DNA of 56,373 nt, taken from contig NBOG01000016.1 in NCBI GenBank assembly GCA_002104535.1, forward strand, positions 1 to 56,373. Reading direction: 5' to 3'. The notes under the pieces were generated by a model. That model was not told where the DNA came from, ran no database searches, and saw only the letters and a list, made by a program, of their open reading frames with translations. The translations under genes were made by a program, and so were the position numbers. Shown here one piece after another: positions 1 to 56,373 of this stretch. The stretch comes from Cognaticolwellia sediminilitoris (GTDB lineage Bacteria; Pseudomonadota; Gammaproteobacteria; Enterobacterales; Alteromonadaceae). Position 1 is the stretch's first letter. Each line of letters opens with the position of its first letter.

Positions 1-30
1 AACCGCCTCTTCGACTTGTCCCGAAGAAGT

Positions 31-65
31 GGAGCGCATTTTAGAGATTTATCGCCCCGCGTCAA
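31..65 (-). promoter_or_regulatory. rRNA/tRNA-type sigma-70 promoter reading left out of the window
   Basis: On the minus strand there is TTGACG (65-60), a 16-base spacer, TAAAAT (43-38) and then GCGCTCC (37-31). A GC-rich GCGC-type discriminator just after the -10 box is the classic signature of stringently controlled stable-RNA promoters in gammaproteobacteria. Transcription would begin near base 31 and leave the window leftwards, so the transcript (an rRNA or tRNA operon) is inferred and not seen. Confidence 0.55.
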
Positions 66-451
66 CCGCTAAATGCAATTAAATTGAGAAAAGGTGTTTG
101 TTTGCTTTTTATTTGTACTGCCTGTGGTTTTAATGCACTAAAGCAGGATAAATACCATTCAGGCTATCGGATTTCATACATGTTTATGCTTCAGCTTTTA
201 ACAAGTATCCATTGTTTATAACTTATTTTTCTATTCATCTATTAGCATTCATCGTCTTTTTTCGTTAATTTTATAGCTGTTAGCCCCTTTAAAACGCAAT
301 AGCACTAATAAATGCTAGAGTAATTGGGTAAATGCCCTATTAGTTTGATTAAATTGCATAAAAATTACACTTATTCTTGCACATTGTTGAAAGGTGGGTA
401 ACATAGAATTGCAATTTAAGCTTTTTATAAAATAATAATTAGGTATCCATT
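66..451. other. Intergenic region, no gene recognised
   Basis: This AT-rich stretch lies between the left-facing stable-RNA-type promoter and the RRM gene. I see no convincing ORF, RNA gene or repeat in it. It presumably holds the promoter of the RRM gene, but I could not pick a well-spaced -35/-10 pair. Confidence 0.5.
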
Positions 452-898
452 ATGAAGTCTCCTCAAGCATTAACGTTTATTGTAGCGTTAGTATTTTCTG
501 TAGCTATTTACATTCTAGCTAGCAGTGGTTTATTCGAACTCACTAGTATCAGCGTGGCTGTTGTCGCTTTTGTCTGTGCATTTGTCGCACCTTTGGTTGG
601 CAAAGCAAAAGCTGGCACACAAGAAGATGATACAAGCATCACTACTCTCTATGTTGGTAACTTACCTTATAGAGCTAATGAAGCTGCCGTTAGAGAATTG
701 TTTTCAGAGTACGGTCAGGTTCAATCAGTTAGGTTGATGAAAGATAAGCACACAGGTAAAAGACGTGGCTTTGGTTTTGTTGAAATATCAGCCGCAGATG
801 CAGACAATGCCGTATCATCATTAAATGATAGCGAGTTTCAACAAAGAACGTTGAAAGTTCGCGAAGCAAAAGAAAGACCGGAGCAAGGGCCAGAATAA
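452..898 (+). CDS. RRM-domain RNA-binding protein with N-terminal membrane segments
   Basis: The 148-residue protein has two hydrophobic stretches (about residues 7-27 and 30-50) followed by a short linker and one RNA-recognition motif (about 64-142). The RRM shows RNP2 (LYVGNL, 66-71) and RNP1 (KRRGFGFVEI, 103-112) with the usual aromatics, so single-stranded RNA binding is likely. Small RRM proteins of this kind are cold-associated in several bacteria, which is family knowledge. The two membrane spans suggest that this one is tethered to the inner membrane, which is inference. It stands alone and is followed by a clear terminator. Confidence 0.85.
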   Translation: MKSPQALTFIVALVFSVAIYILASSGLFELTSISVAVVAFVCAFVAPLVGKAKAGTQEDDTSITTLYVGNLPYRANEAAVRELFSEYGQVQSVRLMKDKHTGKRRGFGFVEISAADADNAVSSLNDSEFQQRTLKVREAKERPEQGPE

Positions 899-922
899 AT
901 TACTTATTCTGCATTGTTGATT

Positions 923-947
923 AAAAGCCCATTTTTATGGGCTTTTT
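923..947 (+). terminator. Rho-independent terminator of the RRM gene
   Basis: The stem AAAGCCCAT/ATGGGCTTT is followed by a T run and begins about 25 bases after the RRM stop codon. Confidence 0.85.
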
Positions 948-1199
948 AATGTCTGAAGTTTACCTTTTAGACTTCTAATTACTTATACCACTCTGTTACC
1001 TTTTATCCAACCGCTTTGCCTTTAGTTCTAATGCCGTTTCCCCCATCCATCAGATTTAACTATTCTGTTTACGAAAAACTATGCTTAAAAGTCTATTTCT
1101 TCTAGAATACAAACACTATTTAGTAGACAAAAACTGGGGAATCGCTAGAATCCCTGCCTCGAATTAGTAAGCGATATTCAATTTCAACAAGGTATTTCA
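948..1199. other. Intergenic region upstream of trmA
   Basis: No ORF, RNA or repeat is recognised here. Together with the terminator it fills the roughly 300-base gap between the RRM gene and trmA and must hold the trmA promoter, which I could not place with confidence. Confidence 0.4.
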
Positions 1200-2294
1200 A
1201 TGTTTAGCCACATTCACCCCGATAATTACCAACAGCAACTTGACGAAAAACAGCAAAGCATTGCAGAGATTTTTGCACAATTTGAATTACCCGCATTTGA
1301 AATATTTACTTCCCCAACTCTACATTACCGTCAGCGTGCTGAGTTTAGAGTTTGGCATGAAGGTGAAGATCTTTATTACATTATGTTTAACAGCGAAACC
1401 AAAGAAAAGTTTCGAGTTGATGACTTTCCAGTTGCAAGTAAGCTTATTAATCAATTTATGTCGGCACTGTTAGACGATATAAAAGATAAACCGGTTTTAC
1501 GTCAACGATTATTCCAAGTCGACTTTCTTTCTACCCTGAGTGGAGAGGTACTGGTCAGCTTGCTTTACCATAAACAGTTAGACGATGAATGGATCACACA
1601 AGCAACGGCATTAAAAGCAAGATTATCAGCAATAGCACCTGTTGATATTATTGGCCGAGCGCGTAAGCAAAAAGTTGTGTTAGACAAAGACTTCGTCATG
1701 GAAGCATTAAATGTTGATGGTAAAACGTTTCAGTATCAACAAGTAGAAAATAGTTTTACTCAGCCAAATGCCAAGGTAAATGAAAAAATGTTGCTGTGGA
1801 CACAACAAGCAACTAAAAACCTAGGCGGCGATTTAATCGAACTCTATTGCGGTAATGGTAATTTCAGTATCGCTTTAGCAGAAAACTTTGATCGAGTTTT
1901 AGGTACTGAAATATCAAAATCGTCGGTAAAGTCAGCTCAAATTAATATAGCCGCAAATAACTTAAAAAACGTTGATATTGTTAGAATGGCAAGTGAAGAC
2001 TTTAGCCAGGCAATGAATGGCGAGCGAGTATTTCGCCGTTTGGAAGGTTTTGATTTAACTAGCTACAATTATCAAACGGTACTGGTTGATCCACCACGTG
2101 CCGGGTTAGATCCTGATAGTGTTGAGTTAGTAAGTCGGTTTGAACGTATTATTTATATCTCGTGTAATCCTGAAACATTGCGTGACAACTTAACTGAACT
2201 GACTAAAACTCACAAAATTGAGCATTTTGCGCTGTTCGACCAATTCCCTTATACCCATCATGTTGAAACGGGTGTTATTTTGTCTCGCCTTTAG
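1200..2294 (+). CDS. trmA: tRNA (uracil-5-)-methyltransferase TrmA
   Basis: TrmA uses S-adenosylmethionine to methylate U54 in the T-loop of tRNAs. The 364-residue length matches the family. Visible motifs are the SAM-binding segment [12 protein letters not shown] (about 217-228), DPPRAG (about 297-302) and the nucleophile in SCNPETL (Cys322). The C-terminal part carries a conserved His/Glu segment ([12 protein letters not shown]). It sits beside fabR and sthA, as in enteric bacteria. Its last 20 bases overlap the convergent 3' end of fabR. Confidence 0.95.
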
Positions 2295-2931
2295 TTTTAC
2301 GGCTGAGTTGATCATGGCGATTCTCAGATCGCAAGCCAAACTCAAATGCACCGCGAGCGATAAAGCGTAGTTGCTTAATCGTTCGTTGTGCTAACTCTTC
2401 TAAATCCTTCTTATCACAATCTAAAGCGTCAGACCCTGCACTAAAAACAATAGTAACCGCAGCATTTGCTTGCAAATATGCTACTTCAGCATCAAGTTTA
2501 TTAGCTTGCTGTAAATAGTCACACAGTTCTAGGGTAAAATAACGAATTTCTCGATTAACCGCAGCACGAAAAGCCGCCGAGGTTCCTGATCGTTCACGTA
2601 GTAACAAGCGGAAAATATTGCCGTTACTCTCGATAAACTCCATAAAAGTATGAACAGATATTTGAATCACTGATCCGCCTTTCTCAATACGCTGACGTGC
2701 TTGTCGCATCAGTTGACGTAACGTTAAACCCGCTTCATCAACTAGAGTTAAGCCTAATTCATCCATATCAGAAAAGTGGCGATAAAATGAGGTTGGTGCT
2801 AAGCCAGCTTCTTTGGCAACTTCACGTAAGCTAAGACTAGAAAAGCTTCGCTCACTACTTAGTTGCCCCAAAGCAGCATCAATTAATTGTCGACGCGTTT
2901 TTTCTTTTTGTAATGCTCGAACACCGCTCAT
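2275..2931 (-). CDS. fabR: TetR-family repressor FabR of unsaturated fatty acid synthesis
   Basis: FabR senses the unsaturated/saturated acyl balance and represses genes for unsaturated fatty acid production. The N-terminal TetR helix-turn-helix (around [17 protein letters not shown]) and the conserved block [15 protein letters not shown] closely match enteric FabR. I choose the ATG at 2931; a TTG two codons upstream (2937) is possible. It is divergent from the desaturase gene, whose promoter carries a matching palindrome at 3128-3145. The 3' end overlaps trmA by 20 bases. Confidence 0.93.
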
Positions 2932-2981
2932 CGCCAATACACCTAGTAATTATTCAACACTGTAACCTGCTTGATATGATA

Positions 2982-3022
2982 CTGAAAAAACTAAATATTA
3001 CTAGCAAATTGATATTTTTCAG
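2982..3022. repeat. Inverted repeat in the fabR/desaturase divergent region
   Basis: CTGAAAAA (2982-2989) and TTTTTCAG (3015-3022) form an 8-bp inverted repeat about 50 bases upstream of fabR. It could be part of the fabR control region. It does not resemble the FabR palindrome at 3128, and its role is unknown. Confidence 0.35.
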
Positions 3023-3099
3023 AACTCAGTCAATAATTAATTACATCATTGGAGTGCCTATTTAGATTTTTAAATTTACCAAAAAAACAGTATCAACAC

Positions 3100-3127
3100 T
3101 TGACTCAGCAATGAGTAAAGTTAGAAT
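3100..3127 (+). promoter_or_regulatory. Sigma-70 promoter of the desaturase gene
   Basis: TTGACT (3100-3105), a 16-base spacer and TAGAAT (3122-3127) form a good promoter directly followed by the FabR-like operator. Because the ATG at 3111 lies inside this spacer, it is unlikely to be the translation start of the downstream gene. Confidence 0.6.
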
Positions 3128-3145
3128 AGCGTACAAGTGTACACT
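3128..3145 (+). promoter_or_regulatory. FabR-like operator over the desaturase transcription start
   Basis: The 18-base AGCGTACA-AG-TGTACACT is an almost perfect palindrome (7 of 8 positions pair). It matches the AGCGTACA/TGTACGCT type of half-sites I associate with FabR operators. It begins one base after the -10 box, so bound FabR would cover the +1 region and block transcription. The fabR gene is adjacent and divergent. Confidence 0.72.
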
Positions 3146-3185
3146 GAAATATTTTTTTGAGTGGCTAGCCCTAGATGGAAGATTC

Positions 3186-4304
3186 ATGAACAAACCACCT
3201 ATTATTTGGTTAAATGTATTTGTATTTAGCATTACCTTTTTATTCGCTGCAATCGCAGTACCTTACCGCGCCGTAACTCACGGCTTCGATGCAACAGAAA
3301 TTACTGCAGCCATTATCTGTTTTATTTATTGTGGTATGTCAATTACTGCCGGTTATCACCGTCTTTGGTCACATAAAACTTATCAGGCACATTGGTCATT
3401 AAGACTTATCTACGCTTTAGGCGGTGCATTTGCATTGCAAAATAGTGCTTTGCATTGGTCTTCAGATCATCGAATTCATCACAAACATGTCGATAAAAAC
3501 CATGTTGATCCTTATTCTGCAAAAATGGGCTTTTGGCATTCGCACATTGGTTGGATGTTAAGAGACTTTCAACCAGAAAATTACGCTAACTATAATAACG
3601 TTCGTGATTTGCAAAAAGACGCCATTGTTGTTTGGCAGCATAAACACTATTTACTACTTACTATTGTTATGAACTTTGGTGTGCCTATTCTATTTGGTTT
3701 ATGGCACGGCGACATGATTAGTAGTTTGTTATTACTTGGCTTTTTGCGCTTAGTATTGAGTCACCACACCACATTTTTTATAAATTCGTTAGCCCACATT
3801 TGGGGTAAACAAACTTATACCGAAAAAAATACCGCTCGTGATAATGGCTTTTTAGCATTTTTTACCTTTGGTGAAGGCTACCACAACTATCATCATATCT
3901 TTGAAAATGACTATCGAAATGGTATTCGTTGGTGGCAATTTGATCCAACCAAGTGGTTGATTAAAGGGTGTGAGCACTTGAAACTAACGTCCAAGTTGCG
4001 TGTTACTCCTGAAGATAAAATAGAAAAAGCCCGCTTAGCTATGATTTTACTTCGAAGCAAAGAGAAAATAGCCGCACATCCAGACGCTGAACAGTTATTA
4101 GAAAGGTTACAGCATGAATACGATGAACTTATTCACAAAATTAATGAGTTTTATGCCGCTCGTAAAGCGTTAATTGCGACTAAACGTGACCAGTTGATTG
4201 CAGATGTTGAAAACTCAGAAGTCATGGCACACTACCAAGAAATCAAGCGCAGATTAGCGGAACAACAACGCAGCTGGCAAAATATGGTAGAAAAACTAGC
4301 ATAA
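3186..4304 (+). CDS. Membrane acyl-CoA/acyl-lipid delta-9-type fatty acid desaturase
   Basis: This membrane di-iron enzyme introduces a cis double bond into fatty acyl chains and helps maintain fluidity in cold water. With the start at 3186 (372 residues) the three His boxes are HRLWSH (58-63), HRIHH (95-99) and HNYHH (233-237). Several hydrophobic spans lie between them, and a long charged, probably helical tail follows the catalytic part. The upstream ATG at 3111 is rejected because the promoter and FabR operator occupy that stretch. GGAAG stands 5 bases before the ATG at 3186. Confidence 0.9.
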   Translation: MNKPPIIWLNVFVFSITFLFAAIAVPYRAVTHGFDATEITAAIICFIYCGMSITAGYHRLWSHKTYQAHWSLRLIYALGGAFALQNSALHWSSDHRIHHKHVDKNHVDPYSAKMGFWHSHIGWMLRDFQPENYANYNNVRDLQKDAIVVWQHKHYLLLTIVMNFGVPILFGLWHGDMISSLLLLGFLRLVLSHHTTFFINSLAHIWGKQTYTEKNTARDNGFLAFFTFGEGYHNYHHIFENDYRNGIRWWQFDPTKWLIKGCEHLKLTSKLRVTPEDKIEKARLAMILLRSKEKIAAHPDAEQLLERLQHEYDELIHKINEFYAARKALIATKRDQLIADVENSEVMAHYQEIKRRLAEQQRSWQNMVEKLA

Positions 4305-4349
4305 AAACAGTTACCTTCGTTTTAATTCCTGCTAAAATTTTTAATATTG

Positions 4350-5816
4350 ATGCAGGAATTAAAGGGTTATCCGTTGAGTAAACAAACACAAGCCAAGACC
4401 AAGAAAACAAACAGCAGCGCTAAAAGTTATGACTTCGACGCCATTATTATAGGTACAGGTCCTGGCGGTGAAGGCGCTGCCATGAATTTAGCCAAGCGCG
4501 ATAAAAAAGTAGCCATTGTTGAACGTTATCATAATGTTGGCGGCGGTTGTACACATTGGGGTACTATCCCATCAAAAGCGTTGCGCCAATCGGTAAGTCG
4601 GTTAATTGAATATAATTCCAATCCTCTATTTAATGCTGGCCAAAGTGCAAAACACTTAACTTTCCAAGATATTTTAAGTCACGCATCTGCAGTTATTCGC
4701 AAACAAGTTAACTTGCGCAGCGGCTTTTATAATCGTAATCAAGTCGAACATTATTACGGTGAAGCTTCATTTGTTGATGCTAATACCATCCAAGTATTAA
4801 GAACTGATGGTTCTATCGATACTATTACTGCAAAACAAATTGTTATTGCTACAGGTTCGCGCCCTTATCACCCTGACAATGTAGACTTTTCACACCCAAG
4901 AGTTTATGACTCTGATAGCATTTTATCGCTCGATCATTCACCACGTCATATCATTATTTACGGTGCCGGTGTTATTGGCAGTGAATATGCGTCAATATTT
5001 CGCGGATTAGGCGTAAAAGTTGACTTAATCAACACCCGAGACCGTCTGCTTTCATTTTTAGATGACGAAATGTCAGATTCATTAAGCTATCACTTATGGA
5101 ATAATGGTGTAGTTATTCGCCACGGTGAGCAAATTGAACGTGTTGAAACCAGCCCTGAATCGGTAATTGTACATTTAGAGTCAGGTAAGAAAATGCGCGC
5201 CGACTGTTTATTATTCGCTAATGGACGTACCGGTAATACTGCAGATTTAAAGCTTGAAAATGCCGGCTTAAAAGCTGATGGCCGCGGTCAATTAAAGGTC
5301 ACTGAGTCATACCAAACTGAGGTAGAAGGTATATTTGCCGTTGGTGATGTTATTGGTTACCCAAGTTTAGCTAGTGCTGCATTTGATCAAGGCAGAATTT
5401 GCGCCAGCGCAATGCTCGACGGAAACAGTCAAGCTAAGCTGACTGTTGATATTCCGACGGGTATTTATACTATTCCAGAAATTAGCTCGGTAGGAAAAAC
5501 AGAGCAAGAGTTAACAGAAGCTAAAGTACCTTATGAAGTTGGTCGTGCACAATTCAAGCATTTAGCCCGAGCACAAATTTCTAATAACTTAGTCGGCTCG
5601 TTGAAAATACTCTTTCATCGTGAAACGAAAGAAATTTTAGGTATACATTGCTTTGGTGAAAATGCTGCCGAAATTATCCATATCGGACAAGCAATTATGC
5701 AGCAAAAAAATGGTGGCAACACCATTGAATACTTTGTTGAAACAACATTTAACTACCCAACAATGGCTGAAGCATTCAGGGTAGCTGCATTAAACGGTCT
5801 TAATAGACTATTCTAA
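4350..5816 (+). CDS. sthA: Soluble pyridine nucleotide transhydrogenase SthA
   Basis: SthA is a flavoprotein that moves reducing equivalents between NADPH and NAD+. It shows the FAD motif [10 protein letters not shown], the [16 protein letters not shown] segment, where one Cys of the usual disulphide-reductase pair is absent as in SthA, the NAD(P) motif [11 protein letters not shown] and the C-terminal dimer segment ending [11 protein letters not shown] at 4350 and TTG at 4374 are both possible starts; the TTG has AAAGGG about 8 bases upstream. Linkage to fabR and trmA repeats the enteric order with the desaturase added. Confidence 0.95.
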
Positions 5817-5825
5817 ATAAGTGCT

Positions 5826-5865
5826 AGGGCAATGCTTGTATGGCTTAAATAGCTTGCCCTTCTCT
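5826..5865 (+). terminator. Possible weak terminator after sthA
   Basis: AGGGCAA and TTGCCCT can pair across a loop of about 24 bases just after sthA, followed by a poor T-rich stretch. Confidence 0.3.
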
Positions 5866-5960
5866 TAAAATATTAATGCTATTGAATGGGCTATTGTTAT
5901 GCGCCGTTTTGATCCAGCATGCTAACTACTCTAATTAACCCACATTCGAAGCGAAAATTT

Positions 5961-6452
5961 ATGAAATATAGTTTACTGGTAATATTACTGACTTTTATTT
6001 TACCCGCTCAAGCAACAGACACCTTTAGTATATATTTAGTTAGGCATGCAGAAAAGCAAGCGGTTAAAGACGATCCCAAATTAACCGAGTGTGGACAGAG
6101 AAGAGCGAAACAAATTGCCAGTATTCTTGAGCAGACTAACATTAAGAGTGTCTATAGCACTGCTTATCAAAGAACTATGTCGACAGCGGCGCCATTTTCT
6201 AAACAGCAAAATCTAGCAATTAAACATTACTCGCCAGCACAGTTACCTCAATTGGCACAGCAACTACTCAATAAAAAAGAAAATGCTTTAGTGGTGGGTC
6301 ATAGTAATACCACGCCACAGTTAGCAGAATTTATTCTTGATCATCATGTAGACAATATAACTGAAAAACAATATCGTAATTTGTATCAAATACAAGTTAG
6401 CGATAGTGGAAAAACTTTGACGTTATTTACACTCCCACTGATTTGTCATTAA
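5961..6452 (+). CDS. Secreted histidine phosphatase (SixA/phosphoglycerate mutase-like)
   Basis: The protein has a signal peptide (MKYSLLVILLTFILPAQA) and then the histidine-phosphatase signature LVRHAEK, with the second catalytic His in VVGHSNT. The first His would take the phosphoryl group. The small size (about 163 residues) resembles SixA, but the signal peptide points to a periplasmic enzyme with an unknown substrate. I choose the ATG at 5961 over a start 42 bases upstream because the signal peptide begins there. It converges on the downstream lipoprotein gene. Confidence 0.8.
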   Translation: MKYSLLVILLTFILPAQATDTFSIYLVRHAEKQAVKDDPKLTECGQRRAKQIASILEQTNIKSVYSTAYQRTMSTAAPFSKQQNLAIKHYSPAQLPQLAQQLLNKKENALVVGHSNTTPQLAEFILDHHVDNITEKQYRNLYQIQVSDSGKTLTLFTLPLICH

Positions 6453-6477
6453 GCGTTTTAAATAGCGCTAAAAAATA

Positions 6478-6987
6478 TTACATCTCGTTTTCATTTTGAT
6501 TATTACCTGGAGTTATAAGTTCAATCTCTGTGATAGTAAAAGGCGTGCCCCATTGTTGAATGGTTAGCACATTTTTCACTTTCCCTTTGATCCTAACCAC
6601 CGCACCATTTTGAGCGAACTCTTTTGCCAGATTCAGTGGTAATATTTTATTCCCTGAATCGGTAATAATACCGTAAAAACCACCTTCTAAATTTAGAAAC
6701 TGAACGCGACCTTGCTGCCACTCAATCATTCCATCGTTTAGGTTTATCATCTTATTGTCATTTAACTCTTCAGCTGCTTTAACACGCTTTGCAACAAGTT
6801 TAGTTGCTTCTTGATCATTAGTTTCTTGTTTAGCTGCAAGCGGCTCAACAGTAGATTGCTCAGTCTTGCTTTCCATTGCAGCCTCATCTTGTTTACTCGC
6901 TTTACTTTTTTCTTCAACACCTGAGCCACAGGCACTTAATAATAAGGAAGTTGCTAATACCAATAAAAATTTATTTTTTGTTGTCAT
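6478..6987 (-). CDS. Lipoprotein with a probable OB-like C-terminal domain, function unknown
   Basis: The start at 6987 gives a typical lipoprotein signal ending in LLLSACGS, so the Cys is probably lipidated. After a Lys/Glu/Gln-rich linker, the C-terminal 80 residues alternate short strands (WQQGRVQFLNLEGGFYGI; AVVRIKGKVKNV), which looks like a small beta-barrel fold. I do not recognise the family. AGG stands about 7 bases before the chosen ATG. ATG at 6993 and in-frame codons back to 7083 are alternatives that only lengthen the N-terminus. Confidence 0.65.
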   Translation of the reverse strand: MTTKNKFLLVLATSLLLSACGSGVEEKSKASKQDEAAMESKTEQSTVEPLAAKQETNDQEATKLVAKRVKAAEELNDNKMINLNDGMIEWQQGRVQFLNLEGGFYGIITDSGNKILPLNLAKEFAQNGAVVRIKGKVKNVLTIQQWGTPFTITEIELITPGNNQNENEM

Positions 6988-7118
6988 AGTCATGCCTATC
7001 ATAGTCAAATTATTTCGTAAGCATAACCTATCCCTAGCAGATAAAACACCTTGAAAATCATGCTTTGTTTCAACCATAAGCAATAGGCATCGTTAGTTTA
7101 AATGCAAATTTTTCCAAC

Positions 7119-7143
7119 AAAAAAGGAGCCGAAGCTCCTTTCA
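7119..7143 (-). terminator. Rho-independent terminator of hemE
   Basis: On the minus strand, AAAGGAGC-TTCG-GCTCCTTT with a stable TTCG loop is followed by a T run. It lies about 50 bases after the hemE stop codon. Confidence 0.9.
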
Positions 7144-7191
7144 CATTATACATTTAGCTACGTTAAAAAACGTACCAAAACGCAGCCTAAT

Positions 7192-8259
7192 CTATAAATG
7201 ATAAGGCTTACTTAAACGGTGTACTGATTCAATAAAGTGACCAGCATGCTCAGGGTTAACATCAGGATGTATACCGTGACCTAAGTTAAATACATGACCT
7301 GTACCACCTTCACCAAATCCTGATAATATTTTTGATACTTCTTGTTCAATACGCGGCAATGGCGCATACAACATTGATGGGTCCATATTACCTTGCAAGG
7401 CAACTTTATCACCTACACGCGCTTTAGCGTTTTCGATATCAATAGTCCAATCAAGGCCAACCGCATCACAACCGGTTGCCGCAATATCTTCTAACCACAT
7501 ACCGCCATTTTTAGTAAATAACGTTACTGGTACTTGGCGACCGTCATTATGACGTGTTAAACCGTCAACAATTTTCGCCATATATTGCAGTGAAAATTCT
7601 TTATAATCTCTTGGAGAAAGTACACCACCCCAAGTATCAAAAACCATAACCGATTGTGCACCGGCCGCAATTTGGGCATTAAGGTATAAAATAACCGAGT
7701 CAGCTAATTTATCTAATAACAAATGCAAAGTCTGTGGCTCTGCGAACATCATTTTTTTAATTTTAGTGAAAGCTTTTGAACTACCACCCTCGATCATATA
7801 AGTTGCAAGTGTCCAAGGGCTACCTGAAAAGCCAATAAGCGGTACATCACCATTTAGTGTTTTCTTAATAGTGCGTACTGCATTCATAACATATTGCAAC
7901 TCGCCTTCAGGATCTGGAATACCAATTTTATCTACATCAGCTTTACAAGTAATAGGACGTTCAAATTTTGGCCCTTCACCGGTTTCAAAATAAAGCCCTA
8001 AGCCCATCGCATCAGGAATTGTTAAGATATCACTGAATAAAATCGCGGCATCAAGCGGAAAACGTCGTAATGGTTGAATAGTGACTTCACAAGCTAAGTC
8101 AGCATCACGACAAACCGACATAAAGTCGCCAGCACCTTTACGCACTTCGCGATACTCAGGTAAATAACGGCCAGCTTGACGCATCATCCATACAGGGGTG
8201 TAATCAACAGGTTGACGCAACAATGCACGCAAATAAGTATCGTTTTTTAACTCAGTCAT
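7192..8259 (-). CDS. hemE: Uroporphyrinogen decarboxylase HemE
   Basis: HemE removes four carboxyl groups from uroporphyrinogen III to give coproporphyrinogen III in haem synthesis, in the cytoplasm. The 355-residue length is standard. Family signatures are [13 protein letters not shown] near the N-terminus, [12 protein letters not shown], and [17 protein letters not shown] in the middle. A good ribosome-binding site (CGGAGAAG) precedes the ATG. It is a single gene with its own terminator; the two candidate small RNA genes lie upstream on the opposite strand. Confidence 0.96.
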
Positions 8260-8787
8260 GAAAATTCTTCTCCGCTATAATATGCGCGCATTCTAGCACT
8301 TCAAATTTTATTGATCTATGTTACAAATCAAATCTACGCGTGTTGATCGCCTTCAAAATGGTTTTTATGCAAAAAAGGGCTTATTACGGACATTATTTAT
8401 GTTGCTTAGCTAGGGGGGAACTCAAATATAACGATAAACCCCATCAAATCACAGCCGGTCAATAAACCAACAATCAGCTTTTAAACAATATTTTAAGAAA
8501 AATAATTTAATTATTTTAAAACTTATTTATTCTTACTTTCAACGAAAGTATTCAACGATTCGAGCAAGATAACATCAAAATTGTTGAGAGTGGTTAACCA
8601 CAAGGCGCACTGTCAATAAGACTTTAGTCTCGAGCGAGTTCTGATATTACACATTGAAAGCTAAGGTTTTTTTAAGCATAAATATTCTCTAAATCATCGA
8701 CCTGTTCTTAACGGTAATTAATTTATCGATAAAATCGGCGGTATTTATATAGAAATCAGAGTAAATGCACTCTAAAGAGCCATGCTT
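8260..8787. other. Intergenic stretch between hemE and the first small RNA unit
   Basis: AT-rich and without any ORF I would defend. The part next to hemE must hold its promoter. I see no repeat or RNA-like element in the rest. Confidence 0.4.
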
Positions 8788-8828
8788 AATACGAAAAAGC
8801 TCGTGGAATATATGCTCTATTAAAGTTG

Positions 8829-8857
8829 TTGCACCGAGAAAAAGCCTTTGCTATAAA
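8829..8857 (+). promoter_or_regulatory. Promoter of small RNA copy 1
   Basis: TTGCAC (8829-8834), exactly 17 bases, then TATAAA (8852-8857). The 34 bases before the -35 box are also conserved in copy 2, which suggests a shared regulator site. Confidence 0.7.
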
Positions 8858-8863
8858 TTGCCT

Positions 8864-8969
8864 GCGCTACACAAAAACAATAATAAAAATAAAGAAATAA
8901 ATTAAAAGAAGCTAGTTTAACTAGACCACATAGCGAGCATTTCAAGCCTTACTTTTGTAAGGCTTTTTT
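8864..8969 (+). ncRNA. Candidate small RNA, copy 1 (about 106 nt)
   Basis: Predicted transcript from about 7 bases after TATAAA to the end of the T run. It has an A-rich unstructured 5' half, a palindromic CTAGTT-T-AACTAG hairpin, a linker and the terminator stem AAGCCTTAC/GTAAGGCTT with loop TTTT followed by T6. No ORF with a ribosome-binding site is visible. The paralogue at 9368-9473 keeps promoter, hairpin and terminator. The layout fits an Hfq-type trans-acting RNA, which is inference. I recognise no known RNA family. Confidence 0.65.
8944..8969 (+). terminator. Terminator of small RNA copy 1
   Basis: A 9-bp stem AAGCCTTAC/GTAAGGCTT with a 4-base loop and six T residues. Confidence 0.85.
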
Positions 8970-9332
8970 ATTGCCTGTTATAAAATTTATTATGGTAACT
9001 TGTTTACAATAAATCAGTCCTAAATAACTACCAGTTAATAGGCTAATCAATACTTCAATTTAGTCTTAACTTTAGCTTCGGCTTTATAAGCTCACTGTGG
9101 TTAGTTATTGGCTGCATTTACAACACCCCCTTTACCTATTCACCCTGCTTAAAATGAACGTGCTTTAATACTCCAGGTCGACATGATTAAACTACACCCT
9201 CCAATTAAATTAATTGGTGCGAATAAAAAGCGGCAATATAAAACCTACGCTAAGCTCATGCTTTAAGTGTCGAATACAAAAACCATAAGTAAATACGAAA
9301 ATATTCGTGGAATATATGCTCTATTAAAGTTG

Positions 9333-9361
9333 TTGCACAGTGAAAGAGCCTTTGCTATAAA
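9333..9361 (+). promoter_or_regulatory. Promoter of small RNA copy 2
   Basis: TTGCAC (9333-9338), 17 bases, TATAAA (9356-9361). The boxes and spacing are identical to copy 1, although the spacer itself differs at three positions. Confidence 0.7.
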
Positions 9362-9367
9362 TTGCCC

Positions 9368-9473
9368 CGCGTTACAAAAAACAATAATAAAAACCAAAAA
9401 ATTAATAAAAAGAAGCTAGTTTAACTAGACCATATAGCGAGCACTTCAAGCCTTACTTCGGTAAGGCTTTTTT
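9368..9473 (+). ncRNA. Candidate small RNA, copy 2 (about 106 nt)
   Basis: Paralogue of the RNA at 8864-8969. The terminator stem is identical and the loop is TTCG instead of TTTT, so loop change with stem conservation points to a functional structure. The A-rich 5' half has diverged most, which could give the two RNAs different targets. It ends about 195 bases before the FAD oxidoreductase start and has its own terminator, so it is not simply that gene's leader. Confidence 0.65.
9448..9473 (+). terminator. Terminator of small RNA copy 2
   Basis: AAGCCTTAC-TTCG-GTAAGGCTT followed by T6. Confidence 0.87.
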
Positions 9474-9668
9474 ATTGCCTGAAATAAAGTAATAGTACAT
9501 TAATTCCCTGCACAATCGCTGCCTAAAAAGTTGCTGCCTGTAACGTAAACGTTCAAATTAACAGGAGTTAAACTAACTGATTTTACTGCTATTTAAGTAC
9601 CGGCCTTGCTGAACAGTCACTTTGCAGCCACAATTTAATTATATGCGTTGAAATTTAAGGCCTGCTTT

Positions 9669-10784
9669 ATGGAAAGTGTTGACGTGATAGTAGTTGGTGC
9701 TGGTGTTGTCGGCCTAGCGGTAGCGGCTAAATTAAGTAAAGCATATCCGCAGGTTTTGATTGTCGATCAAAATATTCATTTTGGTGAAGAAACCAGTAGC
9801 CGCAATAGTGAAGTGATCCACGCTGGTATTTATTACCCTGATAATAGTCTTAAAGCTAAGCTTTGTGTCAAAGGTAAAAAGCTGCTTTATCAATATTGCC
9901 AACAACGTCATATACCTCATGAAAAAATGGGTAAACTATTGGTGGCAAATGGTGAGTCTGAAGAAGCAGATTTAGCTAGTATTTTAACGCAAGCACAGCG
10001 AAACGGTGTCACAGACTTAGTTTGGCAAAGTAAATCGCAATTAGAGCGCTCTACGCCAGCATTAAGAGCATCATTAGCATTACTTTCACCATCGACAGGT
10101 ATTATTGACGTACATAGCTATATGCAAAGCTTGCTTGCTGATGCTGAATCAATGGGTGCCTCATTTGTTGGCCAAACGACGTTAATTTCTGCACAAGCTA
10201 ACTCCAAAGGCTTTAAGGTGTTACTTAACAGCCAGGGCGAAAACATCACTTTACAATGCGCGCTGCTAATCAACTGCGCGGGTTTACATGCAGGAAAGGT
10301 TGCTGAGTCAATTGAGGGCATGCTAAAACGGCATATACCAGCTATACACTACTGTCGTGGTCACTATTTTAGTTATCAGGGAAAGAGTCCTTTCAAACAG
10401 CTTATTTATCCGGTTCCCTCAGCACATGGTTTAGGGATTCACGCGTCGCTGAATATCGCAGGGCAGCTAAAATTTGGCCCTGATACCCAATACATTGACC
10501 ATATCGATTATCAAGTTAGTCCGGCATTAAAAGCAAAGTTTGTTACGGCAATAACAAAATATTTCCCAGGCCTTGATGAAAATAAATTACAGCCTGACTA
10601 CGCTGGAATACGCCCTAAGCTGCAAGCTGAAAATGGCGCTTTAGAAGACTTTGCAATACAAAGTGCAACTGTTCATGGTTTATCTGGGTTGGTTAATTTA
10701 TTCGGCATTGATTCACCAGGGCTGACGTCAAGTTTAGCGATAGCTGAACATGTGGCAGACTTAATCGATGCACAAGTTTCTTAA
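9669..10784 (+). CDS. FAD-dependent oxidoreductase, L-2-hydroxyglutarate oxidase (LhgO)-like
   Basis: A DAO-type flavoprotein of 371 residues. The N-terminal dinucleotide motif is GAGVVGLAVAAKL, followed by the substrate-side segment SRNSEVIHAGIYYP typical of the LhgO/L2HGDH branch. The C-terminus has GLVNLFGIDSPGLTSSLAI, also typical of that branch. The likely reaction is oxidation of L-2-hydroxyglutarate to 2-oxoglutarate, passing electrons to the quinone pool; this is family-based. The start at 9669 is preferred over TTG at 9648 because AAGG lies about 8 bases upstream and the Rossmann motif then starts at the usual distance. Confidence 0.8.
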   Translation: MESVDVIVVGAGVVGLAVAAKLSKAYPQVLIVDQNIHFGEETSSRNSEVIHAGIYYPDNSLKAKLCVKGKKLLYQYCQQRHIPHEKMGKLLVANGESEEADLASILTQAQRNGVTDLVWQSKSQLERSTPALRASLALLSPSTGIIDVHSYMQSLLADAESMGASFVGQTTLISAQANSKGFKVLLNSQGENITLQCALLINCAGLHAGKVAESIEGMLKRHIPAIHYCRGHYFSYQGKSPFKQLIYPVPSAHGLGIHASLNIAGQLKFGPDTQYIDHIDYQVSPALKAKFVTAITKYFPGLDENKLQPDYAGIRPKLQAENGALEDFAIQSATVHGLSGLVNLFGIDSPGLTSSLAIAEHVADLIDAQVS

Positions 10785-10811
10785 TTTATTATTTTCAATT
10801 TTATTATAAGC

Positions 10812-10839
10812 AAAAAAAACCAACCTCGAAGGTTGGTTT
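10812..10839 (-). terminator. Terminator between the FAD oxidase and the FKBP gene
   Basis: The 10-bp stem AAACCAACCT/AGGTTGGTTT has an A7 tract on its left, so it acts best for the minus-strand FKBP gene. It may also stop the plus-strand oxidase transcript. Confidence 0.85.
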
Positions 10840-10865
10840 CAATTAATTAACAATTAAGTAAGTGT

Positions 10866-11624
10866 TTACTTATCGCCAACTTTTGCAGCAGTTGCTGGCT
10901 TTTGAATTTCTAATAATTCAATTTCAAATTGCAGTACAGAGTTACCTGGAATGCGTGGCGGGTTGCCGTTTGGTCCGTAAGCTAAGTCTGACGGAATTGT
11001 AAACTTGAATTTAGAACCAACAGACATTAACTGAACACCTTCAGTCCAGCCAGAAATAACACGGTTAAGTGGGAATACAGCTGGCTGACCACGGTCGTAT
11101 GAACTATCAAAAGTTTCGCCGTTAAGGAATGTGCCGTGGTAGTGAACTTTTACCGTATCTGTAGCAGCAGGTTTATCACCTTCAGCAGCAGTTAATACTT
11201 CGTATTGAATACCTGATTCAGTAACTTTTACGCCGTCTTTTTTAGCATTTTCATCTAAGAATTTTTGACCTTCAGCTAAACTTGCTTCTGCGCTAGCTGT
11301 AGCTTGTTCTGCTTGTTTTGCTTTCATAGCTTGGTCTAAGTTCATTAGTAATGCTTGAATGTCTTCTTTTTCTATTTGCGACTTTCCAGCCATGCTATCA
11401 GTAAAACCACGGATAATAAGTGTTTTATCTAAAGCTAAACCCATTTTGTCGTGCTCTTCTAGGTTACGCTCCATGTATAAACCAATTGAAGCACCTAAAC
11501 CGTAGGCTTGTTTTTGTATTTCTGTTTCTAATGCAACCGCTTTCTCTTCTTGTTTAGCAGGCTCTTGACAACCCATAACTGATAATAAAGCAATAGCGAC
11601 TACCGTCGGTTTAAAAAATTTCAT
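10866..11624 (-). CDS. fkpA: FKBP-type peptidyl-prolyl isomerase lipoprotein (FkpA/Mip-like)
   Basis: A periplasmic prolyl isomerase and chaperone. The signal ends LSVMGCQ, so this protein is probably a lipoprotein. An N-terminal helical dimerisation region (about 35-135) is followed by the FKBP domain (about 145-242) with VKVHYHGTFLNGETFDSSY and the hydrophobic pocket GWTEGVQLM and AYGPNGNPPRIPGNS. Proximity to slyX and yheV repeats the enteric fkpA-slyX-slyD-yheV neighbourhood. The symbol is assigned by similarity and context. Confidence 0.88.
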   Translation of the reverse strand: MKFFKPTVVAIALLSVMGCQEPAKQEEKAVALETEIQKQAYGLGASIGLYMERNLEEHDKMGLALDKTLIIRGFTDSMAGKSQIEKEDIQALLMNLDQAMKAKQAEQATASAEASLAEGQKFLDENAKKDGVKVTESGIQYEVLTAAEGDKPAATDTVKVHYHGTFLNGETFDSSYDRGQPAVFPLNRVISGWTEGVQLMSVGSKFKFTIPSDLAYGPNGNPPRIPGNSVLQFEIELLEIQKPATAAKVGDK

Positions 11625-11764
11625 TTACATCTCCGTTTGCTACTCAGCAGAAAATTCGTGCTAAGTCATTTAAATATGTGTGAATTGTTAAACAATGCGG
11701 CTTATACTAACGATAAATGCCCTAAGAAAAAAGTATTAATATTTTGTTGAACTGTAACTTAACT

Positions 11765-12742
11765 ATGATTAAAGCCAAGCTTTTGTTTTTATTGATATTG
11801 CTAAGTGCTTGCCAACCTGTAGGCCAAGCGCCAGAACAAAGGTGGCAACACGCGGTCGAGGGATCTTACGCGGCTAATGTTTCAAACGACGCTAAATTTA
11901 GTGTCGTTTCATCTATTCATCATGGTATTAGTTTATGGGATTTAGAAAAAAATGCCCTAAAATATAGCTGGTCCCAACAGCAAAATAGTGCTGATAACTT
12001 AGTTTTAGTTGCTGATATTAGTGATAATAACAGCCACGCCTTCACCGCTAATCGCCATGATTTTTCATTATGGAATATCGAAAATGGTCAGTCAGAAGGC
12101 TTTTGGTCAATAACCGAGTCAACCATTAGAGACATTGCCGTATCAAATAATGGTGACTACCTGCTGATTGGGCAATCTAACGGTAAAGTTGTGCATATTA
12201 CGCCATACACTGGCCGACGTTTAGAGTTTTTAGGCCATCAAGAAAAAATTAATGCCGTAGATATGTTACCTAATGGTCGCATAGCTATTTCAGGCTCTAA
12301 TGATTTTGTTGCTTACGTCTGGGATACTAATTCAGGACAAGTGATATACCGCTTCAATCACCCAAGCCGCGTCACTATGGTAGCTCTTGATCCTAAAGGG
12401 CGATACGCTTTTACGGCTGACAGTAAAAAATCAGCCAATATTTGGGATCTAAAAACAGGTCAGTTGATCACTAAGTTAAAATATTTTAATCGCCAAGAAG
12501 TATTTAGCACCGTGCAATTTTCACCTGACGGCACCAAGTTATTAACCGGCGCGCCTTCACGTAAGGTTAGTCTTTGGGCTATTTCTACTGGTGAACGGAT
12601 AACAAGTTGGCGAGTAATGCCGCGAACAGACATGAGACCCGCTGGTGCAGTTGTTTATAGCGCTGCTTTTAGGGATAATAACCAGATAATCACCGAAAGC
12701 TCTTCAGGATACGCCGAATTATGGCAGGTAAATAAACAGTGA
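11765..12742 (+). CDS. WD40-repeat lipoprotein, function unknown
   Basis: With the ATG at 11765 the protein (325 residues) begins with a lipoprotein signal (LLILLSACQP). The rest carries WD40-like repeats with blades ending in WD or similar (LWDLEKN, LWNIENG, VWDTNSG, IWDLKTG, LWAISTG), suggesting a beta-propeller anchored in the envelope. Propellers of this kind are protein-binding platforms; no partner is evident. Its stop overlaps the GTG start of slyX by four bases (GTGA), so the two are probably translationally coupled. Confidence 0.82.
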   Translation: MIKAKLLFLLILLSACQPVGQAPEQRWQHAVEGSYAANVSNDAKFSVVSSIHHGISLWDLEKNALKYSWSQQQNSADNLVLVADISDNNSHAFTANRHDFSLWNIENGQSEGFWSITESTIRDIAVSNNGDYLLIGQSNGKVVHITPYTGRRLEFLGHQEKINAVDMLPNGRIAISGSNDFVAYVWDTNSGQVIYRFNHPSRVTMVALDPKGRYAFTADSKKSANIWDLKTGQLITKLKYFNRQEVFSTVQFSPDGTKLLTGAPSRKVSLWAISTGERITSWRVMPRTDMRPAGAVVYSAAFRDNNQIITESSSGYAELWQVNKQ

Positions 12743-12960
12743 AATCAACCGATGAATTAAGCCAAGCGATTGAAACGCTTGAAACCCGCAATGCATTCCA
12801 AGATGATGTTATTGAGCAACTCAACAACGAGTTATCAATTCATCAAAGTGATATAGCAGAGCTGAAACAGCAAGTTGCCCTTTTAGCAAACAGAATTAAA
12901 GAAAACACACCTGATCAGCTAGGTGAAGACGAAGTAGAACCACCACCACCGCATTATTAA
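12739..12960 (+). CDS. slyX: SlyX family protein
   Basis: A 73-residue protein with a GTG start. It is almost entirely a predicted coiled coil (heptad-like pattern from residue 8 to 54), followed by an acidic, Pro-rich tail ending PPPPHY, which is the hallmark of SlyX. The biochemical role is unknown. It is close to an FKBP gene as in enterics and four-base-coupled to the WD40 lipoprotein. Confidence 0.9.
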   Translation: MKSTDELSQAIETLETRNAFQDDVIEQLNNELSIHQSDIAELKQQVALLANRIKENTPDQLGEDEVEPPPPHY

Positions 12961-13074
12961 AATCCAGCTAAAGATATATGCAACATTTTAGATAAATAAC
13001 TCCGTGCGCTTTGCCAACATATAAAACATCGGCGGCGTACAAGTCTTCATTTTCAAATTGAAAAAGGCCACGGC

Positions 13075-13497
13075 ATGAACACCAAAATTTACAAGCAAGT
13101 GCTTTTACACACCGATCATTTAATGGCGGCAGCACAAGCGGAAGATCAAGTCACATTTGATCAACATTACCTCGCATTAAAACAATTGTGTGAAGAACAT
13201 GACAACACCGATAAAGATCATCCCGTGCAATGGGAAACACTTGCTGACTTTACAGATAATTTACCTGTCGCTATTACCATTTATGAGCAAGCATTGGTCA
13301 AAGCTGAAGCGATTAACGACAAAGACTTTCGTTCATCTATTAGTTATTCAATAGCGGCACTTAAGGTTGAATTAGGTGATAAAGACGGCGCAATTGAGTC
13401 GCTTGAAAAAGCAAAAATAAGCTGTAATAAAATATCTGATAAAGAATTAAAAGCTGAAATTCATGACTTGTTGGAAGAGTTAAAGCAATCGGTATGA
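13075..13497 (+). CDS. Small TPR-like cytoplasmic protein, function unknown
   Basis: A 140-residue, acidic, all-helical protein without a signal peptide. Residues about 60-135 show paired amphipathic helices in TPR style (AITIYEQALVKAEAI; GAIESLEKAKISCNKI). AAAGG stands about 9 bases before the ATG. It sits between slyX and yheV, where enterics have slyD/kefB. I recognise no specific family. Confidence 0.7.
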   Translation: MNTKIYKQVLLHTDHLMAAAQAEDQVTFDQHYLALKQLCEEHDNTDKDHPVQWETLADFTDNLPVAITIYEQALVKAEAINDKDFRSSISYSIAALKVELGDKDGAIESLEKAKISCNKISDKELKAEIHDLLEELKQSV

Positions 13498-13499
13498 TT

Positions 13500-13522
13500 A
13501 AGGTTTATTGTTTATAAACCTT
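13500..13522 (+). terminator. Hairpin after the TPR gene
   Basis: AAGGTTTAT-TGTTT-ATAAACCTT directly after the stop codon. The T run only begins about 8 bases later, so termination is plausible but not strong. Confidence 0.5.
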
Positions 13523-13660
13523 AAAATTATTTGTTTTTTACACATATCATAAGCATTAAATGAAAAAGAAAAGCTTCATTCAACAACGAAAAAAACTATA
13601 AAGTGTCGAAAATTTTTCAAACAAGATTAATTTACCTATAGCTAATTTATCTATGGATGA

Positions 13661-13855
13661 TTAATCTTGTTGAAAAATACCAATCACTTGTTCATTTGGT
13701 CTGACTTCTTTTACGACATGCTCTTCTGGTTGCGACATTTGTTCGCCACAACTTACACAGGTTACCGTTTCAACACCGTTTTCTTTGGTAAGTGCCATAG
13801 TGTCCATTGCTCTACATTTCGGACACGTTGCGCCCGCTATAAATCGTTTTTTCAC
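13661..13855 (-). CDS. yheV: YheV family zinc-ribbon protein
   Basis: A 64-residue protein starting at GTG. It has two CxxC knuckles (CPKC, residues 11-14; CVSC, 33-36) that would bind one zinc, and it begins KKRFIAGATCPKC and ends EQVIGIFQQD, both very close to enteric YheV. The function is unknown. The neighbouring yheS on the opposite strand, with slyX and fkpA nearby, matches the conserved neighbourhood. Confidence 0.9.
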   Translation of the reverse strand: MKKRFIAGATCPKCRAMDTMALTKENGVETVTCVSCGEQMSQPEEHVVKEVRPNEQVIGIFQQD

Positions 13856-13997
13856 GTATCTACTCAGTTTTAATTAATTTTAGGTTAATTATTTTGATGA
13901 TTTTAGCAAGATATCTGCCCAGTGCTTCTATTTTACCTTGAACAACCCCCTAAGGAAAAGCGACAATAGCGCCCTGCATTAAAAAGAGTAGCAATAA

Positions 13998-15899
13998 ATG
14001 ATCACAGCCACAGAGTTAAGTTTAGCCCGAGGCGCAAAAACCCTCATAAAATCATCAAGCTTTACCATACATCCAAACCATAAAGTTGGATTAGTTGGTG
14101 CGAACGGCTGTGGAAAATCATCTTTGTTTGCCAGCTTACTTGGCGCACTGCCCGTTGATATGGGTAACTTGTCAATGCCGACAAGTTGGAAAATTGCCAC
14201 TGTAAAGCAAGAAACACCCGCACTTGAACAGTCGGCTTTAGATTATGTTATGGATGGCGACGTTGAGTATCGTCAACTTGAAGGAAAATTAGAACAAGCT
14301 CGTGCAGACGATAACGGTACGCTTGAAGCCACTATTATCAACCAAATCGATGCGATTAACGGCTATAGCCTTCCGGCACGTGCAGGCGAACTATTGCATG
14401 GTTTAGGCTTTATGCAAGAACAACTCATCAACCCAGTTAAGTCATTTTCGGGTGGTTGGCGTATGCGCTTAAACTTAGCCCAAGCGTTGATCAGTCGCGC
14501 CGATTTATTACTACTGGATGAGCCCACTAACCATCTAGATTTAGACGCGGTTATTTGGTTACAACGCTGGTTAAAAAGATTCACTGGCACGCTAGTGCTT
14601 ATTTCTCACGACCGAGATTTTCTTGATGATGTTATCGGCCAAATTTTACATATTGAGCATCAAATTGCGAAATTATATTCAGGTAATTACACTGCCTTTG
14701 AACGTCAACGAGCTGAGCATCTAGCGCAGCAAGACGCACAATTTCAAAAACAACAAAAAGAAGTGGCACATTTAACCTCATTTGTTGATCGTTTTCGCGC
14801 CAAAGCCAGTAAAGCTAAACAAGCGCAAAGTCGCTTAAAGCGTCTGCAAAAATTACCTGATTTAGCGCCAGCACATGTTGATAGCCAATTTACCTTCAGC
14901 TTTGAACAGCCAGAAACTCTGCCTTATCCACTATTATCATTAACCGAAAGCCAATGTGGTTATAGTGAACAAGCCATTATATTAAACGATGTCGGGATGA
15001 CATTAGTTCCAGGTAGTCGAATCGGTTTACTAGGCAGAAACGGCGCAGGTAAATCAACGTTAATAAAATCACTGGCTGGTGACTTGGCTCTGCTTAAAGG
15101 AGAGCGATATTGCGCACAAGACTTAAAAATAGGTTACTTTTCTCAACATCAACTTGAGCAATTGCACATGCCCAGTAGTGCCATTGAACATATTACTCGA
15201 GCAAAGCCTGATATTGCCGAACTTCAAGCCCGCTCATTTTTAGGCCGATTTGGCTTTAGTGGCGACCAAGCGTTGGATCGTGTTGCCACTATGTCGGGTG
15301 GTGAAAAAGCACGCTTGGTATTAGCGCTAATTGTCTTAGAAAAGCCACAGCTTTTATTACTTGATGAACCTACAAACCACCTTGATTTAGAAATGCGCCA
15401 AGCATTAGTGTTGGCGCTTCAAGACTTTGAAGGGGCTATTATACTGATTGCCCATGACAGATTTTTATTAGAGTCGTGCGTTGATGAATTCTACCTTGTA
15501 GCAAATGGCCATGTTAGCGACTTTGATGGCGACATTGACGATTATCAACAATGGCTAAATAATGATAAAAAACAAACCGTAAAAGCTAATAAAGTTGTTA
15601 CTGAGCCACAAATAGATAAAAAGCAATTAAGAAAAGAACAAGCTGAATTACGTAAAAAAGCGTCACCGCTACGCAAACAAGCAGATAAGTTTGAAAAGTT
15701 GGTGCAAAAAAATCAAGACGAGTTAACAGAAGTTGAAGCTAAGCTAGCAGAAAGTGACATTTATCAAGCTGAAAACAAAACCGAGCTAACAGATTTATTA
15801 AAACGCCAAGCTAAGTTAAAACGAGACTTAGAAGAGCATGAGATGCAATGGCTTGACCTAGAAGAACAAATTGAAGAGATAATGTCGCAAGCTTGCTAA
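13998..15899 (+). CDS. yheS: ABC-F family ATPase YheS
   Basis: A soluble tandem ABC protein of 633 residues without membrane spans; ABC-F proteins act on ribosomes. The first cassette has Walker A GANGCGKSS (about 35-43), signature SGGWRMRL and Walker B LLLLDEPTNHLDL. The second has GRNGAGKST (about 347-355), SGGEKARL and LLLLDEPTNHLDL. A charged linker with KASKAKQAQSRLKRL joins them, and a coiled-coil C-terminal extension (about 540-630) is typical of the YheS/Uup branch. It lies in the yheV-yheS-yheT-yheU neighbourhood. Confidence 0.95.
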   Translation: MITATELSLARGAKTLIKSSSFTIHPNHKVGLVGANGCGKSSLFASLLGALPVDMGNLSMPTSWKIATVKQETPALEQSALDYVMDGDVEYRQLEGKLEQARADDNGTLEATIINQIDAINGYSLPARAGELLHGLGFMQEQLINPVKSFSGGWRMRLNLAQALISRADLLLLDEPTNHLDLDAVIWLQRWLKRFTGTLVLISHDRDFLDDVIGQILHIEHQIAKLYSGNYTAFERQRAEHLAQQDAQFQKQQKEVAHLTSFVDRFRAKASKAKQAQSRLKRLQKLPDLAPAHVDSQFTFSFEQPETLPYPLLSLTESQCGYSEQAIILNDVGMTLVPGSRIGLLGRNGAGKSTLIKSLAGDLALLKGERYCAQDLKIGYFSQHQLEQLHMPSSAIEHITRAKPDIAELQARSFLGRFGFSGDQALDRVATMSGGEKARLVLALIVLEKPQLLLLDEPTNHLDLEMRQALVLALQDFEGAIILIAHDRFLLESCVDEFYLVANGHVSDFDGDIDDYQQWLNNDKKQTVKANKVVTEPQIDKKQLRKEQAELRKKASPLRKQADKFEKLVQKNQDELTEVEAKLAESDIYQAENKTELTDLLKRQAKLKRDLEEHEMQWLDLEEQIEEIMSQAC

Positions 15900-15973
15900 A
15901 TTTATTGCTACACTTAACAAAGAGTATATTTATCGCTTTAATCATTAGCGCCATTAATTTATAGGACAATAAG

Positions 15974-16696
15974 ATGAAAAAGTTAACTTTGATCGCACTC
16001 AGCATCGCATTATTTGCTCAAAGTCCAGCATATAGTGCTGATTTAGATTTAGGTATATATGAACTTAACCGCGGCGAATTTAAAGCTGCAATTGCAGAAT
16101 TTGAACCGCTGGTTGCCGCAGAATATGCGCCGGCTCAATATCAAATGGGATTAATTTATTTAAACGGCTATGGTGTAGTTAAAAACCAACAAAAAGCATT
16201 AGAGTTATTTAACTTAGCAGCGTCTCAAAACTATCCTGATGCTTTATTTGACCTTTCATTATTATATAGCGAAGGTGAAGTTACTAAGAAAGACCTTAAA
16301 ACCGCTTATGCGCTCATGGAGCGTGCAGCGAACATGGACTTACCCCGCGCACAGTTTAATTTGGCCGTAATGTTAGAGAATGGTTTAGGTGTTACTCGCA
16401 ATCATTTGCAAGCTTCTCGCTGGTACCAAAAAGCAGCAGATCAAAACTATGCACTTGCTCAATTTAACCTTGCTTTAATGTATTTTGAAGGTAAAGGGGT
16501 CGCTAAAAGTATCGAAAAGTCCTACATCTGGAATATTATTGCCGCTAAAAATGGTTATAAAATGGCTGAAAAAAGCCGAGATATGGACGAGCATAAATTA
16601 ACAGTTGAGCAAATTAAAGATAATCGAGAAAAAGCCGACGCAATTTATCGAAAAATTATTGAGCAGCGTGAATTAAAATTAAAAAACTTCTCTTAA
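15974..16696 (+). CDS. Sel1-repeat (TPR-like) periplasmic protein
   Basis: The signal peptide (MKKLTLIALSIALFAQ, cleaved near AYSA) is followed by four or five Sel1-like repeats of about 36 residues with the GYGV/GLGV/GKGV turns (APAQYQMGLIYLNGYGV; RAQFNLAVMLENGLGV; ALAQFNLALMYFEGKGV). Sel1 proteins are helical solenoids that mediate protein contacts; the partner is not known. It lies 74 bases after yheS and has its own strong terminator. Confidence 0.85.
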   Translation: MKKLTLIALSIALFAQSPAYSADLDLGIYELNRGEFKAAIAEFEPLVAAEYAPAQYQMGLIYLNGYGVVKNQQKALELFNLAASQNYPDALFDLSLLYSEGEVTKKDLKTAYALMERAANMDLPRAQFNLAVMLENGLGVTRNHLQASRWYQKAADQNYALAQFNLALMYFEGKGVAKSIEKSYIWNIIAAKNGYKMAEKSRDMDEHKLTVEQIKDNREKADAIYRKIIEQRELKLKNFS

Positions 16697-16737
16697 TTTA
16701 AAAGTTGCCCTCTCAACTAGACATTCACACCACATAT

Positions 16738-16774
16738 AAACCCGCCTAAAAAGCTTAGTGCGGGTTTATTTTTA
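16738..16774 (+). terminator. Terminator of the Sel1-repeat gene
   Basis: Stem AAACCCGC/GCGGGTTT with an internal CTAAAAAGCTTAG loop, followed by TATTTTT. Confidence 0.85.
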
Positions 16775-16937
16775 GTAAAAGGTATACGCTTAAATCTGAG
16801 CTAATATTATTAACTTTCAAATAACCGTTCTGGTTTAAATGCTCTTTTGCTGAATCAACAGCGAAAGTGATCTATATCAATAAGATCACTACGACAGTAA
16901 TTTATAATGGCTATCTACAAATCACCTGGAGTGAGTT

Positions 16938-17069
16938 ATGAACATTTTAGATATGCTACTCAACGATCCCGTTGTTATATATTCTTTTGGCGGTTTAGCC
17001 ATTTTACTGGCCATTGGCGGTTATTATATTTATTACTTTTTAAAGCACATTAGTGAAGATACACAATAG
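16938..17069 (+). CDS. 43-residue single-pass membrane protein (DUF3149-like)
   Basis: A short ORF with a good ribosome-binding site (CTGGAG, about 7 bases upstream). The peptide begins MNILDMLLNDPVVIYSFGG, continues into one hydrophobic helix (about 14-36) ending YYIYYFLKH, and has a short polar tail. The layout (short amphipathic N-terminus containing a DP or TP motif, one span, charged tail) resembles the DUF3149 family of tiny membrane proteins. Function unknown. Confidence 0.7.
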   Translation: MNILDMLLNDPVVIYSFGGLAILLAIGGYYIYYFLKHISEDTQ

Positions 17070-17243
17070 CAGCTACCTTGAGCACACCGCCTTGTAAAAT
17101 AGTATATTGTTTACTATTTGACGCATAAAACCTTAGCTAACCCTAGTGCTTTTGTGTGTTTGTTTACGCAATAACCAAGCGGTGGGCATTAACGGTCTTT
17201 TAACGTACAATAGCATTTTTGTACTACGCTCTATATTCACTTT

Positions 17244-18215
17244 ATGTTTACCAAAAGCTCTTTCAGCCCCGCTTGGTGGTTAAGAAACCCGCATTGCCAA
17301 ACCATTGCCGCTAAGTTTTTTCGCCGTAATCAAACACTTCATACGACAACTGAAACGTTAGAGTTACCTGATGGTGACTTTGTTGATTTAGCTTGGACTG
17401 AAAAAGTAACAGCTGAATGTTCTCGCCCTATTATTGCTGTTTTACATGGCCTTGAAGGTTCAAAAAACAGCCATTATGCCAAAGGTATGTTGGCGGCAAT
17501 TAAAGCACAGGGTTGGGTTGGTGTGTTAATGCATTTTCGTGGTTGTAGTGGTAGGCCTAATCGCATGGCAAAGTCTTATCATAGTGGCCAAACTTGTGAT
17601 GTTGACTACTTTAGCCAATATATAGCTCAGAGTTATCCAAAAGCAAAAAAAGCAATTGTCGGCTTTTCACTTGGTGGCAATGTATTAACCAAATATTTAG
17701 CCGAGCAAAAACAAAATATATATCAAGCCGCTTGTGTCATTTGCGCCCCACTTGACCTTTCAAGTTGCTGTGACCGCATTAACCAAGGCTTTTCCCGAGT
17801 TTATCAAAAGTACCTGGTCGATATGCTAAGAGACAGCACCGTTGAGAAAATTGACGCTAACTTACTGAGCAATATCGATAGAAACCATTTAAATAATATT
17901 CGCTCTATTCGAGCTTTTGATGAATTAGTGACTGCGCCTATCAATGGTTTTCGTGACGCGACTGATTATTACCAACAAGCAAGTGCTCGCGACTTACTTA
18001 ACCAGATTACTACTCCATGCTTAATTATACATGCCACAGACGACCCATTTTTATGCCATAAAAACACCACAAACATTACTTTATTACCAGAGAAAATGAC
18101 TTTTGAGGTCAGTGATCGTGGCGGGCACGTCGGTTTTATTAGTGGTAAAAACCCCTTCAGACCAAAATATTGGCTTGAACAACGCATACCTGAGTTTTTT
18201 ACGAGATATTTATGA
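17244..18215 (+). CDS. yheT: YheT family alpha/beta hydrolase
   Basis: A 323-residue hydrolase of the YheT/ABHD1-3 type. The N-terminal SPAWWLRNPHCQTI is characteristic. The fold shows VLHGLEGS (oxyanion region), MHFRGCSG, and the nucleophile elbow GFSLGGN. The Asp lies in TDDPF and the catalytic His in RGGHVGF. The substrate is unproven; esterase activity is family knowledge. Its stop overlaps the yheU start by four bases (ATGA), so the two are coupled. Confidence 0.93.
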   Translation: MFTKSSFSPAWWLRNPHCQTIAAKFFRRNQTLHTTTETLELPDGDFVDLAWTEKVTAECSRPIIAVLHGLEGSKNSHYAKGMLAAIKAQGWVGVLMHFRGCSGRPNRMAKSYHSGQTCDVDYFSQYIAQSYPKAKKAIVGFSLGGNVLTKYLAEQKQNIYQAACVICAPLDLSSCCDRINQGFSRVYQKYLVDMLRDSTVEKIDANLLSNIDRNHLNNIRSIRAFDELVTAPINGFRDATDYYQQASARDLLNQITTPCLIIHATDDPFLCHKNTTNITLLPEKMTFEVSDRGGHVGFISGKNPFRPKYWLEQRIPEFFTRYL

Positions 18216-18448
18216 TCATTCCTTTCACGCAATTACCAACAGAAACCTTAGATGCCATAATTGAAAACTTTGTCCTTAGAGAAGGCACCGAATATGGCAG
18301 TGAAGATGTCTCCTTGAGTGATAAAATCTCCCAAGTTCGTCAGCAGTTAAAACTAGGCACCGCTTTATTGGTATATTCTGAGTTACATGAAACAGTCAAT
18401 ATTTTACCCGCGGATCAATTTGTCGAAGATAGCGAAGAAGCACCATAA
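18212..18448 (+). CDS. yheU: YheU family protein
   Basis: A 78-residue protein of the UPF0270/YheU family (MIIPFTQLPTETLDAIIENF, then LREGTEYG). It has no known function and always seems to travel with yheT. The four-base overlap with yheT indicates coupled translation. A terminator follows within five bases. Confidence 0.93.
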   Translation: MIIPFTQLPTETLDAIIENFVLREGTEYGSEDVSLSDKISQVRQQLKLGTALLVYSELHETVNILPADQFVEDSEEAP

Positions 18449-18471
18449 AAAAAGGCACTGTAAGTGCCTTT
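18447..18471. terminator. Bidirectional terminator between yheU and yceI
   Basis: AAAGGCACT-GTA-AGTGCCTTT with an A7 tract on the left. On the minus strand this gives a T run for yceI; on the plus strand the tail is short. Confidence 0.85.
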
Positions 18472-18493
18472 AATATCATCCAATTAATAAATT

Positions 18494-19078
18494 TTAGCGT
18501 TTAAAAACAACTGAAAAACTGACCGGTACAACATAGTTAATACTGGGTAAAGCAGCAAGTGACTTTAATTTATTAATTCCCTCAACAATACCAAAAGCAT
18601 CTGCTTTAATAAAAAATGGCTTAGTGGTATTAACCATAATTTTATCTACTGAAAGCTTAACCACGCTTACTTCGAGAGTAATTTCTTGCTTCACACCATA
18701 AAAATCAAGAGTCCCATTAACATTGAGTTGCTGACGTTCCCCTACTTTTAATGTTTTTATTAAGGCTTGATCAAGCTGCGCTGTAAATTCTGCAGAGCTA
18801 AACTTGTCCGTTTCAAATAAAAACGTTTTCATGCGCTCGTCACGAATAGCAATGTTGGTATTTACACTCGTTAAGTCTACCTTAACGTTGACTTTAGCGT
18901 GTTCATCCATTGTGCCTTTAAAGCTAGCAAAGTGATGACTTTCGGCAATGGTGCCTTTTTTAACAGAAATAAAACTTAATTGTGAATGACTATTATCTAA
19001 ATTCCAGTCAGCAAATGCCGGTAAACTTGTGATGGCGGTAGCCAGTAATGTTGCGAAAATAAAAGCTGTTTGGCGCAT
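18494..19078 (-). CDS. YceI family periplasmic lipocalin-like protein
   Basis: A signal peptide cleaved near SLPAFA and then about 170 residues of YceI domain (WNLDNSHSQLSFISVKKG; GTLDFYGVKQEITLEV). YceI proteins are beta-barrels that bind polyisoprenoid-like lipids in the periplasm; the exact ligand here is unknown. It has its own terminator and is not in an operon with cysQ, which lies upstream of it on the same strand. Confidence 0.88.
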   Translation of the reverse strand: MRQTAFIFATLLATAITSLPAFADWNLDNSHSQLSFISVKKGTIAESHHFASFKGTMDEHAKVNVKVDLTSVNTNIAIRDERMKTFLFETDKFSSAEFTAQLDQALIKTLKVGERQQLNVNGTLDFYGVKQEITLEVSVVKLSVDKIMVNTTKPFFIKADAFGIVEGINKLKSLAALPSINYVVPVSFSVVFKR

Positions 19079-19178
19079 TCTGCACTCCGTTGGTTAATTC
19101 ACACTCTCAATTTTTTTCATGAGCAATAACACAACATCATAGTGGCTATTGAATTGTAAGAGTATGGGGAAATTTATG

Positions 19179-20012
19179 TTATTCAAATATATTTTTGCGT
19201 GTCGTTCGATGCGGCTTAATGATTTTTTGCCAAGGTATTTGTGGATTACCTAACGTTAAAAAATCAGGCTGCATTAACGTTTCACGCTGATTATAAGTTA
19301 AAGGGTTAAATTCGCTATCGATAATGCTACCGCCAGCTTGTTCAATTATACAATGACTTGCGCCAGTATCCCACTCACCCGTTGGTCCGACACGTAAATA
19401 ACAATCAGCACCACCTTCAGCAATTAAACAATTTTTTAATGAACAACTTCCTAAAGCTACACGGTCATAATCAAAATCTTCGTTGAGATATTGTCCCATT
19501 AAGCTAATTTCTTGTCGGCGACTTATCGCCACTTTAATTCGGCGTTTTCCGTCATATTGAGCCACTTGTATTTTATGGCTGGCGACATTATCTTCTTTAA
19601 AAGCCCCTAAATGAGTTTGGGCATAATAAGTTAAATGGTGATCAGGTGCATGAATAACGCCTATAGTGGGCCAGCCATTCTCCACTAGCGCAATATTAAC
19701 CGCAAAATCGCCGCTACCCGCGATAAACTCGCCAGTACCATCAATAGGGTCTAACAACCAATAACGTGACCATTTACTGCGCTGAGCAAGTGCTAATGCG
19801 CCAACCTCTTCAGAAATAATAGGAATATCTGGCGTTAGCCTGCTTAGTTCGTCCATTATAATATCATTGGCCGCAATATCAGCGCTGGTCACCGGGCTGT
19901 TATCATCTTTAATTTCAGCGGTATAATTGCCTTTTTTATAATAGCTTGATACTTCTACCCCAGCTTTTTTGGCGCTTTGTAAGGCGATTGACAATAATTT
20001 TTCAGAGCTCAT
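19179..20012 (-). CDS. cysQ: 3'(2'),5'-bisphosphate nucleotidase CysQ
   Basis: A Mg-dependent, lithium-sensitive phosphatase of the inositol monophosphatase fold that recycles 3'-phosphoadenosine 5'-phosphate from sulphate assimilation. Metal-binding motifs are SEEVG (about 66-70), DPIDGTGEFI (about 87-96) and the C-terminal WDTGASH. The 277-residue length is usual. Its ATG overlaps the nudE stop by four bases, so nudE and cysQ form an operon. Confidence 0.93.
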   Translation of the reverse strand: MSSEKLLSIALQSAKKAGVEVSSYYKKGNYTAEIKDDNSPVTSADIAANDIIMDELSRLTPDIPIISEEVGALALAQRSKWSRYWLLDPIDGTGEFIAGSGDFAVNIALVENGWPTIGVIHAPDHHLTYYAQTHLGAFKEDNVASHKIQVAQYDGKRRIKVAISRRQEISLMGQYLNEDFDYDRVALGSCSLKNCLIAEGGADCYLRVGPTGEWDTGASHCIIEQAGGSIIDSEFNPLTYNQRETLMQPDFLTLGNPQIPWQKIIKPHRTTRKNIFE

Positions 20013-20566
20013 AAAGTATCTCCCAGATGATCTTTCACCAATAACAATGCGGCGATACTGCGCGCTTCATTAAAATCTTGCTCTAGTAATAATTGTCGAT
20101 AATCGGCGAGTGGCCAAGGCACTATTTCTAAGGCCTCAGGCTCGTCACCTAATAGTTTTTCACTATAGAGATCTTCCGCAAGAAAGATACTCATTTTAGC
20201 ATCAAAAAATGCTGGAGCCATGGCAACACAATGCACTAAGCTCAACTTATTTGCGCCATAACCAATTTCTTCTTTTAACTCGCGATTAGCCGCTTGGTCG
20301 GCACTTTCCCCGGCATCAATTAAGCCTTTTGGAAAACCAAGTTCATAGGTATGTGTGCCTGCACAATACTCTCTTACTAACAGCATGGTATCTTGGTCTA
20401 ACATCGGGACTATCATTACCGCGCCCCTGCCTGTACCCGACATACGTTCATATTCACGCATTACGCCATTAGTAAATGTTAAATCTATTTGCTCAATCGC
20501 AAATAAACGGCTTTTAGCAACCTGCTTGCGCGCAGTAATTTGCGGTAATATTTTTTTTGTTGTCAT
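20009..20566 (-). CDS. nudE: ADP compounds hydrolase NudE (Nudix)
   Basis: A 185-residue Nudix hydrolase that splits ADP-ribose, NADH and diadenosine polyphosphates. The Nudix box GFPKGLIDAGESADQAANRE continues with LKEEIGYG, giving all catalytic glutamates. It is the first gene of the nudE-cysQ pair and is divergent from yrfG, an arrangement seen beside gsp clusters in related genera. Confidence 0.93.
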   Translation of the reverse strand: MTTKKILPQITARKQVAKSRLFAIEQIDLTFTNGVMREYERMSGTGRGAVMIVPMLDQDTMLLVREYCAGTHTYELGFPKGLIDAGESADQAANRELKEEIGYGANKLSLVHCVAMAPAFFDAKMSIFLAEDLYSEKLLGDEPEALEIVPWPLADYRQLLLEQDFNEARSIAALLLVKDHLGDTL

Positions 20567-20702
20567 AACAACCTTATTGCAACAACTTAAGAGTTAAAGG
20601 CATCATAGTTAAAGCTATAATTTAACCTTAGCACGATAACATTGAATACATAGGACAACCTCTTGGGTATAATCCCATCTAATCTATAATAAACGTGTTT
20701 CT

Positions 20703-21383
20703 ATGGAAAAATCTATGCTTGATTGGTCAAAAATTTCAACTGTTTTACTGGATATGGATGGAACCATACTGGATTTGCATTTTGACAATCACTTTTGGCT
20801 GCATCATTTGCCTATGCGCTACAGCCAATTACATGATGTTAGTGTCGAAGATGCTAAAGCATTATTGCTTGCACACTATCATAAAGTCGCAGGAACAATT
20901 GACTGGTATTGCCTGGATTACTGGGCTGAGCAGACAAAATTATCGATCACCGATTTAAAGCGTGAAGTACAGCATTTGATCCAATTACGTAGTGACGCGC
21001 ATGACTTTCTTACAACCTTAAAGTCATCAGGACGTGACATTGTACTCGTCACTAATGCTCATCCAGACAGTTTATCTTTAAAAATAGAACGCACCCAATT
21101 GGATAAATATTTCGACACCTTATACTCAACACATGAATTTGGTGTGACAAAAGAATCGCAATTGCTTTGGCAACGTCTACAAGATAAACACGGCTTCGTT
21201 TTAGAAAACACATTATTTGTTGATGACAGTGAGGTTATTCTTGATTCCGCGAGAACCTATGGTTTTGAGCATTTATTAGCTGTTGCTAACCCAGATAGTA
21301 AAAGGGATAACCAAGTGATAAAAGGTTATCCGTCAATTACTGATTACCGTGAATTACTGACTCAGATAAAGCCAATAAAATAG
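20703..21383 (+). CDS. yrfG: GMP/IMP nucleotidase YrfG (HAD family)
   Basis: HAD-superfamily 5'-nucleotidase of 226 residues. Motif I is LDMDGTILDL (about 17-26), motif II is VTNAHPDSL, and the motif IV acidic pair is in FVDDSEVI. A helical cap follows motif I. ATG at 20703 and ATG at 20715 are both possible; the latter has GGA about 8 bases upstream. The gene converges with gspN, 14 bases away. Confidence 0.92.
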   Translation: MEKSMLDWSKISTVLLDMDGTILDLHFDNHFWLHHLPMRYSQLHDVSVEDAKALLLAHYHKVAGTIDWYCLDYWAEQTKLSITDLKREVQHLIQLRSDAHDFLTTLKSSGRDIVLVTNAHPDSLSLKIERTQLDKYFDTLYSTHEFGVTKESQLLWQRLQDKHGFVLENTLFVDDSEVILDSARTYGFEHLLAVANPDSKRDNQVIKGYPSITDYRELLTQIKPIK

Positions 21384-21397
21384 TACTGACATCAAAG

Positions 21398-22141
21398 TTA
21401 CATTTTTAATCGATAGCGACCTTGATTATCGGGCTTACCTATAAAGCTTAACACGGGTCTTAATTGTTCAGGAAATTTAGCGCCTGGGGTTAAGTAGCCA
21501 CTGCCCGTAAAACGCCCACCTTGCTTTAATTCTGCACGGTAACTTAAGCCTAAGTTATTGTTCGGGTCGATATCGGCAACAAGTTCGCCTTTTTCACAGC
21601 TCAATGTTGCTGACAAGGCGCCAAAACTAACCTGTTCTTCGAAGGCAGTCACACCAGCTTTACGCCATTTAATATTGCCTTCTAACTCATTACAGATCGG
21701 CGCTCCGACAACAAAGCGGGCAATGTTAAGCTGAAGCTGCTCGTGGGCAACCAAATCAATAGGTAGGTTTAATTGTGCCGCTACAGTATTGGCTGCAACG
21801 TAAACTTGCGCATCTTCAACGACAATATCTGACGTTAAACCACTGAGGGTTAAGAATCCTTCAGGGCCATTAATTAAAGCATCACCAAAGGTCAGCTCAA
21901 CTTCTGGGTCAAGCGTTAACACCGATAGCAATGATAAATCGCTTTGCACTTTATTAATTACCACACCATCAACCATGACTTGATTGATTTTTGTATGCCA
22001 AATAGTGCCTTCTACGGCACTAATAGCGACGTTTTTAGGTAATGTTACATAACTCATCACCCAGCTTGCTGGCATTAATGCGACAACAAAAACACTATAC
22101 AAGGTGAAAAAAATTGCACTGTAGGCAAACTTCTTTTTCAT
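21398..22141 (-). CDS. gspN: Type II secretion system protein N
   Basis: GspN is a single-span inner-membrane component at the end of the gsp operon. A hydrophobic anchor (about 8-28) is followed by a beta-rich periplasmic region with the family features VEGTIWHTKI and GSGYLTPGAKFP. The 247-residue length is typical. Its start abuts the gspM stop. Confidence 0.9.
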   Translation of the reverse strand: MKKKFAYSAIFFTLYSVFVVALMPASWVMSYVTLPKNVAISAVEGTIWHTKINQVMVDGVVINKVQSDLSLLSVLTLDPEVELTFGDALINGPEGFLTLSGLTSDIVVEDAQVYVAANTVAAQLNLPIDLVAHEQLQLNIARFVVGAPICNELEGNIKWRKAGVTAFEEQVSFGALSATLSCEKGELVADIDPNNNLGLSYRAELKQGGRFTGSGYLTPGAKFPEQLRPVLSFIGKPDNQGRYRLKM

Positions 22142-22608
22142 TAACTCTTTCCTAACTGTAAACGACGAACGCGGACCACACCTTGCTGGTCAGCTAAACT
22201 TAAATCTATGTTTTTTACTTGTAAGTTATCCCTAGTAGCCAGTTGTTCTAGCCAAGCTAATAATTGATTAAATGATATTTCATCAATCCACACTTGTAGG
22301 TCATCACCTTGAGGCTGCATCCGAGTTATAGTTATGTTATTTGCTCTTGAGGTACGATTAACAATACTCGACAAACTTGCGCCAGTACTTTTTCCACCAT
22401 TTCGCTTAGCTTGCTGATAAAGTTGAGTACTTTCTTCCACCCATGCTAACAATGCTTGCTGACGTTCAACTTTTGTTTTCGTCGTCGCGATACTTTCATT
22501 CAGAGGTTGCCAAATAAGGCCATATAAAACAAATACGCCAATGACCGCTGACATCGCCATCACTAAGCGCTGTTCACGCATATTTAATTGTTGCCACCAA
22601 GTTTTCAT
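22141..22608 (-). CDS. gspM: Type II secretion system protein M
   Basis: A 155-residue inner-membrane platform protein. A cytoplasmic stub (WWQQLNMREQRLV) precedes one membrane span (about 15-34), then a coiled region and a periplasmic ferredoxin-like domain that pairs with GspL. Overlaps at both ends (ATGA-type with gspL, one base with gspN) show tight coupling. Confidence 0.92.
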   Translation of the reverse strand: MKTWWQQLNMREQRLVMAMSAVIGVFVLYGLIWQPLNESIATTKTKVERQQALLAWVEESTQLYQQAKRNGGKSTGASLSSIVNRTSRANNITITRMQPQGDDLQVWIDEISFNQLLAWLEQLATRDNLQVKNIDLSLADQQGVVRVRRLQLGKS

Positions 22609-23897
22609 GAGCGCCCCTTTGAAGACTTATCGCTAATACTGAACGAGCCAGAAATTTGGTCACCCTGATTATTTTGTGCACCTAAATTAACCGTTAAACC
22701 TGCTTTTTCTAATGCTACTTTCAGTTTTTCAAAGTATTGATAATCTTTAGCAATTGTTTGCATACGCACTTCTTGTCGTTTGCCATCAAATTTTAAAGTC
22801 TGTGGTTTTATCTCAGGTACACTAGCTAATGCTGGCTCTAACTTGATCAATAAAGGTAAGAAACCCGCAACTTCACCACTATTACCAACTTCCGCAAGTT
22901 TTTGACGAAGTTGAGATTTTACCGTTGCAATCCTAACTCGCTTTGTATTTGGAAATGCTGCTTTATATTGACTGATGATATCGTTTTCAATTGCGCTCTG
23001 CTGTTCAGATAATTGATATAACTCAACTCCCTTTAAGGTAAAGTTAAGCACTAAAGCCAGACACGCAATACCGGCAACCCAAAGCCAATTTTTACTCGCT
23101 GCCGAGCGCTTTTCTTTAACTTGAAACTCACCTTGTAACAAATTGAATTTCATCGAATGATTATTCGCTAAAATAGCCAACGGAAGTTCTTGAGGTAAAT
23201 ATTCGACGGTAATTTCTTCAGGTATTTCTGACAATGCTGAATAAGCCAGAATGGCACTTTTTTGTTCCGTATCGTTGTTGTTACTTTCTGCAGAACTAAC
23301 AACGACTTTTTCGCCTTCAGATAATACACGCGGGACAGTAAAGTGTGGTGCAACTATCGGCCATGCATTAGCTTCAAATGCCATGACTTGCCATTCATCC
23401 AGCCTGATTAATACTTGTTCGCCCAGCATTACAGCGGTTGAACTGTTCGGTACAGTTGGTAATGCCAATGCATCTGGTATGATCACTTTGCAGAATATAC
23501 CTGCGTCAGTTAACCATTGCTGCCATAGTGTTAATTGTTTGCGTTCAAGCGCAGCTAAAAAGCAATTATGCCCCTGTTCATCATTTTTTATATCACTAAA
23601 AGCAAAAAACAATTGCTCAACATCTTGAGCTAATTCTTCTTCTAGCATGTAAGGGGCTGCTAAACGTATAGCTCGTTGCGATGAACCCGGCACTTTTAAG
23701 CGCTTAATAGCAATGTCACTTGCCGGTACAAAGGCAATGACATTACGTGCACTAGACTTTTCAGTTAATTGCGTTAATTCACCTGCGTTAGGTAATTCAC
23801 CGCTTGCGATAATTTCTTCTTGTCCGTCAGTTTTAATTAGCCAGTGAACTCTATTTTCAGCTTGACTGCCTAAACGGATAAATAAGGTTTCACCCAT
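22605..23897 (-). CDS. gspL: Type II secretion system protein L
   Basis: A 430-residue platform protein that links the ATPase GspE to the membrane. The cytoplasmic actin-like part (about 1-260) starts GETLFIRLGSQ. A single span lies at about 269-288 (NWLWVAGIACLALVL), and the periplasmic domain follows (about 300-415). It sits in the expected place between gspK and gspM. Confidence 0.93.
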   Translation of the reverse strand: MGETLFIRLGSQAENRVHWLIKTDGQEEIIASGELPNAGELTQLTEKSSARNVIAFVPASDIAIKRLKVPGSSQRAIRLAAPYMLEEELAQDVEQLFFAFSDIKNDEQGHNCFLAALERKQLTLWQQWLTDAGIFCKVIIPDALALPTVPNSSTAVMLGEQVLIRLDEWQVMAFEANAWPIVAPHFTVPRVLSEGEKVVVSSAESNNNDTEQKSAILAYSALSEIPEEITVEYLPQELPLAILANNHSMKFNLLQGEFQVKEKRSAASKNWLWVAGIACLALVLNFTLKGVELYQLSEQQSAIENDIISQYKAAFPNTKRVRIATVKSQLRQKLAEVGNSGEVAGFLPLLIKLEPALASVPEIKPQTLKFDGKRQEVRMQTIAKDYQYFEKLKVALEKAGLTVNLGAQNNQGDQISGSFSISDKSSKGRS

Positions 23898-24904
23898 TAT
23901 TCACGTCCTATGATGCGACTGATCACACCTATATTATTTTTATTGTCTACTTTCATAATGGTATTCAAAGCAAAGTAGCTATTGTTAAAACTCGCCGTTG
24001 TTTTCAGTTTAAAATATTCACTGGCAACGACAAATTGTTGTTTTTTTTCTGGTGCTATTTTAGCTTTAGCTAATTCACTTAAACTAAAAAATTCATCTAC
24101 GCTGGCAAATCCCTCTTCACCACGAGCAGATAATGCTTGCGATGCTTCATTTTGACTTATCCCTAACAGGGCTACAAGTATTTCAGGTTTATCTTGCGCG
24201 ATTGTATTGATGTTTATCTTATTCATGTTGGTATCAGGCAGTACACAAGCATAGTCTTTTAATTTTTCAATGACATTGGTTGTGAAATGTTCAATCACTC
24301 TTAATTCGCTGATACTCGCTAAATAATTATTAGCAGCCAAATAAGGAAACTCTTTCGATGCATAATCACTATCTTCTGCTCCACCAGAGCTTGATATACT
24401 GCTATCCTCATCTAACCAATCCGTTAAAGCATCAGCCATATATTCTGCTTCAAAACTTCCAACATCTTCAATACTGATAGCAATTAATAACTCTTCGAAG
24501 GCGGTTCTTATCGGCGATTTTTTATCACTAGCCCGGCTTTCATTTTCGTCATCTTTGCTTCGTAAGGCATTCAAATTAAAACAACTTTGTAGATCGGTAA
24601 TTTCACCGGTAATTTCACCAAAGTCGACAGGGAAAGTTGTTTCACCTTGCGCCCAAGCTTGGCCCAAATGAGTGACTTTATCACTACCCTCTAACGCTTT
24701 CTTTAACACGCTTTTGGCAAAAGCTTCAGCGCCCATTGCGTACCAATAAGCTTGCTGGTTAGAGCCAATATTGCTTGTACGCTGCATTTGTAATTGCAAT
24801 CGTGCAGTCATTTGCGTTGCTAAAATAGCAATTAACGCTACGATTAGCATAACCGTGATTAACGCAACACCGCTTTGTTTATCAGGGCTATTCATCACGC
24901 CCAT
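23897..24904 (-). CDS. gspK: Type II secretion minor pseudopilin K
   Basis: GspK caps the pseudopilus tip. The N-terminal prepilin-like segment is SGVALITVMLIVALIAIL, with the usual large globular alpha domain inserted afterwards (about 110-300). This gives a 335-residue protein where other pseudopilins are about half that size. ATG at 24895 has AAGG about 9 bases upstream and is an alternative start. Confidence 0.92.
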   Translation of the reverse strand: MGVMNSPDKQSGVALITVMLIVALIAILATQMTARLQLQMQRTSNIGSNQQAYWYAMGAEAFAKSVLKKALEGSDKVTHLGQAWAQGETTFPVDFGEITGEITDLQSCFNLNALRSKDDENESRASDKKSPIRTAFEELLIAISIEDVGSFEAEYMADALTDWLDEDSSISSSGGAEDSDYASKEFPYLAANNYLASISELRVIEHFTTNVIEKLKDYACVLPDTNMNKININTIAQDKPEILVALLGISQNEASQALSARGEEGFASVDEFFSLSELAKAKIAPEKKQQFVVASEYFKLKTTASFNNSYFALNTIMKVDNKNNIGVISRIIGRE

Positions 24905-25568
24905 CCTTCACTTCTAAACTATCACCAGCGACTAAAAACTGACGACGAATGACGCCATAATCTGTAGTGTCTATTTCAATGGCAATAGCCATCGGCAAGC
25001 TATTTTCTGTTAAGGTTTTCTGCCATTTTTTACCGTCATAAAACTCAAAATCTAGTTTTTCTACTTGCGAAATTAACGGCCGTACTTTCGGCTCTTCACC
25101 TAACACCGCATCGACAAAGTTAAAGTGAACTCGCTCTAGTACATCATCGTTTAACTGATAAGCGACTGATTGCATTTCACTACGCGGTAGTAATAACCCT
25201 GGGTTAGTCCAACCATGACGAACAAAAGCTAATGCTTGTTCGTTTGTTGAATAGCTTTCGTTGCTAGTATGCAAAAACCCTTTTTGAGGCGCTTCACCAT
25301 TTAATCTGACGCTGCGACGTGCAATTTGCAGCATATCGCGTTCAATAATAATAAAGCCACGTTGTAATTCATTTATCCGATCTGTGCGCGTTTTTGTTGC
25401 CTTGTCGCTATTGAGTACCGTTTCAAAAATGCTAAAACTAGCCATGCTGATCACGGAAAAAATAGCGATTGCAATCAATACTTCGAGTAGCGTAAAGCCA
25501 CGAGCGTTATGACTAGCAAAACACGTTGAATTGTTAAATGTATGATAATTGGAGCTTGTCATCATCAT
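24888..25568 (-). CDS. gspJ: Type II secretion minor pseudopilin J
   Basis: Prepilin signal G-FTLLEVLIAIAIFSVISM follows a leader of about 24 residues. The C-terminal part is beta-rich, as in GspJ. Three consecutive ATG codons at the start overlap the gspI stop. Processing by a GspO/PilD peptidase is required, but that gene is not in this window. Confidence 0.92.
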   Translation of the reverse strand: MMMTSSNYHTFNNSTCFASHNARGFTLLEVLIAIAIFSVISMASFSIFETVLNSDKATKTRTDRINELQRGFIIIERDMLQIARRSVRLNGEAPQKGFLHTSNESYSTNEQALAFVRHGWTNPGLLLPRSEMQSVAYQLNDDVLERVHFNFVDAVLGEEPKVRPLISQVEKLDFEFYDGKKWQKTLTENSLPMAIAIEIDTTDYGVIRRQFLVAGDSLEVKDGRDE

Positions 25569-25963
25569 TGGTTTGGCTTCGAAATATATGTCATAAAGCT
25601 AGTAAGCGCTGCCGGATTTTTTTCATCCAAACGAACTTCCATGACAATAGCGCGCATATCGTTATCAGTAGTTTTAATTATTTTTTGCTGCCATGACCAT
25701 TCTCGTCCGGCCATTTCCACTTTGTCTTTTTTATTATTCTTTGGTGGCCATGAATTATCGAGAGATGCTTCGACTAATTGGTTGGACGCAACCCAACTCG
25801 CGATAATTTTACTCTCCAAATAACCAAGGTTTCTGGCGTTAGTATCTGCAGTACCTAAAATAGCAATGCCCGCGATAGAAAATACTGCCATGGCAAGCAT
25901 AACCTCAATTAAGGTAAAGCCTTCATTAAACTTGTTAATGGCAATATTAACCTGGGTTCGCAT
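25565..25963 (-). CDS. gspI: Type II secretion minor pseudopilin I
   Basis: The prepilin motif G-FTLIEVMLAMAVFSIAGI lies after a 15-residue leader, followed by a small globular domain (132 residues in all). GspI nucleates the tip complex with J and K. I choose ATG 25963; a TTG two codons upstream exists. The start overlaps the gspH end by 17 bases. Confidence 0.92.
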   Translation of the reverse strand: MRTQVNIAINKFNEGFTLIEVMLAMAVFSIAGIAILGTADTNARNLGYLESKIIASWVASNQLVEASLDNSWPPKNNKKDKVEMAGREWSWQQKIIKTTDNDMRAIVMEVRLDEKNPAALTSFMTYISKPNQ

Positions 25964-26573
25964 TAGCAATCGGCCCCTCGATAGTCAGTGGTGTGCTGTA
26001 TAAACCTGAAACTTTGAAGCTGACATTTTCATCCTCTTCAACGGTAAATTCAGCTAATGAAAACGTTAAACTAAAGGGGGTAATATCACCGCCTGAGAGA
26101 ATGTAAACTTGTGGAATTAGTTTTTTTTCTTCTTCTTTAGTGAAGTTGTCTTCTTGATCTTCAATAACAAATACAGATGAGTCAAATAACTGCGGCTCTT
26201 CAATTGGCAAGTCATCAAGTTCCAATGTTAACTCAATACCCTCAGGTAATTCATAAACGTCAAACAATGGATTATTAGCAATGGGTGTCCATTGGACACC
26301 GTCATAACCGAGAAATTGATAACTGTTTTTTTCAATAAACAAGCCTAATTCAATATTATTCAATAAGCCATATTCTGCTGCTACGTCAAAAATGCCCGCA
26401 AAGCGGGCACTGTTTTGTTCTAATAACTGTTCTGGTTTACTGCTGGAAAACGTAAACTGTATCGCAGACGCCATCACACCAATTAATACGATCACTAGCA
26501 TCACTTCAATTAAGGTAAACCCTTGAGTAGAGCGATGCTTTGGCTTGAACAAACGACCAGTGAGAAACGTCAT
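25947..26573 (-). CDS. gspH: Type II secretion minor pseudopilin H
   Basis: The prepilin motif G-FTLIEVMLVIVLIGVMAS follows a leader of about 18 residues. The globular part (208 residues in all) contains an acidic stretch, EDQEDNFTKEEEKK. GspH links the tip complex to the GspG shaft. ATG 26573 is preferred to the TTG three codons upstream. Confidence 0.9.
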   Translation of the reverse strand: MTFLTGRLFKPKHRSTQGFTLIEVMLVIVLIGVMASAIQFTFSSSKPEQLLEQNSARFAGIFDVAAEYGLLNNIELGLFIEKNSYQFLGYDGVQWTPIANNPLFDVYELPEGIELTLELDDLPIEEPQLFDSSVFVIEDQEDNFTKEEEKKLIPQVYILSGGDITPFSLTFSLAEFTVEEDENVSFKVSGLYSTPLTIEGPIANANPG

Positions 26574-26600
26574 AATGAGCAAATAATTAATAACGGCTGA

Positions 26601-27035
26601 TTATTGATAATCGCCTAAATTCCAGTTACCAATATCATCGTCAGTACCGGCTTCACCATCTGGCCCCATTGAGAATACGTCCATATTGCTATGCTCGCCT
26701 GGATTTAATAGTTGATATTCATTGCCCCATGGGTCATTAGGTAAACGCTTAACATAACCCCCTTCAGGAAAACGACGCGGCATCGGTTCAATATCAGTTT
26801 GAGTAACCAATGCTTCTAAACCTTGCTCTGTACTTGGATACTTATAGTTATCCATTTTATACATACTTAAAGACGTTTCTAGGGCAGTGATATCTGACAC
26901 GGCTTTTTGCATATTAGCACGCTCTTGGCTGCCCATTAAATTTGGCACGACCATCGAGGCTAAAATACCTAAAATCACAATAACGACCATTACTTCTAAT
27001 AAGGTAAAACCTCGAATATTTTTTACTGCTTTCAT
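26601..27035 (-). CDS. gspG: Type II secretion major pseudopilin G
   Basis: The shaft subunit of the pseudopilus. The prepilin site is G-FTLLEVMVVIVILGIL after a 9-residue leader. The C-terminal DPWGNEYQLLNPGEHSNMDV and FSMGPDGEAGTDDDIGNW contain the calcium-binding loop typical of GspG. The 144-residue length is usual. Confidence 0.95.
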   Translation of the reverse strand: MKAVKNIRGFTLLEVMVVIVILGILASMVVPNLMGSQERANMQKAVSDITALETSLSMYKMDNYKYPSTEQGLEALVTQTDIEPMPRRFPEGGYVKRLPNDPWGNEYQLLNPGEHSNMDVFSMGPDGEAGTDDDIGNWNLGDYQ

Positions 27036-27037
27036 TT

Positions 27038-28261
27038 CTAACTTCCTATTAACGTATTTAACTGAAGAATTGGCTGTAATATAGCCATAACGATAAATAA
27101 TACTATGCCTGCCATTACCACCATTAAGGCTGGTTCAAATGCTTTTAGTGAGATGTTGATAACCGCTTCAAACTCTCGATCTTGGTTATCGGCAGCTCGG
27201 CCAAGCATATGTTCAAGCTGGCCACTTTTTTCACCACTGGCAATCATGTGCAGCATCATTGGTGGAAACAGTTTAGTTTGCTCTAACGACACCCGTAAAC
27301 TTGCGCCTTCTCTGACTTTATCGGCAGATTCTTTAACACTTTTTTTAATGTATAAATTATCGAGCACTTCGCCCGAAATCTTCATACTTTCTAATAATGG
27401 TACAGCGCTAGCCGTTAAAATACTTAACGTGCGAGCAAATCTTGCGGTATTAACACTTTTAGCGACTTTGCCAAGACCCGGTATAGATAAAAATCGCTGA
27501 TGATAAGCAAACCTGAAGCTATCTTTTTTCAGTAGCTGTGACCATACCAACATTAACAGGGCGAATATCACCACAATAACTAAGCCATAGTCACGTAAAA
27601 AATCACTACTGGCTATCAAGAATTTAGTCGTGGCTGGCAAGTTAGCACCCATGTGTTCGAACTGACCAACAATTTTAGGGACAACGGCAGTCAACAATAT
27701 CGCGATAACGCCAGTGGCAACCACCGTCATGATAATGGGATAAACCAACGCTTGGATAAGTTGCGATCTTAGTTGTTGACGTTTCTCGGTATAATCAGCA
27801 AGTCTGTCGAGTACTTTATCAAGATGACCTGATTTTTCGCCGGCCGCTACCATGGCGCGGAATAAGCGATTAAACACTTGAGGAAACTCCCCCATGCTTT
27901 CCGCTAAGCCGTAACCTTCGGTGACTTTCGTTCGAACCGCCATCACCATACTTTTTAATGAATTTTTCTCACACTGTTCACCGACTGCCATTAACGACTC
28001 TTCAATCGGTAAGCCCGATTCAACAAGTGTTGATAATTGTCGAGTGATCAAGGCTAACTCGGACGCCGATATTTTTTTACTGGTACTAAAAAATGATTTT
28101 TTATTTTCTTGCTTACTTTTTTGTAAACAAGGCGTGACCTCAATTGGCATTAAACCTTGTTCACGCAATAAATTACGCACATGCCTAGGGGTATCACCTT
28201 CGATAACACCTTTTTTGTTTTTGCCTCGGCTGTCTACTGCTAGATAATCAAATGCTGCCAT
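27038..28261 (-). CDS. gspF: Type II secretion inner-membrane platform protein F
   Basis: A polytopic platform protein of 407 residues with two GspF repeats (about 73-195 and 275-397) and three membrane regions (about 170-195, 220-245, 378-400). The conserved VAAGEKSGHLD and IASGEKSGQLE mark the two repeats. It ends two bases before gspG. Confidence 0.95.
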   Translation of the reverse strand: MAAFDYLAVDSRGKNKKGVIEGDTPRHVRNLLREQGLMPIEVTPCLQKSKQENKKSFFSTSKKISASELALITRQLSTLVESGLPIEESLMAVGEQCEKNSLKSMVMAVRTKVTEGYGLAESMGEFPQVFNRLFRAMVAAGEKSGHLDKVLDRLADYTEKRQQLRSQLIQALVYPIIMTVVATGVIAILLTAVVPKIVGQFEHMGANLPATTKFLIASSDFLRDYGLVIVVIFALLMLVWSQLLKKDSFRFAYHQRFLSIPGLGKVAKSVNTARFARTLSILTASAVPLLESMKISGEVLDNLYIKKSVKESADKVREGASLRVSLEQTKLFPPMMLHMIASGEKSGQLEHMLGRAADNQDREFEAVINISLKAFEPALMVVMAGIVLFIVMAILQPILQLNTLIGS

Positions 28262-28294
28262 AATTTACAATTTTAGAACCTTAGTTATGCACTC

Positions 28295-29872
28295 TTAATC
28301 TTCACGCGTAACACGCAACACTTCTTCAATGGTTGTTTCACCCAACATAACTTTATCAAAACCATCACGGCGAATACTCGGCGTAGATTTTCGAATGAAT
28401 TTCTCAATCGCTTGCTCGCCTTTACCGTTATGTATTAATTCGCGCACTTTATCATCGACAACAATCAGTTCATGAATACCTGTTCGGCCACGGTAACCTT
28501 TAAAGTTACATTCTTCACAGCCAACGGCTTTGTAGATAGGCGCCTCGCTGTCGTCACTTAACTGTAATAATTTCTTCTCTTCAGCTGATGGCGCTGCACA
28601 CTCACGACAATGTGGACATAATGTTCTGACTAAGCGCTGTGCCAATACACCTAATAGACTTGATGAAAGTAAAAAAGGTTCAACCCCCATATCTTCCATC
28701 CGCGTAATAGCACCCGCTGCAGTATTGGTATGTAATGTCGATAATACGAGATGACCTGTCAAACTGGCTTGCACACCAATCTGCGCAGTTTCTAAATCTC
28801 GAATTTCACCGACCATAACCACATCGGGATCTTGACGTAGTATCGCGCGCAAGCCACGTGCAAAAGTCATATCGACTTTAGTGTTTACTTGGGTTTGACC
28901 AATACCTTCAATCGCGTATTCGATCGGATCTTCAACGGTGAGGATATTACGCTCTTTACTATCTATTTGGCTTAAGCCAGCATACAAGGTGGTACTTTTA
29001 CCTGAGCCCGTTGGCCCTGTGACCAAAATAATGCCATGAGGCTTTTCAATTAACTGTGAGAAACGTGCTCGGTTGCCATCAGTCATACCTAAGTCTTGCA
29101 AGTCGAGGCGCGTAGAATTTTTATCTAATAGACGTAACACCACACGTTCACCATGGCCTGTAGGCATGGTTGAAACACGAACGTCAACAGCACGACCGGC
29201 TATTCTTAATGAAATACGACCATCTTGTGGAATACGCTTTTCTGCAATATCAAGTTTCGCCATAACCTTAATACGTGACACTAATAATGACGCTAATTTA
29301 CGGTTAGGCTTTAAAACCTCTCGTAACACGCCATCAACACGGAAACGAATTTGTAAAGCTTGCTCGAAAGTTTCAATGTGAATATCTGAAGCATTTTCCT
29401 TGATCCCTTCACTTAACATTGCGTTAATTAACTTTATAATCGGCGCATCATCTTCGTTTTCAAGTAAATCTTCTGTTTCTGTCATCTCATCGGCAAGTGA
29501 ATATAAGTCAACTTCGTTGCCAATGTCTTCCATCATTTGTTGCGCTTCAGAAGAGTCTCGTTGATACGCTATCGTTAAATGTTGCTCAAATTCTTCAGCA
29601 CTCTTTACCGTAAGCGAAAAAGGAGCTTTCAATACTCGGCGTACTTCTAATAAAACGTCAGCATTGAGCAACTCAGTACATACTAAGCTCAAGTCACCGT
29701 TGGTGTTCTCAACGAGCACGCTATGACGTTTAGCAAAACCAAAAGGTAAGCGGTAACGAAAAAACTCATCATTGATGACATCACCATCGACAATTGCTAA
29801 TGGTGCGTCATTAACCGCTTCTTCTTCACTAGCAGCTACAAAAGCTTGTGTTTGCGGGTCAATTTCACTCAT
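28295..29872 (-). CDS. gspE: Type II secretion ATPase E
   Basis: Hexameric ATPase that powers pseudopilus assembly. It has 525 residues with Walker [10 protein letters not shown], the Asp box VEDPIEY, Walker B region [14 protein letters not shown] and the His box [14 protein letters not shown] tetra-Cys zinc motif (CPHC and CEEC) lies near residues 420-450. The N-terminal domain binds GspL. It is two bases from gspD. Confidence 0.96.
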
Positions 29873-29874
29873 AG

Positions 29875-31962
29875 CTATTCATTTTCATCCGTCGATTTTT
29901 CTTCATCGCGCTTTTTCATATATTCATCAAACGACGGTGGTAATGACAATTGATCATTCCATTTTGGCAAGATAGGTAACTTATCTTCCGACATTAACTC
30001 AAGACCATCTTCTTTCTTCTGTATTTCAATGGCACGGATATAGTTGTATTTCTCTTTACTCAGATCATTCATCAACTGCCCATCACGAACAATAGTTGGA
30101 CGTAAAAACACCATCAAATTACGTTTGCGTTTGGTATTGCTGGTTGACTTGAATAAGTGGCCAATGAATGGGATATCGCCGAGTAACGGTACTTTTTGCA
30201 CACTCTCTTGTACGTCTTCGTCAATTAAGCCGCCCAAAATAACCGTCGCGCCGTCATCTGCCATTACTGTGGTTTTAATTTCACGTTTATTGATTGAAAT
30301 ATCAACACCGGTTGCACCACTAACTGACGACACTTCTTGTTCGATAGTTAACTGAACACCACTGCCTTCGTTAATTTGCGGAGTCACTTTTAACTTGATA
30401 CCGATTTCTTGACGATCAACCGTTTGGAATGGGTTGCTGTTATTACTGCCCGTTTGAGAACCAGTAATAATAGGCACTTCTTGACCAACGATAAAGTATG
30501 CTTCTTCGTTATCTAGCGTGGTGATACTTGGCGTAGATAATAAATTAGAATTAGTGTCTGAGCTTACTGCTTGTAAGATCGCGCCCCAGTCATTTTTAAC
30601 AATACCAAACATAGTACCGCTGACCGAACCTAGCACTTGTGCCAATAAACTGTAGTCGCCTTTAGTGTCTGGTTGGTCTGGGTTAACGGTAACCGCGCCA
30701 TTTTCTGACGTTACTGTCGAGCCTTTTGTACCTGGCGTTGAACGAGCAGCTTCTGCAGCAGCAGCCACTGAACCGATAGGTGCTACACCATTATTAAATT
30801 GCGTCATACCACCTTGTTCGTGGTACCACTGCACACCTAAATTAATACCGTCACCTTCAAATACTTCGACGATAATCGCTTCAATAAGCACTTGCGCACG
30901 ACGAATGTCTAATTGGCGAATAACCGCTTCTAATGAACGTAACATATCAGGCTGAGCAGTAATAACTAAGGTGTTAGTATCTTCATGAGCGTCAATACTC
31001 ACATTGCGGGTTTTACTCTTTCTTGATGAAGTGGTAGCTCCGCCAGTATCAGCTTCAATAGTTTCACTAACACCTTGTAGTACTTTAACCATATCTTCTG
31101 ATTTAGCGTACTTAAGATGATAAACACGAGTGTTACCGTTAGTTTCAAGCTCACTGTCTAAACGAGAGACTAATCGTGCAACACGTTCACGAGCTTTAAC
31201 TTCACCGCTAACAATGACACTGTTAGTTCGTTCATCAGCAACGATGGTTGGGATTAAAAACGTTGGCGTGCCAGCACTTTTACCTTGGCCAGATTTGTTC
31301 ATTGCTTCAATAATGCGAACCATTTCGCCCGCAGATGCATATTTAAGGCTGATAATTTGTACGTCTTGGTCACCGGCTTTATCAACTCGCTCAATAATTT
31401 GTACTAAACGATTAACTACCGCGGCAGTACCGGTCAACATAATAACGTTTGCAGGGTCATAGTTAACAACATTGCCACCACCCGCTTGGTCTGATAGCTG
31501 ACGCAATAATGGTGTTAATTCACGTACAGTAACATTTTTCACTTCCACAACGCGGGTAACCATTTCATCACCAGCGCCAGGATTTTCATTTCCTACTACT
31601 GGAATAGATGAAGTTTTCGCGTCTTTATTACGGATAATTTTAACGACATTGTTTTCCATTTCTACGGCGGAAAAACCGTACACTTCTAAAACATTTAAAA
31701 AGAATTGATAATATTGTTTTTCAGTCAATAAGTCATAACTACGAACATTAACTTTGCCACGGACGTTGGGATCAACGATCATGGTTTTTCTTAAATTTTT
31801 ACCAACGATATTAATGAATTCCGCAATTTCTGTGCCTTTAAAGTTAGGCGAATATTCGGCGGCATTTAATTGAGTAGTAAGCAAAACACTATTAAGTAAA
31901 ACTGCAGTAACAACCCCGGTAAGGCTACGCTTGTACCAAGGTGCGCTTAATAATTTGCGCAT
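29875..31962 (-). CDS. gspD: Type II secretion outer-membrane secretin D
   Basis: A secretin of 695 residues forming the outer-membrane gate. After a signal peptide (cleaved near QLNAAEY), N0 to N3 domains occupy about 36-340, with repeated motifs such as NSVIVSGE and NTLVITAQ. The secretin domain (about 345-620) has the [15 protein letters not shown] signature. An insert rich in Gly/Ser/Thr lies near 400-440. A pilotin-binding tail is possible, but no gspS is present here. Confidence 0.96.
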
Positions 31963-31979
31963 GTATTATTCCTTTTATT

Positions 31980-32927
31980 CTAATTATCTATACTGAAAAG
32001 TATTTCTGTCATGTCCCCGTTACGATCAAGTAACAGTGAAACTTCGCGTTGTTCTTTTAAAGACTGTAATGCTTGTGCCGCTTCTCTAGGGGCTGTTAAG
32101 TCGTAACCATTCATTTGGATTGCTACATCACCTGTCTTTAGGCCGGCGCTATCAAAAAAAGCAGGATCTTTTCCTGGCATTAATCGATAACCCGTAATCT
32201 CACCGTTTTCTCGTTTTGGTGAAATTTTTAAATAATCTGTAATTTTACCAGGATCACTGTCTAACTCTTTGCGCAGTGCCTGTGTAGTAGAAGTTAGCGA
32301 CCTATTATTACGTTGGTCAATAACATTTGGTGTAGTGTTCGACGTATTTTCTGCTATTTGGTTCGATTTAACGCCGCGAGGCTTTATAGGTTTTACATTT
32401 TTATCAAAAATCAAACCGTCAAACATTAATGTCTCTAGCTTACCTGAAACTTTTAATATCACTCGGTCACTAAAAACATTTTCTAATACGGCGCGAGTAC
32501 CAGTAACTTGTTCACCTATACTATAGGTTTCTTGTTTTCCTGCACTTTCTATGATGGCAGCAGCCGTATCTTTATCGCTGCTGGCAACTACACCGCTCAG
32601 TACAAGTTTCAAACGCGTTTCAGGAGCATCTTCAATAACCACTTCTTCCACTTTTTCTTGTTTTTGTGCAGAAAATGCACCAAAAAGATTAAGTGTTTGA
32701 ATAGCTCTAACACTGACCTGCTCTTTAGTTGTATTTGAAATTGATGGCACGCCGTTTAGCTTTACGTTGCTATTATAGTTTGGCTTTGAAAGCCCAAGCC
32801 AAGTAATTTGTGCAGACAAATAGGCGATATAGCAGATAAACAGCACAATGATTACTTGCGTAACTTTTTGCTGAGGAAGCTTTGCTATACGTTCAAACGT
32901 ATTTGATAAGTTATTCGACAATGGCAT
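31980..32927 (-). CDS. gspC: Type II secretion protein C
   Basis: First gene of the gsp operon. One inner-membrane span (QVIIVLFICYIAYLSAQITW, near residues 22-41) precedes the HR domain (about 80-170), which contacts the secretin, and a C-terminal PDZ-like domain (about 220-315; AGLKTGDVAIQMNGYDL) for substrate and secretin contacts. I use ATG 32927 (315 residues); a TTG at 32960 would add 11 residues. It is divergent from hslR, so the promoter lies in about 32930-33110. Confidence 0.92.
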   Translation of the reverse strand: MPLSNNLSNTFERIAKLPQQKVTQVIIVLFICYIAYLSAQITWLGLSKPNYNSNVKLNGVPSISNTTKEQVSVRAIQTLNLFGAFSAQKQEKVEEVVIEDAPETRLKLVLSGVVASSDKDTAAAIIESAGKQETYSIGEQVTGTRAVLENVFSDRVILKVSGKLETLMFDGLIFDKNVKPIKPRGVKSNQIAENTSNTTPNVIDQRNNRSLTSTTQALRKELDSDPGKITDYLKISPKRENGEITGYRLMPGKDPAFFDSAGLKTGDVAIQMNGYDLTAPREAAQALQSLKEQREVSLLLDRNGDMTEILFSIDN

Positions 32928-33115
32928 TTTTATCTTTTTTTTATTATCTGGAAATTTCAATTCTCTTTGATGATACTGTACAGGAGGCTTGGCAACAAGA
33001 CGTCATATTATTTTTTAATAATTATTAGTAAACAAATTTTTCCGGCTAGTATCTAGCTATCAGCTATGATAACTTGCGCATTTTTTATAATAGCTGCTTT
33101 GGGCATTCAAAAACA

Positions 33116-33529
33116 ATGGCTAAACCTAACCTTAATGATACAGAAAACGCCTCATCAACCCGTTTAGATAAATGGTTATGGTCTGCTCGTTTTTATAAAA
33201 CACGAGCGATCGCTAAACAGATGATCGATGGTGGTAAAGTATTTTATAATGGTCAACGCAGTAAATCAGGTAAAGCAGTTGCTATTGGCGATCGTATTAC
33301 CATTAGGCAAGGTTTCGAAGAAAAACAGGTTATTGTCATCGCGCTCGCCGACAGACGCCGAGATGCAAGCTTTGCTCAAACACTTTATCAAGAAACGCCA
33401 GAAAGTTTAGAAACGCGTGAAAAAAACAACTTAGCACGTAAGCAAGGCATATTACTCAGCCCTGCTAGCGATACTAAACCCGATAAGAAACAACGTCGAC
33501 AAATTCGACATTTAAAAGAAAGGATATAA
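33116..33529 (+). CDS. hslR: Ribosome-associated heat-shock protein Hsp15
   Basis: An S4-domain RNA-binding protein that recycles stalled 50S subunits carrying nascent chains. The S4 motif is RLDKWLWSARFYKTRAIAKQ followed by GGKVFYNGQRSK; the tail is very basic. Start at 33116 (137 residues); an upstream TTG at 33074 adds residues not found in the family. It is four bases from hslO, forming the usual hslR-hslO pair. Confidence 0.95.
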   Translation: MAKPNLNDTENASSTRLDKWLWSARFYKTRAIAKQMIDGGKVFYNGQRSKSGKAVAIGDRITIRQGFEEKQVIVIALADRRRDASFAQTLYQETPESLETREKNNLARKQGILLSPASDTKPDKKQRRQIRHLKERI

Positions 33530-33532
33530 ACA

Positions 33533-34396
33533 GTGGCCATGCAAAAAGACATCTTAAATCGCTATTTATTTGACAACCTACATGCACGTGGCGAAATGGT
33601 GAACTTAAGCCAAACATTCCAAGATATTGTTGAAGCTCACGACTACCCAATGGGTGTTAAAAAATTATTAGGTGAATTAGTCGCAGCAACTTGTTTATTA
33701 ACCGCCACATTAAAATTTGAAGGCGAAATTGCCGTTCAATTACAAGGTGATGGACCAATCGGTTATTTAGCAGTAAATGGTAACAATCTTCAAGAAATGC
33801 GCGGTATTGCTCGTATGGCCAGTGAAACTGATGCTACTACACTTAAAGATCTTATCGGTAAAGGTAATATGGTGATCACTATTCGCCCTACCAACGGCGA
33901 ACCTTATCAAGGGGTTGTTGCTCTTGAAAAAGATACCTTGGCTGAGTGTTTAGCGCATTATTTTGAAGTTTCAGAACAAATCCCGACTAAAATTTGGCTA
34001 TATACTGATGCGGCTGCTTCACAAATCGCCGGTACTCTCATTCAGTTATTACCCGATAGTGAAAGTAAAGAGCAACAATTAGCTGATTTTGACCATTTGT
34101 GCCAACTAACCAATACCATTAAAACAGAAGAAATTTTCTCGTTAGATACTGAAGAGCTTTTATATCGCTTGTATCACCAGGAAGACGTTCGACTATTTGA
34201 TCCTCAACCAGTTTGTTACAAATGTAGCTGCTCTGAAGAAAAGTGTATTAGTACTATTTCACAAATTGAACCAAGTGAACTTGAAAGTATTATTGCTGAG
34301 CAAGGCAGTGTTTCAATGACTTGCGATTACTGTATGACAACTTATAAATTTGAACGCCCGCAATTAGCGCAATTTATTGATGGTACAACCCACTAA
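33533..34396 (+). CDS. hslO: Redox-regulated holdase chaperone Hsp33
   Basis: Hsp33 is activated by oxidative unfolding and prevents aggregation. The C-terminal zinc switch has the Cys pairs CSC (in YKCSCSEEKC) and CDYC near residues 231-269, the expected arrangement. The 287-residue length is typical. The GTG at 33533 is favoured because AAAGGA lies about 8 bases upstream; ATG at 33539 is the alternative. Confidence 0.95.
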   Translation: MAMQKDILNRYLFDNLHARGEMVNLSQTFQDIVEAHDYPMGVKKLLGELVAATCLLTATLKFEGEIAVQLQGDGPIGYLAVNGNNLQEMRGIARMASETDATTLKDLIGKGNMVITIRPTNGEPYQGVVALEKDTLAECLAHYFEVSEQIPTKIWLYTDAAASQIAGTLIQLLPDSESKEQQLADFDHLCQLTNTIKTEEIFSLDTEELLYRLYHQEDVRLFDPQPVCYKCSCSEEKCISTISQIEPSELESIIAEQGSVSMTCDYCMTTYKFERPQLAQFIDGTTH

Positions 34397-34447
34397 TAAG
34401 TCGATTAAAGTATTAAATCTCTTCTTTATAACAGCATCCTCACCTCA

Positions 34448-34490
34448 ATGTTTCTAATTTAATGACATTCTAAAATTAAATTAGAAACAT
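34448..34490 (+). repeat. Perfect 16-bp AT-rich inverted repeat after hslO
   Basis: ATGTTTCTAATTTAAT (34448-34463) and its exact complement (34475-34490) flank an 11-base spacer. No T run follows, so it is not a standard terminator. It could be a processing signal at the hslO 3' end or part of the protease control region. Confidence 0.6.
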
Positions 34491-34544
34491 ATGAAACATA
34501 CGACTATATTTATCTGATGTAATAAAAGTTTTACAGAATCAAAG

Positions 34545-34605
34545 TGACTAAAAAAATTGGCTATAGACATGCTAACAAAATGTTAATAGGATGTGTCTTT
34601 AGTCA
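34545..34605 (+). promoter_or_regulatory. Long imperfect hairpin upstream of the subtilase gene
   Basis: TGACTAAA/TTTAGTCA at the base, AGACAT paired with ATGTGTCT in the middle and TAACA-AAA-TGTTA at the tip form an extended stem. It ends about 50 bases before the protease start and could lie in its 5' UTR. The role is unknown. Confidence 0.4.
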
Positions 34606-34653
34606 TTATAAAAACTATTATAAATAAATCTCTACAATCAAAAGGAAAAGGAA

Positions 34654-37600
34654 ATGCTGAATAAAACAGTATTAGCACTCGCTATCGGTGCTAGCTTATC
34701 AAGCGCTGCCTTTGCGGCAGATAAATATCAAAAATATAACTTCAATAACCAAGCTATGATTTCAGAGGCTTCAGCTACCGTCTCTCCTGACGAAAGAATG
34801 CAACTGCCTACTACTTGGTTAATAAAGCTAAATACACCTTCTTTAGCAGAACTGTCTGTTAACGGTAAACTATCTAAAGCTGATTCAACTAGCGCAAGTG
34901 CTAATATCATTTCAGCTCAGCAATCAGTACTTAATGAATTAAGTCTATTAGCAAACGATGTCAAAGTATTAGGTCAAACAAAAAACCTTATTAGTGGTGT
35001 TGTTGTTCAGGGCGACCCTGCGTCGTTTGCATCATTACGTAATAACCCAGCAGTTGTAGATATTATGCCTATCTACGATTACGAAGCTAATGTAGCTGAC
35101 AGTGCTGAATATATGAATGCAACTGCCCTTGTTTCTGCAGGCATTGCAACAGGTAAAGGCATCCGCGTTGCAGTATTAGATACCGGTGTTGATTATACTC
35201 ATGCGGCAATGGGTGGTGAGGGTACTGAAGAAGCTTACGCTGCTGCTACTGCTGATACAGCTGATATGCCAGTTTGGCCACAAGGTAGTGTTATCGGTGG
35301 TTACGATTTCATTAACAATGACCCTGACCCTATCGATTTTGGCACAAACCATGGTACACATGTTTCGCATTCTGTTTTAGGTTTAGCACCAGATGCTGAA
35401 TTATATGTGTATTCAGTATGTCAACAATCATGTCCCGGTGCAGCTCAATTTGCCGCTTTAGAAGCAGCGATGGATCCAAACGGCGACGGTGATATTTCAG
35501 ATCGTGTAGACGTTATAAATATGTCATTAGGTGGAGACTTCGGTTTAACACGTGGTGGTGCAGTACAAGAAATGCTAGATAATGCAGCCATGTTAGGTGT
35601 AGTTTCTGCAATTTCTGCAGGTAATGATGGTGCTACGCCATTTATTGTCGGTGGTCCAAGTACAACTAAACATGTAATGTCTGTTGGTGCAATGACTCAC
35701 CCAACAAGTGGCTTGCCTGTTAGTGAAGCCGCATTTAATGGCGAAACTATCGAGTTAGGTGGCTCAAGCTTCAACCCAACTGATGATTTTTCATTCACTA
35801 GCGAAGAGACAAGTCTAGTATATCCAGATGAAAACGTAACTGGTTGTGATGCCTTTGCTGATGGCACTGACTACACAGATAAAGTTGTTATTATTGACCG
35901 TGGCGCTTGTAACTTCACCACTAAAGTCATTAATGCACAAGATAAAGGTGCTGTTTTTGTACTGGTTGCTAATCATACTCCAGGTGCTGGTGCTCCAGGC
36001 TTAGGTGGCTTCGATGAGGCAGTAACAATCCCATCTGCTGGTATTTCTTATGAAGATGGTTTAGCAATGAAAGAAGCGCTTGCCGCTGAAGCTGAGATTA
36101 GCTACTCGTTCGTTTCTGAAGTAGTTGTTCAAGCTGGTGCAATCGCATCTTTCACTTCTCGTGGCCCTTCTTCTGATGGTTACTTAAAACCAGAAATTAC
36201 AGCTCCTGGTGTGTCAATTATGACGGCACATCCTGGCCTAGGTGACGGACTAACACCAATTAGTGGTACTTCGTTCTCTAGCCCGATGACAGCGGGTGCT
36301 ATGGCGTTATTAAGAGAGGCATTACCTAACCGTAACGCGCTTGAAATAAAAGCGACATTAATGAACTCTGCTAACTTAGACGTTACCATGGAGCCTCGTT
36401 CTTTAAATGCAGATGCGGCTTTAGCGCCTATTAGTTTTATTGGTGCTGGTTTAGTCGATGTTAAAAAAGCATCGAAACTTCCAGTTGCTGCATGGGATAA
36501 AAACACTAACCAAGCTGCCTTAGCATTTGGTTTAATGAATTTACCTAAAGCGACTCAAGAGACTAAAACTGTAACAATCAAGAACTTCTCATCTAGTCAG
36601 AAAACTTATACTTTATCTGTAGATCAACGTTTCGCAAGCGACAAAGATACAGGTGCTGTAAGTTTTGCTCACCCTGGTTTTATTAGAGTCCCTGCCGGTG
36701 GTTCTGTTGATGTTGACGTGACATTAAAAATTAATCCTTCAAAATTACAGGATTGGTCACTGGATAGTAATGACCTTGAGTCTCCAACAGGTTCAAACAA
36801 CTTAACCGACGTAGAGTATGACGGTGCATTAGTATTCTCAGATGGCAAAGATAACTTCCATTTGGTATATCACATCATTCCAAAAGCTTCTTCATCAATC
36901 GATGCTACTGCAGCATTTTCTGAAGAAGGTGTTACGCGCACTGTAACTAACAATGGTGTTATTGATTTTGACGCTATTGCTGTACCGCTTACTGTTGAAG
37001 ATGCAACTGGCGATAGTTCATATCTAGATTTACAAGCCGGGTCTTTAGAAGTTCTAGAAGTACCTACTGAATATTGTGGTTCTGGTTATATGGTATTCAA
37101 CACGTTCACAATGACTGAAGGTATGTTGTCATTAAGCGCCAGTGGCCTTTATGCAGATATCGACATTGATAGTGATGGCGCATATGACTACTCTATGCAA
37201 ACTCTTGCACATAGTGCATTCGGAGACAACCCTGCTGGTCGTACAATAACATTTACGTCAAGTTGGGGTACCTTTAGAGGTGGATTAAGTACTCCTTACT
37301 TTACGCCAGGAAATAACTTTGTTTCGTTATCATCTTGTATCGAAAGTATTGGTTTATCAGCGTCAGATCTTGGCACTACTAATGCAACAATTAGATACCG
37401 TGTTAGTGATTCACAATGGGATTTCTACTCTGCTAGCGGCGATGACCTTGCAATTGCTACAGGTATTGATTTTGCAGTTTCTAATGAGTTAGTAATGTTT
37501 GTAGATGACGAAAATATGGAAGTTGAGACATTAAAAGTAGGTGAAAGTGCAACACTTTTAAATACTGATGCTGACTTTATATTGCTTTCAGATTCAGGTT

Positions 37601-38067
37601 CTCATCCACTAGTTGGCAAACCAAGCCAACAAGCGGATACAGATCCTGTAATTACTGCAGGACAAAGTTTCTCTGTAAATGAGAACACTGCTAACGGAAC
37701 CGTTATTGGCCAAATAGCAACAGATCCTATTTTGTACTCGAATCCAATTATGGAGTTTGTACTTCAATCATCTACATCTGCAGCAATAATGATGGAGAAA
37801 GACGGTACAATCAAAGTAGCTGATTCTACATTACTTGATTATGATGCTGGCTTAACAAGCATTGCAATGAACGTAATTGCAATTGATGTTGAAGGTAATT
37901 ACTCTGCGACAGCAACAGTTACTGTTTCTGTGAAGAACTTAGCAGATGAACCATCAGAGCAACCAGCGCCAACTCCAGAGTTTAAGCAAACAGAACCTAG
38001 TGGTGGTTCTACAGGTCTTATTGCTCTATTGTTGTTACCATTAGCGTTACTACGTCGTCGTAAGTAA
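34654..38067 (+). CDS. Secreted subtilisin-like (S8) protease with PA, cadherin-like and GlyGly-CTERM regions
   Basis: A 1137-residue exoprotease. Signal peptide (cleaved near SAAFA), I9-type propeptide (about 50-145), then the S8 domain with Asp176 (VAVLDTGVD), His233 (NHGTHVSH), the oxyanion Asn in SAGNDG and Ser540 (GTSFSSP). A PA insert (about 395-480) lies between His and Ser. A cadherin-like repeat (about 1010-1105) precedes the tail SGGSTGLIALLLLPLALLRR, a GlyGly-CTERM signal. Such tails mark type II secretion clients processed by a rhombosortase. A good AAAGGAAAAGG ribosome-binding site precedes the ATG. Confidence 0.93.
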   Translation: MLNKTVLALAIGASLSSAAFAADKYQKYNFNNQAMISEASATVSPDERMQLPTTWLIKLNTPSLAELSVNGKLSKADSTSASANIISAQQSVLNELSLLANDVKVLGQTKNLISGVVVQGDPASFASLRNNPAVVDIMPIYDYEANVADSAEYMNATALVSAGIATGKGIRVAVLDTGVDYTHAAMGGEGTEEAYAAATADTADMPVWPQGSVIGGYDFINNDPDPIDFGTNHGTHVSHSVLGLAPDAELYVYSVCQQSCPGAAQFAALEAAMDPNGDGDISDRVDVINMSLGGDFGLTRGGAVQEMLDNAAMLGVVSAISAGNDGATPFIVGGPSTTKHVMSVGAMTHPTSGLPVSEAAFNGETIELGGSSFNPTDDFSFTSEETSLVYPDENVTGCDAFADGTDYTDKVVIIDRGACNFTTKVINAQDKGAVFVLVANHTPGAGAPGLGGFDEAVTIPSAGISYEDGLAMKEALAAEAEISYSFVSEVVVQAGAIASFTSRGPSSDGYLKPEITAPGVSIMTAHPGLGDGLTPISGTSFSSPMTAGAMALLREALPNRNALEIKATLMNSANLDVTMEPRSLNADAALAPISFIGAGLVDVKKASKLPVAAWDKNTNQAALAFGLMNLPKATQETKTVTIKNFSSSQKTYTLSVDQRFASDKDTGAVSFAHPGFIRVPAGGSVDVDVTLKINPSKLQDWSLDSNDLESPTGSNNLTDVEYDGALVFSDGKDNFHLVYHIIPKASSSIDATAAFSEEGVTRTVTNNGVIDFDAIAVPLTVEDATGDSSYLDLQAGSLEVLEVPTEYCGSGYMVFNTFTMTEGMLSLSASGLYADIDIDSDGAYDYSMQTLAHSAFGDNPAGRTITFTSSWGTFRGGLSTPYFTPGNNFVSLSSCIESIGLSASDLGTTNATIRYRVSDSQWDFYSASGDDLAIATGIDFAVSNELVMFVDDENMEVETLKVGESATLLNTDADFILLSDSGSHPLVGKPSQQADTDPVITAGQSFSVNENTANGTVIGQIATDPILYSNPIMEFVLQSSTSAAIMMEKDGTIKVADSTLLDYDAGLTSIAMNVIAIDVEGNYSATATVTVSVKNLADEPSEQPAPTPEFKQTEPSGGSTGLIALLLLPLALLRRRK

Positions 38068-38090
38068 TTCTTAAAAAGTAATAAAGTTAA

Positions 38091-38119
38091 AAAGCCGATT
38101 ATTTTAATCGGCTTTTTTT
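38091..38119 (+). terminator. Terminator of the subtilase gene
   Basis: Stem AAAGCCGATTA-TTT-TAATCGGCTTT with a T7 run, 24 bases after the stop codon. Confidence 0.92.
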
Positions 38120-38554
38120 ATTTCTAAAATTTGACCCGTATCATTTAGAGCACCACTTCCCGTTCGTTTCAAATCAGCTATCAGCTATCAGCTATCAGCT
38201 ATCAGCTATCAGCTATCAGCTATCAGCTATCAAAATTGTAAAAACACGAGTAATAAACTATCAACAAAAACCGGTAAATATAAAACCTTATTTCAATGCA
38301 TTGTTGTTACGCTAATTTCCTCCTCTTCATCCAAGTCACTACGTGGAATTTGTCTAGTTAGTTCTTGTCTCAACCAAAGCTAGTATTAACAAAACCGTAC
38401 GACAATTATTTTGTTGCTGAGGGGCTTGCACTGATTAATGAATTCCAGGCATAACAATATTAACAGTGCCAGTAAAGTGCAGATGGTTCACGAATTGTTT
38501 AAACAAAGGTAAGTATTGACGTTATTTGAAAAGGATAAAGGGGAAAAGATAAGC
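38120..38554. other. Intergenic region containing a heptamer tandem repeat
   Basis: Apart from the ATCAGCT repeat at 38173-38232 I recognise nothing in these 435 bases. No ORF with a ribosome-binding site stands out on either strand. Confidence 0.45.
38173..38232 (+). repeat. Heptanucleotide tandem repeat (ATCAGCT)8
   Basis: Eight perfect copies of ATCAGCT and a partial ninth (ATCA). It lies between two terminators in a non-coding gap. A perfect short array of this type changes length easily by slippage, so it is probably variable between strains. Confidence 0.97.
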
Positions 38555-38590
38555 AATAAAAAAGCAGGGTTGACTAATCAACCCTGCTTT
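38555..38590 (-). terminator. Terminator of the barrel/DUF2333/PCu(A)C operon
   Basis: On the minus strand, a perfect 13-bp stem (AAAGCAGGGTTGA and its complement, loop of 4) is followed by a T6 run. Confidence 0.93.
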
Positions 38591-38629
38591 ATATTTAACA
38601 CTGAATAACCTCATATATGAGGTTAAATA

Positions 38630-39397
38630 TTAAAAATGAATAGTAGTACCAATAAAGACACCATCAAATTCAATATTAGTATACAAGTCGCTTAAATCAT
38701 CTAACTCTAATTTAACCGCGCGGTAACCTGCATTAATATTTATGTCGATGGCTAAGTTATCAACTAACTCATAACTTACGCCCACTTCGTAGTCATAAAG
38801 CGTGTGACCATCAATTGATAAAAAGTTGCCTTGTCCATAAAGGTTCAAACCGGTTAAAGGTAAACCAACGTTAGTTCTCACATATAACATAGGAACTATA
38901 TCGGTTACACCAACATCTGCAGATTTAGTCACTGAATCAGAACCACTTTCTACTGTTGCCGATACCGTTACATCGCCGTCAAAGTCGCGACCAGTTAAAC
39001 CAAAATCAAATGAGATTAAGTCATTATCAAATAGCTCATAATATAAGGTGTAATCGACAAAGCTTACATTGAAGTCTGCATTAACAGCAGTGCCTTCATT
39101 AAATGTTTCGCCTTGGAACTCAAAATCTTCAGCAAGTGTCGTGTTGCCCATGGTTTCTAAAGATGTTTTAGCAATACGGGCATTTGGAATTAATGGAATT
39201 GGATGTTCAAAGGCGATATAAAAACTATTTTGTTTTTTATCTTCCAAATTAAAATCAATTTGGGAATTACTATCCCCAAATGTACCTGTGGCATTGTTAT
39301 CCCAGATATTACCGCCTAAATAGATACCTAAAGCATCTGCATGAGCATTAGTTGATAAAATCGATGCAAGTGTTACTGCTAGCGCTATTTTTTTCAT
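38630..39397 (-). CDS. Outer-membrane beta-barrel protein (TIGR04219-like)
   Basis: Signal peptide (cleaved near TNAHA) followed by about 235 residues of alternating strands ending in a C-terminal aromatic (GTTIHF), as expected for an outer-membrane barrel. The opening GIYLGGNIWDN and the SFDFGLTGRDFDG segment resemble the TIGR04219 family of small barrels in Alteromonadales and Vibrionales. The ligand is unknown. It is the last gene of a three-gene operon, four bases after the DUF2333 gene. Confidence 0.82.
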   Translation of the reverse strand: MKKIALAVTLASILSTNAHADALGIYLGGNIWDNNATGTFGDSNSQIDFNLEDKKQNSFYIAFEHPIPLIPNARIAKTSLETMGNTTLAEDFEFQGETFNEGTAVNADFNVSFVDYTLYYELFDNDLISFDFGLTGRDFDGDVTVSATVESGSDSVTKSADVGVTDIVPMLYVRTNVGLPLTGLNLYGQGNFLSIDGHTLYDYEVGVSYELVDNLAIDININAGYRAVKLELDDLSDLYTNIEFDGVFIGTTIHF

Positions 39398-39401
39398 GTT
39401 A

Positions 39402-40394
39402 TTACCCTTGACTCAATAAGTCGTTTAAATCAATCAGTGCAGCATTTGCACGTGATATGTAATTGGCCATTACTAGTGAATGATTGGCGAGCATACCAAA
39501 GCCATCACCATTTAAAACCATCGGACTCCAGATTGCTTCTTGGCTAGCTTCCAGCTCGCGAATTATTTGCTGTACACTAACTTTAGCATTTTTCTTTTCA
39601 AGTACGTCATTAAAATCAATTTCAATGGCTTTTAAAAAGTGCAATAAGGCCCAACAAGCGCCTCGAGCTTCATAAAATTCGTTGTCAATTGACCACCAGC
39701 TGGTTTTTAACTGCATACTTGAATCACTTGATGTTGACTGCTGTGCAACGCTATCGCCGGCCAAATCAACATTCATTTGCTCTCGACCAACACTTGCACT
39801 TAAACGCTGAGAGTAACTCCCTAAACGTTTTGTTGCTTCTTGTATCCAAGCACGTAAGTTATCTGAACGAGCATAAAACTGGGCTGATTGATTGTTAATT
39901 TGCGTTAATGCCGTTCTGTAGGCGTATAACTCATTAATCGCTTTTTGATATTCACCTTCAGCACTAGGAATAGCCCAACTGGTGTGGTCAATATTGAATT
40001 GTGGTTGAGCGACTTTTAAGTTTTTGTTTTCAGCAGACTGAGATTGCGATCGACTAAACTCTTGTCGCATCACCAGCGCCATATCCCTGATCATTTCTAG
40101 TGCGCCAAACTCCCAAGCAGGAATATTATCTAAAAAAACTGACGGTGGCAGAGCGTCATTAGCTAAATATCCACCAGGCTTATTTAATAAGGTTTCAGTA
40201 ACACGAATAAGTGCTGTAGTTGTTGTATAACCAACTACTGGCTTAACATTCTCTGCCATTGCCGCTTTAGTAACTTCAGCACGAATATCGAATTTTTCTG
40301 GCTCAAAGCTCCAATAAACCCCCAGTAAATACAGCGCAACAATTAACGCGAAAAAACCTGAAATTACTGCTTTTGTTGAAATATTAACGCTCAT
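39402..40394 (-). CDS. DUF2333 family inner-membrane protein
   Basis: A 330-residue protein with one N-terminal membrane span (about 9-28) and a large helical periplasmic part. GGYLANDALPPSVFLDNIPAWEFG is characteristic in style of DUF2333. The function is unknown. It lies between a copper chaperone and an outer-membrane barrel with spacings of 8 and 4 bases, so the three are probably co-transcribed. Confidence 0.82.
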   Translation of the reverse strand: MSVNISTKAVISGFFALIVALYLLGVYWSFEPEKFDIRAEVTKAAMAENVKPVVGYTTTTALIRVTETLLNKPGGYLANDALPPSVFLDNIPAWEFGALEMIRDMALVMRQEFSRSQSQSAENKNLKVAQPQFNIDHTSWAIPSAEGEYQKAINELYAYRTALTQINNQSAQFYARSDNLRAWIQEATKRLGSYSQRLSASVGREQMNVDLAGDSVAQQSTSSDSSMQLKTSWWSIDNEFYEARGACWALLHFLKAIEIDFNDVLEKKNAKVSVQQIIRELEASQEAIWSPMVLNGDGFGMLANHSLVMANYISRANAALIDLNDLLSQG

Positions 40395-40402
40395 AAAATC
40401 TC

Positions 40403-40873
40403 CTAATGGTTATGGTGCTTCTTCTGCTTAATGCCTTTGACGCTATAATTTACATCGACGCTAGAATCATCATCAAAATGCAAAGTGATAATAATACTTT
40501 CCTCAGCTTTTAAAGCTCGCTTCAAATCAAAAAGCATCAAATGAAACCCTGATGGCTGAAAAATAACAGCACCATTTGCTGAAATCTCTACTGCGTCAAC
40601 TTGACGCATACGCATCATTCCATTATCCAGAGTATGTTGGTGAATTTCAATTCGGTCGCTCACTGCACTCGTTGCGGCAATAAATCGGATTTTGTTGTTG
40701 GCTAAATTATTCAGCGTCATATACGCTGACGAAATAGAAGTCCCTGGAATGCTCTCTCTTGCATAGCTATTTTCAACAACAATTTTCGCACTTTCAGCTA
40801 CAGCTTCGGCGCTAATAAAATGACTACTGATTAAAAGTGTAACTGAGGTTATCAGTGATAATAAATTCTTCAT
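40403..40873 (-). CDS. Periplasmic copper chaperone of the PCu(A)C family
   Basis: After a signal peptide (about 22 residues) lies the PCu(A)C domain. Its copper ligands are expected in EIHQHTLDNGMMRMRQV (His and Met) and GFHLML (His, Met), close to the H(M)X10MX21HXM pattern. These proteins hand Cu(I) to the CuA site of cytochrome oxidase. The C-terminal tail KKHHNH adds possible metal ligands. It is the first gene of the operon. Confidence 0.88.
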   Translation of the reverse strand: MKNLLSLITSVTLLISSHFISAEAVAESAKIVVENSYARESIPGTSISSAYMTLNNLANNKIRFIAATSAVSDRIEIHQHTLDNGMMRMRQVDAVEISANGAVIFQPSGFHLMLFDLKRALKAEESIIITLHFDDDSSVDVNYSVKGIKQKKHHNH

Positions 40874-40942
40874 ATGCCGCTATACATCCCTTTTTATCCA
40901 TATTATGATTCATCATCACTATTGTAACTAAGCTTGAACAAA

Positions 40943-41680
40943 ATGGATAACTTAATTATTTCTAATGAACACAATGGTGTTCTAATTATCAGCATAAATC
41001 GACTCGATAAAAAAAATGCCCTTAACAATGACATGTACCTTGAACTATGTCGTTTATTCACCATGGCTAACGAAAGTGATGATATTCGCTGTGTTTTGAT
41101 CCAAGGTGATGAAAAATGCTTTTGTGCTGGTAACGACCTTCACGATTTTATTAAGAGTAGTGAAAGTGGTGATTTAGCAGCGTTCGATTTAGTTAAAGCA
41201 CTGGCAACATTAGAAAAACCATTAGTTGCTGCCGTTGCAGGTCCAGCCGTTGGTATCGGCACTACCTTACTTTTACATTGTGACATGGTTTATGCTGCTA
41301 ACAATGCCAAGTTTAAATTACCTTTTACTCAACTAGGTTTATGCCCTGAAGCCGGTTCAAGTTTATTATTACCTATGCGTATCGGCCATAACCGTGCTTT
41401 TGAACTTTTAGTGTTAGGGAAAATGTTTACCGCTGAGCAAGCACTTGATTATGGTTTAATTAATGAAATCTGCCCGGCTGATGAGTTACTTGAAACAGCA
41501 TTAAATACAGCAAATACTATCGCCAAGTTACCTCTCGACTCTATGTTGACCAGTAGAAAGCTAATGAAAGCTCATACTCAAGAGATTTTGACACAAGTGA
41601 TTGATAACGAAGCAGAGCAATTTAAGCGCTTAGTTAATACTGACGAATGTAAAAACATTTTAGCGAGCTTTTTTAAATAA
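40943..41680 (+). CDS. Enoyl-CoA hydratase/isomerase family protein
   Basis: A crotonase-fold protein of 245 residues. The oxyanion hole segments are CFCAGNDLHDF and AAVAGPAVGIGTTLLLHCDM. One catalytic acid of classical hydratases is expected in LGLCPEAGSS, where a Glu is present. It may be a hydratase or an isomerase; the substrate is not evident and it stands alone. I choose ATG 40943 over the TTG three codons upstream. A strong terminator follows. Confidence 0.85.
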   Translation: MDNLIISNEHNGVLIISINRLDKKNALNNDMYLELCRLFTMANESDDIRCVLIQGDEKCFCAGNDLHDFIKSSESGDLAAFDLVKALATLEKPLVAAVAGPAVGIGTTLLLHCDMVYAANNAKFKLPFTQLGLCPEAGSSLLLPMRIGHNRAFELLVLGKMFTAEQALDYGLINEICPADELLETALNTANTIAKLPLDSMLTSRKLMKAHTQEILTQVIDNEAEQFKRLVNTDECKNILASFFK

Positions 41681-41706
41681 TCTTTCATTTAAAATTATAA
41701 TTACAG

Positions 41707-41740
41707 AGCTGAATTCAACTAACTTTGGATTCAGCTTTTT
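41707..41740 (+). terminator. Terminator of the enoyl-CoA hydratase gene
   Basis: Stem AGCTGAAT/ATTCAGCT with a 14-base loop and a T run, directly after the gene. Confidence 0.8.
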
Positions 41741-41772
41741 ATTTTCAATCTCTTTAATAGCTGTCTGTACAA

Positions 41773-42111
41773 CTAATATTGAGCTACAGGCTTGTCTCTT
41801 GCTACCAGCCAAATAATACCTGCAATTAAAAATATTGGCCAAAAAACACCAACGAGCAACATCGCCCCGCCACCTAGCACTAACATAGCAATAAAAATTA
41901 ATGAACCGAAAACACTCATGGCTATAGCTAAAGCAACTAACACTAATAGCACAACCACTAATGCTGAAACGCTAATCGCCTTTAAGGGTTCAATCAATTG
42001 TTCACCCATATATATATCAACATCAAGTAACTCGATGAAGCTGGTGCCTAACACATAGGTTAAAAACAGCGTGGCAAAGATAGCTAAAAACAGTGACTTA
42101 AAAAATGACAT
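41773..42111 (-). CDS. Small polytopic membrane protein at the end of the psp operon
   Basis: A 112-residue, very hydrophobic protein with probably three membrane segments (about 5-25, 45-70, 72-104). No recognised motif. It follows pspC by 36 bases in the same direction and so probably belongs to the phage-shock operon, perhaps as a membrane partner of PspA/PspC. The function is inferred from context only. Confidence 0.65.
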   Translation of the reverse strand: MSFFKSLFLAIFATLFLTYVLGTSFIELLDVDIYMGEQLIEPLKAISVSALVVVLLVLVALAIAMSVFGSLIFIAMLVLGGGAMLLVGVFWPIFLIAGIIWLVARDKPVAQY

Positions 42112-42147
42112 GACTTTTCCTTAATCTGATGAATATTAATTGTGTGG

Positions 42148-42360
42148 TTATGATCGGCTCGGCATTAATAATGTTGCCACTAAATACGCAACTCCTGTTG
42201 CAACTGGAAACATTAATAAAGCGACAATTGCACCAGCTCGAACACCAAGGCGCGGCAAGTTATAATGCTTAGCGATACCACCACATACACCCGATAGTTT
42301 TTTATGGATAATATCTTTGCTTAAGGTTTTATTTACACAATACTCACGATTAAAGCTCAT
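42148..42360 (-). CDS. pspC: PspC-domain protein
   Basis: A 70-residue protein consisting of one PspC domain: KLSGVCGGIAKHYNLPRLGV leads into a hydrophobic segment (about 42-65). PspC senses membrane stress and recruits PspA; enteric PspC has an additional C-terminal half, which is missing here. Its ATG overlaps the stop of the upstream 45-residue ORF (ATGA), indicating coupled translation. Confidence 0.88.
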   Translation of the reverse strand: MSFNREYCVNKTLSKDIIHKKLSGVCGGIAKHYNLPRLGVRAGAIVALLMFPVATGVAYLVATLLMPSRS

Positions 42361-42494
42361 TTTTTACTCCTCGTGTCAATCTCGACACCTTTGTATATCA
42401 ATCTGAAAAACAACACTAAACCGGCTCCGATAAAGAAACTAATTACAGGGGTTATAAACATAACTCCCATAATTATCTCTGGTGAAAGTGCCAT
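42357..42494 (-). CDS. 45-residue membrane protein between pspA and pspC (PspB-like position)
   Basis: The short ORF begins MALSPEIIMGVMFITPVISF, runs through one membrane helix (about 8-32) and ends in a basic/acidic tail (KGVEIDTRSKK). It is in the place of enteric pspB but is much shorter and lacks PspB's cytoplasmic heptads, so I do not name it. ATGA overlap with pspC and a GAGAAG ribosome-binding site support translation. Confidence 0.7.
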   Translation of the reverse strand: MALSPEIIMGVMFITPVISFFIGAGLVLFFRLIYKGVEIDTRSKK

Positions 42495-42514
42495 AACAAT
42501 ATCTTCTCAACCAA

Positions 42515-43177
42515 CTAACCGTTAGCAACTTTTTGTTTAAGTTGTTCTAACTCTTGGGTGATATTCTCTTCATTTTCTAAGTCACGAAACTGACTATTTA
42601 AGTCTTGTGATGAAGTCATATCATAAGCTTCAACTTGTGCTTCAACACGGTCGATTTTTTGTTGGTAGCGTTCAAATTTACTAATCGCTTCATCAATATT
42701 ATGAACCGCTGCTTTTTCACGTACTTTTAATCGCACTTCAGCTGACTGTTGACGTATTGTATAAGCTTCTTGCTTGCGCTTCGCTTCAGTAAGCTTTTCT
42801 TGCAAGCGTTGACTGTCTTGTTGCACGGCATTTAAATATTCATCAAATTGTGCAAGCTCTTCAGTAAACTCTGCTAGTTTTTGGCTACAACTTTGTTTTT
42901 CAACTAAGGCAGACTTAGCGAGATCTTCACGACCTTTAGTTAACGCTAATTCCGCTTTTTGCTGCCAATTAGCTACGCGACTTTCCATGTCGCGAATATT
43001 ACGCATAACCGTTTTCTTTTCTGCAATATGCTTAGCCGCTGTTGAGCGCACTTCAACTAAAGTTTCTTCCATCTCTTGAATGATCAACTTGATCATTTTT
43101 TCTGGCTCTTCCGCTTTATCTAACATCGCGTTAATGTTTGCGTTAATAATATCGGTGAATCTTGAAAACATGCCCAT
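42515..43177 (-). CDS. pspA: Phage-shock protein A (PspA/IM30, ESCRT-III-like)
   Basis: A membrane-repair and sigma-54 activator-binding protein of 220 residues. It is almost wholly coiled coil, opening with the amphipathic helix MFSRFTDIINANINAMLDKA and the conserved EEPEKMIKLIIQEMEE. CAGGAG precedes ATG 43177 by 7 bases. It lies second in a five-gene operon with a sigma-54-type promoter upstream. Confidence 0.95.
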   Translation of the reverse strand: MGMFSRFTDIINANINAMLDKAEEPEKMIKLIIQEMEETLVEVRSTAAKHIAEKKTVMRNIRDMESRVANWQQKAELALTKGREDLAKSALVEKQSCSQKLAEFTEELAQFDEYLNAVQQDSQRLQEKLTEAKRKQEAYTIRQQSAEVRLKVREKAAVHNIDEAISKFERYQQKIDRVEAQVEAYDMTSSQDLNSQFRDLENEENITQELEQLKQKVANG

Positions 43178-43190
43178 GGTATTACTCCTG

Positions 43191-43484
43191 TTACTCTTCT
43201 AAAGTTTGTGGTTTAAGTTGGCGTGATTTACTTGGTTTTAAAACAGCGACTAAATTGTGCGTTTGCACTTTGTTGTAACGCGTTGAAAACCTTTGTAACT
43301 CCGCTGATATTGAGTTTGAAAGTTGTGCTGATATATCCCGCGCAACTTTTTGCCCTTGTGACTGCACAACTTCGACTACGCTTTGCTCTAAAGTTACTTC
43401 ATTAGCTGAAGAATTTAGCGAAAATAGTAATGTGCACGATAATAAAACGGCGCTGATAGTGGGTTTACTTTGTGATAGTTTCAT
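43191..43484 (-). CDS. 97-residue secreted protein leading the psp operon, function unknown
   Basis: A signal peptide (about 28 residues, cleaved near NSSANE) precedes a short, mainly helical periplasmic part that ends in a basic stretch (KPSKSRQLKPQ). It stands 13 bases upstream of pspA and is the first gene after the sigma-54-type promoter, so it should be induced with the phage-shock response. I recognise no family. Confidence 0.65.
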   Translation of the reverse strand: MKLSQSKPTISAVLLSCTLLFSLNSSANEVTLEQSVVEVVQSQGQKVARDISAQLSNSISAELQRFSTRYNKVQTHNLVAVLKPSKSRQLKPQTLEE

Positions 43485-43556
43485 TATTAATATCCATATG
43501 TCAGTAACGTGAAAAGTTTTTATTAACTCTTCGTGTCGGTATCTGACATCACTATT

Positions 43557-43571
43557 ACAAGTGCTGTGCCA
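43557..43571 (-). promoter_or_regulatory. Candidate sigma-54 promoter of the psp operon
   Basis: On the minus strand TGGCAC (43571-43566), 5 bases, TTGT (43560-43557). Spacing equals the sigma-54 consensus TGGCAC-N5-TTGC, with the last C changed to T. It lies 73 bases upstream of the first gene of the operon. Sigma-54 control by PspF is the rule for psp operons. Confidence 0.6.
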
Positions 43572-43642
43572 ATTGGTTTATATTTTTTAACTAATTGTTA
43601 ATAAAGGACTTATTTAAAGGTGTGAATGCAGTGATAATTTCA

Positions 43643-43655
43643 GACATAATATGTC
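43643..43655. promoter_or_regulatory. Palindrome upstream of the psp promoter (possible enhancer site)
   Basis: GACATA-A-TATGTC is a perfect 13-base palindrome about 100 bases upstream of the expected start site, the distance at which PspF-type activators bind. I do not know a PspF consensus for this group, so the assignment is inference. Confidence 0.35.
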
Positions 43656-43775
43656 AGACTATAATTTAGTCAATATACACACTGCTATTAGTGAAATTGA
43701 CCAATAGTTGAATTTGACTTGGAAATAAAGTGTTGATGAGTAAATATTAAATGCTTTACATCATTATTGCATGGG

Positions 43776-44633
43776 TTATGAAACGACTTCTGTATCCGGT
43801 AAAGTGCCCCATTCACTCCACGAGCCGTCATAAACTCGGACATTTTCACGCCCCGTCAATTCTGCCGCTAACGCTAAAATGCAGGCGGTAACACCTGAGC
43901 CACAGCTCATGATCATAGCCTGGTTATGCTCATTAAGATCTACGAAAATTTTTTCTAAATGCTCCGTAGGTTTAAACAATCCTTGGTTTAGAAGCTCACT
44001 ATAAGGTAAGTTTTTAGCATTAGGCATATGGCCGCTTCGAACTCCTGCTCGAGGCTCTGCATCTAAGCCACTAAATCGGCGATTAGCCCTAGCATCAAGT
44101 ATTATCTGCTCTTGCGACTTAGATTGTGCTTGGACTTCTTGCCAATGACAAAAATAGTCCGTTTGCGCATGGGCGATAAAATTACCCTTAGGGTATTTTT
44201 TGTTAACATTGGAAATGGTTGAAGCATTATCAACTGGCTTATTTAGCTTTAGCCACTGGGGTAAACCGCCATCCAATACAGCAATGTTTTTATGGCCCAT
44301 CGCCTTAAACATATACCAAGCTCGCGCTGCCGAAAACAAGCCTAAATCATCATAAACAACAATTTGGCTTTGTTGATTAATACCAAGTGCTTGGGCTGAT
44401 TTTTCAAAATACTGCGCTGAAGGCATAGTGTGTGGTAAAGGGCTTTTTGGATCTGAGAAGTGTTCGTTTAAGTCGAATCGACGTGCGAAAGGGATGCTAC
44501 ATTCTGGCCAGCTAATCGCAGGTGCTTTCATATTCCCAACAGGGGGAATACTCGCATCAAGCACGACAAGGTCTTTACTAGCCAAAATAGCATGCAAATC
44601 GGTACAGGAAATTAATTGCTGAAAATTCGTCAT
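43776..44633 (-). CDS. sseA: Sulfurtransferase, 3-mercaptopyruvate type (SseA-like)
   Basis: Two rhodanese domains (about 5-140 and 160-280) in 285 residues. The active Cys lies in the C-terminal loop CGSGVTA (about residue 244 from this start); CGSGVTA matches the mercaptopyruvate sulfurtransferase signature better than the thiosulphate type. The start at ATG 44633 is preferred to a TTG two codons upstream. It stands alone. Confidence 0.85.
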   Translation of the reverse strand: MTNFQQLISCTDLHAILASKDLVVLDASIPPVGNMKAPAISWPECSIPFARRFDLNEHFSDPKSPLPHTMPSAQYFEKSAQALGINQQSQIVVYDDLGLFSAARAWYMFKAMGHKNIAVLDGGLPQWLKLNKPVDNASTISNVNKKYPKGNFIAHAQTDYFCHWQEVQAQSKSQEQIILDARANRRFSGLDAEPRAGVRSGHMPNAKNLPYSELLNQGLFKPTEHLEKIFVDLNEHNQAMIMSCGSGVTACILALAAELTGRENVRVYDGSWSEWGTLPDTEVVS

Positions 44634-44639
44634 TAACAA

Positions 44640-45021
44640 AAACCTTACGGCTAAAGATAATGCAAAATTAACTGAGTTGGGTGCGAATGTACAGTGTTAG
44701 AAGAGGTAGAGGTAGAACTATAAATGAAGCTAGCACAATGTTATTGATTGGAATTGTATTGAATAACACAAAAGGAATCGTTTGATTTTTCAGTATCTAT
44801 TAATACTTTCAATGAGCAGTGATAATCGCTTGTTAAGTCACATTTAATATCAATACATTGAAGTTAATAGCAAAAATTGACTTCGCATTATTATTCAATA
44901 TTAATCGTCAGGGTTGATCAAGACGGTTTTGTATCTAATAGCTGACTATTAATGAGTAGCGGTGCTCATACAGCTAAGCGTTAAAGCCGCTTATTTTAAG
45001 CTGTATTCAACTGAACAGGAC
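44640..45021. other. Intergenic stretch upstream of sseA
   Basis: Holds the sseA promoter region. No other gene or repeat was recognised. Confidence 0.4.
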
Positions 45022-45120
45022 TTACTTTCCTTGCTCTAAACGAGCAACAATAAACGAAGTCGCTAGCATACAGATACTGGGTAAAATAAATAAAGTAAAT
45101 AACATGGTTAACGTTGGCAT
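45022..45120 (-). CDS. Possible 32-residue hydrophobic small protein
   Basis: An ORF starting MPTLTMLFTLFILPSICMLA with one membrane helix (about 4-26) and a polar tail ARLEQGK. AAGGA lies about 9 bases before the ATG. It has no homologue I recognise. The ribosome-binding site and single-span layout make it more than a random ORF, but this is tentative. Confidence 0.4.
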   Translation of the reverse strand: MPTLTMLFTLFILPSICMLATSFIVARLEQGK

Positions 45121-45364
45121 TGCATCATTCCTTTTAGTCGTTTAAATGCGCTATTTTTTAATAGTGTTAGTTATTAAGTTGCATAAACACTTACAAAGGT
45201 TGTGCCAACGATGTGAAGAAATGTTAAACCACTGTTTTTATTATAAATTTAATTTATTGTTTGTTTAACTAAACCAGTCGAAAAAGACCGTTATTACAGT
45301 GATGTGGTGAAATTTACTAATTTATAGTGATAATGGTGTATGGAAATCAGTAATTCTACAAACT
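45121..45364. other. Intergenic stretch, nothing recognised
   Basis: AT-rich sequence between the 32-residue ORF and the dusA terminator. I see no further gene or structure. Confidence 0.4.
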
Positions 45365-45370
45365 GAGAGA

Positions 45371-45415
45371 AAAAATCCCAAAATCGAGAAAACTATTGTC
45401 GATTTTGGGATTTTT
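45371..45415. terminator. Bidirectional terminator beyond dusA
   Basis: A 13-bp stem (ATCCCAAAATCGA, 45375-45387, with its complement at 45399-45411) has an A5 tract on the left and a T5 tract on the right. It would end dusA transcripts on the minus strand. Confidence 0.88.
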
Positions 45416-45464
45416 ATTTAAATATATTGAATGCGTAAATTAACCCTATTAGGCTAAAGTAAAA

Positions 45465-46451
45465 CTAGATCACCTCAATATCGGGATTCAACTGTATGAC
45501 CCTATCAAAAGCCTGTTGCAGCACCTCGCCACCAATATTTTGTCCATTCGCGTTTTCACTTAAATAACGTCGAAACTGTTTAGCGCCCGCTAGCCCATTA
45601 CATAAACCTAACATATGCCTTGCGACATGCCAGGCTCTACCACCTTCGGCAACATGGTGGTCAATATAAGTTATCATTTCATTAATGATGTTTTGGCGTG
45701 ACTTAACGTCTGCGCCTACCTGCCAAATTTCATTATCAGCTTGCGCTAGCATATACGGATTTTGGTAGACTTCTCGGCCAATCATCACACCATCAATATG
45801 CTGCATATGCTCATTGGCCTGCTCAAATGATGTAATACCACCATTAATTGAAATAGCTAATTTGGGAAAGTCTTTTTTGAGTTGGTAAACCCTTTGATAA
45901 TCTAACGGTGGAATATCTCTATTTTGTTTTGGACTTAAACCACTTAACCAAGCTTTGCGGGCATGAATAATAAAATGCTGACAACCTGCCGCACTGACGG
46001 TGGTTAAAAACTGCTGTAAAAATTCATAACTGTCTAAATCATCAATACCAATTCGAGACTTAACCGTTGTTGGGATCTTAGTTGCATTTTGCATGCTGGC
46101 AACACAATCCGCCACTAACTCCGGTTCAGCCATTAAACAAGCGCCAAACTTCCCGTTTTGCACTCGGTCTGATGGACAACCAACATTAATATTGATCTCG
46201 TCATAACCTTGCTGTTCAGCGATTTTTGCACACTCGGTCATGGCAGTTACATCGCTACCGCCCAGTTGCAGTACCAACGGATGCTCTTGCTCGTTGTAGG
46301 CTAAGTAATTACCTTTACCATGCAAAATAGCACCTGTGGTCACCATTTCAGTATATAAAACGGTTTGTTTAGACATAACGCGATAAAAGTAACGACAATG
46401 GCGATCTGTCCAATCGAGCATGGGTGCGATGGAAAGCTTGTGTGAAATCAT
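45465..46451 (-). CDS. dusA: tRNA-dihydrouridine(20/20a) synthase DusA
   Basis: An FMN enzyme that reduces U20/U20a of tRNAs. It begins MISHKLSIAPMLDWTDRHCR and contains NVGCPSDRVQNGKFGACLM with the catalytic Cys. The 328-residue length from ATG 46451 is normal; a TTG 39 bases upstream is unlikely. A decayed copy of its first 14 codons lies at 48322-48363 beyond the esterase gene. The 5' end of dusA is a known integration target for islands and prophages. Confidence 0.95.
   Translation of the reverse strand: MISHKLSIAPMLDWTDRHCRYFYRVMSKQTVLYTEMVTTGAILHGKGNYLAYNEQEHPLVLQLGGSDVTAMTECAKIAEQQGYDEININVGCPSDRVQNGKFGACLMAEPELVADCVASMQNATKIPTTVKSRIGIDDLDSYEFLQQFLTTVSAAGCQHFIIHARKAWLSGLSPKQNRDIPPLDYQRVYQLKKDFPKLAISINGGITSFEQANEHMQHIDGVMIGREVYQNPYMLAQADNEIWQVGADVKSRQNIINEMITYIDHHVAEGGRAWHVARHMLGLCNGLAGAKQFRRYLSENANGQNIGGEVLQQAFDRVIQLNPDIEVI
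46410..46451. repeat. Direct repeat, dusA copy (att-like site within the dusA 5' end)
   Basis: This 42-base segment covers the first 14 codons of dusA and matches 48322-48363 at 34 of 42 positions in the same orientation. The two flank a 1.9 kb segment with a single gene. The longest shared blocks are ATCGAGCAT and TGTGAAATCAT. Confidence 0.75.
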
Positions 46452-48333
46452 ATATATAAAAGTAAAACCTTGAAGTAAAATCGAACTCAATCATTATTGA
46501 AAATGACTGAAATAATGATCGAATTATACGAGGTTTAGAGGCGCTAAACAAAAGAATTTATCGAAATTGAGTGAACTACCAGATCTAAAAATGAATAAGT
46601 ATTAGTGTTTTTTTAACGTAATAAAGGCTCAAAATACAGAGAAATAAACCTAATTTCCAAACTCATCAAATTAGTATTCATTATTGTGAGCTTTTGATAA
46701 TATTAATTTTTTAGCAAGGAATGCATGTTCATGAGAACAATTAACTTTAATTTTTTCCAACTTGGTTTATTACTTTTTTTAACCGTTAATATGGGCGCAT
46801 GTGGCAATTTTAATAATCTAGAAGAGCCATCAAAAAAGCTTTTAATATCTAATAATCAAAATACTCAGTCAACAACGGATACTCCTCCATTACTACCTGA
46901 AACACTATCTAATGATGGCAAAGAATATAAAGGGCTAACAACAGTCACTTTTGTCCTTAAGACTCCAGAAAACACACCAACTAATGCAAGTATCTATTTA
47001 TCAGGCACATTTGATGAATGGTCAGGCGGTGGTCATGATAAGTATAAATTTATCAAAACAGCGACAAATCTTTATGAATTGAGCATAGAAGAAGATGCTG
47101 GAAGTGCTCTACAATTTAAAGTAACACGAGGCTCATGGGACTCCGGTGAAGTTGATGAGCGAGGTCGAAGAATTGGCAATAGAGTAGTTTTAGTTAGAGA
47201 TAAAGCACTTAATATAAAATTGGTTGTAAATAAATGGAACGACCAGTCAACCGAAATTGAAAATATTGATGCAGGTTATTGGCATACATCTATACCTGAT
47301 TATCAACACAATTTAACAAGACCTATAATCAAACTAAATGGCACTCAAACCGTAATCATATCTTCCTTTGATGATTATCAAGAACAAGGAGCTACAGCAC
47401 TTAATTTCGAAGGTGTAGATATTTCGCCAAGAATAAAAGTTAATGGTTTACCAGAACAAATTACTGCTGGAGACCACATTATTACCTATAACGTAACAGA
47501 CTCCAAAGGGCAAAAAGCAGTTCCTGTAAGCAGGTTACTCAGGGTTTTAGATAAAGAACCCGTTAGCTATTCACTTCGTCCTGTTGGGGCTACTAGCTCT
47601 CATCTAGGATACATAGAGCAACTACCAAGTAATTACGGAAAGGATCCAAAACAGCTATATCCATTATTTATCTATCATCATGGTGCGATGGGAGAAGCAA
47701 CATCTATGAATTTAACGAGACAGACTTCACTTTTTGAACTCTCAAACTGGTGGGGCGGAGGACCGGCACGTATAGCAATGAGAGGACACTGGAATACTGA
47801 TTCACCATTATTAGTTTTATCACCTCAACGCTCATACTTTGCAACCGACATAGAAAGAATTGACGCATTTGTTGATTATGCAATTAAAAATTATCAAGTT
47901 GACCCGAAAAGAATTTACATGGGGGGATTTAGTGCTGGAGGTTTTGTTTCGTGGGAGTACGCAATAAATTATCCTAATAAAGTGGCCGCTATCATCCCAA
48001 TGGCAGGTGGAGTTTTACCAAGAATCGCAGGTGATATATGTAACGCAAGAGAAGTTACTGTGTGGGCTTTTCATAGCACAGTAGATAAATCAGTTGACGT
48101 TGCTGAAGCTAAAGATGCAATCAAGACTTACAACAATTGCCAACCGAGAGAAAAAGGTAAATTAACACTTTTTGATAATATTGGGCATCCGAGCCATCAG
48201 CAAGTATTAGAACTTGAAGGCATGTTTAACTATTCAGATGCTGGTGACCCATTTGATGAAAATATTTATACTTGGATGATGAAACAAAAAAAGTAATTGA
48301 TGATTTATTGGAACAATAAGGCCCATCGAGCAT
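46422..48333. mobile_element. Remnant of an element integrated in the 5' end of dusA
   Basis: The segment between the two dusA 5' repeats holds only the esterase lipoprotein gene; no integrase is visible. The arrangement equals that of integrative elements using dusA as attachment site, where insertion rebuilds the gene and leaves the old 5' end at the far side. The displaced copy has decayed (stop codon at codon 9), which suggests an old event. Element boundaries are approximate. Confidence 0.55.
46725..48296 (+). CDS. Lipoprotein esterase/depolymerase-like hydrolase with N-terminal beta-sandwich domains
   Basis: A 523-residue protein with a lipoprotein signal (NMGACGN). Residues about 65-155 look like a starch-binding/E-set sandwich (ASIYLSGTFDEWSGGG); about 195-275 resemble an HYR/DUF5011-type Ig fold. 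The alpha/beta hydrolase (about 285-520) has nucleophile GGFSAGG, with candidate Asp in VDKSVD and His in GHPSHQ. It resembles PHB depolymerase or feruloyl-esterase-like enzymes; the substrate is unknown. AAGGA lies 4 bases before ATG 46725 and 10 before ATG 46731. It lies within the dusA-flanked insertion. Confidence 0.75.
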   Translation: MFMRTINFNFFQLGLLLFLTVNMGACGNFNNLEEPSKKLLISNNQNTQSTTDTPPLLPETLSNDGKEYKGLTTVTFVLKTPENTPTNASIYLSGTFDEWSGGGHDKYKFIKTATNLYELSIEEDAGSALQFKVTRGSWDSGEVDERGRRIGNRVVLVRDKALNIKLVVNKWNDQSTEIENIDAGYWHTSIPDYQHNLTRPIIKLNGTQTVIISSFDDYQEQGATALNFEGVDISPRIKVNGLPEQITAGDHIITYNVTDSKGQKAVPVSRLLRVLDKEPVSYSLRPVGATSSHLGYIEQLPSNYGKDPKQLYPLFIYHHGAMGEATSMNLTRQTSLFELSNWWGGGPARIAMRGHWNTDSPLLVLSPQRSYFATDIERIDAFVDYAIKNYQVDPKRIYMGGFSAGGFVSWEYAINYPNKVAAIIPMAGGVLPRIAGDICNAREVTVWAFHSTVDKSVDVAEAKDAIKTYNNCQPREKGKLTLFDNIGHPSHQQVLELEGMFNYSDAGDPFDENIYTWMMKQKK

Positions 48334-48363
48334 CGGTTAGATGGATAATTTTTGTGAAATCAT
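48322..48363 (-). pseudogene. Displaced, decayed copy of the dusA 5' end
   Basis: Read on the minus strand from 48363 it encodes MISQKLSI, a stop, then PMLDG, against MISHKLSIAPMLDW in intact dusA. Twelve of 14 codons give the same residue or nearly so, and two key changes (GCA to TAA, TGG to GGG) make it non-functional. It is the far-side repeat of the dusA-flanked segment. Confidence 0.75.
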
Positions 48364-48407
48364 AAGTAAATAACTAACGTCTTAAAATTAGTTCTAAAGG
48401 CGTGAGC

Positions 48408-48437
48408 CTAGCCCAATATGAAAATAAATTGGGCTAG
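48408..48437. terminator. Hairpin between the esterase and doxX genes
   Basis: A 10-bp perfect stem CTAGCCCAAT/ATTGGGCTAG with a 10-base loop between convergent genes. It lacks a clear T run on either side, so termination is only probable. Confidence 0.45.
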
Positions 48438-48470
48438 GGAATAGTGATTAGAAAAGTAACTTACGATTAA

Positions 48471-48914
48471 CTAAGCTAGTTTTTTAATTAGTACATTGTC
48501 TAAAGCCAATTTTCCTGAGCCAGACAAGGCTAGTGAAACGCTTGCTGCTAACAACGCTAAGCCAAACTCATAACCGTTGTTCGACATAAATAATCCATTG
48601 GAAAAATGTACTGAGAAAATAGCCACGACCATTGTAAATGAAATAGCAATGGAAGCTGGACGTGTTAACAAACCTAATAGAATAAATAAGCCACCAAAAA
48701 ATTCTGCGCTACCGGCCAATAACGCCATAATAAAACCTGGGGCTAAACCAATTGACTCCATCCACCCGCCGGTGCCTTCAAGACCATAGCCGCCAAACCA
48801 ACCAAAGAGTTTTTGCGCGCCATGGGCCATAAAAATAATTCCGATAGGGAATCGAAGTGCTAATGCCGAATAACCTGCATTTGAAGTGATTAATTTTGCT
48901 AATAATGCTTTCAT
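48471..48914 (-). CDS. DoxX family membrane protein
   Basis: A 147-residue protein with four membrane helices. RFPIGIIFMAHGAQKLFGWF and the LAGSAEFFGGLFILLGLLTR segment are typical of DoxX/DoxD. Such proteins are associated with thiol and redox stress. It follows azoR by 60 bases in the same direction and is probably co-transcribed with it. Confidence 0.88.
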   Translation of the reverse strand: MKALLAKLITSNAGYSALALRFPIGIIFMAHGAQKLFGWFGGYGLEGTGGWMESIGLAPGFIMALLAGSAEFFGGLFILLGLLTRPASIAISFTMVVAIFSVHFSNGLFMSNNGYEFGLALLAASVSLALSGSGKLALDNVLIKKLA

Positions 48915-48974
48915 TTTACAATCCTTACACTTGTTACGAGTGTTAAATATTACTTAATTTGTTACAGCTGTACT

Positions 48975-49568
48975 TTACAGGCTGAAATTTTTGATCTCAG
49001 CTTGTGCGGCGGAGAATCTTTCATCGCTACCAGGCATATTTAGGCCTTCAGCATAAATAAAAATAATGTCATCAAGACCAAGAAAGTTAAAGAAACTGGT
49101 TAGGTATTGCGTTTGCGAATCCTCCGTTGTGCCTGAGTACATACCTCCCCTCGCCGCGATGATGACAACCTTCTTATTTTTTAGTAAACCCACGGGGCCA
49201 TTTTCCGTATAACGAAACGTTATACCTGCTCGCGCAACTCTATCTACCCAAGCTTTAAACGTTGATGGCACACCAAAGTTATACATTGGCATGGCAATGA
49301 CTAGGGTATCGCTGGTTTTTAATTCTTCAACTAAGCTATCAGAAATATTAGCAAGCTCGACCTGCTCGTTATTACGCTCATTGGCTGGGGTCATCCAAGC
49401 CGCCATTTCTTCCTGAGTTAAATGAACTAGCGCTTGCTTTGCTAGATCTCGCTCCACAACTTTAACCTCTGAAGTTGCCGCTAAGTTTGAGACTAACTCT
49501 TGAGCTAGTGCAGTTGACTTACCCTGCTCACCATTTATTGACGATTTAATGAATAAAATATTGTTCAT
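48975..49568 (-). CDS. azoR: FMN-dependent NADH-azoreductase/quinone reductase AzoR
   Basis: A flavodoxin-fold homodimeric enzyme of 197 residues that reduces quinones and azo compounds with two electrons. Visible FMN-binding segments are FIKSSINGEQGKSTALAQE, MPMYNFGVPSTFKAWVDRV and AARGGMYSG. The first operator-like ATTC-N9-GAAT (49696-49712) is centred about 67 bases upstream of a good promoter (TTGTTC-17-TACTGT). Confidence 0.9.
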   Translation of the reverse strand: MNNILFIKSSINGEQGKSTALAQELVSNLAATSEVKVVERDLAKQALVHLTQEEMAAWMTPANERNNEQVELANISDSLVEELKTSDTLVIAMPMYNFGVPSTFKAWVDRVARAGITFRYTENGPVGLLKNKKVVIIAARGGMYSGTTEDSQTQYLTSFFNFLGLDDIIFIYAEGLNMPGSDERFSAAQAEIKNFSL

Positions 49569-49643
49569 AGCTAACCTCTTATTTTTTAATTCTTAACTTG
49601 GTCTAATCTTTACAATAAAAACTAGCGCTTAAATTCGATGAGC

Positions 49644-49672
49644 ACAGTATCGATTAAAAACGAGTAGAACAA
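49644..49672 (-). promoter_or_regulatory. Candidate azoR promoter
   Basis: On the minus strand TTGTTC (49672-49667), 17 bases, TACTGT (49649-49644). The predicted start is near 49637, which puts the LysR-type site at about -67. Confidence 0.45.
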
Positions 49673-49695
49673 AATTACTAATTTACGCACAATTC

Positions 49696-49712
49696 ATTCG
49701 CTTAAAAAGAAT
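49696..49712. promoter_or_regulatory. LysR-type operator 1 (ATTC-N9-GAAT), azoR side
   Basis: ATTC-GCTTAAAAA-GAAT, a dyad of the T-N11-A LysR type. It is 53 bases (five helical turns) from operator 2 in the azoR/lysR divergent region. Confidence 0.6.
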
Positions 49713-49748
49713 GCTAACAAGCAGTATCTTTCGAATAGCTAATATCTT

Positions 49749-49765
49749 ATTCTCTTTAAAAGAAT
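49749..49765. promoter_or_regulatory. LysR-type operator 2 (ATTC-N9-GAAT), lysR side
   Basis: ATTC-TCTTTAAAA-GAAT, 40 bases upstream of the lysR start, a likely autoregulatory position. Confidence 0.6.
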
Positions 49766-49804
49766 ATTTTGTTAGTTGAAATGATTTAACTGGGCGAGTA
49801 AAAA

Positions 49805-50707
49805 ATGCTACGAATATCGTTAGAACAATGGCGCATGTTTCATGCTGTAGTTGAATTTTGCGGCTTTAATCAAGCCTCGCAAGGTGTACACAAAAGCCAA
49901 TCGAGTATTCACAATGCCGTCAGTAAAATAGAAGAGTCGCTAGGCGTAAAACTCTTTAGAATTGAAGGGCGAAAAACGGTATTAACTGAGGCCGGTCAAT
50001 TGATGCTTCAACGGGCAAATTACTTACTTGAAGAAGCGAGAAAAATTGAAGCTATTGGCCAAACCTTAAGCCAAGGCATTGAGACAAAATTGAGAATTGC
50101 GGTAGATGAAATTTTTCCTCGGGCGGTGTTATATCAAGTACTTGAAAATGTTTCTCTGCAATACCCTCTATTGCAAATTGAACTGATCGAAACTGTACTC
50201 AGCGGCGCTAGCGAGTTATTAGGCCAAGATGATGTTGAAATTGCTATAACACCTATTTCCCTTGGTGCTGGCTTTAGTGAAAGTCTTTGCTTTATCACCT
50301 TCCGTGCTGTCGCTAGCCCTGCTCACCCTTTGCATAAACTTAAACGTAAGCTCAGCTTAGAAGATCTTAAGTCTTATCGGCAAATAGTGGTACGAGATTC
50401 AGCGCAATTAAATAAAGACAAAAAAGCCAGTGAAGGTTGGCTTGAGGCAAATCAGCGTTGGACGGTCAGTCATTTACAAAGCTCAATTGACATGATTTGT
50501 CAGGGCTTAGGCTTTGCTTGGTTACCGGTTAATTTGATCGAGCAGCAACTGAAAAATAAACAACTAATCCCGCTCAAGTTAAATGAAAATAGACAGCGCT
50601 CTACTCAACTTTACCTCACGTTTAAAGATGGTGACTCACTTGGCCCTGCCGCTAGAAGCTTTATAGCAGAGTTGCGAGCACAATGCCTGGACTTGCAAAA
50701 CACGTAA
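49805..50707 (+). CDS. LysR-family transcriptional regulator of the azoR/pirin group
   Basis: A 300-residue LysR protein. The winged helix-turn-helix (about 5-63; FNQASQGVHKSQSSIHNAV) precedes a periplasmic-binding-like effector domain (about 90-295). Given its position between azoR-doxX and pirin-tauE, and three matching dyads in their control regions, it probably activates these genes in response to quinones or electrophiles, which is inference. The effector is unknown. Confidence 0.88.
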   Translation: MLRISLEQWRMFHAVVEFCGFNQASQGVHKSQSSIHNAVSKIEESLGVKLFRIEGRKTVLTEAGQLMLQRANYLLEEARKIEAIGQTLSQGIETKLRIAVDEIFPRAVLYQVLENVSLQYPLLQIELIETVLSGASELLGQDDVEIAITPISLGAGFSESLCFITFRAVASPAHPLHKLKRKLSLEDLKSYRQIVVRDSAQLNKDKKASEGWLEANQRWTVSHLQSSIDMICQGLGFAWLPVNLIEQQLKNKQLIPLKLNENRQRSTQLYLTFKDGDSLGPAARSFIAELRAQCLDLQNT

Positions 50708-50725
50708 CAATAGCACTAGACGATT

Positions 50726-50742
50726 ATTCTTAAAATACGAAT
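50726..50742. promoter_or_regulatory. LysR-type operator 3 (ATTC-N9-GAAT), pirin side
   Basis: ATTC-TTAAAATAC-GAAT. A -10 like TATGAT at 50787-50792 with a weak -35 puts the site centre near -65, the usual LysR activation position. Confidence 0.6.
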
Positions 50743-50825
50743 GACATGTACTAATAATGCTAATTTTAACCTACTGATAAGAACGATATGATCACTTCAA
50801 GAAAATCAATTGAAGGAGTTTATCC

Positions 50826-51518
50826 ATGAAATATATTAGAAAGTCAGCAGATCGAGGCAAAGCAAACTTTGGCTGGTTAGATAGTAAGCATAGCTTTTCG
50901 TTTGGTAACTATTACGATAAAAAGCATATGGGCGTTTCGGTTCTTCGGGTAATCAACGATGATATGGTTATGCCGGGTAAAGGTTTTGGTGAACATGGCC
51001 ATCGCGATATGGAGATTATTTCCTATGTTATCGAAGGCGCACTACAACACGAAGACAGTACGGGTAACAGCTATAAAGTACCGGCCGGTGACGTGCAGCG
51101 CATGAGTGCTGGTCGTGGTGTATTGCACTCTGAGTTTAATGCTTCGCAAAAAGATAAAGTAAAGTTTTTGCAAATTTGGATACAACCTAATGTCACCGGT
51201 ATTAAGCCAAGTTATGAGCAAAAAAGTATTCGCCAACAAGGTCAATTAACCTCATTAGTTAACCCAAATGGTGATAACGGCGCTTTGTCTATCAATCAAG
51301 ATGCAAGCATGTCACGTTTAGTGTTAAAAAAAGGCGAAGACATTACTTTAAACACCGAGCAGCGTATTGGTTATTTGCATATCATTAAAGGCCAATTAAA
51401 AGCCGACGGTGAAGAGTTTTCAGCCGGCGATGGCTTTGCTGTCGAACCAGAGCAAACACTAGAAATAAAAGCTGACTCAAGTATTGAAGCGCTATGGTTT
51501 GATTTACCTATCGTTTAA
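50826..51518 (+). CDS. Pirin family protein (YhhW-type quercetinase-like)
   Basis: A bicupin of 230 residues. The N-terminal cupin keeps the metal ligands of pirin: two His in GEHGHRDME and His/Glu in GVLHSEF. YhhW-type pirins can oxidise quercetin; the physiological role here is more likely redox stress, based on the neighbours. GAAGGAG precedes the ATG. It is the first gene of the probable pirin-tauE unit. Confidence 0.92.
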   Translation: MKYIRKSADRGKANFGWLDSKHSFSFGNYYDKKHMGVSVLRVINDDMVMPGKGFGEHGHRDMEIISYVIEGALQHEDSTGNSYKVPAGDVQRMSAGRGVLHSEFNASQKDKVKFLQIWIQPNVTGIKPSYEQKSIRQQGQLTSLVNPNGDNGALSINQDASMSRLVLKKGEDITLNTEQRIGYLHIIKGQLKADGEEFSAGDGFAVEPEQTLEIKADSSIEALWFDLPIV

Positions 51519-51581
51519 ATCATCACAGAGCAAGGCTGAGTCTGCCTTAATGCGCTATAAAAAAAAGAGGTTGAATTAATA

Positions 51582-52313
51582 ATGGAAATATCGGCAGTAT
51601 TACTTATCGCTGTAGTGGTTTTGCTCATCGGTATTTCCAAATCAGCTTTTGCTGGAACGCTTGGCGTATTTGCCGTGCCACTTTTAATGCTGAAATTCAG
51701 CGCGATTGAAGCAATAACCTTGATGTTACCCTTGCTGATCATCGCCGATGTAATGAGCGTAAAAAGTTTTTGGAAGAAGTGGGACAAGGCGCTATTAGCC
51801 AAATTAATACCGGGTGCCATTATCGGTATTATCAGCGCAAATTTGCTGATCGACTTTGTTAACCCTGATTACCTACGCTTTTTTATCGCCTTTATTTGTA
51901 TTGCTTTTGCCGTTAAAAACATTGCTTTTAAAAAGCTAAAACTTAGCGTGGTCAATAATCGTTTTGGCGCATATGTGATGTCAGCAACGTCAGGCATCAC
52001 TAGCACATTAGTTCACGCCGGCGGCCCGCCCTTAATCGTCTACTTTACCGCCATAGGTTTAGCGCAAACGAAATTTGTTGCAACCGCCGCCGCCTTTTTC
52101 GCCATCATGAATATTATTAAATTAATCGGTGTTGTCTCTTTAGGACTATTAACCTTTGATGTGGTATTAACAGCTCTGGCATTTTTCCCTTTAGCGGTGC
52201 TCGGGAATTGGTTTGGCGTTAAAATTAACCAACACTTAGATAAACAACGCTTCTTAAAGATAATGAATTATCTTTTATTAATTTTAGGTATTGGCTTACT
52301 TATTCCTAAATAA
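51582..52313 (+). CDS. TauE/SafE family sulfite/sulfonate exporter-like permease
   Basis: A 243-residue integral membrane protein with about eight helices. The two TauE repeats show GISKSAFAGTLGVFAVPLL near the N-terminus and SGITSTLVHAGGPPLIVYF in the second half. The substrate (sulfite, sulfonate or another organic anion) is not deducible. It lies 63 bases after the pirin gene and may share its LysR-controlled promoter. A good hairpin follows. Confidence 0.88.
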   Translation: MEISAVLLIAVVVLLIGISKSAFAGTLGVFAVPLLMLKFSAIEAITLMLPLLIIADVMSVKSFWKKWDKALLAKLIPGAIIGIISANLLIDFVNPDYLRFFIAFICIAFAVKNIAFKKLKLSVVNNRFGAYVMSATSGITSTLVHAGGPPLIVYFTAIGLAQTKFVATAAAFFAIMNIIKLIGVVSLGLLTFDVVLTALAFFPLAVLGNWFGVKINQHLDKQRFLKIMNYLLLILGIGLLIPK

Positions 52314-52323
52314 CCATTACATA

Positions 52324-52354
52324 AGTTCGGGGTAATGTATGCTTATCCCGAACT
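52324..52354 (+). terminator. Hairpin after the TauE-like gene
   Basis: AGTTCGGGGTAA pairs with TTATCCCGAACT over 12 bases with a single G-T wobble. No T run follows, so it is a weak terminator or an mRNA end-protecting hairpin. Confidence 0.5.
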
Positions 52355-52393
52355 AAGGTTAAATAGTTATACCCTCTATGGAATTCTTTCAGG

Positions 52394-53314
52394 CTAGCGT
52401 TTTGATAAGTGGATACCGGCCAACATACAGCGAACAGAGCCACCTGCGAGCTCAATCGCCGAAACATCAAGCGGTAAAAGTTTAACGCTTAGTTCTAGTT
52501 CTGCTATTTGTGCAGGGGTTAATGCAGAATAAGCCTTGCAAGACAATGCTAAAATTCGTCCTGAACGCCCTTGTAGCTCAAGTGCATTGCCACAAAAGGC
52601 ATTAATTTGTTGCTCTGATAACGCAATTATTTTTTTGCCAGAGTTTTTAAAACGATTAATGATTTCTTCACGACGCGCTAAGTTTGTGATCATATCAAAG
52701 CCTGCCATGACAAAATCAGACCCAATACACATTAAAACATTAGTATGATAAACCGCCACGCCAGCTTTATCTTCGGCATCAAACACCATAGGTTCAAAGT
52801 TAAAATGCGAACAAAAGCGTTCAAGTACGTGTGAGTCTGTGCGCTTTGAACGAGCAGCATAGGCAACTCGTTCAATATGGTCTAACACCATTGCTCCAGT
52901 ACCTTCTAGATAAATATTATCGTTTTCAAGTCCAGAATAATCGATAACATCCTGTACCCTATATTGCTGTTTAAGAAATTCGATAATATCGGCTCGTCGC
53001 TCCTTTCGACGACTTTTTGCAAACATTGGATATATAGCAATATGCCCGCCGGTATGCGTGGAGAACCAATTATTTGGAAAGACAGAGTCAGGGGTTTCTG
53101 TACCTGTATCTTCAAAGGTGTGAACAACAACACCTTCAGCCGCTAATAACTCGCCTGCAACAGTAATTTGCTCATAAGCTTGCTGTTTAATCTGCTGGGC
53201 ACTAAATAGTGCATTAGTTTGATAACTATTATCTTGTTTCGTCTCTTCATTCGGAAAAAAGTGGTGGGGCCGAATCATCACTACCGCATTAGGAGCCTGT
53301 GGGTAAATTGCCAT
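52394..53314 (-). CDS. ctlX: Citrulline utilisation hydrolase CtlX
   Basis: A guanidino-modifying-fold enzyme of 306 residues. The opening APNAVVMIRPHHFFPN, the TPDSVFPNNWFSTH segment and the C-terminal Cys in GGSVRCMLAG match the CtlX group, which hydrolyses citrulline. It is divergent from an Lrp/AsnC-type regulator, a typical arrangement for amino-acid catabolic genes. No ornithine-degradation gene is seen next to it in this window. Confidence 0.88.
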   Translation of the reverse strand: MAIYPQAPNAVVMIRPHHFFPNEETKQDNSYQTNALFSAQQIKQQAYEQITVAGELLAAEGVVVHTFEDTGTETPDSVFPNNWFSTHTGGHIAIYPMFAKSRRKERRADIIEFLKQQYRVQDVIDYSGLENDNIYLEGTGAMVLDHIERVAYAARSKRTDSHVLERFCSHFNFEPMVFDAEDKAGVAVYHTNVLMCIGSDFVMAGFDMITNLARREEIINRFKNSGKKIIALSEQQINAFCGNALELQGRSGRILALSCKAYSALTPAQIAELELSVKLLPLDVSAIELAGGSVRCMLAGIHLSKR

Positions 53315-53614
53315 TGTGTCGTTCCAAGGTGTTATAGATTAAATATATTTAGTGCTGAACCTTTCACTTTATCTCAATAACTTCGGCAATATTATCAATA
53401 GCCAGTGAGCAAATAATGGTTACCTTTACTTACTTTTACTGGCTTTTGCCTTGGCAATTAATTCAAATTGCAGTTTCATTTGCTTAGCACTTTTAATTGC
53501 TGCTTATAATATCTACTAGTTATATCAATATAAATGGCAAAATATTGTAATTATTTTACAAATAACTATCATATTGTACAGTTGAGATTACAAAGTGATA
53601 GGCAGAGGCTAAGT

Positions 53615-54070
53615 GTGACAGATAAAAACCAAATTAATAAACGAACCTATCTATACGATGCTTTAGATAAAGCGCTTATTGCTATTTTGCGAGCCGACGC
53701 TCGCACATCAATTTCAAATCTCGCAAAGTTACTGAGTGTATCTCGCGGGACGGTACAAAACAGATTAGACAGACTGATCAGTTCTGGTGCTATCTTGGGC
53801 TTTACCATTCGAGCGCATGATGAATTAGAAACCGATGTTGTAAAGGCACTAATGATGATAGAAATTGTTGGTAAAACTACCGCACAAGTTATTAATAAAT
53901 TACGCGGCACCCCGCAAGTTGAAAAGGTACATACCACCAACGGCAAATGGGATATGGTCGCTGAGATCAGCACTTCAGATCTACTCGAACTTGACCAAGT
54001 ATTAAGAGAAATAAGAACAATTGAAGGTGTGTTAAACAGTGAAACCAGCATCCTCTTAAGCTCTATTTGA
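53615..54070 (+). CDS. Lrp/AsnC family transcriptional regulator
   Basis: A 151-residue regulator from the GTG at 53615, which has AGAGG about 6 bases upstream. The helix-turn-helix (SISNLAKLLSVSRGTVQNRL) is followed by the RAM ligand-binding domain (about 75-150). An upstream in-frame start at 53534 would add 27 residues not expected in the family. It probably senses citrulline or arginine and controls ctlX, which is inference from divergence. Confidence 0.85.
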   Translation: MTDKNQINKRTYLYDALDKALIAILRADARTSISNLAKLLSVSRGTVQNRLDRLISSGAILGFTIRAHDELETDVVKALMMIEIVGKTTAQVINKLRGTPQVEKVHTTNGKWDMVAEISTSDLLELDQVLREIRTIEGVLNSETSILLSSI

Positions 54071-54313
54071 ACTTAGCGTAAATCCAAAAAGATATTAAGT
54101 TAGTTTAATGCTTGTTAATACAACCTACTGTTAGGTTTATTATGTAATTATAGTAATGTCTGCAGTGCTAAAAATACTTGTGATTACAGCTTTTATGAGC
54201 CGTGGAACCTTAACTAGACAGTATAAGTAAACTATAAACCTTGAGTACCTTGACTAATATATAAAACCTAAAGTACAGTCCTTGAGTAACCACTTAATAA
54301 AAAAGGATTTATC

Positions 54314-55198
54314 ATTAAAACACTTCGTTATCTCTTACCTTTTTCGCTTTGTTTCTCAGTACCAGTATTTGCAGAATCAGATACTATTCAACATGAAATA
54401 CAATATGGCATAATCAATTTGGCTAGCCTTTCATTTATCGATGGTGATTGGTCTGAATTCCCTGTCATTGGAGCAAGATATAAATACTATCTATCTCCCG
54501 TTGCCGACAGTGCTCAACCATACGATTTGCAGGCTCATTTAGGTAGAAACAGTTGGTTAAAAGTAGATGTTAATGCCCTCAACTTTAATCCAAATTTGGC
54601 TGGCAAATTTTATTTCAGTAAGCGATGGAGCGTAGAAGCTGATTTTAGCTATCAAAGTGATGATTCTGAATACAGTTCAACCGACCAAAATGGACAATTA
54701 AGAAAAACAAAATATCAAGAAGATGAGTTACTCTCTGACATAGCTATTAACTTCGCGTTTAATGAACAATTAACGTTTGGCGTTGGCATCCATAACTTCT
54801 CAGAAGTTAGTGAGTATTCAGATATTATTGATGATTATGTAAACTCTAAAGATTCACATACCCACAGCGATACATTTGTTGCACTAAAGGCTCGATACAC
54901 TAACGTAATTGCAGGAAAAGGCTTAGACGTTAGCTCATCAATTTCACATAACAAAGAGCAAAATACGGCTAAAGTATCAGCGATTTTTTACACTGCCAAA
55001 GATAACGCGTTTCTAGCAGGAATAGTATTCACAGACTTTACTGACCAGGATGATAATGACACAGATGGGTTATTTGCTTTTTCGTTAGGACACCATTATT
55101 GGTTTTCGCAAAATACAGCGATTAAATACGGTGTATCTTGGATAAAATCCGATGATAATTATGTATTACTGGACTTAAACGGTACTTGGCGCTTCTAG
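54314..55198 (+). CDS. Outer-membrane beta-barrel protein with apparent ATT start
   Basis: From the ATT at 54314 the frame gives a textbook signal peptide (MKTLRYLLPFSLCFSVPVFA if ATT initiates) and a mature protein of about 274 residues. It has alternating beta strands and a terminal aromatic (NGTWRF), as in outer-membrane barrels. AAAAGGA lies 7 bases before the ATT. An in-frame TAA at 54287 and no ATG, GTG or TTG before 54314 exclude an upstream start. An internal TTG at 54419 would remove the signal peptide. Length with the ATT start is 294 residues. Confidence 0.72.
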   Translation: MKTLRYLLPFSLCFSVPVFAESDTIQHEIQYGIINLASLSFIDGDWSEFPVIGARYKYYLSPVADSAQPYDLQAHLGRNSWLKVDVNALNFNPNLAGKFYFSKRWSVEADFSYQSDDSEYSSTDQNGQLRKTKYQEDELLSDIAINFAFNEQLTFGVGIHNFSEVSEYSDIIDDYVNSKDSHTHSDTFVALKARYTNVIAGKGLDVSSSISHNKEQNTAKVSAIFYTAKDNAFLAGIVFTDFTDQDDNDTDGLFAFSLGHHYWFSQNTAIKYGVSWIKSDDNYVLLDLNGTWRF

Positions 55199-55215
55199 GC
55201 AAAGTTTATTCATTA

Positions 55216-55266
55216 TGACAACATTGGTTACTAGTTACTTTTCTTAACTATTATTAAATGTTGTCA
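55216..55266. repeat. 10-bp inverted repeat after the outer-membrane gene
   Basis: TGACAACATT (55216-55225) and AATGTTGTCA (55257-55266) are exact complements across 31 bases. No T run follows. Confidence 0.4.
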
Positions 55267-55678
55267 AATTACCTTAAGCCTAATATTCCGTTAAAAATGC
55301 TTTAATGTATTCCCTTTAGATTCTGCAACAAAGTATTGCTTATTTCATTTCCACATTTAATCACTTTCTAGTGTTCGACATTAAAAATTGTAGGAGAACA
55401 ATAAAGATTAGAACTTTTTTCTCTTGCATGACCTATTTATCGGTCATGCCAAAAGAGTAAGGAAACAATAAAGTTTAAAACTTAATAAAATCCCATGCTC
55501 TGTGATGAACTAAGTCATGACAATAAAGATTGAAACTTTATTGTTTGGTGGTTCAGGTAGCTGTGGTTGGGAAATTAGAGGAAGATAGACAGCTTTGATA
55601 CGAAACCCTTACTTATCTAGTTACAAATGATCCGACATTGCAGACATTTCAAAGACCCCGACCCGCGTTTTTTTTAAT
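55267..55678. other. Gap with repeats, otherwise nothing recognised
   Basis: Beyond the degenerate repeats and hairpins, I see no intact ORF. The part next to the transposase-like tail (55540-55678) may be decayed mobile DNA, but no frame shows recognisable protein motifs. Confidence 0.35.
55393..55536 (+). repeat. Three degenerate copies of an ACAATAAAGATTGAAAC-like motif
   Basis: Copies end at 55414 (AACAATAAAGATTAGAAC), 55481 (AACAATAAAGTTTAAAAC) and 55536 (GACAATAAAGATTGAAAC), spaced 67 and 55 bases. The third copy forms a 9-bp hairpin with the following CTTTATTGT. Between copies one and two, GCATGACC/GGTCATGC form another stem. The ATTGAAAC end resembles CRISPR repeats, but similarity is limited to about 17 bases. 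Confidence 0.5.
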
Positions 55679-55813
55679 ATGGTCGTTGGCTTTAAGTGGA
55701 TCAGAATACTATTTAGTTGCTGGAAAACCAATACACCTTATGATGAGTCTAAGTATTTAGAAGCATTGAAACGTAGAGGTTCACCGCTATTAAAATTTGC
55801 AATAAATAGCTAA
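55679..55813 (+). pseudogene. Probable C-terminal remnant of a transposase
   Basis: A 44-residue frame containing WIRILFSCWKTNTPYDESKY and then LKRRGSPLLKF. This looks like the C-terminal end of a transposase (IS110-like is my best guess, uncertain). The N-terminal catalytic part is absent upstream, so the gene is broken. It lies near degenerate repeats and within 600 bases of an inverted repeat at the window edge. Confidence 0.45.
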
Positions 55814-55853
55814 ATTTTACTAGTTGTCCACCTCAGGGCGTGTTGTTAGGTGA

Positions 55854-56270
55854 TTATTTACTCTGTGTTTGAACTAAATAATCTGACACAGAATTAACAG
55901 AATACATTTTACTTCTTTTTTGCGAATCTGGTGGACAAATATAAGTAACTGCGACACTCATATTATAAGATTTATCCGCGATATGACCTACGATAGACGG
56001 TTCAGAACCATGTACGTTTACTCGGTTATAAGTGACGGCAACAACCTCACCAGTAGCATTTTTAATTTCTACACTTGAACCAGTGTAACTACATTTTTCA
56101 ATTGACTCAGGAGCATATAAATTAATAGTTGTTCCAAATGATGTTACTTCGAAAGCCACTCTAAAACCAAAGTCTGTCACATTATCCGGTGTCAGTTCAA
56201 CCAAAGGCAATGGGGAAGTAGCCCAAACAATACTAGGAAAGAGAACTAACAAATATAGAAATTTACGCAT
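55854..56270 (-). CDS. Small secreted protein, function unknown
   Basis: From ATG 56270 (138 residues; AAGGA about 6 bases upstream) it begins with a signal peptide (MRKFLYLLVLFPSIVWA). The mature part is beta-rich with two Cys (EKCSYTG and YICPPD) that may form a disulphide. I recognise no family. It lies between a transposase remnant and an inverted repeat, so it may be horizontally acquired. Confidence 0.7.
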   Translation of the reverse strand: MRKFLYLLVLFPSIVWATSPLPLVELTPDNVTDFGFRVAFEVTSFGTTINLYAPESIEKCSYTGSSVEIKNATGEVVAVTYNRVNVHGSEPSIVGHIADKSYNMSVAVTYICPPDSQKRSKMYSVNSVSDYLVQTQSK

Positions 56271-56295
56271 GACATCCTTAATCACCTAACGAATG

Positions 56296-56369
56296 ATATG
56301 GACTCCCCACTCGGCATCAATGTGCCATAGTGAAGTTGTTAACATGCTTCAAATATGAGGAGTCCATAT
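56296..56369. repeat. 11-bp perfect inverted repeat at the window edge
   Basis: ATATGGACTCC (56296-56306) and GGAGTCCATAT (56359-56369) are exact complements with 52 bases between. The right copy contains the ribosome-binding-like GAGGAG and overlaps an ATG at 56368 that begins a frame leaving the window. This may be the end of an insertion sequence. Confidence 0.5.
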
Positions 56370-56373
56370 GTAT
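56368..56373 (+). CDS. Possible start of a gene running off the right edge
   Basis: ATG TAT preceded by GAGGAG 6-7 bases upstream. Only two codons are visible, so identity cannot be judged; a transposase is suggested only by the adjoining inverted repeat. Confidence 0.3.

Follow-up and report, generated by a model that had tools for sequence, protein, structure and literature searches.

Little is known of small RNAs (sRNAs) outside model bacteria. The Qrr sRNAs of the Vibrionaceae occur in more than one similar copy per genome, and are transcribed from a sigma-54 promoter activated by LuxO. CyaR (RF00112), an sRNA of the Enterobacteriaceae, carries an anti-Shine-Dalgarno stretch, is activated by CRP, and resembles the RNA described here in its size and in a two-hairpin layout with a terminator. 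ChiX is a Class II Hfq sRNA. Another member of that class is MgrR (PMC6239178), homologous sRNA copies within one genome are found in the OmrA/OmrB-type twins (PMC12692685), and sRNAs of marine gammaproteobacteria include the Csr sRNAs Pf1 (PMC9927453), Pf2 and Pf3 (PMC11882849) of Pseudoalteromonas; in Pf1, 21 GGA motifs and one GacA site are putatively assigned (PMC9927453). Our literature search, which covered titles and abstract openings, found no published description of the RNA reported below, and the main text of PMC5471319 makes no mention of hemE or nudC.

The window analysed here is a stretch of 56,373 nucleotides from Cognaticolwellia sediminilitoris (contig NBOG01000016.1). A preliminary description had placed two units in the same orientation, 504 bases apart and each with TTGCAC-17-TATAAA, in the gap between hemE (7192..8259, minus strand; Pfam URO-D, 475 bits), a conserved divergent neighbour outside the RNA, and an ORF for a FAD-dependent oxidoreductase (9648-10784, plus strand; Pfam DAO), and we confirm this. 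The units, of about 190 bases each, form a direct repeat on the plus strand at 8788-8984 and 9292-9488 and are 89% identical over 197 bases, with repeat blocks of 92% (8788-8862/9292-9366) and 90% identity (8873-8984/9377-9488). Each begins its series of elements with TACGA-N6-TCGTG, ATGCTCTATTAAAG, TTGCAC, a 17-base spacer and TATAAA; an A-rich stretch comes next, then a hairpin, and finally a terminator separated from the hairpin by unpaired bases.

The conserved upstream element of the preliminary description is present, and takes the form of the inverted repeat TACGA-N6-TCGTG (8790..8805 in copy 1, 9294..9309 in copy 2), a candidate regulator site whose columns are mostly at least 70% conserved across the 60 loci that share this kind of promoter. 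Next comes a promoter-proximal element, located by a genus-wide site search, which in copy 1 is ATGCTCTATTAAAGTTGTTGC at 8812..8832, overlapping the -35, and in copy 2 lies at 9316..9336. The -35 TTGCAC (8829..8834; 9333..9338) and the -10 TATAAA (8852..8857; 9356..9361) are assigned from the sequence, its conservation and a promoter test on homologues, and in copy 1 the -10 has TTTGC in front of it, making it extended -10-like. The predicted small RNAs occupy 8864..8972 and 9368..9476, their 5' ends being placed by the -10 and the conserved GCGCTA start, and the length of about 106 bases given before becomes about 108 nt when counted to the end of the T tract. Within them, hairpin 1 (CUAGU-UUA-ACUAG; 8912..8924 and 9416..9428) is supported by covariation, model alignment and fold, and is followed by an unpaired inter-hairpin stretch, a candidate pairing seed, which is ACCACATAGCGAGCATTTC at 8925..8943 and ACCATATAGCGAGCACTTC at 9429..9447, CATTTC in copy 1 having become CACTTC in copy 2. 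The intrinsic terminators with their T tracts (8944..8969; 9448..9473) are called by model alignment, fold and terminator scan. As first described, they share a stem and differ in the loop: the stem-loops at 8944-8965 and 9448-9469 have nine pairs each, with loops TTTT and TTCG, respectively, and they are the two longest-stemmed of the three terminator-like sites in a scan of the window (shuffle mean 1.1). The earlier statement that the transcripts hold no ORF also stands, as neither RNA has a frame of more than one codon opened by ATG, GTG or TTG. Their folds are modestly better than those of shuffled sequences (z -2.21 for copy 1 and -2.05 for copy 2).

We read the units as ordinary trans-acting, probably Hfq-dependent sRNA genes of a new family that has been doubled in this species, and give this reading a probability of roughly 0.72. 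A trans-acting sRNA is favoured because of the anatomy, namely a promoter of its own, a predicted non-coding transcript, an intrinsic terminator with a U tract and a conserved unpaired stretch. The genome from which the window comes has an hfq gene.

At the gathering score, Rfam has no match anywhere in the window. When the twin region was searched at E up to 10, four matches were returned, to AbsR28 (E 0.023; 21.5 of 50 bits), to asX2 and, in both copies, to CyaR, all of them far below threshold; seven homologous loci searched at E up to 1 likewise gave seven matches, none at threshold. Could the RNA nevertheless be a diverged member of a catalogued family such as CyaR? With the CyaR model the twins reach 19.4 and 19.3 bits (E 1.1; gathering score 47), and one clade of homologues has GACCUCC between its hairpins, an anti-Shine-Dalgarno stretch of the CyaR kind. 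The comparison stays below threshold in both directions, however: cyaR of E. coli K-12 scores 13.5 bits with R2, a covariance model of the present family, where chance alone gives up to 19.5 bits in the window, and it sits between trhP and ogrK, away from hemE or tex. We consider membership of such a family very improbable. That the twins match no known family, as the preliminary description had it, is thus upheld by the empty Rfam result, and homologues in relatives support their being small RNA genes; we rate the RNA as a new family of a known sRNA kind, uncatalogued in Rfam 15.

Two other assignments lack support. The Rfam scans gave no match to Qrr, not even in the twin region with E allowed to reach 10, in keeping with the earlier judgement that the sequence is not Qrr; the analogy to Qrr-like logic that accompanied it is weak, the pair being peculiar to this genome within the genus. 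Besides their one-genome distribution in the genus, the tandem genes may differ from Qrr in promoter type, their family having conserved -35 and -10 elements of the sigma-70 type. A CsrB/RsmY-type RNA was rejected because neither window RNA contains a GGA, whereas that type has many; the missing motif also sets the RNAs apart from Pf1. The OmrA/OmrB-type twins differ as well, in that Omr is not matched in the Rfam scans and the pair described here is found in 1 of 17 genomes.

A generic scan missed the promoters of the twins. A sigma-70 scan of the window listed four promoters, compared with 4.9 in shuffled sequences, and those of the twins were not among them. We nevertheless take the twin promoters to be real, because they are conserved in homologues: TTG followed after 16-19 bases by a -10 stands just upstream of 48 of the 50 homologous RNAs tested (46 short-form or remote and 4 long-form, the window copies included), compared with 2% of positions drawn at random from those loci. 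The further element upstream, which reads CTCTA(A/T)TAAA(G/C) in 60 of 74 loci, is restricted to a single large clade. Across the 17 genomes of the genus, 18 sites match the promoter-proximal element with 0-1 mismatch, all of them at promoters of this RNA, and every site elsewhere, with up to three mismatches allowed, has three. Because close matches occur only at this RNA, no regulon and no named regulator can be read from the element, and we know of no factor that TACGA-N6-TCGTG matches.

We compiled 98 loci of the RNA from 97 genomes, one genome (G114) contributing two. The RNA lies divergently upstream of hemE in 89 of them, a link that holds by construction in the 4 of the 98 that were fetched as hemE-upstream DNA, and no other orientation relative to hemE was seen. 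In the 85 of the 89 where it was measured, the spacing between hemE and the matched stretch ranges from 115 to 1576 bases (median 201). The remaining nine loci show no hemE within the fetched DNA: L085 is truncated by the end of its contig, L093 is the additional copy in G114, L044 and L053 are unexplained, and in five, from families f4 (L119, L124), f13 (L121) and f7 (L211, L213), the RNA lies just downstream of tex and in the same direction. In three of the latter (L119, L124 and L213) it also sits before dsbB, as identified by Pfam. Elsewhere, rsd and nudC are neighbours (L124, L210). The linkage to tex and dsbB and the rsd and nudC neighbours together suggest an old tex/dsbB/rsd/nudC/hemE neighbourhood.

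This range of contexts bears on whether the units are cis elements, i.e. a leader, an attenuator or the 3' end of a neighbouring gene's transcript. Such a reading would suit their position in a gene gap, their ending in a terminator, the mere 170 bases or so that separate the end of copy 2 from the oxidoreductase ORF, and the co-directional placement behind tex at the five tex-linked loci. Yet promoter and terminator are both conserved about 108 nt apart, the promoter is kept at all five tex-linked loci (L119, L121, L124, L211 and L213), copy 1 ends some 680 bases ahead of the next ORF, and the next genes vary among relatives and among families. We regard a cis element as very improbable, slightly more so than a diverged catalogued sRNA, and retain the reading of free-standing genes.

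Beyond the genus, covariance model R2 was searched against 394 genomes of the order and gave matches at E < 1e-3 in families f1, f4, f6, f7, f13 and f20, plus one doubtful match in f21; matches at E 1e-3 to 0.05 were not counted as members. With R3, under stricter filters, 2 of 321 genomes of a class sample match, both from the window's own family, f1. When hemE-upstream DNA of 40 genomes was searched at E up to 10, 19 matches were obtained, and representatives of f11, f18, f25 and f8 gave none. A further search of 36 genomes yielded 23 with a match at E <= 0.2, mostly at chance level. In the hemE-upstream search, four matches in f21 stand at the syntenic place, with bit scores of 29.2, 21.1, 18.8 and 12.7 and E values between 0.0021 and 3, and the f21 RNA (L191-L194) is a possible diverged orthologue. 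In these four loci the gap upstream of hemE has a GCTAGCGAAAA-like start (GCTAGTAAAA in L193), a hairpin and a terminator; three of the four carry a stretch with TTACCCCCTCC. Altogether, sequence comparison shows the predicted RNA gene to be orthologous across the window's GTDB family and several other families of the order, mostly in divergent orientation to hemE.

The window's genome contains only two full copies, its five further matches (E <= 0.1) being just 26-39 bases long. The full unit is found in 17 of 17 genomes of the genus and is single in each of the other 16, so that the twin state is local, and peculiar to the window's genome within the genus. In a sample of 196 genomes of the family, in which four candidates were scored per genome, 72 match in a DNA search (E <= 1e-4), some through short pieces only, and just one other, G114, has two full copies. 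These lie 19.7 kb apart and are each other's closest relatives among the units compared (0.87), which makes a separate duplication probable there. The G114 copy away from hemE (L093; G114:C42:176874-177067) has a full upstream element. At G005:C6:36043, G006:C1:2525913 and G054:C14:17783, a terminator-like piece matching the RNA 3' end is found on the same strand, 8-10.5 kb off.

A mobile or REP-like repeat, or a duplication introduced by assembly, would account for similar units adjoining each other. A scattered mobile repeat with no promoter conservation, which the preliminary description had named as the finding that would count against its own proposal, fails, given two copies here and one in each of 16 others. 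The two full copies differ by 11%, the other 16 genomes of the genus have no second full copy, and the promoter is conserved; the identity of just 89% also disfavours an assembly artefact. We give these readings next to no credence. As for the origin of the twin genes, copies 1 and 2 are nearer to some units of other species (up to 0.917 and 0.922, respectively) than to each other (0.864), and the tree fork between them lacks resolution. Their end branches are long (0.072 and 0.075; median 0.019), whereas the hemE end branch of the same genome is ordinary (0.12; median 0.097). Such long RNA branches with an ordinary hemE fit two histories equally: either both copies changed faster once the gene had been duplicated, or the duplication is old and other genomes have lost it. 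Other long RNA branches are those of G003 (0.11; its hemE branch is long too, 0.21), G049 (0.074) and G015 (0.055).

The preliminary description had looked to homologues for a promoter, hairpin and stem kept with compensatory changes, and the homologues show conserved promoters together with covariation, the number of double-change cells being one that none of 500 shuffles reached. In A3, an unfitted MAFFT alignment of 32 short-form sequences selected by the analyst, 96.0% of the cells in both helices are paired, and double-change cells number 38 compared with 10.4 in shuffled alignments (0/500); double changes are spread over 6 pairs, and 74 of 500 shuffles had as many. In A4, which is model-fitted (77 matches) and therefore leans towards the structure, 99.0% are paired, with 125 double-change cells compared with 31.1 (0/500) and 9 pairs with a double change (1/500). 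The third pair of hairpin 1 illustrates the pattern, being A-U, C-G and U-A in 26, 24 and 22 of 75 distinct sequences, respectively. Unaided, RNAalifold recovered only the terminator from alignment A2, in which hairpin 1 looks partly misaligned and from which 4 of 53 sequences with long linkers (L020, L022, L023 and L070) are omitted. Rows dropped were L086 and L095 (terminator only), L060, L062, L063, L078 and L045, and near-identical rows from the 53-sequence list. Comparison of the homologues shows that a sigma-70-type promoter, a predicted RNA of about 90-110 nt with no usable frame, a hairpin, an unpaired stretch and a U-tract terminator are all conserved.

Many relatives have a short 5' part, to which the window's clade adds an A-rich linker. 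ARN runs in this linker average 5.4 triplets, compared with 3.5 in shuffled sequences, across 76 related loci (a count that omits L085 and in which the linkers of L045 and L051 are shortened), and the window copies have 7 and 6 consecutive ARN triplets, with shuffle fractions of 0.054 and 0.14. The runs clearly exceed shuffles in a minority of loci, the excess being strong in a few genomes and weak in the window copies. An alternative function is conceivable in which the RNA holds a protein, as a CrcZ- or CsrB-like sponge for Hfq or another RNA-binding protein with the ARN repeats as binding sites. In its favour, L020, L022 and L023 have long runs (12, 15 and 19 triplets, a length matched by no more than 1 of 500 shuffles), and their predicted transcripts, of 128, 137 and 149 bases compared with 116 in a sister, are longer by 12, 21 and 33 bases, all multiples of three. 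On the other hand, short forms lack the A-rich linker and for the most part have no ARN excess, yet the hairpin and the terminator persist in them, as does the unpaired stretch in those of the clade; conservation peaks in that stretch, above the linker; and the missing GGA argues that the RNA is not CsrB-like. As a general account, we find a sponge unlikely, if less so than the other alternatives; a protein-sponge role in the A-rich clade is possible. The long-form clade may be compared with the Class II Hfq sRNAs in its A-rich ARN stretch and U-tailed terminator; the ARN stretch is missing from short-form orthologues. In L060, L062 and L063 (G053, G092 and G147) the stretch from promoter to RNA core is lengthened, and in L060 and L062 the GCGCTA start motif follows the promoter and recurs ahead of the core, giving the appearance of a duplicated 5' part.

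The trans-acting reading draws attention to the stretch between the hairpins. In the window's clade it is GACCAUACAGCGAGCAUUUC, with GCGAG present at 68 of 79 loci (terminator-only rows account for two of the 11 misses) and near-invariant surroundings, and the unpaired GCGAGCAUUU-like stretch is likely, on this conservation, to be the seed there. Other clades have GACCUCCACGCUAAAAU, GACUGUACCUUCGCAGAUUAG or CCUGCAGACUGGAAA at this place, unlike the window's clade. If the stretch is a seed, its difference between clades implies that targets have changed. We searched the 17 genus genomes for the 11-mer AAATGCTCGCT, the complement of the candidate seed, and obtained 102 matches, 17 of them in the RNA genes, compared with 25 for the reversed control; the excess may stem from codon usage. 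We read 30 of the 102 match loci, 6 of which are RNA genes, and many of the matches fall within, or antisense to, coding sequence. One, L216 in genome G003, lies 28 bases ahead of a 405-aa ORF, the lone 5' UTR position, and another, L239, lies 76 bases into a 335-aa ORF. No target recurred among these 30 loci: L216 and L239 are unrepeated there, and the rest have no 5' UTR pattern.

We propose the following mechanism. Each unit would be a gene in its own right, encoding a small regulatory RNA and receiving its input by way of TACGA-N6-TCGTG / GCTCTATTAAAG upstream. Hfq would be held by the U tract, with the A-rich 5' part contributing in the window's clade, and the unpaired GCGAGCAUUU-like stretch would pair with mRNAs of genes elsewhere, in an Hfq-assisted antisense action in trans. 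The gene is doubled in this species, and the copies, both of which keep promoter and structure, probably act as partly redundant twins. More tentatively, and at somewhat less than even odds, we suggest an old, order-level family with a fixed chassis, made up of the promoter, the 5' end GCGCUAG...AAGAAGC, hairpin 1 and the terminator, on which the pairing stretch has been exchanged between clades (GCGAGCAUUU; GACCUCCACGCUAA; GACUGUACCUUCGCAG; CCUGCAGACUGGAAA), re-aiming the RNA at new targets; now doubled here, it may be splitting its job.

In several marine genera, among them Colwellia, Cognaticolwellia and Thalassotalea, the evolutionary signature of the RNA is clear, and the covariance model from this work could be used at once to annotate the family. 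With the twins, one copy can be compared with two in a natural setting. If seed exchange on a fixed chassis is true, the family would lend itself to testing how the targets of an sRNA change.
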